DNA of 38,231 bases from an uncultured beta proteobacterium (GTDB lineage Bacteria > Pseudomonadota > Gammaproteobacteria > Burkholderiales > Burkholderiaceae_C): the NCBI GenBank assembly GCA_903863395.1, contig CAIPBW010000043.1:1-38231 (forward strand), given 5' to 3'. Both the position numbers and the translations under genes were made by a program. This document shows, piece by piece, positions 1 through 38,231 of this stretch (positions are counted from its first letter, which is position 1; each line of letters begins with the position of its first letter). The notes beneath the pieces were generated by a model. It was not told the DNA's origin. It saw only the letters and a program-made list of their open reading frames with translations, and searched no databases.

Positions 1-2340
1 CGAGTACGCCGCCGCGCCGCTGAACTGCAAGGCCACCCGTGCCTTGGGTTCTGCGCCGCTACGCACCTGCCGCTGCACCACGGTGCTGACCGGTCGCACA
101 CCCAGATCGCGGTAGGCGGTGACCAGTTCCGGCACCGGCAGACTCGCCAAATAGGTCGCCACCAGCGGACGCACCTGCTCCAGCGTAAAGCTCCCCACCA
201 ACACAAAGCTGAAGCCCTTGGCGCTTGAAAAGCGTGCACTCTCAATCGCCTCGATGCGATCCAGGCTGAGGTTGTCAAAGTCCTGTGCGCGCGCCGTCAG
301 CCACAGACGCGGATGGTCGGCGTACAGCGTGGTCTGCACCGCATCAGCAAAAACCGACTCGGGCCGCGCCACGCTGTTGCGCGCCGCGTCCTGTGAGCGG
401 CTGACAAACGACGCAAACAAATCCGGGTCGCGCCGCACTGCGCCAAATTTGCGGTGCAACAGCACAAACAGGGTTTCCAGGTCGGCGTTGCTGGCATAGC
501 CGCCGATGTCTTCGCTAAGCGCGTTCACGCTGCTGCGCAGCGACACCAGCTTGCCCGAGAGCATCTTCTGCGCATCGGTGGGTGAGTAATCTCCCACGCC
601 CATGGCCGCCATCGCCGCACTGGCGTACCCGGCGTTGAACTTGTCGCCCACATCAAACAGCGATTGCCCGCCAAAGCGGCTTGCCCCGAGCAAAATCTGG
701 TCGTTCTGGAAGTCGGTGGGTTTAAGCACCACCCGCACCCCGTTGGACAAATCCCACTCCACCAAGCCCAGCGCCGCGTTCTTGCGCTCGGCCACAATGC
801 TGCCCGCCTGCGGCGCGCGCGCCAAAAACGACGTAGCCAATTGCCGCTCGACCTTGGCAAGCACGGGGCGCTGCTCGGCTGCCTGCACCTGCGAGAGCAA
901 CTGCTCCTCCTTGGGGGTATTGCTGTCGGCCTTGGCGCTGCCGCTATAGACCACCAGCTTGGCCGCCGCCTGTGGCAGCACCGACTGGGCAAAGCGGTTG
1001 ACATCGGCCAGTTCAATCCCGGGCAACAACTCGCGCACATAGGCCAGCTCGTTGGTGATGCCGGGGATTTCCTCCTGCTCCAGGAAGTTGCGGATGTACT
1101 CGGCAGCGTACCGGTTTGAATCGGTCTTCTCACGCTCGGCATAGCCCTGCTCAACGCTGCGCAGCAGGTTCTTCTTGGCGCGCTCCAACTCCTGTGCGCT
1201 AAAGCCAAATTGGCGCGCGCGCTGGTTTTCGGCCAGCAGCGCATCGCTGGCCGCTGCGCTGCCCTCGCGCCCCAGCACCGCGCTCGACACAAAGGCGCGG
1301 TAGCCCGGTGCCAGCTTCGAAAGGCCACCGCCGCCACCGACAAACGGCGGTGTGGCCTGCTGCGTGATTTCCTGGATACGCTGACCCAGCATGCTGCCAA
1401 ACAGGCTCTCGACCAGGCCCTGGCGGTAGTCGCCCAGCGTGGCACGCGCACGGGCGTCGGTGAGCGGGTAGTAAATCCGCATGACGTTGTTGGTCGCTTC
1501 CAGGTCGGTCACCACCACCGCCTCGGAACTCGCGCGTGCGCCAATCGCGGGATAGGTTCTTGGGCGTTCATCCCGCGGGTTGACCAACTTGCCAAAGTGG
1601 GACTCGATCAAGCCCCTGGCATCGACGAGGTCGATGTCGCCGACCACCACCACCGCCATCAGATTGGGGCGGTACCAGTCGCGGTAAAAGCGCCGGATGG
1701 AGTCGGGCTTGAATTGCTTGAGGTTGTCCTCGGTGCCAATGGGCAAGCGCTTTGCGTATAGCGACCCGCTGAAAATTTTGGGGAGAATCACCTTGTTCAT
1801 GCGGTCCTGCGCGCCTTTGCCCAGGCGCAGTTCTTCCAGAATGATGGCGCGTTCGGAGTCGATATCGGCATCGTCCAGGCGCAGGCCATGGGCCCAGTCT
1901 TCGAGCACCAGAAATGCCTTTTCAACCTGTTCGCGCTTGTCGGTCGGAATCGGCAGGATGTAGACGGTCTCGTTGAAGCTGGTGTAGGCGTTGAGGTCGG
2001 CACCAAACTTCAGCCCGATGGACTGCAGGTACGAAATCAGCTCGTGCTTTTTGAAGTGGGTCGAGCCATTGAACGCCATGTGCTCGGTAAAGTGCGCCAG
2101 GCCGCGCTGGTCTTCGTCCTCCAGCACCGAGCCAGCCTTGACCACCAGACGCAACTCCAGGCGCTTTTCGGGGCGCGCGTTCTTCTGGATGTAGTAGGTC
2201 AGGCCATTGGCCAGTTGCCCCTTTTCGACCTGGTGCCCGACCGGCAGCGCATCGGCAAGATTGAGCGCCGCCTGCGCCGCTGCCATCCAGACCAGGGCCA
2301 GCAGGGCGACAAAGATTTTTCGATACAAAGCGGTGACCAT
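1..2340 (-). CDS. M16 family zinc metallopeptidase (pitrilysin-like), C-terminus beyond the left window edge
   Basis: Continuous minus-strand frame from ATG at 2340 (MVTALYRKIFVALLALVWMAAAQAALNLADALPVGHQVEKGQLANGLTYYI...) with signal peptide and HxxEH zinc motif (GLAHFTEHMAFNGS); no stop before the window edge. Confidence 0.9.
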   Translation of the reverse strand, partial: MVTALYRKIFVALLALVWMAAAQAALNLADALPVGHQVEKGQLANGLTYYIQKNARPEKRLELRLVVKAGSVLEDEDQRGLAHFTEHMAFNGSTHFKKHELISYLQSIGLKFGADLNAYTSFNETVYILPIPTDKREQVEKAFLVLEDWAHGLRLDDADIDSERAIILEELRLGKGAQDRMNKVILPKIFSGSLYAKRLPIGTEDNLKQFKPDSIRRFYRDWYRPNLMAVVVVGDIDLVDARGLIESHFGKLVNPRDERPRTYPAIGARASSEAVVVTDLEATNNVMRIYYPLTDARARATLGDYRQGLVESLFGSMLGQRIQEITQQATPPFVGGGGGLSKLAPGYRAFVSSAVLGREGSAAASDALLAENQRARQFGFSAQELERAKKNLLRSVEQGYAEREKTDSNRYAAEYIRNFLEQEEIPGITNELAYVRELLPGIELADVNRFAQSVLPQAAAKLVVYSGSAKADSNTPKEEQLLSQVQAAEQRPVLAKVERQLATSFLARAPQAGSIVAERKNAALGLVEWDLSNGVRVVLKPTDFQNDQILLGASRFGGQSLFDVGDKFNAGYASAAMAAMGVGDYSPTDAQKMLSGKLVSLRSSVNALSEDIGGYASNADLETLFVLLHRKFGAVRRDPDLFASFVSRSQDAARNSVARPESVFADAVQTTLYADHPRLWLTARAQDFDNLSLDRIEAIESARFSSAKGFSFVLVGSFTLEQVRPLVATYLASLPVPELVTAYRDLGVRPVSTVVQRQVRSGAEPKARVALQFSGAAAYS

Positions 2341-2510
2341 GAAATTCCAGTTCAAAGCGAAGGCGCAAGTTTAGAACTTATCGCTGGCATCGGCCCCGGC
2401 GCGTGCTCAGCGTCTAAACTGCGGCCTTCAGCACCAACAACCTGCCTTGCCTTGAACCCCCTCGCCGCCCCGCTGCCACCTTTTGACGCCACGCTTGGCA
2501 GGACGCTCGC

Positions 2511-3194
2511 ATGAGCCTGGGTCCGTCCGACTGGGGCGCCCTGTGGCTGACGCTGCAACTGGCGCTGTGCACCACGGCGCTGTTGCTGCTATTGGGCACA
2601 CCGCTGGCCTGGTGGCTGGCCCACACCGCATCGCGCTGGCGCATCCCGGTGGGCGCTGTGGTCACGCTGCCACTGGTGCTGCCGCCCACCGTGCTGGGCT
2701 TTTACCTGCTGGTGCTCATGGGACCGCTTGGCCCGGTGGGGCAACTCACCGCCGCGCTGGGGCTGGGCACCCTGCCCTTCACCTTTGGCGGCCTGTTGCT
2801 GGGCTCGGTGATCTACTCGCTGCCGTTTGCGGTGCAGCCCCTGCAAAACGCGTTTCAGGCGATTGGGCCGCGCCCGATGGAAGTGGCAGCCACCCTGCGC
2901 GCCAGTCCGCTGGATGCATTTTTTACGGTGGCGCTGCCGCTGGCGCGCGGTGGGCTGGTCACCGCCGCGATCATGAGCTTTGCCCACACCGTGGGCGAGT
3001 TTGGCGTGGTGCTGATGATGGGCGGCAACATTCCCGGCAAGACCCAGGTGGTCTCGACCCAGATTTACGGCTATGTTGAAGCGCAGGACTACGCGCAGGC
3101 CCATTGGCTGGCGGCGTGCATGCTGGTGTTTTCGTTCACCGTGCTGCTGGCGCTGGCCTACGTCAACCGGCCACGCGGCCGGGACACGCCATGA
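2511..3194 (+). CDS. modB: Molybdate ABC transporter permease ModB
   Basis: 227 aa membrane protein with binding-protein-dependent permease motif ([29 protein letters not shown]) and [21 protein letters not shown] typical of ModB; directly followed by modC. Confidence 0.92.
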
Positions 3195-4276
3195 GCACAC
3201 CAAGCCACCGCATCGTTCTCACACTGGAGCGCCCACCACAAGGGCTGGAGGTGGATTTGACGCTGCCCGAGCGCGGCATCACGGTGCTGTTTGGGCCATC
3301 CGGCGCAGGCAAGACCACCTTGCTGCGCTGTGTGGCAGGACTGGAGCGCGCCGACCAGGCACTGGTGCGCGTAGCCGACGAGGTCTGGCAAGACGATGCC
3401 GCAGGCGTGTTCCTGCCGCCCTGGCAGCGCGCGATTGGCTATGTGTTTCAGGAAACCTGTTTGTTCGAGCACCTCAACGTGCGCGCCAATCTGGAATATG
3501 GTCAGAAGCGCGTGCGCGCAGCAGCGCCCCAAATCGCGCTGGAAGCTTGCATTGATTTGCTGGGCATTGCCCACCTGCTGCAGCGCAGCCCGGCGCAACT
3601 CTCGGGTGGCGAGCGCCAGCGCGTGGCGATTGCGCGCGCGCTGGCCACCCAGCCGCGCCTGCTGCTGCTCGATGAACCGCTGGCCGCGCTCGATCAGGCA
3701 CGGCGGCACGACATCCTGCCCTGGCTGGAGCGCCTGCGCGACGAACTGCGCATCCCCATGCTCTACGTGACCCATTCCGCTGATGAGTTGGCACGCCTGG
3801 CCGACACGCTGGTGGTGCTGGAGGCAGGTCGCGTGCGCGCGCAGGGGCCGGTGACCGAGGTGCTGGCGCAGATCGATTCTCCGGTGGTGCTGGGCGAAGA
3901 CACCGGCGTGCTGTTGACGGGCAGCATCGATGCGCGTGACCCCGATTGGCATCTGGTGCGCGTTGCCTTTGACGGCGGCCGCCTGTGGTTGCGCGACAGC
4001 GGCTGGGCCATTGGGCGGCGCGCACGCCTGCGCGTTCTGGCGCGCGACGTCAGCATTGCCACCGAGGCACCACAGCACACCAGCATCCAAAACCTGCTGC
4101 CCTGCGTGGTGCAGTCGATTGCACCCGACGCCCACGCCTCGCAGGTGCTGGTGCAACTGCGCTGCGGCGGCTCGCTACTGCTCTCGCGCATTACGGCTCG
4201 CGCTGCGCACACGCTGCAACTCGCGCCAGGCAACGCGGTCTGGGCCCAGGTGAAATCGGTCGCCCTGGTGGATTGA
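3191..4276 (+). CDS. modC: Molybdate ABC transporter ATP-binding protein ModC
   Basis: Walker [10 protein letters not shown], signature [15 protein letters not shown], Walker [13 protein letters not shown], and C-terminal TOBE/MOP-like region; ATGA overlap with modB. Confidence 0.92.
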
Positions 4277-4280
4277 GGCC

Positions 4281-5537
4281 ATGGAGTCGTTCGACGCCGT
4301 CATCCTTGGAGCCGGAGCCGCTGGTCTGTTTTGCGCCGGTGTGGCCGCGCAGCTAGGCGTCAAGGTCTTGCTGATTGACCACAGCCCCCGGGTGGCCGAA
4401 AAAATCCGCATCTCCGGCGGGGGGCGCTGCAACTTCACCAACCTGCACACCAGCGCCGCCAACTACCTGGGCAACAATCCGCGCTTTTGCCGCTCGGCGC
4501 TGTCGCGCTACACGCCGCAGGATTTCGTCCAGTTGCTCAAGCGGCATGCGGTGGATTTTCATGAAAAACACCAAGGCCAGTTGTTTTGCGACCGCTCGGC
4601 GCAAGACATCATCGACGTGCTGCTGTCCGAGTGCGACGCGGGCGGCGTGCAGCGCTGGCAACCTTGCGCGGTCCAGTCGATTCGCCACGGCAGTTCCGCC
4701 GCGCAGGAAGGCAGCACACTGCGCTACCAGATCGGCACGGACCGTGGCAACGTGGAATGCGCGGCGCTGGTGGTGGCCACGGGTGGCCTGTCGATTCCCA
4801 AGATCGGTGCCAGCGACCTGGGCTACCGCATCGCCCGCCAGTTCGACCTTCCCCTGGTGCCCACTCGCCCGGCACTGGTGCCGCTGTGCTTCGACGCCAC
4901 GGCCTGGGAGCCGTTTGCGGCCCTCTCGGGCCTGTCGCTGCCGGTGCGCATCGAAGCCGGCTCCAAAAAGGACAAGGTGGCGTTTCTGGAAGACCTGCTG
5001 TTCACCCACCGGGGCTTGAGCGGGCCGGCGGTGCTGCAGATTTCGAGCTATTGGCAACCCGGCACGCCGATTCGCGTTAACCTGGCACCCCAGGCCGACT
5101 TGCCCGCACTGCTGAACGCCGCCAAGGCCACCTCGCGCAAACGCATCGCCAACGAACTTGCCTCCTACCTGCCATCGCGGCTGGCGGAAACCTGGGTCGC
5201 ACAGGACGCCGCCGCTTGGAATCGGCCCATCAACGAAGCATCGGACAAGGCCCTGGCGGCGCTGGCCGAGCAGCTTAGCCGCTGGGAGCTTGCCCCCAGC
5301 GGGACCGAAGGCTACGCCAAGGCCGAGGTCACGGCCGGTGGCGTGGACACGGTGGCCTTGTCGGGCCAGACCATGGAATCGCGTCAAAGCGGCCTGTATT
5401 TCATTGGCGAAGTGGTCGATGTCACTGGCTGGCTGGGGGGCTACAACTTCCAGTGGGCCTGGTCCAGCGCCTTCGCCTGCGCCCAGGGTCTGGCGGCCCA
5501 AGTGTTGCCAATGCGCAGCACCTCGGCAAGCGAATGA
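4281..5537 (+). CDS. NAD(P)/FAD-dependent oxidoreductase, HI0933/YhiN (BaiN-like) family
   Basis: N-terminal Rossmann GAGAAGLFCAGVAAQLG; ISGGGRCNFTN and C-terminal GEVVDVTGWLGGYNFQWAWSSA are typical of the family. Confidence 0.9.
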   Translation: MESFDAVILGAGAAGLFCAGVAAQLGVKVLLIDHSPRVAEKIRISGGGRCNFTNLHTSAANYLGNNPRFCRSALSRYTPQDFVQLLKRHAVDFHEKHQGQLFCDRSAQDIIDVLLSECDAGGVQRWQPCAVQSIRHGSSAAQEGSTLRYQIGTDRGNVECAALVVATGGLSIPKIGASDLGYRIARQFDLPLVPTRPALVPLCFDATAWEPFAALSGLSLPVRIEAGSKKDKVAFLEDLLFTHRGLSGPAVLQISSYWQPGTPIRVNLAPQADLPALLNAAKATSRKRIANELASYLPSRLAETWVAQDAAAWNRPINEASDKALAALAEQLSRWELAPSGTEGYAKAEVTAGGVDTVALSGQTMESRQSGLYFIGEVVDVTGWLGGYNFQWAWSSAFACAQGLAAQVLPMRSTSASE

Positions 5538-5570
5538 GCGCGAGCCAGGCACCTTCTTTGCGGGAAACGC

Positions 5571-5576
5571 TATAAT
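5571..5576 (+). promoter_or_regulatory. Candidate -10 element (TATAAT) of the rpsU promoter
   Basis: Consensus TATAAT about 137 nt upstream of the rpsU start; -35 not clear. Confidence 0.45.
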
Positions 5577-5712
5577 CCGAGGCTTTTCTGGCAGACCCCC
5601 GTCGGCCAATACTAGTTACGCATAACAGATGGGGGAATACCGCTGAACGTGGCATGTGGGGCCCGATCTCCCCCCGTGACTGGCGACAGCACATTTTGGA
5701 CACCATTATTTA

Positions 5713-5925
5713 ATGACAACCATTCGTGTAAAAGAAAACGAGCCGTTTGACGTCGCGCTGCGCCGCTTCAAGCGCACCATCGAGAAACTGGGCCTGCTCA
5801 CCGACCTGCGCGCACGCGAGTTCTACGAAAAGCCCACTGCCGAGCGCAAGCGCAAGAAGGCTGCTGCCGTCAAGCGCAACTACAAGCGCATCCGCAGCAT
5901 GCAGTTGCCGAAAAAGTTGTTCTAA
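5713..5925 (+). CDS. rpsU: 30S ribosomal protein S21
   Basis: 70 aa, [70 protein letters not shown]. Confidence 0.97.
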
Positions 5926-5985
5926 GGCCGCACCGGGCAGCGCGCGCCGCCGCCCCCACGGTCGTACACCGACAAGAGGCTTCAT

Positions 5986-6029
5986 AGCCCACCAAGCTCG
6001 CTAGGGGACGCTCCAGCGGGCTTTTTTTG
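5986..6029 (+). terminator. Candidate rho-independent terminator downstream of rpsU
   Basis: AGCCC ... GGGCT followed by a T-run (gcgggctttttttgtttt). Confidence 0.55.
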
Positions 6030-6054
6030 TTTTGACCGCACCACAGGAAGCACC

Positions 6055-6501
6055 ATGTCACTCAAAGACCAGATCACCGAAGATATGAAAACCGCCATGC
6101 GCGCCAAGGACAGCGCGCGCCTGGGCACCATCCGCCTGCTGCTGGCGGCGTGCAAGCAGCGCGAAGTGGACGAGCGCGTGGTGCTGGACGACGCCGCCGT
6201 GGTGGCGATTGTGGACAAGCTCATCAAGCAGCGCAAAGACAGCATCGAAGCCTTTACCAAGGCCCAGCGCATGGACCTGGTGGACCAGGAGTCTGCCGAA
6301 GTGACGGTGCTGCAAGCCTACCTGCCCCAGCGCCTGTCAGCCGATGAGGTGGCCACCCAGGTGCGCGCCATCGTGGCCGAACTCGGCGCCAGCGGCCCCG
6401 GCGACATGGGCAAGGTCATGGGCGTGGTCAAGGCACGACTGGCCGGCAAAGCCGAAATGTCGGCCGTCTCTGCCGCCGTCAAGGCGGCGCTGGCTGGGTA
6501 G
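6055..6501 (+). CDS. GatB/YqeY domain-containing protein
   Basis: 148 aa MSLKDQITEDMKTAMRAKDSARLGTIRLLLAACKQREVDERV...; typical rpsU-yqeY neighbourhood. Confidence 0.92.
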   Translation: MSLKDQITEDMKTAMRAKDSARLGTIRLLLAACKQREVDERVVLDDAAVVAIVDKLIKQRKDSIEAFTKAQRMDLVDQESAEVTVLQAYLPQRLSADEVATQVRAIVAELGASGPGDMGKVMGVVKARLAGKAEMSAVSAAVKAALAG

Positions 6502-6521
6502 TCTCTCCCGCCCCGGCAGGC

Positions 6522-7928
6522 TCAGCTTCCGGCGATTTTCATGCGGTTGATCAGGATCGAGCCTACCGTCTTGGCACCGTAGTTGTAAGCGTCAGCACCG
6601 ACGGCCTCGATGCCTTTGAGCATGCTGCGCATGTTGCCGGCGATGGTGATTTCGTGCACCGGGTAGGCGATGCGGCCCTTTTCGACCCAAAAGCCGCTGG
6701 CACCGCGCGAGTAGTCGCCGGTGACGTAGTTCACGCCCTGGCCCATCAGCTCGGTGACAAACAATCCGGTGCCAAGTTTTTGCAGCATGGCGTCGAGATC
6801 ATCACCGGGGCGTGTCAGGCGCGACGAGAACACCAGGTTGTGCGAGCCACCAGCGTTGCCGGTGGTGCGCATGCCGAGTTTGCGCGCCGAATAGCTGCCC
6901 AGAAAATAGCCCTGCACCCGCCCGCCCTCGACCACCTTGCGCGCTTGCACGCGTACTCCCTCGCCATCAAAGGGTGAGCTGCCCTTGCCGCGCAGCACAA
7001 ACGGGTCTTCCGTGAGGTCGATGTGTTTGGGAAACACCTGCTTGCCCAGGCTGTCGAGCAAGAACGAGCTTTTGCGGTAGAGCGAGCCGCCGCTGACGGC
7101 CTGCACAAAACCACCCAGCAGCCCTGCGGCCAGGGGCGACTCAAACAGCACCGGGCATTCGGTGGTGGCAATCTTGCGCGCGTTCAGGCGACTGAGCGCG
7201 CGCTCGGCGGCGTAGCGGCCAATGGCCTGGGGTGAGGCAAGTTGCGCTGGGTGGCGCATCGAGCTGTACCAGGCATCGCGCTGCATGCCGTCGCCCTCAC
7301 CGGCAATCGGTGAGACCGAGAGCGAATGGCGCGAGCTGGCGTAGCCGCCGCGAAAGCCATGCGTATTGGCGCTGAAAAAATGCGATTGCTGGGCCGAAAC
7401 TCCGGCCCCTTCGCTGTTGGTGATGCGCTTATCCGTGGATAGGGCTGCGGCTTCGCACTCCAGTGCAATGCGCGCGCCCTCCTCGCTGGTCAGCGCCCAC
7501 GGGAAGAACAGGTCCAGATCGCGTTCGCGCTGGTCTGGCGGAACAATGTCTGCCAGATCGGGCAGGCTGGCAAAAGGGTCTTCGGCGGTAAAGCGTGCGA
7601 TGTCGTAGGCGGCCTGCACGGTCTGGTGAATCGCGGCTTGGGAAAAGTCCGAGGTGCTGGCGTTGCCATGGCGCGTGCCCAGGTACACGGTCACGCCCAG
7701 CGATTTGTCGCGGTTGCGCTCGACGTTTTCGAGTTCGCCGTTGCGCACCGAAACGCTCAGCCCACAGCCCTCGGACACTTCGGCACTGGCGTCGGACGCG
7801 CCGAGCTTGGCCGCGTGGGCCAGCGCTATGTCCACCAGGGACTCGAAAAACGCGCGCGTGTAAGCAAAACCACTGTCGGTGGGCCGGGTCTTGCCGGAGG
7901 AAGAAGAGGAGGATGAGGGTGTATGCAT
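6522..7928 (-). CDS. pmbA: Metalloprotease PmbA (TldD/PmbA family)
   Basis: LGVTVYLGTRHGNASTSDFS, GYFLGSYSARKLGMRTTGNAGGSHNLV, GQGVNYVTGDYSRGASGFWVEKGRIAYPVHEITIAGNM; start chosen at MHTPSSS (7928), though the frame extends to 7952. Confidence 0.92.
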   Translation of the reverse strand: MHTPSSSSSSSGKTRPTDSGFAYTRAFFESLVDIALAHAAKLGASDASAEVSEGCGLSVSVRNGELENVERNRDKSLGVTVYLGTRHGNASTSDFSQAAIHQTVQAAYDIARFTAEDPFASLPDLADIVPPDQRERDLDLFFPWALTSEEGARIALECEAAALSTDKRITNSEGAGVSAQQSHFFSANTHGFRGGYASSRHSLSVSPIAGEGDGMQRDAWYSSMRHPAQLASPQAIGRYAAERALSRLNARKIATTECPVLFESPLAAGLLGGFVQAVSGGSLYRKSSFLLDSLGKQVFPKHIDLTEDPFVLRGKGSSPFDGEGVRVQARKVVEGGRVQGYFLGSYSARKLGMRTTGNAGGSHNLVFSSRLTRPGDDLDAMLQKLGTGLFVTELMGQGVNYVTGDYSRGASGFWVEKGRIAYPVHEITIAGNMRSMLKGIEAVGADAYNYGAKTVGSILINRMKIAGS

Positions 7929-7950
7929 AGCGGAGGCTATGATACTTGCC

Positions 7951-8616
7951 ATGTCACGAAAACTGAAAAAAGGCTACTTCGTCAAAGGAAAATTTGTTGC
8001 CGAAGGCAGCGAACTCGATCTTGAACTCAAACGCCAGCTCAAGGGCACCGATGAACAAAGCCGCACCGACCTCAAACGCGAAAGCACCGAGTTGCAAAAG
8101 CTCGGTGAAGACCTGCTGACCCTGCGCGCCGACCTGATGACGCGCCTGGAGCTGCCCGACAAGCTGGCGGAAGCCGTCACTGAGGCCAAACGCATTTCCA
8201 ACTTCGAGGGGCGTCGCCGCCAGATGCAGTTCATTGGCAAGCTCATGCGCCAGCTCGATGCGCCACGGCTGGACGACATCCGCACCGCACTGCAGGAACA
8301 GCACGCGCCCTCGGCCCAGGAAACCCTGGTGCTGCACCAGGCCGAGCTCTGGCGCGACCGCCTGATTGCCGACGACGACGCCGTCGGCCAGTGGGTCAAC
8401 CTGAGCCCCGGCACCGACGTGCAGCAACTGCGCGCCCTGGTGCGCCAGGCGCGCAAGGACGCCAAGCCCGAAAAGCCCGGCGAGGCCGTGCGCCATGGCC
8501 GCGCCTACCGCGACATTTTTCAGATCGTGCGCGAGCAGTTGCTTGCCGCGCACGACATTCCCGTGCGGGAAGATGACGCGCATGAAAGCCTGCACAACCC
8601 CGGAGCCGATGCATGA
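7951..8616 (+). CDS. darP: Ribosome biogenesis factor DarP (YjgA, DUF615)
   Basis: MSRKLKKGYFVKGKFVAEGSELDLELKRQLKGTDEQSRTDLKRESTELQKLGEDLLTL...; divergent from pmbA as in other proteobacteria. Confidence 0.88.
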   Translation: MSRKLKKGYFVKGKFVAEGSELDLELKRQLKGTDEQSRTDLKRESTELQKLGEDLLTLRADLMTRLELPDKLAEAVTEAKRISNFEGRRRQMQFIGKLMRQLDAPRLDDIRTALQEQHAPSAQETLVLHQAELWRDRLIADDDAVGQWVNLSPGTDVQQLRALVRQARKDAKPEKPGEAVRHGRAYRDIFQIVREQLLAAHDIPVREDDAHESLHNPGADA

Positions 8617-9233
8617 ATACCCCCGCTGCCGCCAGCTACGACCCCGTGCGCATCGGCATTGTTTCGATCAGCGACCGCGCCTCCAGCGGTGTGTACCAGG
8701 ACCAGGGCCTGCCCGCCTTGCAGGACTGGTTGCGCCGCGCGCTGCGCAACCCCATCCACTTCGAGTCGCGCCTGATTGCCGACGAGCAGGCTTTGATTAG
8801 TAGCACCCTGATTGAACTGGTGGACGCCGGTTGCAGCCTGGTGCTCACCACCGGTGGCACCGGCCCGGCCCTGCGCGACGTGACGCCCGAAGCCACCCTG
8901 GCGGTGGCACACAAGGTCATGCCCGGCTTTGGCGAGCAGATGCGCCAGATCAGCCTGAAATTTGTTCCCACCGCAATTTTGTCGCGCCAGGTGGCGGTCA
9001 TTCGGGAGCGCAGCCTGATCATCAACCTGCCGGGGCAGCCCAAGTCGATTGCCGAAACGCTTGAAGGCTTGAAGGACGCCAACGGCGCGTCTCTCGTGCC
9101 CGGCATCTTTGCCGCCGTGCCCTACTGCATTGACCTGATTGGCGGGCCTTACCTCGAAGCGCGCGAAGAAGTGTGCAAGGTGTTTCGGCCCAAGAGCGCG
9201 CTGCGCGCGCCTATTTACCCACCAACTCGTTGA
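8613..9233 (+). CDS. mog: Molybdopterin adenylyltransferase
   Basis: [81 protein letters not shown] overlap with darP. Confidence 0.93.
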
Positions 9234-9984
9234 GCTTGTCGGTCTCGAAGCGCTCGCTCAGCGCCGCGTCACCGGGTACACAATCAGCAGCGGCGCGATC
9301 GGCCGAGAGTTTTTCGATGGCGTGCCAGAGCAAGGCAATCTGGTGCTCCTGCGAGCCCGCCGTGTTGATCAGGCCATGCAAGGCCTGGCTCACCGGATCG
9401 TCTTCGAGCGTGATGCCATAGGCGTTGAACTTGCGGTCGGCGGGCGTCACGTCGGCACTTTCACCCGCCTTGGACGGGATGATGCGCGCCGGAATACCCA
9501 CCGCCGTGGCGCCTGCGGGCACCGGTTTGATGACCACCGCATTGCTGCCGATCTTGGCACCGTCGCCCACCAGAAAGCCGCCCAGCACCTTGGCACCGGC
9601 ACTCACCACCACGTCCTTGCCCAGCGTCGGATGGCGCTTGCTGCCCTTGTAAAGCGAGGTGCCACCCAGCGTCACCCCCTGGTAGATGGTGCATCCATCG
9701 CCAATCTCGGCGGTCTCGCCCACCACCACGCCCATGGCATGGTCAAAGAACACGCGCTCGCCGATGATGGCACCAGGGTGGATTTCAATCCCCGTGAGCC
9801 AGCGCGCGCAGTGCGAAATAAAGCGCCCCAGCCACTTGAGGCCATGCGTCCAGCACCAGTGCGCGGGCCGGTGCAGCAGCACGGCGTGCAGACCCGGGTA
9901 ACAGGTGATCACCTCCCAGGTGCTGCGCGCAGCAGGGTCGCGGTCAAGAATGCACTGGATGTCGGAGCGTAGGCGGGAAAACAT
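9211..9984 (-). CDS. cysE: Serine O-acetyltransferase
   Basis: [45 protein letters not shown]... with left-handed beta-helix hexapeptides ([46 protein letters not shown]). Confidence 0.94.
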
Positions 9985-9994
9985 GGTGCCAAGT

Positions 9995-10801
9995 CTATCC
10001 GCTCACAGCGCTGTCTGTTGACACGCTGTCTGGTGCATCGCCTGCCTTGACCCCGGGTGCACCAGCGTCTTGCTGCAATATCGCCTTGGCAATGCCACGC
10101 AGGATGTGGATCTCCTCCTGCGTCACCGCAGCGCGATTGAACAACTGGTTCAGGCGCGGCATCAGCTTCTTGGGTGCCAGGGGGTCGAGAAAACCCAAGC
10201 CCACCAGCGACTGCTCCAGGTGCGCGAGCATGCCCGCAAGCTGCTGCGCGTCTGCCACCTGCGCCTGGGGCGGGGCAACGACCGACGCGTCGCTGGCAAA
10301 ACCGCCCAGCGCCAAACGCCACTCGTAGGCAACCACCTGCAGCGCCGCGCCCAGGTTGAGCGAACCAAACTTCGGATTGCTGGGAATGCTCAGGCAGACG
10401 TGGCAGCGGTACACGTCTTCATTGCGCATGCCAAAGCGCTCGGAGCCAAACAAGAACCCCACACCCTGGTGCTGCGCTGTCTGCAGACTTTCAAAATGCC
10501 CCCGGGGTGTGACGGTGGGTGGGCCAAAGTCGCGCGGCGTCATGGCCGTGGCGCACAGGTGGCTGATGCCGTCGAGCGCGTCATCAAGCGTGTCCACGAT
10601 TCGTGCGCGCTCAAGCACGTCGAGCGCCCCGCTGGCGCGCTGGATGGTTTCTTCGCGCCGCAGCACATTGGCCCAGCGCGGCGCTACCAGCACCAGGTCG
10701 TCAAAGCCCATGGTCTTCATGGCGCGTGCGGCCGCGCCAACGTTGCCGGCGTGGCTGGTTTCAATCAGGATGAAGCGGGTCTTCATGGTGGCAATCGTCA
10801 T
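9995..10801 (-). CDS. trmJ: RNA methyltransferase, TrmJ/TrmH (SpoU) family
   Basis: [78 protein letters not shown]; start may instead be 10786. Confidence 0.87.
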
Positions 10802-10952
10802 ACAAAAACAGGTTCGGCAACGCTCGCTGGCACTGCCAGTGGTCCGTCCCGTTAAAATGGGCCTATTGTCGCCGCTTGCATCGTCGGGCGAAACGACCCT
10901 TGTTCATCCGCGCAAGACCGCCCGCTTGGCTGGTCCCACCCAAAAAATCCTT

Positions 10953-11795
10953 ATGTCACCCAATCTGCATCCCATGGTCAATGTGGCCGTCAAGGCGGCC
11001 CGTGCTGCTGGCTCCATCATCAACCGCGCCGCGCTCGATATTGAATCGGTCCGCGTATCGCAAAAGAAAGCCAACGACTTCGTAACCGAAGTGGACCACG
11101 CGGCCGAACAGGCGATCATCGAAACCCTGCTGGCCGCCTACCCCGGCCACGGCATCTGGGCCGAAGAAACCGGGCGCGAGCACGGTGCCAAGGATTCCGA
11201 ATTCGTCTGGATCATCGATCCGCTGGACGGCACCACCAACTTCATCCATGGGCTGCCGGTGTACTGCGTGAGCGTGGCGCTGGCGGTGCGCGGCAAGGTC
11301 GAGCAGGCGGTGGTGTACGACCCCACCCGCAATGATTTGTTCACTGCCACCAAGGGGCGCGGTGCCTACCTCAACGACCGGCGCTTGCGCGTTTCCAAGC
11401 GCATCGAATTGCGCCAGGCGCTGATCTCCACCGGCTTTCCCTACCGCCAGGATGACGACTTCAGCCACTACCTGCACCTGATGGGCGAAGTCATGCAGCG
11501 CACCGCCGGTTTGCGCCGCCCGGGTGCAGCAGCACTCGACCTGGCCTACGTGGCAGCGGGTTACACCGATGGATTTTTTGAACTCGGCCTGCAGCCCTGG
11601 GACGTGGCAGCGGGCTCGCTGCTGGTGACCGAAGCCGGCGGTCTGGTGGGCAATTTCACGGGTGAGGCCGACTTTCTGGAGCAAGGCGAGTGCCTGGCAG
11701 GCAACCCCAAGATTTATGGACAGATGGTGGGCTTGCTGGGCAAGCACAGCAAGTTTGCCACCGCCGAGCAAAAGGCCTCGCGCAAAAGCTTGTGA
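10953..11795 (+). CDS. suhB: Inositol-1-monophosphatase family protein SuhB
   Basis: [31 protein letters not shown]..., [43 protein letters not shown]. Confidence 0.93.
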
Positions 11796-11800
11796 CCCGG

Positions 11801-14710
11801 TTAGTCCTGGGGCATGGCCAGCAGTTCCAAGGGGACTGGCCTGCCAAACAGGTAGCCCTGGAACGACTTGCAGCCGCTTTGCAATAGAAAATCGCGCTGT
11901 CCCACCGTCTCAACGCCCTCGGCCACCACGCCAAGCTCCAGGCTTTGCGCCAGATTCAGGATGGTGCGTGCAATGGCGGCGTCGTTGGGGTCGACCAGCA
12001 CATCGCGCACAAACGACTGATCGATCTTGAGCTGGTCCAGCGGCAAGCGCTTGAGGTAGGACAGTGAGGAATAGCCGGTGCCAAAGTCGTCCAGCGCAAA
12101 ACTCACGCCGATGGCGCGCAACTCGCCCATCTTGACAATCGCATCCTCCATGTCGTTGAGCAACAGGCTCTCGGTAAGCTCAAGCTTGAGCCGATGCGGG
12201 TCGGCTCCGCTGACACTGAGCAACTGTTTCAACTGCGCCGAAAACTCGGGCTGGCGGAACTGGCGCGCACTTACGTTGACGGCAATCGTCAACTGCCGTG
12301 ACAGCGGCTGAGCAGCCCACGCCACCAACTGCGCACACGCCTGCTCCAGCACCCACTGCCCCAGGGGCAGAATCAAGCCGGTCTGCTCGGCTACCGGTAT
12401 AAATTCGGCAGGCGAGACCATGCCGCGCTGCGGATGCTTCCAGCGTAGCAGCGCTTCCACCCCGGTCATGCGCTCTGCTTCATTCACCACCGGCTGGTAG
12501 AACAGCACAAAATCCTTGTCCACCAGGCCTTGGCGCATATCGGCTTCAAGCGTGGCGCGCTCGGTGGCAGCAGCCTGCATCACCGGATCAAAGAAGCGCA
12601 AGGTGTTGCGACCGGCCGCCTTGGCCTGGTACATCGCCAGATCGGCGCGCTTGAGCAACTCATCGACTGAGTGCTGGTGCTCGTAGATCAGCGTCACGCC
12701 GATACTGGGGGAACTGTGGTGCCATTGCCCCGCCAACTCGAATTGCTGGTTGAGCGAGTGCTGCACTTTCTTGCCAACAAGCTCCACCTGGGCTGCGGCC
12801 TCGGGCGCATGCGTGCTGAGTTCTTCAAGCATCACCACGAACTCGTCGCCACCCAGCCGCGCCACGGTGTCGATGCCGCGCACGCACTGCGTCAACCGGG
12901 TTGCCACCTGGCGCAGCAACTCGTCTCCCATGTGGTGCCCCAGGGTGTCGTTGAGCACCTTGAAGTTGTCCAAGTCAATAAACAGCAAAGCCCCATGGCT
13001 GTTGCGCCGCGCGCTGGTGGCAATCGCCTTTTGCAGGCGGTCAATCAGCAAACGGCGATTGGGCAAACCGGTGAGCGCATCGAAAAACGCCAGACGCTCG
13101 ATATCGGCCTCGGCGCGCTTGCGTGCCGTAATGTCGGTGCCGGTGCCGCGATAGCCGGTGAATTTGCCGCTGGCGTCGAAAATTGGCGTGCCACTGATGG
13201 ATGCCCACATCAGCGTTCCATCACTGCGTCGGCGCTGTATCTCAAAGCCGCGAAACGTTTCGTGCGCCTCCAGTTGGGCGCGATGCGCCACCCACTGCGC
13301 GGCACTCACGCCCTCTGCACCCGTCTCCCAGCGGGTCTTGCCGAAATAGCTTTCGCTCGGCAACACCCCGTTGGCATCCAGGTTGCCATCCACGCGCACA
13401 AAGCGGAACTTGTCGTCCTGCTCCCAGTACCAGTCCGACGACAAGCCGGTGAGGCTGCGAAAGCGCGACTCGCTCTCCTGCAAAAGTGCCACCGTGTCCT
13501 TTTGCGCGGTGACATCAATCACCGAACCACACCACAGCAAGGAGTCATCGTCCTGCCTTTGCGGCATGGCGCTGCCCAGCAACCAGCGCACCGCGCCATC
13601 GGCAGAGCGCACACGAAACTCGCACTGCCACAGTGACAGGTCGCGCGCCGACATGGTTTGCGCCTCCTGCATGGCCGACCGGTCCTCGGGAACAATCTTG
13701 GCAAAAAACAGTCCGGCATCAGCCTGCAACTGTGCCTCCGTCACGCCGATCAAGGCTTCGACCGCTGCACTGACAAAACGGAACTGGCGTCTGCCATCGG
13801 GCCAGACCTGCAGTTCGTACACCATGCCGGGCACGCGGCTGGTGATCTTCTGGATAAATGCGAGTTGCTCCTGCAGCGCGCCCAGCGCCCCACGTTCGGC
13901 AGTGATTTCCTGCACGATGCCAAAATCGGCCTTGACCGCGCCGTACTCGAACTGGCGCTGCATGCGCGAGCGAATCCAGATGACTTGCCCGTCCGGGCGT
14001 CGCCAGCGGTATTCAACCAGCGAGCCGTCCATATTCTTCAGAGCCTGGCGTAGCGCCTCGCGGTCCTCATCGAGTACACCAAGCCAATGGGCACCAAATG
14101 GTGCCACACGCACATTGCCCAACTGCGCGATCTCCGCGTAGCCGTGGGACACGTGCACCACGTCATCGCCGGGGTACAGCACCCAGTGGCCGACCTTGGC
14201 CACGCGCTCGGTCATCTCGTACACGCTCATCTGGCGATTGAGTTTTTCGTTGACCTGTTCCAGCGCCATCTCGCCCGCCTTCATGGCCTCGCGCGAGAGC
14301 AAATCGGCGGTCACGTCGCGCAGGTACACCAGGGCGTAGCCCTGCTCTTGCCACTGCAACAGCGTGGCGTTCAAGCGCACCATGCGCGGCATGCCGTCCT
14401 GCATCGTCAGGGTGACATCCAGATCGTTGATGCGGCCATGCTGGCGCAAGGGCGCAAACACGCGTTCGAGTTCGCCCGCGTCGCTCCAGAGCCCGATTTG
14501 CACCGCGCTGCGCCCAAGCACCTCGTCACGCGCGAACCCGGTCAACAGCAGCCATTCGCGGTTGACCTCGACGATGCCCCCGTCGCGCAGGCGCAACAGG
14601 ATGATCGCCTCCGGGCTTTGGTTAAAGACAAGCCGAAACAGCGCCTCCGATGAAGGCACCTCAGCGGTGGGATCGGTTCGTCTTTCCACAGTGGGGAATG
14701 TTGCAGACAT
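11801..14710 (-). CDS. Multi-PAS sensor protein with GGDEF and EAL domains (c-di-GMP turnover)
   Basis: 969 aa from MSATFPTVERRTDPTAEVP; several PAS/PAC segments (e.g. GYRGTGTDITARKRAEADIERLAFFDALTGLPNRRLL), RLGGDEFVVML (GGDEF), GVEALLRWKHP (EAL), DDFGTGYSSLSYLKRLPLDQLKIDQSFV. Confidence 0.93.
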   Translation of the reverse strand: MSATFPTVERRTDPTAEVPSSEALFRLVFNQSPEAIILLRLRDGGIVEVNREWLLLTGFARDEVLGRSAVQIGLWSDAGELERVFAPLRQHGRINDLDVTLTMQDGMPRMVRLNATLLQWQEQGYALVYLRDVTADLLSREAMKAGEMALEQVNEKLNRQMSVYEMTERVAKVGHWVLYPGDDVVHVSHGYAEIAQLGNVRVAPFGAHWLGVLDEDREALRQALKNMDGSLVEYRWRRPDGQVIWIRSRMQRQFEYGAVKADFGIVQEITAERGALGALQEQLAFIQKITSRVPGMVYELQVWPDGRRQFRFVSAAVEALIGVTEAQLQADAGLFFAKIVPEDRSAMQEAQTMSARDLSLWQCEFRVRSADGAVRWLLGSAMPQRQDDDSLLWCGSVIDVTAQKDTVALLQESESRFRSLTGLSSDWYWEQDDKFRFVRVDGNLDANGVLPSESYFGKTRWETGAEGVSAAQWVAHRAQLEAHETFRGFEIQRRRSDGTLMWASISGTPIFDASGKFTGYRGTGTDITARKRAEADIERLAFFDALTGLPNRRLLIDRLQKAIATSARRNSHGALLFIDLDNFKVLNDTLGHHMGDELLRQVATRLTQCVRGIDTVARLGGDEFVVMLEELSTHAPEAAAQVELVGKKVQHSLNQQFELAGQWHHSSPSIGVTLIYEHQHSVDELLKRADLAMYQAKAAGRNTLRFFDPVMQAAATERATLEADMRQGLVDKDFVLFYQPVVNEAERMTGVEALLRWKHPQRGMVSPAEFIPVAEQTGLILPLGQWVLEQACAQLVAWAAQPLSRQLTIAVNVSARQFRQPEFSAQLKQLLSVSGADPHRLKLELTESLLLNDMEDAIVKMGELRAIGVSFALDDFGTGYSSLSYLKRLPLDQLKIDQSFVRDVLVDPNDAAIARTILNLAQSLELGVVAEGVETVGQRDFLLQSGCKSFQGYLFGRPVPLELLAMPQD

Positions 14711-14803
14711 TGGTTGGCACAGCGTAGCACCGAACGGATGCGCGCGCATCGATGCATACTTGCATCCTTGTAACAAATTGACACGTACAGGAGACGCAAG
14801 GCC

Positions 14804-15781
14804 ATGAAAACCCGCATTACCGAACTTTTTGGAATCCAGCACCCCATCATCCAGGGCGGAATGCACTACGTCGGCTTTGCCGAACTGGCCGCCGCCGTGT
14901 CCAACGCCGGTGGCCTGGGCCTGATCACCGCCCTCACCCAGCGCAACCCCGAAGCGCTGGCCAACGAAATCCGGCGCTGCCGCGCGATGACCGACAAGCC
15001 CTTTGGCGTGAACCTCACGTTTTTGCCCACCGTGAGTTCGCCCGACTATCCTGGCTACATCCGCGCCATCATCGACGGTGGCGTCAAGGCGGTGGAAACG
15101 GCGGGCAACAACCCGCAGAAGTGGATGCCGATGCTGCACGAAGCGGGCATCAAGGTGATCCACAAGTGCACCTCGGTACGCCACGCGCTCAAGGCCGAAG
15201 CCATTGGCTGCGACGCCGTCAGCGTGGACGGCTTCGAGTGCGGCGGCCACCCCGGCGAGGACGACGTGCCCAACTTCATCCTGCTGCCGCGCGCCGCCGA
15301 GGAGTTGCGCATCCCCTTTGTTGCCTCCGGCGGCATGGCCGACGGACGCTCGCTGGTGGCGGCACTGGCGCTGGGCGCAGACGGCATGAATATGGGCACG
15401 CGCTTCATTGCCACCCAAGAGGCACCGGTGCACGCACGCGTCAAGGAGGCGATTGTTGCCGCCAGCGAACTCGACACCCGATTGGTGATGCGCGGCCTGC
15501 GCAACACCGAGCGTGTGCTGCACAACGCCGCCACCGACCGCCTGCTGGAAAAGGAGCGCACCCTGGGCAGCGCGCTCAAGTTTGACGACATCATTGAAGA
15601 GGTGGCGGGCGTCTATCCGCGCATCATGCAGCAGGGCGACATGGACGCCGGCGTCTGGTCCTGCGGCATGGTGGCAGGCCTGATCCACGACGTGCCCAGC
15701 GTAAAAGAGCTGATCGACCGCATCATGGCGCAGGCGCACGACATCATTGCCAAACGCCTGAGCGGCATGCTGCAAGCCTGA
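14804..15781 (+). CDS. Nitronate monooxygenase (NMO / 2-nitropropane dioxygenase-like)
   Basis: MKTRITELFGIQHPIIQGGMHYVGFAELAAAVSNAGGLGLITALTQ..., VASGGMADGRSLVAALALGADGMNMGTRFIAT. Confidence 0.9.
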   Translation: MKTRITELFGIQHPIIQGGMHYVGFAELAAAVSNAGGLGLITALTQRNPEALANEIRRCRAMTDKPFGVNLTFLPTVSSPDYPGYIRAIIDGGVKAVETAGNNPQKWMPMLHEAGIKVIHKCTSVRHALKAEAIGCDAVSVDGFECGGHPGEDDVPNFILLPRAAEELRIPFVASGGMADGRSLVAALALGADGMNMGTRFIATQEAPVHARVKEAIVAASELDTRLVMRGLRNTERVLHNAATDRLLEKERTLGSALKFDDIIEEVAGVYPRIMQQGDMDAGVWSCGMVAGLIHDVPSVKELIDRIMAQAHDIIAKRLSGMLQA

Positions 15782-15888
15782 GCGCGCACACCACTGCCGC
15801 GCTTGTCGCACATTGGGCGACAAAAGCCATGGATCGCCACGGCCTGACGGCCTCGCGATGACGAGGCGGGGTGTGGTATCGCGATGAC

Positions 15889-15952
15889 AAAAGGCTGTCA
15901 TTGCGCGGACAAGAGGCTGTCATTGCGCGGACAAAAGGCTGTCATTGCGAGG
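15889..15952. repeat. 22-bp tandem repeat (about 2.9 copies) of aaaaggctgtcattgcgcggac
   Basis: Copies at 15889-15910, 15911-15932 and 15933-15952; the last runs into the left arm of the palindromic element. Confidence 0.85.
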
Positions 15953-16018
15953 AGCGTAGCGACGTGGCAATCCATGCATTCCGAAAGACATGGATTGCTT
16001 CACTCCGTTCGCAATGAC
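15941..16018. repeat. Palindromic interspersed repeat of the GTCATTGCGAGGAGCGTAGCGACGTGGCAATCCATG type
   Basis: Left arm gtcattgcgaggagcgtagcgacgtggcaatccatg and right arm catggattgcttcactccgttcgcaatgac form an imperfect inverted repeat; partial copies flank it. Confidence 0.8.
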
Positions 16019-16053
16019 GGAGAAAAGGTCAGCAATGACTGAGAAAACGGTCA
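16011..16053. repeat. 21-bp direct repeat (2 copies) of gcaatgacggagaaaaggtca
   Basis: gcaatgac(g/t)gagaaaa(g/c)ggtca at 16011 and 16032; the right tip of the palindrome duplicated. Confidence 0.7.
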
Positions 16054-16905
16054 ATAGAGCGACTTGCCGGGGCTGCCGCTGTTGGGCTGCCACTTGAGCA
16101 GCCTGCGCTCGAGCCACCCGACCACGGCGTCGAGCGCGAGCGCAAACACTGTCAGCACCACAATGCCGGCAAACACCGTGTTGACGTCGAACGTGCCCTC
16201 GGCCTGCAGGATCAGGTAGCCCACGCCCCGGGCCGAACCCAGGTACTCGCCCACCACCGCACCCACAAAGGCCAGTCCGACGCTGGTGTGCAGGCTGGAA
16301 AACACCCAACTCGTGGCGCTGGGCAGGTACACGTGGCGCAGCAATTGCCGCTGGCTGGCCCCGAGCATGCGCGCGTTGTTGAGCACCACGGCGCTGACCT
16401 CGCGCACACCCTGGTACACGTTGAAAAATACAATGAAGAACACCAACGTCACCGCCAGCGCCACCTTGCTCCAGATGCCTAGGCCAAACCACATGGCAAA
16501 GATCGGGGCCAGGATGACCCGCGGCATCGCGTTGGCGGCCTTGATGTAGGGGTCAAACACCGCCGCCGCGCCGCTGGACAAACCCAGCCAGAAACCGGCC
16601 CCCAGGCCCGCCACCGTTCCAATGGCAAAGGCCAGCACGGTCTCCGTCAGCGTGACCAGCAGATGCGCGTAAATCTCGGCCGGTAGCTGTAGCGTGAACC
16701 AGGTGGTCTCGCGCGTACCCACGTCCAGCGTGCCCGGGTTTTCGGTAAACCACGCCACCAGGCGCTGGGCCACCACCAGCGGTTCACCAAAGAAGAACGC
16801 CACCTGCGGGTTGCGCGACGCCAGATGCCAAGCGCCCACCAGCGCGACCAGCAGCGCGATTTGCCAAACCCGCACCGGCAGCCCCAGTAGTCGGCGTGCC
16901 TGCAT
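16051..16905 (-). CDS. ABC transporter permease, NitT/TauT (SsuC/TauC-like) family
   Basis: 284 aa MQARRLLGLPVRVWQIALLVALVGAWHLAS..., NAMPRVILAPIFAMWFGLGIWSKVALAV, GVREVSAVVLNNARMLGASQRQLLRHVYLPSATSWVFSSLHTSVGLAFVGAVVGEYLGSARGVGYLI. Confidence 0.9.
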   Translation of the reverse strand: MQARRLLGLPVRVWQIALLVALVGAWHLASRNPQVAFFFGEPLVVAQRLVAWFTENPGTLDVGTRETTWFTLQLPAEIYAHLLVTLTETVLAFAIGTVAGLGAGFWLGLSSGAAAVFDPYIKAANAMPRVILAPIFAMWFGLGIWSKVALAVTLVFFIVFFNVYQGVREVSAVVLNNARMLGASQRQLLRHVYLPSATSWVFSSLHTSVGLAFVGAVVGEYLGSARGVGYLILQAEGTFDVNTVFAGIVVLTVFALALDAVVGWLERRLLKWQPNSGSPGKSLY

Positions 16906-17723
16906 CAATGCGCCTCCATCTGGCGCGCATAGCCCTTGAGCACCTCGTCGCGCAGGGCGTCCCAAATGGTGCGATGCAGTTCGATGAAGCGCGGGTGCGC
17001 GCGGATTTCGATTACGTCGCGCGGGCGCGGCAGGTCGATGGCAAAGTCGCCAATCAGATGCGCGGCCGGTCCCGCCGACATCACCAGCACCCGGTCGCTC
17101 ATGGCAATGGCTTCGTCCAGATCGTGCGTGATGAACAGCACCGCACGGCGCTTGGCGCTCCAGAGTTCCAGCACCTCGTTTTCCATCAATTGCCGGGTCT
17201 GCACATCGAGCGCCGAAAACGGCTCGTCCATGAGCACAATGTCGGGCTCCAGAATCAGCATCTGGGCCAGCATCACGCGCTTGCGCATGCCCCCGCTCAT
17301 CTGGTGCGGGTAGCGGTCGCCAAAGCCGCCCAGCCCCACGCGCTTGAGCCACCCCTGGGCCTGGCGGGCAGCGTCCTGCGCGGCCACACCGCGAAACACC
17401 AGACCGGCTGCCACGTTGTCCAGCGCCGACTTCCACGGCATCAGGCTGTCGCCCTGGAACATATACCCGGCGCGCCGGTTGAGCCCCTGCAGCGCCTGCC
17501 CAAACACCTCGACCCGCCCGGCCGTGGGCGCAAGCAGGCCGGCCGCCACGTTGAGCAAGGTCGATTTGCCACAGCCCGTGGGCCCCACCACCGAGACAAA
17601 CTCGCCCTGGGCCACGTCCAGGTTCACCTGGCTGGTGGCGACGTAACTTCCCCCGCCGTTGGGCGTGGCAAACGCACACGTCACATCGATCAGGGAAAAC
17701 GCCTGCATCACCGCACCATCCAT
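16905..17723 (-). CDS. ABC transporter ATP-binding protein, NitT/TauT (SsuB/TauB-like) family
   Basis: Walker A GPTGCGKST, MSGGMRKRVMLAQML signature, LMDEPFSALD Walker B; ATGA overlap with the permease; start may be 17708. Confidence 0.91.
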   Translation of the reverse strand: MDGAVMQAFSLIDVTCAFATPNGGGSYVATSQVNLDVAQGEFVSVVGPTGCGKSTLLNVAAGLLAPTAGRVEVFGQALQGLNRRAGYMFQGDSLMPWKSALDNVAAGLVFRGVAAQDAARQAQGWLKRVGLGGFGDRYPHQMSGGMRKRVMLAQMLILEPDIVLMDEPFSALDVQTRQLMENEVLELWSAKRRAVLFITHDLDEAIAMSDRVLVMSAGPAAHLIGDFAIDLPRPRDVIEIRAHPRFIELHRTIWDALRDEVLKGYARQMEAH

Positions 17724-17735
17724 GCCTGCTCAGTG

Positions 17736-18788
17736 CTAAACCTTGGGGTACTTCTGGTTGGCCTTCTTGACAAACTCGTTGGTGTAGGTGCGACCCAAGT
17801 CAATCGATTTGCCTTCGAGATCTTTTTCAAACTGCTTGAGCATGGACAGCGCCGTGGCCGGACCCTTGTCGTTGAGCATGCCGTCGGGCGAAATCGCTTC
17901 GCGCACGCGGCTCCAGGCGTCCAGGTACAGCGCACGGTCACCGAGCAGGTAGCTCTCGGGAACCACTTTGACGATGTCGCTGGGGCCCGCCGCCTGCAGC
18001 CACTTGAGCGCGCGCACCATGGCGTTGGCCAGGGCCTGCACAGTGATCGGGTTCTGGTCGATGAACTCCTGGCGCGTGTACAGGCAGCCCGCGGGCATGG
18101 GGCCGCCATACACGGCCTCGGTGTCCTTGAGCTTGCGCGTGTCGATGACGATGCGCGCATTGCCCCCGCGCTCCAGCGTGCTGATAACGGGGTCGAGGTT
18201 GGACATGGCATCAATCTGCCCGCTCTGGAAAGCAGCCACCGCGCCCGCGCCTGCGCCCACGCCCACCACCGTGATGTCCGAAGGCTTGAGGCCCGCCTTG
18301 GCGAGCACAAAGTTGGCCATGATGTTGGTCGAAGAGCCCGGTGCCGTCACCCCTACCTTGCGCCCCTTGAGGTCGGCAATGCTCTTGAAGTTGGGCAGCG
18401 CCTTGGTATTGACCACCAGCACGATTTGCGGTGCGCGCCCCTGCAGCACGAATTCACGGATGTACTGGCCCTTGGCCTGCAGGCTGATGGTGTGCTCGTA
18501 GGCACCGCTGACCACATCGGCGCTGCCACCCACCAGGGCTTGCAGCGCCTTGCTGCCACCGGCAAAGTCGCTGATCTCAACCTCCAGGCCCTCGGCCTTG
18601 AAGTAGCCCAACTGCTCGGCAATGGTCAGCGGCAGGTAGTAGAAAAGACTCTTGCCGCCCACGGCAATGGCGACCTTCTTCTTCTCGGGCACTTGCGCCT
18701 GCACCCGCGCCAACGGCTGCAGCGCCGCAGCGGCGATACCCGCCTTCAGAACCACGCGCCGCCCAATTCCGGTAGGACTCTTTTCCAT
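17736..18788 (-). CDS. ABC transporter substrate-binding protein, NitT/TauT family
   Basis: Tat-like leader GRRVVLKAGIAAAALQPLARVQAQ, then AEQLGYFKAEGLEVEISDFAGGSKALQALVGGSADVVSGAYEHTI. Confidence 0.9.
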   Translation of the reverse strand: MEKSPTGIGRRVVLKAGIAAAALQPLARVQAQVPEKKKVAIAVGGKSLFYYLPLTIAEQLGYFKAEGLEVEISDFAGGSKALQALVGGSADVVSGAYEHTISLQAKGQYIREFVLQGRAPQIVLVVNTKALPNFKSIADLKGRKVGVTAPGSSTNIMANFVLAKAGLKPSDITVVGVGAGAGAVAAFQSGQIDAMSNLDPVISTLERGGNARIVIDTRKLKDTEAVYGGPMPAGCLYTRQEFIDQNPITVQALANAMVRALKWLQAAGPSDIVKVVPESYLLGDRALYLDAWSRVREAISPDGMLNDKGPATALSMLKQFEKDLEGKSIDLGRTYTNEFVKKANQKYPKV

Positions 18789-18867
18789 GTGTTCACCCCA
18801 TTCAATGCAAGAATTCCCGCATCATAGGGGCAACGCCGAGCGCCATGGCTGCGGCGCAACAGTGCGG

Positions 18868-19146
18868 TCAGGGCTGCAGCAAGGCGCTGAGCGTGTGCGT
18901 AAACTCGGCCTGCGCGGCCTGTGTGTTGGTGCTGGGGTGGTTGCGCTCAAACGCGGCCACCTGGTAGCGCGAAGGCCCAAACTGCCACTCGGTGCAGCGC
19001 TGGGTCTGGGTTAGCGCGCCTTCCTGGCGAAACACGGTGGCAACGCAGGCGTTATCGGCCAGGCTTTGCTTGGGTGCGCTCGAACAGCCCCCCAAAGCGC
19101 CAAGCACCAGCGCAAAAAGAATCAGTTGTTGAGGGTGAAAACGCAT
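18868..19146 (-). CDS. Small putative lipoprotein of unknown function
   Basis: 92 aa MRFHPQQLILFALVLGALGGCSSAPKQSLADNACVATVFRQ...; lipobox LGGC after a hydrophobic leader. Confidence 0.65.
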   Translation of the reverse strand: MRFHPQQLILFALVLGALGGCSSAPKQSLADNACVATVFRQEGALTQTQRCTEWQFGPSRYQVAAFERNHPSTNTQAAQAEFTHTLSALLQP

Positions 19147-19638
19147 GGCACTACTCCTTGGGCGTTGCGCCGTGAAGAGCAGTCGCACAACGGCGGCCAC
19201 CAGGTGTCGGCTTTTCCACGGCAAATTGGCTAACGCCATGGACCTATCAGTTTTCGTGCCAGGTCGATTTCACCCGCATACGGCCCCAAACCGTGTGCGC
19301 GCTGTCAGCAAACCGACAGCGCTGGGCTTGATGACCGGTTACGCACCCAATGAAACATTTATGCCGCCAAGGGTGCGGTAGGTAGCGCCCGTCTCCATTC
19401 GCTCAATGCGCGACCTGGGAAGGCATAAAATTTCACCGTTGGAACCACAAACAAAGAACGCACAAGACGTTTCTGCGCAGCATAAACACGTGTTTCCAAG
19501 GGAGCATCAACGGCATCGTTCACTGAGCGGGTTGGGAGCCGGTGTCCAAGGTTTGATGGGGTGACCTGAATTCTACGCAGGTGCCACTCATACCGTTTAT
19601 GGTTTTGGCTATCAATCAACCACCGTTGCGCACCCAGT

Positions 19639-19677
19639 AAAAAAGCCCGCACACCTGGTAGGTTGCGGGCTTTTTAA
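19639..19677 (-). terminator. Rho-independent terminator downstream of tRNA-Ser
   Basis: AAAAAGCCCGC acacctggtaggtt GCGGGCTTTTT; hairpin with A/T tracts on both sides (potentially bidirectional). Confidence 0.75.
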
Positions 19678-19686
19678 GCCAATCTT

Positions 19687-19779
19687 TGGCGGAAACGGAG
19701 GGATTCGAACCCTCGATGAGGCTCTACACCCCATACTCCCTTAGCAGGGGAGCACCTTCGGCCACTCGGTCACGTTTCC
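19687..19779 (-). tRNA. tRNA-Ser (anticodon GCT), with encoded CCA
   Basis: Minus strand GGAAACGTGACCGAGTGGCCGAAGGTGCTCCCCTGCTAAGGGAGTATGGGGTGTAGAGCCTCATCGAGGGTTCGAATCCCTCCGTTTCCGCCA: acceptor GGAAACG/CGTTTCC, anticodon GCT, long variable arm, GTTCGAATC T-loop. Confidence 0.95.
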
Positions 19780-19820
19780 TGAAAGAGCGCGCATTATCGC
19801 ATGACTTTGCGCCCAAAAAA

Positions 19821-21089
19821 CTATGCCGGAACCTGGTCCAGATCGAAGGCCTTGTGCAGGGCGCGTACGGCCAGTTCCATGTACTTCTCGTCAATCACAA
19901 CCGAGGTCTTGATTTCGGAGGTAGAGATCATCTGGATGTTGATGCCCTCTTCGCTGAGCACGCGGAACATGGTGCTGGCCACGCCCACATGGCTGCGCAT
20001 GCCGATACCCACGATGCTGACCTTGCAGATCTTGGTATCACCCACCACCTGGGTGGCACCCAGCGCCGGCAACACCGTGTCGTTGAGCAGGCTCATCGTC
20101 TTGGTGTATTCGTTGCGGTTGACGGTAAAGCTGAAGTCGGTCTTGCCATCCTTGCTGATGTTCTGGATGATCATGTCCACTTCGATATTGGCATTGGCAA
20201 CGGCACCCAGAATCTGGTAGGCGATGCCGGGCTTGTCGGGCACACCCAGGATCGAAATCTTGGCTTCGTCGCGGTTGAATGCAATACCCGAAACAATGGC
20301 TTGTTCCATGTTTTCGTCTTCCTCAAAAGTAATCAGGGTGCCAGACTTGGCTTCTTCGTTCAGATCGATATCCCAGGGCGTAAAGCTCGAGAGCACGCGC
20401 AGGGGCACTTTGTATTTGCCGGCAAACTCGACCGAGCGGATTTGCAGCACCTTGGAGCCCATCGACGCCATCTCAAGCATCTCTTCAAAGCTCACGGTGT
20501 GCAGGCGCCGGGCCTCGGGCACTACGCGCGGGTCGGTGGTGTACACGCCATCAACGTCGGTGTAGATCAGGCATTCGTCGGCCTTCATGGCGGCGGCCAC
20601 GGCCACGGCCGAGGTGTCGGAGCCACCGCGCCCCAGGGTCGTGATGTTGCCCTGGTCGTCAATGCCTTGAAAGCCGGTGACGATCACCACCCTGCCCGCT
20701 TGCAGGTCGGAGCGCACACGTGCGTCGTCAATCGACTCGATGCGTGCCTTGGTGTAGGAGCTGTCGGTGCGGATGGGCACTTGCCAACCAGCGTAGCTGA
20801 CCGACTCCAGGCCCTCGGCCTGCAAGGCGATTGCCAGCAGCGCGCTTGACGCCTGCTCGCCGGTGGCGGCCAACATGTCGAGCTCGCGGCCATAGGCCTC
20901 GGTCAGGCTGGCGGGGGCCAATTCCTTGGCCAGGGCCAGCAGGCGATTGGTTTCGCCGCTCATGGCGCTGGGGACTACCACCATCTGGTGGCCTGCGCGT
21001 GCCCATTTGGCGACGCGTTTGGCAACATTGCGGATGCGTTCCGTAGAACCCATCGACGTGCCGCCGTATTTGTGGACGATCAATGCCAT
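19821..21089 (-). CDS. lysC: Aspartate kinase
   Basis: [92 protein letters not shown], two ACT-type segments. Confidence 0.95.
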
Positions 21090-21114
21090 TGCTGTTGTTG
21101 GTGGTGCAAAAAAC

Positions 21115-22077
21115 CTAGGGATTGTACCAATGCAGCACCTCGCCTTGGCGGCGCACAAAACCCGGACCGACTTTGATGTCGATCTGGTGGCCGCGCGTGC
21201 TGCAGGCTTGCAACTGATCGAGCAGTTCGGCAAGCTGCGCCGCGCTGGGAACCACCGCGTAACAATCTTTCAGCCAGTGGCGCAAAACATTGGCCTGGCG
21301 CGCCCGGCTGAGCGCGCGCAGCGGCGCAATGCGTAGCAGCCCGTCCGAGGCACGGCACACCTGCGCGCGGTCTTGCTGCGCCACCTCGTCCAGCAGCGCC
21401 TGGCCCTGGGCTGCGTGGGCGGCACTGCGGGCAAAGGTGTCCAGAAACTGCGGAAACGCGGCCTGCAGCGCGGGCATGATGCGCGCACGGATGCGGTTGC
21501 GGGTGAAGTGCTCGTCGGCGTTGCTGGGGTCTTCGATGAACGGCACGTCGCGCTCGGCCAGGTAGCGCCGGATTTCGGCGGCGCCTACCGAGAGCAGTGG
21601 GCGGTGGTAGGTCAGCCCATCGCGCTGCCAGGTGGCGCGCATGGCGCTCAGGCCCGCCAAGCCTGCGCCACGGCTCAAGGCTAGCAGCAAGGTTTCGACC
21701 TGGTCGTCGGCGTGCTGGGCAATGGCGATGGACTGGATTGGCTTGGCCCCATGTTCGGTTTGCGCCAACGCGGCAAAGGCCTGGTAACGGGCACGGCGCG
21801 CGGCGTCTTCGGGGCTTTGCCCGGGCGCGGGATGGGCCTGCACCACCTGCACCAGCAGCGGCACGTTCAGGCGCGCACACAACGCGCGGCAATGCTGCTC
21901 AAACGCCACCGCTGCGGGTTGCAGCCCGTGGTTGACGTGCAGCGCCAGCACCTGAGCCGGCCAGCGCGCGGCGCATGCCAGCAGCAGCGCCGTGGAATCG
22001 GCTCCGCCGCTGAAGGCAACCGCCAACGGCAACGCGGGCGCAAAAGCGCGCAGGGCGTCGTCAACGGTTTGGGTCAT
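21115..22077 (-). CDS. tilS: tRNA(Ile)-lysidine synthetase
   Basis: PP-loop [56 protein letters not shown]. Confidence 0.93.
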
Positions 22078-22107
22078 GGTGTGCAAGCCCCGCGGCGGGG
22101 CAGCGCC

Positions 22108-23085
22108 CTACTTCGACGCCACCTTGGTATCGGTATAGCGCCCGTAGCTTTGCAGGCGGTCGTAGCGGCGCTCTACCAGGTCCTTGACCTTGAGGTCTCC
22201 CACCTGGCGCAGTGCGTCGCCCAAGGCGCGCTTGAGGAACGCCGCCGCCCGCTTGTAGTCGCGGTGCGCGCCACCGACGGGTTCGCTCACGATCTTGTCC
22301 ACCACGCCCAGCGCCTTGAGGCGGTGCGCGGTGATGCCCAGTGCGTCGGCGGCGTCCTGGGCGCGGTCGGAAGTCTTCCACAGAATCGAGGCACAGCCCT
22401 CGGGGCTGATCACCGAGTAGATCGAATACTGCATCATGATGACCTGGTCGGCCACCGAAATGGCCAGCGCGCCGCCCGAGCCGCCTTCGCCAATGATGGT
22501 GGTGATGATGGGCACTTCGAGTTGCGCCATTTCGTAGATATTGCGTCCGATGGCTTCGGACTGGCCGCGCTCTTCGGCGTCAATACCGGGATAGGCCCCG
22601 GGCGTATCGACAAAGGTGAACACCGGCAGCTTGAATTTTTCGGCCAGCTTCATCAGGCGCAAGGCCTTGCGGTAGCCCTCGGGCTTGCTCATGCCAAAGT
22701 TTCGCAAGCCGCGCTCCTTGGTGTCGCGCCCCTTCTGCTGGCCCAGCACCATGCACGCGGTGCCGTTAAAGCGCGCCAGGCCGCCAACGATGCTCAGGTC
22801 GTCGGCAAAGTGGCGGTCGCCATGCAGCTCGACAAAATGGGTGAAGATTTCGCTGATGTAGTCCAGCGTGTAGGGCCGCTCGGCGTGGCGCGCAATCTTT
22901 GTGATTTGCCAGGGCGTGAGGTCGCTGTAAATGTCTTTGGTGAGTTGCTGGCTTTTCTTGCTGAGCTGCTCGATTTCGGAGGAAATATCGACCGCCGACT
23001 CGTTTTGCACATAGCGCAGTTCGTCAATCTTGGTTTCCAGGTCGGCAATCGGTTGCTCAAAGTCGAGAAAGGTCTTTTTCGCCAT
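22108..23085 (-). CDS. accA: Acetyl-CoA carboxylase carboxyltransferase subunit alpha
   Basis: [30 protein letters not shown]..., [47 protein letters not shown]. Confidence 0.96.
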
Positions 23086-23098
23086 GTTGTTCCTTGCT

Positions 23099-23224
23099 AA
23101 TCAGTTGGGGACAGAGCTGAAGGTCTGTCCCGCAAACATCCTTAATCAGTTGGGGACAGAGCTGAAGGTCTGTCCCGCAAACATCCTTGATCAGTTGGGG
23201 ACAGAGCTAAAGGTCTTTCCCCAA
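23099..23224. repeat. 45-bp tandem repeat, about 2.7 copies, each carrying an 8-bp inverted repeat (GGGACAGA...TCTGTCCC)
   Basis: Unit tcagttggggacagagctgaaggtctgtcccgcaaacatccttaa begins at 23101, 23146 and 23191 (exact 45-bp period); the last copy is divergent and truncated. Confidence 0.95.
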
Positions 23225-23228
23225 GGTT

Positions 23229-23879
23229 TCAGTAGGCCACCGGCAGGGGGTCCAGTGAGCGCCAAATATACCAAGTTGCCACACTGCAATACGGAACCCA
23301 GGCGGCGGCGACTTCGCGGGCGTCGCTGCGGCTGACCACTTCACCCGAAAAATAGTTGCGGCTGATGCCGTTGATCAGGCCCACGTCGTCCAGCGGCAGC
23401 ACGTTGGGGCGCATCATGTGAAAGATCAGAAACATCTCAGCCGTCCAGCGGCCCACGCCACGGATGGACACCAGCTCGGCGACGATATCGTCGTCGCTCA
23501 TCGCCTCCCACTCCTTGACGTGCAGGGTGCCGTTGTCGAAATTGATGGCCAGGTCCACCAGGTACTCAACCTTGCGCGCACTCAGCCCGGCAGCGCGCAT
23601 ATCGTCCACCTTGAGTTTGAGCACAGCGCCCGGCGTGAGCTTGCGCGACAGGGCGGCAAAGCGGTCCCACACCGTCTGCGCGGCCTTGACCGAAATCTGC
23701 TGCCCCACAATGCTGCGCGCCAGCGTGACAAAGGCGTCGCCGCGGGTCTCCAGACAGGCGTCGCCGTACTGGGGAATCAGGCGCTTCATGACCCGGTCTT
23801 TCTTGACCAGGTGCTTGCAGGCGTCGTCCCAAAACGTGGGCACAATCTTGGATGCGCTGGCGGGCTTTCGGGTGCTCAT
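23229..23879 (-). CDS. DNA-3-methyladenine glycosylase (HhH-GPD, AlkA-like)
   Basis: [56 protein letters not shown] (HhH-GPD); ATGA overlap with cysS. Confidence 0.9.
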
Positions 23880-25273
23880 TGCTGTACCGCCTCCCACGTG
23901 GTTCCGGTGGCCGAATCCTTGAGTGCAATGCCCTGGCTCAGCAAGTCCTTGCGGATGGCGTCAGCGCGCGCAAAGTTGCGCGCTGCCTTGGCCGCGCTGC
24001 GCTCGTCAATCAGCGCCGCAATGGCCGCTTCGTCCAGGCCAGCCCCGGCTTGCAGAAACTCGCTTGGGTTGTTTTGCAGCAGCCCCAGGCAGCCGCCCAG
24101 GGCGCGCAGCAGGCCGGCCATTTCGGGCGAGGCGGTACGGTTGACTTCGCTGGCCAGATCAAACAGCACGGCAATCGCTTCGGGCGTGCCAAAGTCTTCG
24201 TCCATCGCTTCCTTGAAGCGCGCTGCCAGGGGCTGGCTCCAGTCGATGGCGGCCACGGGCGCGGGCGTTACCAAGGCCAGCGCGGTGTAGAGGCGCTTGA
24301 GCGCCGTGCGCGCGTCGTTGAGGTGGACGTCGCTGTAGTTCAAGGCGCTGCGGTAATGGGTGCGCACCAGGAAAAAGCGCACGGTTTCGGCGTCGTACTG
24401 CGTGAGCACATCGCGGATGGTGAAAAAGTTGCCCAGCGATTTGGACATTTTTTCGTTATCCACGCGCACAAAGCCGTTGTGCACCCAGAAGTTGGCCAGT
24501 GGTTTGCCGTTGGCACCTTCGCTTTGCGCAATTTCGTTCTCGTGGTGCGGGAACTGCAGGTCTGCGCCGCCGCCATGCAGGTCAAAGGTGTCACCCAGGG
24601 TCTGGCAGCTCATGGCCGAGCACTCGATGTGCCAGCCAGGGCGGCCCACGCCAAAGTCGCGACCATAGTCTGCGCTGTTCCACTTGGCGTCCTGCGGCTC
24701 GCTGGGCTTGGCCGATTTCCACAGCACAAAGTCAAGCGGATCGTCCTTGCCGTCCTGCACCGCCACGCGCTCACCGGCGCGCAACTCGTCAAGTGACTTG
24801 CCCGAGAGCTTGCCGTAGCCGGGAAACTTGCGCACGGCGTAATTCACATCACCATTGGACGCCTGGTAGGCCAACCCCTTGTCGGCCAGGGTGCTGATCA
24901 GGTGCAGCATTTGCGGCACATACTCGGTGGCGCGCGGCTCCAGGCTGGGCGGCTCGATGCCGAGCAGGCCGATGTCGTGGTGCATGGCGGCAATCATTTC
25001 ATCGGTCAGGGCGCGGATGGTGATGTTGCGCTCGACCGCGCGCTTGATGATCTTGTCGTCAATGTCGGTGATGTTGCGCACGTAGGTGACGCGCAAGCCG
25101 CTGGCCTTGAACCAGCGCTGCACCACGTCAAAGGCCATCATCATGCGCGCGTGCCCGATGTGGCACAGGTCGTAAATCGTCATGCCACAGACGTACATAC
25201 GCACGTGGCCGCTCTCAATCGGGGAAAAGGGTTCCGTAGCACGCGTAAGCGTGTTGTAAATGCGCAAGCTCAT
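23876..25273 (-). CDS. cysS: Cysteinyl-tRNA synthetase
   Basis: [74 protein letters not shown]. Confidence 0.97.
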
Positions 25274-25417
25274 GATCTATTCGACTCCGGTGCACAGGGG
25301 CGGTAAGCGCCTTGCACAGGCAGTGGCTGGTTCGGTTCCGGTTGGTGTAACGCTACAATCCAGCGCAGTATATAGCCCCTGCCCCGCCCGATCACCTTCA
25401 CCACGCGCAGCACCACC

Positions 25418-25999
25418 ATGACGCACCACAACGCACTGTTAGGCAGACTGCTCCAGCTCCTGGCGCTGGCGCTGTGCATGGCGTTTTCTGTGGCCCATGC
25501 GGACGAGTACGCCGAGGTGACCCAACTGCTGCGCGCGGGCAAAGCCACCGAGGCGCTGGCCAAGGCCGACGAGCACCTGGCAGCCAAACCCCATGACGCA
25601 CAAATGCGCTTCCTCAAGGGTGTCATCCAGCGCGACGCGGGCAAGAGCGCCGAAGCGCTGGCCACCTTTACCCGACTGACCGAAGACTATCCCGAACTGG
25701 CCGAGCCCTACAACAACCTGGCCGTGCTGTACGCCGCCGAAAACCAGTTTGACAAGGCCCGCATCGCGCTCGAAATGGCCGTGCGCCTGAACCCCGACTA
25801 CGCCACCGCGCAAGAGAACCTGGGCGACGTGTACGCCAAACTGGCCGATCAGGCGTACGCCAAGGCCCTGCAAACCGACAAGGGCAACGCAACCGCGCCC
25901 ACCAAACTCACCCTGCTTCGACAACTGTTTGCGGTGGGCACCAAAGCCGCAAAGCCAACCACCAAACCTGCTACACCACCCGCCTCCTCCGCGCCTTGA
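25418..25999 (+). CDS. Tetratricopeptide repeat protein (exported)
   Basis: Signal peptide MTHHNALLGRLLQLLALALCMAFSVAHA, then TPR repeats (PYNNLAVLYAAENQFDKARIALEMAVRLNPDYATAQENLGDVYAKLADQAYAKAL). Confidence 0.85.
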   Translation: MTHHNALLGRLLQLLALALCMAFSVAHADEYAEVTQLLRAGKATEALAKADEHLAAKPHDAQMRFLKGVIQRDAGKSAEALATFTRLTEDYPELAEPYNNLAVLYAAENQFDKARIALEMAVRLNPDYATAQENLGDVYAKLADQAYAKALQTDKGNATAPTKLTLLRQLFAVGTKAAKPTTKPATPPASSAP

Positions 26000-26036
26000 A
26001 CCGCGCAATCCCCGGATTTTTTGAAGGACTCCTGCC

Positions 26037-26606
26037 ATGAACATTCTTGGAAATGCATCGCGTCGGCGCAATCTGCTGCTCTGCGCTGCCATTGCTTTCA
26101 CGCCCCTGGCCACGCTGGCACAAGCCGCGCCCCAGGTGAAGTTTCAAACCAACCAGGGCGACTTTGTGGTTGAACTCAACCCCGAGAAGGCACCTAAGTC
26201 GGTGGAAAACTTTTTGCAGTACGTCAAGGACAAGCACTACGACGGCACCATCTTCCACCGCGTGATCGACAACTTCATGGTGCAAGGCGGCGGGTTCACC
26301 CCGAGCATGAGCCAAAAGCCCACGCGCCCACCCATTCCCCTGGAAGCGCAGAACGGTCTGAAGAACGACCTGGGCACCATTGCCATGGCGCGCACCAATG
26401 ACCCCAACTCTGCCACCGCGCAGTTCTTCGTCAACGTCAAAAACAACGATTTTCTCAATGCCCGGGGCCCCGGCAATGGCTACGCTGTTTTTGGCAAGGT
26501 CATCAGCGGCATGGAAGTGATCCAGAAAATCAAGGTCACCCCCACTGGTCCGGGTGACGTGCCCCAGTCTCCGATCGTTATCAACTCCGCCACTTTGGTG
26601 AAATAA
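26037..26606 (+). CDS. Peptidylprolyl isomerase (periplasmic cyclophilin, PpiA-like)
   Basis: Signal peptide ending AQAA; VENFLQYVKDKHYDGTIFHRVIDNFMVQGGGFTP, AMARTNDPNSATAQFFVNVKNNDFLN. Confidence 0.93.
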   Translation: MNILGNASRRRNLLLCAAIAFTPLATLAQAAPQVKFQTNQGDFVVELNPEKAPKSVENFLQYVKDKHYDGTIFHRVIDNFMVQGGGFTPSMSQKPTRPPIPLEAQNGLKNDLGTIAMARTNDPNSATAQFFVNVKNNDFLNARGPGNGYAVFGKVISGMEVIQKIKVTPTGPGDVPQSPIVINSATLVK

Positions 26607-26609
26607 ATT

Positions 26610-27116
26610 ATGAGCAATCCCCAGGTAGAACTCCACGTTGTCGGCCACGGTGTCATCACACTAGAACTCGATCAAGAAAACGCGCCCAAGTCGGTAGCCA
26701 ACTTTCTGTCCTACGTGAGCAAGGGCCACTACGACAACACCATTTTTCACCGCATCATCCCCGGTTTCATGGTGCAAGGCGGCGGCATGGAGCCCGGCAT
26801 GAAGCAAAAGCCCTGCGATGACCCTGTCACTAACGAAGCCAACAACGGCGTAAAAAACCTCAACTACACCGTCGCCATGGCGCGCACCAGCGACCCGCAT
26901 TCGGCCACCGCACAGTTTTTCATCAACGTCGCCGACAACCACTTTCTCAACCACACTGCACCTACCCCGCATGGCTGGGGCTACGCCGTCTTTGGTAAGG
27001 TGGTCAAGGGCACGGAAGTGGTCGATGCGATCAAGGCCGTGGCCACCGGGCGCAAGGGCTTTCATGACGACGTTCCCAAGGACGACGTGGTGGTCGAAAA
27101 GGCCGTGGCCCTGTAA
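26610..27116 (+). CDS. ppiB: Peptidylprolyl isomerase (cytoplasmic cyclophilin, PpiB-like)
   Basis: [63 protein letters not shown]; no signal peptide; 3 nt after the previous gene. Confidence 0.93.
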
Positions 27117-27133
27117 CTGCGGCACCCACCGGG

Positions 27134-27925
27134 ATGGAACTGCTTGCCCCATCCCACTGGAAATGCGTTGACATCATTTCCGACCTGCATCTGCAGCGCG
27201 CCCAGGCACCCACGGTAGCGGCCTGGCAGCGCTACCTGCAAACCACTTGCGCAGACGCGGTGCTCATTCTGGGCGATCTGTTTGAAGTCTGGGTCGGCGA
27301 CGACGTGCTGCACGACCCCAGCAGCTTTGAGGCCGAATGCGCGCAAGCGCTGCGCGCTGCCTCCCAGCGGCTGGCGCTGTACCTGATGCACGGCAACCGC
27401 GACTTTCTCCTGGACGCAGCGTTCACGCAGGCCAGCGGCTGCACCCTGCTCGACGACCCCAGCGTGCTGAGCTTTGGCGCGCAGCGCTGGCTGCTTACGC
27501 ACGGTGATGCGCTCTGTCTGGCCGATGCGCCCTACATGGAGTTTCGCGCCACGGTGCGCAGCGCGGCCTGGCAAAACGACTTTCTGGCCCGACCGCTGCA
27601 AGAGCGCGAGCAAATCGCGCGCGGCCTTCGGATGCAGAGCGAGACACGAAAAAAGGAAGAGAAAAACTGGATCGACATCGACCCCGATGCCGCACGGGCC
27701 CTGCTGGCACAGCACCGCGCCACGCACCTGATTCACGGCCACACCCACCACCCGGCCACGCAGTGGCTAAGTCAGACAGCAGACCGCATGGTGCTGAGCG
27801 ACTGGGATCTGGCGGCTCAACCGCCGCGCGCCGAAGTGCTGCGCCTGCTTCTGGACCCAACGGGCGCAGCAGCAGGCGTGCAGCGCATTACGCCGCTGGA
27901 CGCTGCAGCCACTGCTGCGGGTTAA
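27134..27925 (+). CDS. lpxH: UDP-2,3-diacylglucosamine diphosphatase
   Basis: ISDLHLQRAQAPT, LGDLFEVWVGDD, LMHGNRDFLL, THGDALCLAD, LIHGHTHHPA metallophosphatase motifs. Confidence 0.93.
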   Translation: MELLAPSHWKCVDIISDLHLQRAQAPTVAAWQRYLQTTCADAVLILGDLFEVWVGDDVLHDPSSFEAECAQALRAASQRLALYLMHGNRDFLLDAAFTQASGCTLLDDPSVLSFGAQRWLLTHGDALCLADAPYMEFRATVRSAAWQNDFLARPLQEREQIARGLRMQSETRKKEEKNWIDIDPDAARALLAQHRATHLIHGHTHHPATQWLSQTADRMVLSDWDLAAQPPRAEVLRLLLDPTGAAAGVQRITPLDAAATAAG

Positions 27926-29522
27926 CCTCATCGATCTGCCAGGGGTCGAGAAACTCTTCGGCGTAGCGCCGGTAAATTCCGTCTTCGACAAAGATCGCAA
28001 ACAGGTCGGGGTCAATGTGGCCGCCGCAACTGAACTTGTACATGATGCCCATGGCCTGCGACAGCTTCATGCCCAGCTTGTAGGGCCGATCGCGCGCAGT
28101 CAAGGCTTCAAAAATATCGGCAATGCCCATGACGCGTGCCTGCACCGACATCTGGTCGCGCGTGAGCCCCTTGGGGTAGCCCTTGCCGTCCATACGCTCG
28201 TGGTGCCCACCGGCGTACTCGGGCACGTTGCGCAAATGCTTGGGCCAGGGCAACTGCTCCAGCATCTTGATGGTGGCGACGATGTGGTAGTTGATGGTGT
28301 CGCGTTCGGCCGAAGTGAGTGTGCCCGCGCGGATCGTCAGGTTTTCAATTTCATCGGCGGTGAGGAAGTCGGCCTCCAGGCCGCTCACGTTGCGCCACAC
28401 ATAGCCCAGGCCGATCTCGCGCACGCGCTGCATGTCGGCGTCCTTCATCGCCTCGCCACCCTGGTTGGCGGCGCGCAGAAACTCGCGGTCGGCATCGAGC
28501 GCATTGATGCTGTTGCGGCAGTGCGCCCAGATGCGCGCCTCGGCAGCTGCATCGGTCTGCGTGCGCAGCGCAATCTGGGCACGCAGGGCGGTAATTTCCT
28601 GGTCGCGCTTGAGTACTTCAAAGCGCGTGGCGATGAGTTCGATCCGGTCAAACAGCGTTTGCAGCTTGGTGGCCTTGTCGACCACGTGCACCGGCGTTGT
28701 GACCTTGCCGCAGTCGTGCAGCAAGCCGGCAATCTTGAGTTCGTAGCGATCGCGGTCGTCCATGGAGAAAGACGTCAGCGCTCCATCGGCGCGGGCGTGG
28801 GCGGCTTCGGCCAGCATCATAGTCAGCGCCGGCACGCGCTGGCAGTGGCCACCGGTGTAGTGCGACTTCTCGTCAATGGCCAGATTGATCAGGCTGATAA
28901 ACGACTCAAACAGCGTTTCCAACTGCGTCATCAGGTTGCGGTTGGTAATGGCAATGGCGGCCTGCGAGGCCAGCGACTCGGCCAGACTCTGGTCAGCGGT
29001 CGAGAATGTCTGCACCACGCCGGTGTGCGGGTCCTGGGCGTTGATCAGTTGCAGCACGCCGATGATGTCGCCCTCATGGTCTTTCATCGGCACGGCCAGA
29101 AAGGATTGCGAGCGGTAACCGGTGCGCGCGTCAAACTTGCGCGGCCCGGAAAAGTCGAAGTTGGCCTCGGTATAGGCGTCGGCAATGTTGACCGTCTGGT
29201 TGTGCAGCGCTGCGTACACCGCCACTACCGCATCGTTGTTGCCACCCTGGTCGTCGTACAGCGGCAGGTTGGGAAAATCAATCGGGCTACCCGAGGTGCC
29301 GCCCATGGCGATCCCCAGCGAATCGGTGCGCAGGATTTCAAAGCGCAAGGCCTGGGCGTCGTTGGTCAGGCGGTAAAGCGTGCCCCCATCGGCATGGGTG
29401 ATGGTTTTGGCCGCTACCAGAATGTTCTCAAGCAAGCGTGTGATATCGCGCTCTTTGGACAGGGCCACGCCAATGGCGTTGAGTTGCTCCAGCCGACGCA
29501 ACAGGTCATCGACAGAGTCCAT
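27888..29522 (-). CDS. GAF domain plus HD-GYP domain phosphohydrolase
   Basis: GAF-like N-terminus (RDITRLLENILVAAKTITHADGGTLYRL), HD motif LLHDCGKVTTPVHV, GYP motif GGHHERMDGKGYPKGLTRDQM. Confidence 0.9.
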   Translation of the reverse strand: MDSVDDLLRRLEQLNAIGVALSKERDITRLLENILVAAKTITHADGGTLYRLTNDAQALRFEILRTDSLGIAMGGTSGSPIDFPNLPLYDDQGGNNDAVVAVYAALHNQTVNIADAYTEANFDFSGPRKFDARTGYRSQSFLAVPMKDHEGDIIGVLQLINAQDPHTGVVQTFSTADQSLAESLASQAAIAITNRNLMTQLETLFESFISLINLAIDEKSHYTGGHCQRVPALTMMLAEAAHARADGALTSFSMDDRDRYELKIAGLLHDCGKVTTPVHVVDKATKLQTLFDRIELIATRFEVLKRDQEITALRAQIALRTQTDAAAEARIWAHCRNSINALDADREFLRAANQGGEAMKDADMQRVREIGLGYVWRNVSGLEADFLTADEIENLTIRAGTLTSAERDTINYHIVATIKMLEQLPWPKHLRNVPEYAGGHHERMDGKGYPKGLTRDQMSVQARVMGIADIFEALTARDRPYKLGMKLSQAMGIMYKFSCGGHIDPDLFAIFVEDGIYRRYAEEFLDPWQIDEVNPQQWLQRPAA

Positions 29523-29539
29523 GGCAGCACCCCTCGTGG

Positions 29540-32302
29540 TTACTTTTTCAGCATCGCTTTAAGCACGGTCTGCACCCGTCGCGACGTGGGGGTGTCAAAC
29601 TCAGCCGCAAACACCAGCGCTGCGTCCTGACCCCAGGTTTGCACCGGGGACGGATCGTTGCGCCGTGTGAGCAGTTGCAGTTGCAGGGTACGCCGCGCCG
29701 TCATATCGTCCGCTGGCGTGGGCACCTCGGCCGCCATTTCCAGACGCAGCAGCGCCTCCTTGGGGCTGGGCGCATTTTTGCCTGGTGCGCTCAGTGTGCC
29801 ACCCACCGCCTGCTGCCAGGTGGAGCGCGTGGCCGCGTTCACCCGCGCGCCGAGTTCCTGCACGCTGGGCACCAGAGCCGGGTCGCGCTTTTCCCACGCG
29901 GTCAGGAGTTGGGTAAGCGCTTCGCCATGGGCTTGGGCGGCGAGCTTGCGCAGCGCGGCCTGGGCATTCTCCAGCGCCTCGCGCTGGGCCCGAAATGCGG
30001 TGTCGCCCAGGCGCGGCGCTTCCTGCCAGGGTTCGCTGCGTGCACGCGGGTCGCGCCCCGGGCGCTCGCCAGACCGATCACCAGGACGCTCATTGGTGCG
30101 TGGTGCTCCCCGGCCGTCGCGCGCCGGACGCGCTGCGTCCTTGCGCTCACCCCATTTGCCGGGGCGGGCATTGGGCGCGGCTGCAACCTCTTTCTTCATG
30201 CCAGGGCGGTCGTCGCCACGCATGGCCACCACCGGCTTGGGTGCTGGCTTGGGTGGCTCCACCACCACCGGCACAACCTCGGCGTCGGCCTGCGGTGCTT
30301 CACCTTCAGGAGCCGCCGAGGCACTGCTTTCGCTTGCTTCGGGGGTTTCTGATGGTTCTGGCTGGGCAGGTTCGGCGCTCTGCGCTTCAGAGGCCGCCGC
30401 CTTGGCCAAATTCTCCTGCGCACCGGCTGCCGTCACTTCAGCCTGAGCCTGGGCTTGCCCGTGCAGCGCGGCATCGAGTGCCGCCATGGCTGCGCGAATG
30501 GCCTGTGCATCACCCGAGGCATTGGATTGCTCCAGCGCCTTGGCGGCTTGCAGCACCACGCGGTCGCGCGCGCCCAGGGCGGCTTCGGCCTGTTCGCGCT
30601 CCTGGGTCTTGCGGTTGAAGGCGTCGTCAATCGGCTTTCTGAATGCATCCCAGAGCTTTTGCTCCTGGCGCCGGTCCATCGGGACCTGGTGCGCCTGTGC
30701 CTGCCAGCGCTGCTGCAGGGCGCGCACGGCGTCCACGCGCAGCACCGGGGCGGCACTCAGCACCCTGGCTTCTTCAATCATGGTCTGGCGCGCAGCCAGG
30801 CTTTGGGCCTGCACTGCCTCAAGAGGCGCTGCGGCATTCGAAATCGCGGCCTTCCACAAGGGCTGCAACTCGGCAAACACCTTTTCGCCCAGGTGCCCGG
30901 CTTCACGCCAGCGCTCCGAAAACTGGTGCAGGATGCGGTTAAAGCCTTTCCAGTCGTCGTCAAGCGCGGTGCGGTTGGCCTGGGCCCAGGCGTTCACCTC
31001 TTCAATCAGCGCCAGGCGCTGGGCCTTGTGCTCGGCGGATTCGGCCTTGAGCTTGTCGAGCCAGCCTTCCACCACCTTATGGGCTTCGTTGCAGGCTTCG
31101 TCAAAGCGCTTCCACATGGCGTGGTTGGGCACGCCGCCTTGGTCGGTCTGCTTCCACTGCTCGCGCAGGGCGCGCAGCGTCTCCTGCATCTTGCGCCCGC
31201 CAATGGCCTGGCCTTCCGGGCGCTTGAGCAGGCCCTCGGCCTGGTTGACCAGGGTTTCGCGCAACTGGTCGGCGCGCCAGCGCTGCCAGCCCTCCAACTC
31301 ACCGGCCGCGGCCAGTGCAGCGTGGGCCTGGTTTTCGAGCTTGTCGTCGATGATTTTTCCGTATTCCTTGAGCGCATGGCGCAAGGCAGCCGCAGCACCG
31401 GCACTGGCCTTGCCGTGGCCTTCGGCAATTTCCGACTCCAGGGTGCCCAGCACTTGGCGCACTGCAGCTACCGCCTGGGCGCGCAGCTCGGGGTCAATCT
31501 TGGGTTTGGACGGCTTGGTGGCAGCAACATCCACCGCCACGCCGCGCGCTGCACGCAACTCATCGGCCCAGACCGGAACCGGCGGCAACGCCGCTGCCGG
31601 ATCGGCGGCAGCAGCCAGCGCCAGCGCCAGCGCCGCGCGAAAAGCCTCCCACACCACCAGCAACTGGGCGCGCGAGGACTCCAACTGGGGCGGGAACTTG
31701 ACATCCACACTGGGCCAACTGGCGTCCGCCAGCAGTTCACCCGCTTGTGCCTGCCAATGCTCGACGTCGGCGAGCAATGGCTCCAGCACCGCCTGCGCGT
31801 CGCGCCAGGGCTTGGTGGAGAGCACTTCGATGCGCTGCGCTAGCAGCACTGCCGCCTCGCGCTGCACCTGCACGCGCCGCTGCAAGTCCTCGATCACGCG
31901 CACGCGCTCGACCAGTTGCGCCTTCAGGGCCGAGAGCGGCTCGCGGCTCAGGGGTGCTCCGGCCTTGGCGGCGTCGCGTTGCCAGGCCAGTGCGTCGGCA
32001 ATATTGAGCTTGGTCATGCCCAGCAGCAGCGTGGCCTTGTCGGCCCATTCGCTGGCCAGTGCTTCCTGGCCCTTGGCGCGCTTGGCTTCGTCGATGCGCT
32101 CGCGCACCAGCTTGGCAGCGCCCTTGTCCTTGACACTGAGCTCCTTGAAGACATCGGCCAATTGCTCCGGGCCGGGGTTGCCCGCAAGCCAGGCGCGCAC
32201 CTTGGCGGCACGATCACCGGAGGTGGGCGCAGAAAACGCTCCGCCCGTCAGGCTGTCGAGGTGGGCAATATCGTGGTGTTTGGGAGAAGAAGGCGACGTC
32301 AC
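29540..32302 (-). CDS. Large DUF349 domain-containing protein with a disordered Arg/Gly/Pro-rich segment
   Basis: DUF349-like repeats (AWAQANRTALDDDWKGFNRILHQFSERWREAGHLGEKVFAELQPLWKAA; LRALREQWKQTDQGGVPNHAMWKRFDEACNEAH); start ambiguous: GTG at 32302 (VTSPSSPKHHDIAHL) or ATG at 32401. Confidence 0.8.
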   Translation of the reverse strand: MTSPSSPKHHDIAHLDSLTGGAFSAPTSGDRAAKVRAWLAGNPGPEQLADVFKELSVKDKGAAKLVRERIDEAKRAKGQEALASEWADKATLLLGMTKLNIADALAWQRDAAKAGAPLSREPLSALKAQLVERVRVIEDLQRRVQVQREAAVLLAQRIEVLSTKPWRDAQAVLEPLLADVEHWQAQAGELLADASWPSVDVKFPPQLESSRAQLLVVWEAFRAALALALAAAADPAAALPPVPVWADELRAARGVAVDVAATKPSKPKIDPELRAQAVAAVRQVLGTLESEIAEGHGKASAGAAAALRHALKEYGKIIDDKLENQAHAALAAAGELEGWQRWRADQLRETLVNQAEGLLKRPEGQAIGGRKMQETLRALREQWKQTDQGGVPNHAMWKRFDEACNEAHKVVEGWLDKLKAESAEHKAQRLALIEEVNAWAQANRTALDDDWKGFNRILHQFSERWREAGHLGEKVFAELQPLWKAAISNAAAPLEAVQAQSLAARQTMIEEARVLSAAPVLRVDAVRALQQRWQAQAHQVPMDRRQEQKLWDAFRKPIDDAFNRKTQEREQAEAALGARDRVVLQAAKALEQSNASGDAQAIRAAMAALDAALHGQAQAQAEVTAAGAQENLAKAAASEAQSAEPAQPEPSETPEASESSASAAPEGEAPQADAEVVPVVVEPPKPAPKPVVAMRGDDRPGMKKEVAAAPNARPGKWGERKDAARPARDGRGAPRTNERPGDRSGERPGRDPRARSEPWQEAPRLGDTAFRAQREALENAQAALRKLAAQAHGEALTQLLTAWEKRDPALVPSVQELGARVNAATRSTWQQAVGGTLSAPGKNAPSPKEALLRLEMAAEVPTPADDMTARRTLQLQLLTRRNDPSPVQTWGQDAALVFAAEFDTPTSRRVQTVLKAMLKK

Positions 32303-32499
32303 AGTGGAACTCTGAATTTGGTTGATACGAAAGTGCAGTGGCGTATTTTCACCGCGAAATGGGGCTGTAGCCCAGGTTTTTGCCCAGGAACCGCCTGACA
32401 AGCTCTATATATGTGCACAAATCGGCCTCCAAAGCTACCGCAACCCGGCACACATCGGGCAAAGAGCGAAACTTCTATATATTGACAATTCGTAACACT

Positions 32500-32529
32500 T
32501 ATAGATCTATATGGTTGACTTGGTATAAT
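32500..32529 (+). promoter_or_regulatory. Candidate promoter region of the lytic transglycosylase gene with an operator-like palindrome
   Basis: TATAAT at 32524-32529 (-10-like) and perfect 12-bp palindrome TATAGATCTATA at 32500-32511 in an AT-rich island; TTGACA nearby at 32482. Confidence 0.4.
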
Positions 32530-32729
32530 CAAGGCCACTAGAATCCGACCATCCCAATCAAGTTAAGGGATTACCCGTACCCGCTGCCGACCCCGGCATA
32601 TTCAAATCGCTGCACATGTCGATACGACGACGCAGGATATTGATAGCGAACCAACCCAAACGTGGGGCCCAACGCCAGCACACTGTCCGCAGTGTCCTGA
32701 CCCAGACCCCCGCCTAAGAAGGAGGAGCT

Positions 32730-33542
32730 ATGACAGCGACCGAAAAGTTAACCCGGACCTTGCGCGCTATTGCAAGCAACGTCGTCCAAGGGGTTTTTGA
32801 AATTACACACAATGGTTTTGCCCTGCTGGGCCTGGCCGTCATGTTTGTCGTGATCACCCTCACGGCACGTCCCGAAATTCGCCAAGCTGGAGAATCCCAA
32901 CTGATCTCCTGGCTGAGCGCACGCCAGGGCGTGGAAGGCAGCCCCATGGTGGAAGACGCTGCAGCCGTGGATCGCACCACGGCCACCAACCCGAGCAAGC
33001 TGCCCAAGCAGCAGGCGGCGGTGGCCTTTTGGCTGAGCAAGAAGTACAACATTGCACCCGAACCACTAAGCGCCCTGGTGGCCGAGGCCTTTGACGCAGG
33101 CACCCGTGCCAAGGTAGACCCGACCCTGATTCTGTCAGTGATGGCCATCGAGTCGGGTTTCAACCCGTTTGCCCAGAGCACCGTGGGTGCGCAGGGCCTG
33201 ATGCAGGTGATGACCAAGGTCCACAGCGACAAGTACCAGGGCTTTGGCGGCCAACTCGCAGCCTTTGACCCGGTGAGCAACCTGCGCGTAGGCGTCAAGG
33301 TGTTGCAGGAATGCATCAGCCGCGCCGGTTCCGTCGAAGGCGGGCTCAAGCTGTACGTGGGCGCTGCCAATATGGAAGACGATGGTGGCTACACCGCCAA
33401 GGTGCTGGCCGAACACAACCGCCTGCAAATGGTGTCGGTCGGCAAGTCCGTACCAACCACCACGCCCCAGGTGATTCCGGTGGCGCAACCAGCCAAGCCC
33501 TCCATGGCTCCTGAAAAAGTGGCCAGTCTGTTCGCGTCCTGA
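32730..33542 (+). CDS. Membrane-anchored lytic transglycosylase (SLT domain)
   Basis: N-terminal TM segment GFALLGLAVMFVVITLTA; catalytic LILSVMAIESGFNPFAQSTVGAQGLMQVM; strong RBS aaggaggagct. Confidence 0.9.
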   Translation: MTATEKLTRTLRAIASNVVQGVFEITHNGFALLGLAVMFVVITLTARPEIRQAGESQLISWLSARQGVEGSPMVEDAAAVDRTTATNPSKLPKQQAAVAFWLSKKYNIAPEPLSALVAEAFDAGTRAKVDPTLILSVMAIESGFNPFAQSTVGAQGLMQVMTKVHSDKYQGFGGQLAAFDPVSNLRVGVKVLQECISRAGSVEGGLKLYVGAANMEDDGGYTAKVLAEHNRLQMVSVGKSVPTTTPQVIPVAQPAKPSMAPEKVASLFAS

Positions 33543-33564
33543 CTGGACCCAAACCACACTCCCC

Positions 33565-33643
33565 GCAGAGATTGGGGCAGGGGTCTGCGCCGATATTCTG
33601 GGCATTTGACAGGTGAGGCGCGGGCCCCTGCCCCAATCTCTGC
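33565..33643. repeat. 19-bp perfect inverted repeat, 41-nt loop with an inner GCGCC/GGCGC pair
   Basis: gcagagattggggcagggg (33565-33583) is the exact reverse complement of cccctgccccaatctctgc (33625-33643). Confidence 0.95.
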
Positions 33644-33734
33644 CGCCAACCCTGTTCGAGTCGTCTTGGGTTCCCTGCGCTCGGGTAAAATCGCGCGGCA
33701 CGCAACTGGCGATAGGCGCATACCCTACGGGTCA

Positions 33735-33815
33735 CTGGGCTGACGTGGGACACCACGAGGAAGCGTGCCGCAGGCTTGATGCAAGCCCCCGCGTTCAGCC
33801 GTTCGCCTGGGCAGC
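33735..33815 (+). ncRNA. ZTP (pfl motif) riboswitch upstream of glyA
   Basis: cactgggctgacGTGGgacaCCACgaggaagcgtgcc ... linker hairpin GGCTTGatgCAAGCC ... gttCGCCTGGGCAgcc; resembles the pfl/ZTP consensus as I remember it (GUGG...CCAC GGGAGC plus CGCCUGGGCA) and lies before glyA, a known ZTP target. Confidence 0.78.
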
Positions 33816-33863
33816 CCTTGCCTCATCGGGTATGAGCAAGGATCAGTGTCTTGAAAGACTGCC

Positions 33864-35108
33864 ATGTACCACCGCAATATCCTCGTTGAACAAACCGACC
33901 CCGAACTGTTTGCTGCCATCCAGGCGGAAAACGCACGCCAGGAACACCACATTGAGCTCATCGCCAGCGAAAACTACGCCTCGCCCGCCGTGATGGCGGC
34001 GCAGGGCAGCCAGCTCACCAACAAATACGCCGAAGGCTACCCCGGCAAGCGCTACTACGGCGGCTGCGAGCACGTGGACGTGGCCGAACAGCTTGCCATC
34101 GACCGCGTCAAGCAGATTTTTGGCGCCGATGCCGCCAATGTGCAGCCGCACTGCGGTGCCTCGGCCAACGAGGCGGTGTTTCTGGCCTTTCTCAAGCCCG
34201 GCGACACCATCATGGGCATGAGTCTGGCCGAAGGCGGTCACCTGACCCACGGCATGGCGCTCAACATGAGCGGCAAGTGGTTCAACGTGGTCAGCTACGG
34301 CCTCAACGCCAAGGAAGAGATTGACTACGAAGCGATGGAGCGCAAGGCCCACGAAGCCCGCCCCAAGCTGATCATTGCAGGGGCCAGCGCGTATTCGCTG
34401 GCAATCGACTTTGCGCGCTTTGCCAAGGTGGCCAAGGACGTGGGCGCGATCTTTATGGTCGACATGGCGCACTACGCCGGTCTGATTGCGGCGGGCCTGT
34501 ACCCCAACCCGGTGCCGCACGCCGATGTGGTGACGTCCACCACGCACAAGAGCCTGCGCGGCCCGCGCGGCGGCATCATCCTGATGAAGTCCGCGCACGA
34601 AAAGGCGATCAACAGCGCCATCTTCCCCGGCCTGCAAGGCGGCCCGCTGATGCACGTGATTGCGGCCAAGGCGGTGGCCTTCAAGGAAGCGCTGCAGCCC
34701 GAGTTCAAGCTCTACCAGCAGCAGGTCATCACCAACGCCCGTATCGTGGCCGAAACGCTGACCGCGCGCGGCCTGCGCATTGTCAGCGGCGGCACCCAGA
34801 GCCACGTGATGCTGGTGGATTTGCGCTCCAAGGGCATTACCGGCAAGGAAGCCGAGGCCGTGCTGGGCAGCGCCCACATGACGATCAACAAGAACGCCAT
34901 TCCCAATGACCCCGAAAAGCCCATGGTCACCAGCGGCGTGCGCATCGGCACACCGGCCCTGACCACGCGCGGCTTCAAGGACGAAGAAGCGCGCACCACC
35001 GCGCACCTGGTGGCCGACGTGCTCGACAACCCGCGTGACGCAGCCAACCTCGACGCCGTGCGCGCCAAGGTGCGCGCGCTCACCACCCGCTTTCCGGTGT
35101 ACGGCTAA
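33864..35108 (+). CDS. glyA: Serine hydroxymethyltransferase
   Basis: [65 protein letters not shown]. Confidence 0.97.
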
Positions 35109-35117
35109 GCAGGTTCG

Positions 35118-35567
35118 ATGAAGTGCCCGTTTTGCAGCCATAGCGAAACCCAGGTGGTGGAGACCCGGGTGTCCGAAGACGGGGACTTCATCCGGCGCCG
35201 ACGCCGCTGCACGGCGTGCGAAAAGCGCTTTACCACCTACGAGCGCCCGGACGTCACCTTCCCGAGCATCGTCAAGAAGGACGGGCGACGCATCGAGTAC
35301 GAGCGCGCCAAGCTGCAGGCGTCGATGAACCTGGCGCTGCGCAAGCGCCCGGTGAGCACCGAGCAGATCGACAGCGCCATTGAGCGCATCGAAGAAAAGC
35401 TGCTCAGCCTAGCGCTGCGCGAAGTGCCGTCGGGGCGCATCGGCGAACTGGTGATGCGCGAGTTGAAGAAGCTCGACAAGGTCGCCTACGTGCGCTTTGC
35501 CAGCGTGTACCGCAGCTTTGAGGATATTGACGAGTTCAAGACCCTGGTGGACGAGGTGCGGCGCTAG
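35118..35567 (+). CDS. nrdR: Transcriptional repressor NrdR
   Basis: [58 protein letters not shown] (zinc ribbon plus ATP-cone). Confidence 0.96.
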
Positions 35568-35658
35568 GCACGGGCCCCATACACCTCTCGTCCGGTCGTT
35601 CCAACCGTTCGTCACCTGCTGCCCCACCCTCGGACGGGGGGCGGCCTAGACTGAACCC

Positions 35659-36195
35659 ATGCGCAAAATACGTGGGTTTACCTTGATAGAAGCCATGGTG
35701 GTGGTTGCCATCGTTGCCATTCTGGTCAGTCTGGCAGCGCCCTCGTTTTCCAGCCTGATTCAGGCCAACACCATCAGCAACAGCGTCAACACGCTGCTCT
35801 CGGACATGCGTTATGCCCGCAGCGAGTCCATCCGGCGCGGCGGCGACGTGGTGATGTGCCGCAGCGCAACCCCCGAAAGCAGCGGGGCAACCTGCAGCAG
35901 CGGCAACTGGAACAGCGGCTGGATTGTCTTTCACGACCTCGACGGCGACGGCGTGAAAGACGCCACCGACCCGATCCTGCGCGTGCAAGCCCCCTTGAGC
36001 GCGATCGACACCATCAGCGCCACGGGCTCGGAATACCGGTTCCGTTTTAGCGCCACCGGACGTTTGCCGGTGAGCGAGGCCACCACGCTCACGTTTGGCG
36101 GCAGCAATTTTGAGTCCCACATTCAGCGCAAAGTGTGCGTGAGCGTGGGCGGGCGCGGGCGCATTGCGGGTGATGGCAGTTCAAGTTGCTCGTAA
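35659..36195 (+). CDS. fimT: GspH/FimT family pseudopilin
   Basis: Type IV prepilin leader MRKIRGFTLIEAMVVVAIVAILVSLAAPSFSSLIQ; GspH-like body. Confidence 0.88.
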   Translation: MRKIRGFTLIEAMVVVAIVAILVSLAAPSFSSLIQANTISNSVNTLLSDMRYARSESIRRGGDVVMCRSATPESSGATCSSGNWNSGWIVFHDLDGDGVKDATDPILRVQAPLSAIDTISATGSEYRFRFSATGRLPVSEATTLTFGGSNFESHIQRKVCVSVGGRGRIAGDGSSSCS

Positions 36196-36199
36196 GACC

Positions 36200-36781
36200 A
36201 TGCGCCACCTCTCCCATCCCCAACGCGGTGCCACCTTGATCGAGGTGCTGGTAGCGGTGCTGATCTTGTCGTTTGGCCTGTTGTCGCTGGGCGGCATGCT
36301 GTCGTTTGCGGTGCAGTTGCCCAAGTTGTCGGGCTACCGCTCCACGGCCGCCAATCTGGCAGCCAGCCACGTGGAGCGCATCCGCGCCAACCCCGAGGGC
36401 TTTGCCAACCCGGACGGAAGCGGCGGCAGTTACGCGGCCGGACTGAATGAAACGTCGGGCTGGTCATTCACCACCATTGCGGTCTCTGGCAGCAATTGCA
36501 GTTACACCGGCACGCAGTGCGTCGCCTCCACCCTGGCGGCCAGAGACATCAACGAGTTTCGCAACGCCGTGCGGCGCGAACTTCCCGCAGGCGACATGAT
36601 CACCAAGTGCAGCACCACGCCCTGCCTCAAGACCTCGTACGGCGAACTCTGGGTGGTCTGGCAGGAGCCGTCCACCTTTGCGCTGCTGGACGCCTCCAAC
36701 GGGAATTGCCCGCAGGAAGCCATCACGGCCTACAGCAGTCCGGCACCCGCGTGCCTGTACCTCCGGTTCAAGGTGGAGTGA
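36200..36781 (+). CDS. pilV: Type IV pilus modification protein PilV
   Basis: MRHLSHPQRGATLIEVLVAVLILSFGLLSLGGML; position between fimT and pilW. Confidence 0.88.
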   Translation: MRHLSHPQRGATLIEVLVAVLILSFGLLSLGGMLSFAVQLPKLSGYRSTAANLAASHVERIRANPEGFANPDGSGGSYAAGLNETSGWSFTTIAVSGSNCSYTGTQCVASTLAARDINEFRNAVRRELPAGDMITKCSTTPCLKTSYGELWVVWQEPSTFALLDASNGNCPQEAITAYSSPAPACLYLRFKVE

Positions 36782-36782
36782 G

Positions 36783-37784
36783 ATGCGCAGCACACCACCG
36801 CTTCACCTACCACGCAACGCATCTGCGGCGCGCGGGTTTTCGCTGATCGAACTGATGATCTCGCTGGCCATCGGGCTGGTGATTGCCATTGCCGCGATGT
36901 CGGCCTATATGGGCGCGTCCAGTGCCAGCAAGATGACCGATGCGCAAAGCCGCATGAACGAAGACGCCCAGGCCGCGCTGAGCATTCTGGCGCAGCAAGT
37001 GCGCATGGCAGGCACCAACCCGGCGCAGCCCAACCGCGATCCTGCCTTCGCACGCAACCCGGTGTACACGCCCTACCCGCTCAACGCCAGCAGTGCCAGC
37101 TACACCACCACCGGCACCCTGTCGGCATTTGCCCTGCGCGGTTGCGACGGCACATTCGGCAACATCACCAGTGCGGCCAACCTCGACGCCCTGACCTGTA
37201 CGGGCGCAAGCACCCAGCCGGATTCGATTGCGGTCAGCTACGAAGCCGACCGCTACAACACCGTGCCTTCGGGCACCTCGGCGGGTGACTGCCTGGGCTA
37301 CGCCGCACCCACCCTGAGCGCCACCTTTTCGCAAGGCACATCCAACAGCGCCACCTTCTGGGTGGTGGACAACCGCTTCTACATCCGCAACTCTTCGGCC
37401 GGTGTTCCCAACCTCTATTGCAAGGGCAACAACAGCGGTGCATCGGCGCAACCGCTGGTGGAGAACATCGAAGACCTGCAGTTGACCTACGGCACCATGA
37501 GCGCCAGCGCAACGTCTGCCAGCGCGCCGGTGGCGGGCTATCTGTCGGCCACCGAAGTCGTCACCGAAACCAGCCTGGCGGCATTGGCCAACGACGCGGC
37601 GCGCTGGGCCAAGGTACTCACGGTGCGCATCTGCGTGGTGGCGCGCAGCGAGAGCCCCATCCTCGACGGCGGCGCATCGGGTGCCTATTACCAATGCGAC
37701 GGAACGCTTGACAGCTCCAAGACCGACCGCCGCCTGCGCCACGCCTACGCCACCACCGTGGTGCTGCGCAACCGCCGCAACTAA
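36783..37784 (+). CDS. pilW: Minor pilin PilW
   Basis: ARGFSLIELMISLAIGLVIAIAAMSAYMGASSASKMTDAQSRMNEDAQAALSILAQQVRMAG. Confidence 0.9.
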   Translation: MRSTPPLHLPRNASAARGFSLIELMISLAIGLVIAIAAMSAYMGASSASKMTDAQSRMNEDAQAALSILAQQVRMAGTNPAQPNRDPAFARNPVYTPYPLNASSASYTTTGTLSAFALRGCDGTFGNITSAANLDALTCTGASTQPDSIAVSYEADRYNTVPSGTSAGDCLGYAAPTLSATFSQGTSNSATFWVVDNRFYIRNSSAGVPNLYCKGNNSGASAQPLVENIEDLQLTYGTMSASATSASAPVAGYLSATEVVTETSLAALANDAARWAKVLTVRICVVARSESPILDGGASGAYYQCDGTLDSSKTDRRLRHAYATTVVLRNRRN

Positions 37785-37808
37785 GGCTTCCATACGCTGG
37801 CAGATTCC

Positions 37809-38231
37809 ATGGCACGCTCCACCACAGTCCCCGCCCAGACCTTGACCGCGCACACGGCTACGCGTGCGCGTCGGGCACGTGCACAGCGCGGCGTGGTGCT
37901 GCTGATCGCCATGATCTTGTTGATCGTGATTTCGCTGCTGGCGGTTACCGGCATGCGCGGTGCCGCGTCAAGCGAGAGCGTGGCAGGCAATGTGCGCACC
38001 ACCGAACTGGCCACGCAGGCCGCCGAGATTGCGCTGCGCCACTGCGAGTCTTCGGCCATCAAGCTCACCAAGCTGATCGCCAACCCGTCTGACACCTCGG
38101 CCGAAGCCACCTACGCCACCACGCTGGTCGAAGCCAACGTATTGCGCGCCGCCACCGCCGAGCAATGGAAAGACACGGCGGTCTGGGACAGCACCTCGAC
38201 CAGCGTCTATGTGCTGCCATCCGAGTTGGTC
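37809..38231 (+). CDS. pilX: PilX-like pilus assembly protein, C-terminus beyond the right window edge
   Basis: Open frame from ATG 37809 to the window end: ...RAQRGVVLLIAMILLIVISLLAVTGMRGAASSESVAGNVRTTELATQAAEIALRHCES; follows pilW. Confidence 0.85.
   Translation, partial: MARSTTVPAQTLTAHTATRARRARAQRGVVLLIAMILLIVISLLAVTGMRGAASSESVAGNVRTTELATQAAEIALRHCESSAIKLTKLIANPSDTSAEATYATTLVEANVLRAATAEQWKDTAVWDSTSTSVYVLPSELV

Follow-up and report, generated by a model that had tools for sequence, protein, structure and literature searches.

Transcriptional ZTP riboswitches work by an established mechanism, in which an invader located downstream of the aptamer displaces the P3 helix unless the ligand is bound (PMC10085676). 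The mechanistic studies of ZTP riboswitches found in the open-access literature deal with terminator types. In the Clostridium beijerinckii pfl riboswitch (PMC10085676) the downstream strand enters P3 from the 3' side when ligand is missing, and the glyA leader described here would behave alike; in C. beijerinckii the resulting helix acts as a terminator, whereas in this leader it would be a short one beside the ATG, with a spacing hairpin inside. Pfl elements preceding the same gene in bacteria of the same order are those of Cupriavidus metallidurans, which is induced by trimethoprim (PMC10882993), and of Herbaspirillum seropedicae (PMC7011215). In the Pectobacterium carotovorum ZTP riboswitch (PMC10117056), expression of a translational lacZ fusion requires the ligand, as glyA expression would here.

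The window, i.e. the whole stretch of DNA analyzed, measures 38,231 nt and derives from an uncultured beta proteobacterium, whose genus may be Rhodoferax, judging from the likeness of the leader to that of Rhodoferax lacus (L025). A single copy of the ZMP/ZTP aptamer was found in the genome. It spans positions 33692–33819 of the + strand, ends 44 nt upstream of the glyA ATG (33864), and matches the full RF01750 ZMP-ZTP model (1–86) with 55.2 bits (cmscan at the Rfam gathering threshold, cut-off 39; E 1.8e-6). The original prediction of a ZTP riboswitch before glyA is thus sustained by the covariance model, but the start assigned to it (33735) is not, as the aptamer begins 43 nt further upstream. 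The 5' side of the pseudoknot, a known trait of the ZTP riboswitch family (PMC10085676), is GGCG (33708–33711), its partner CGCC (33804–33807), and both fall at conserved positions of the Rfam alignment. The same alignment places the P2 hairpin GTGG-GACA-CCAC at 33745–33756, and P3 (33798–33812) as GCC (33798–33800) paired to GGC (33810–33812). These are the only three P3 pairs kept in relatives. All these elements lie on the + strand, as does glyA (33864–35108), which encodes a serine hydroxymethyltransferase of 414 aa (Pfam SHMT, 552.6 bits) serving one-carbon metabolism, and is followed by nrdR. With a full-model score, a one-carbon gene downstream, and both the GGCG/CGCC pseudoknot and P3 in place, the leader is well supported as a standard ZTP riboswitch, a fairly ordinary member of the known family. 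It shares with the RF01750 class the full-length aptamer, P2, P3, pseudoknot and glyA as gene, and differs in lacking an intrinsic terminator and in having the partner strand within the spacer between Shine-Dalgarno site and ATG. An 84-bp palindromic element, REP- or MITE-like, with arms GCAGAGATTGGGGCAGGGG and CCCCTGCCCCAATCTCTGC and scattered over the genome in about 15 copies, resides between the aptamer and a gene encoding an SLT domain (33563–33646).

Of 301 genomes from the family, 236 carry the aptamer, as do 33 of 61 genomes of the genus and 17 of 200 sampled from the order. Members of the genus devoid of it have mostly small genomes (~2–3 Mb), several of the assemblies being incomplete, and riboswitch loss in the genus looks as if tied to genome reduction. 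Two ZTP aptamers per genome were found in G259 and G056; one of those in G259 (L106) has no glyA match beside it, and its target may be a different gene. Leaders compared include 80 named glyA loci (mostly from Comamonadaceae), some 130 loci from the family, and some 50 from the genus, the latter both with and without the aptamer. Most share one layout (...CGCCTGGGCAG-CC...hairpin...AGGACTGCC-ATG), which is not peculiar to the window genome. Burkholderiales leaders outside the family of the window feature other, mostly longer platforms.

Two short motifs stand out in this layout. The first is GGCAG (33810–33814, + strand), made by the P3 3' strand and the AG following it, and found in 154 of 177 unique leaders. 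The AG is conserved, yet mostly unpaired in the aptamer, the flanking bases facing it (usually CA, CC, GA, AA or TA) being mostly mismatched. The second is CTGCC (33859–33863, + strand), the candidate invader, which lies directly before the ATG and is the exact complement of GGCAG. A GGCAG-CTGCC helix and P3 would be mutually exclusive, as they share the GGC strand. CTGCC precedes the start in 126 of the 154 unique GGCAG leaders, and in 3 of the 23 carrying another strand. Pairing of the strand with the last 22 nt yields −10.25 kcal/mol, against −5.95 for shuffled sequences.

Association of the motif with the aptamer is best seen within the genus. CTGCC occurs in 25 of 26 aptamer-bearing leaders, and in none of the 23 aptamer-less ones (Fisher, 4e-13), 20 of which still have GGA, the Shine-Dalgarno core; the 26th aptamer-bearing leader has TTGCC, which pairs with its own GGTAG through G-U. 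In nrdR leaders, used as background, CTGCC was found once in 73. At least 8 changes of aptamer state were counted on the glyA tree. Among about 7 independent pairs, CTGCC is present or absent along with the aptamer in 5.7, and none shows the reverse association (median p 0.03). True double changes are few, because the 5-bp helix hardly varies. Lampropedia hyalina (L071) carries GGTAG in place of GGCAG, ATC as P3 5' strand and CTACC as spacer; all three partners have been altered together, so that both alternative helices are preserved. Changes are preserved by G-U pairs in L113, L026 and L073, and in L118 the pairing between the strand and the start region spans 11 bp. The helix is broken in some aptamer-bearing leaders (L003, L010, L046, L068, L134), and some lineages lack the pair altogether. 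Searching 401 genomes by pattern for P3 variants with GGT was uninformative, the pattern being too unspecific. In ten leaders from aptamer-bearing lineages (L132, L137, L146, L168, L174, L179, L180, L201, L205, L208), mostly without CTGCC at the start, a conserved CAACCCTAGA or CAACCCTTGAG replaces the Shine-Dalgarno site. In the L005 and L039 glyA leaders Shine-Dalgarno site and invader are tandemly duplicated (AGGACTGCCTCCTCAGGATTGCC before the ATG).

Between the two motifs lies the linker hairpin CCTTG-c-CTCAT-cgggt-ATGAG-CAAGG (33816–33841, + strand), followed by ATCAGTGTCTTGAAAGA and then by CTGCC. Its sequence is exactly as originally described: 10 bp, one bulge, no T-run downstream. The hairpin folds, but its energy in the window alone does not establish it (z = 0.25 for a 79-nt stretch, no better than shuffles, and about −2 for a 32-nt stretch), and single-sequence folding was discarded as proof of its existence. 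Folding the entire leader of the window without constraints, a check proposed in the original prediction, yields neither switch state cleanly. In 166 leaders, the arms of each hairpin pair better with one another than with exchanged arms (−8.7 vs −6.5 kcal/mol, z about −14), so the hairpin is real and selected for pairing. The stretch from GGCAG to CTGCC measures 20–86 nt among leaders; once the hairpin is subtracted 18 nt remain (IQR 17–19), against an IQR of 16–25 in shuffled sequences, the last 12 nt being kept outside the fold in both sets. In six leaders devoid of hairpin GGCAG and CTGCC are separated by 20–24 nt in all. Hairpins vary widely in length and sequence, the Shine-Dalgarno site does not. 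In the simplest reading, the hairpin is a spacing element letting GGCAG reach CTGCC; it probably does not act as the switch, and competition for the Shine-Dalgarno strand may be a further role of it in some relatives.

The glyA leader is likely to be a translational ON riboswitch sensing ZMP/ZTP, in which CTGCC invades P3. Aptamer, complementarity, co-conservation, loss of the motif along with the aptamer, and spacing are read from the sequences; ligand response, ON direction and translation as the regulated step are what we infer. Without ligand, CTGCC would invade P3 and pair with GGCAG, dissolving P3 and closing a multiloop around linker hairpin and Shine-Dalgarno site, so that ribosome entry would be blocked. 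When 10-formyl-THF is short, ZMP/ZTP would accumulate and stabilize P3 and pseudoknot; GGC would be retained by P3, leaving both CTGCC and the Shine-Dalgarno site free, and GlyA would be made. The hairpin would be a largely constitutive spacer fixing how far apart the two arms lie. In folding models, the 12 nt preceding the start have an openness of 0.55 with P3 formed and 0.35 with the strand released (0.53 and 0.34 in the window), with almost no difference in leaders lacking CTGCC (0.61 vs 0.58). For the window, the computed energies of the ON and OFF folds (−18.9 and −18.4) hardly differ; they refer to stretches of unequal length and come from a model which excludes pseudoknot and ligand. 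The original prediction proposed that the platform may act on translation, or by another route, rather than through a terminator. The lack of a terminator holds, and control of translation is the reading that fits best, with the mutually exclusive GGCAG/CTGCC pairing expected to hide the start region; the switching helix would however be this pairing and probably not the hairpin.

Other explanations differ on where the switch acts and on what the hairpin does. No intrinsic terminator-like site was found on the + strand, either overlapping the aptamer 3' end or, as a T-run, after the hairpin, and a platform of this type was rejected. Rho termination is a frequent consequence of uncoupled translation, and the switch might act on transcription, e.g. 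by Rho-dependent termination of the untranslated leader, or on RNA decay, translation being secondary. We regard this as quite unlikely, the conserved partner strand sitting in the Shine-Dalgarno-to-ATG spacer, where a transcriptional switch would not need it. In Cupriavidus metallidurans, trimethoprim raised expression of a pfl-glyA-lacZ operon fusion, a reporter of transcript level (PMC10882993). This speaks for transcriptional control, but the Cupriavidus leader compared (L081) has a different, longer platform; with the same reservation, this induction is consistent with the ON direction. The hairpin might alternatively be a true anti-sequestor, opening without ligand to let the CCCTT of its 5' arm pair with the Shine-Dalgarno AAGG and extend GGCAG/CTGCC, and re-forming with ligand to hold the 5' arm. 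In relatives, GGCAGCCCTT and AAGGACTGCC can indeed pair with one mismatch (−13 kcal/mol), the L118 pairing is perfect over its 11 bp, a C-G pair of the extension seen elsewhere is U-A in L070, and AAGG is more frequent where the arm carries CCTT (45/77 vs 27/69 leaders). Yet own arms match the Shine-Dalgarno site hardly better than swapped ones (3.20 vs 3.13 pairs, 4% of permutations being as good), hairpins vary widely where the site is constant, some leaders have no hairpin, and the predicted OFF fold of the window retains it inside the helix. AAGG being AAAG in the window, the CCTT/AAGG extension is broken there. Support for an anti-sequestor role through CCTT/AAGG is weak, and such three-way competition is unlikely.

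The Shine-Dalgarno site of the window raises a further alternative. Most relatives carry AAGGA or AGGA at this place; the window has GAAAGA (33853–33858, + strand), a weak site (AAAGA, 33854–33858), and the original remark that no strong site precedes the ATG holds for this genome. An AAGGA within the hairpin 3' arm (33838–33842) was discarded as glyA Shine-Dalgarno site, as it lies 21 nt from the ATG, and a start at the nearby GTG (33847) yields only GTG TCT TGA. The platform might be decaying in this genome, the G to A change leaving glyA weakly expressed or unregulated; AAAGA in place of AAGGA is rare elsewhere (AAGACTGCC in 4 of 146 leaders). Decay seems very unlikely, as GGCAG and CTGCC are preserved, the two arms of the hairpin match, and the aptamer still reaches 55.2 bits. 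The 16S tail reads CCUCCUUUCU in many betaproteobacteria; the 16S 3' end was not found in this assembly, but with such a tail GAAAG would still pair over 5 nt.

Translational ON control through invasion of P3 by CTGCC is the reading we retain, and within this known riboswitch class the platform may represent a variant not described before. No description of such a platform turned up in the open-access papers searched, which do not include the founding 2015 paper. In leaders from other Burkholderiales families (L308, L310, L311, L314, L315) the complement of GGGCAG(CC) is GGCTGCC or CTGCCC and lies at a long distance from the start codon. In these leaders and in L307, the position of the complementary strand far upstream of the start suggests a different, longer platform. 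Pairing of the P3 3' strand thus appears to be wider than the start-codon layout. Tentatively, a translational ZTP platform, undescribed so far, could be shared across the family, in which the spacer between Shine-Dalgarno site and ATG is the invader and a freely varying hairpin fixes the distance of the arms. If so, most glyA leaders of a large betaproteobacterial family would use a translational form of the P3-invasion principle, natural losses of the aptamer would reveal which bases serve the switch, and the leaders would provide a ready series of variants for learning how a 5-bp invader beside the start codon competes with the aptamer.
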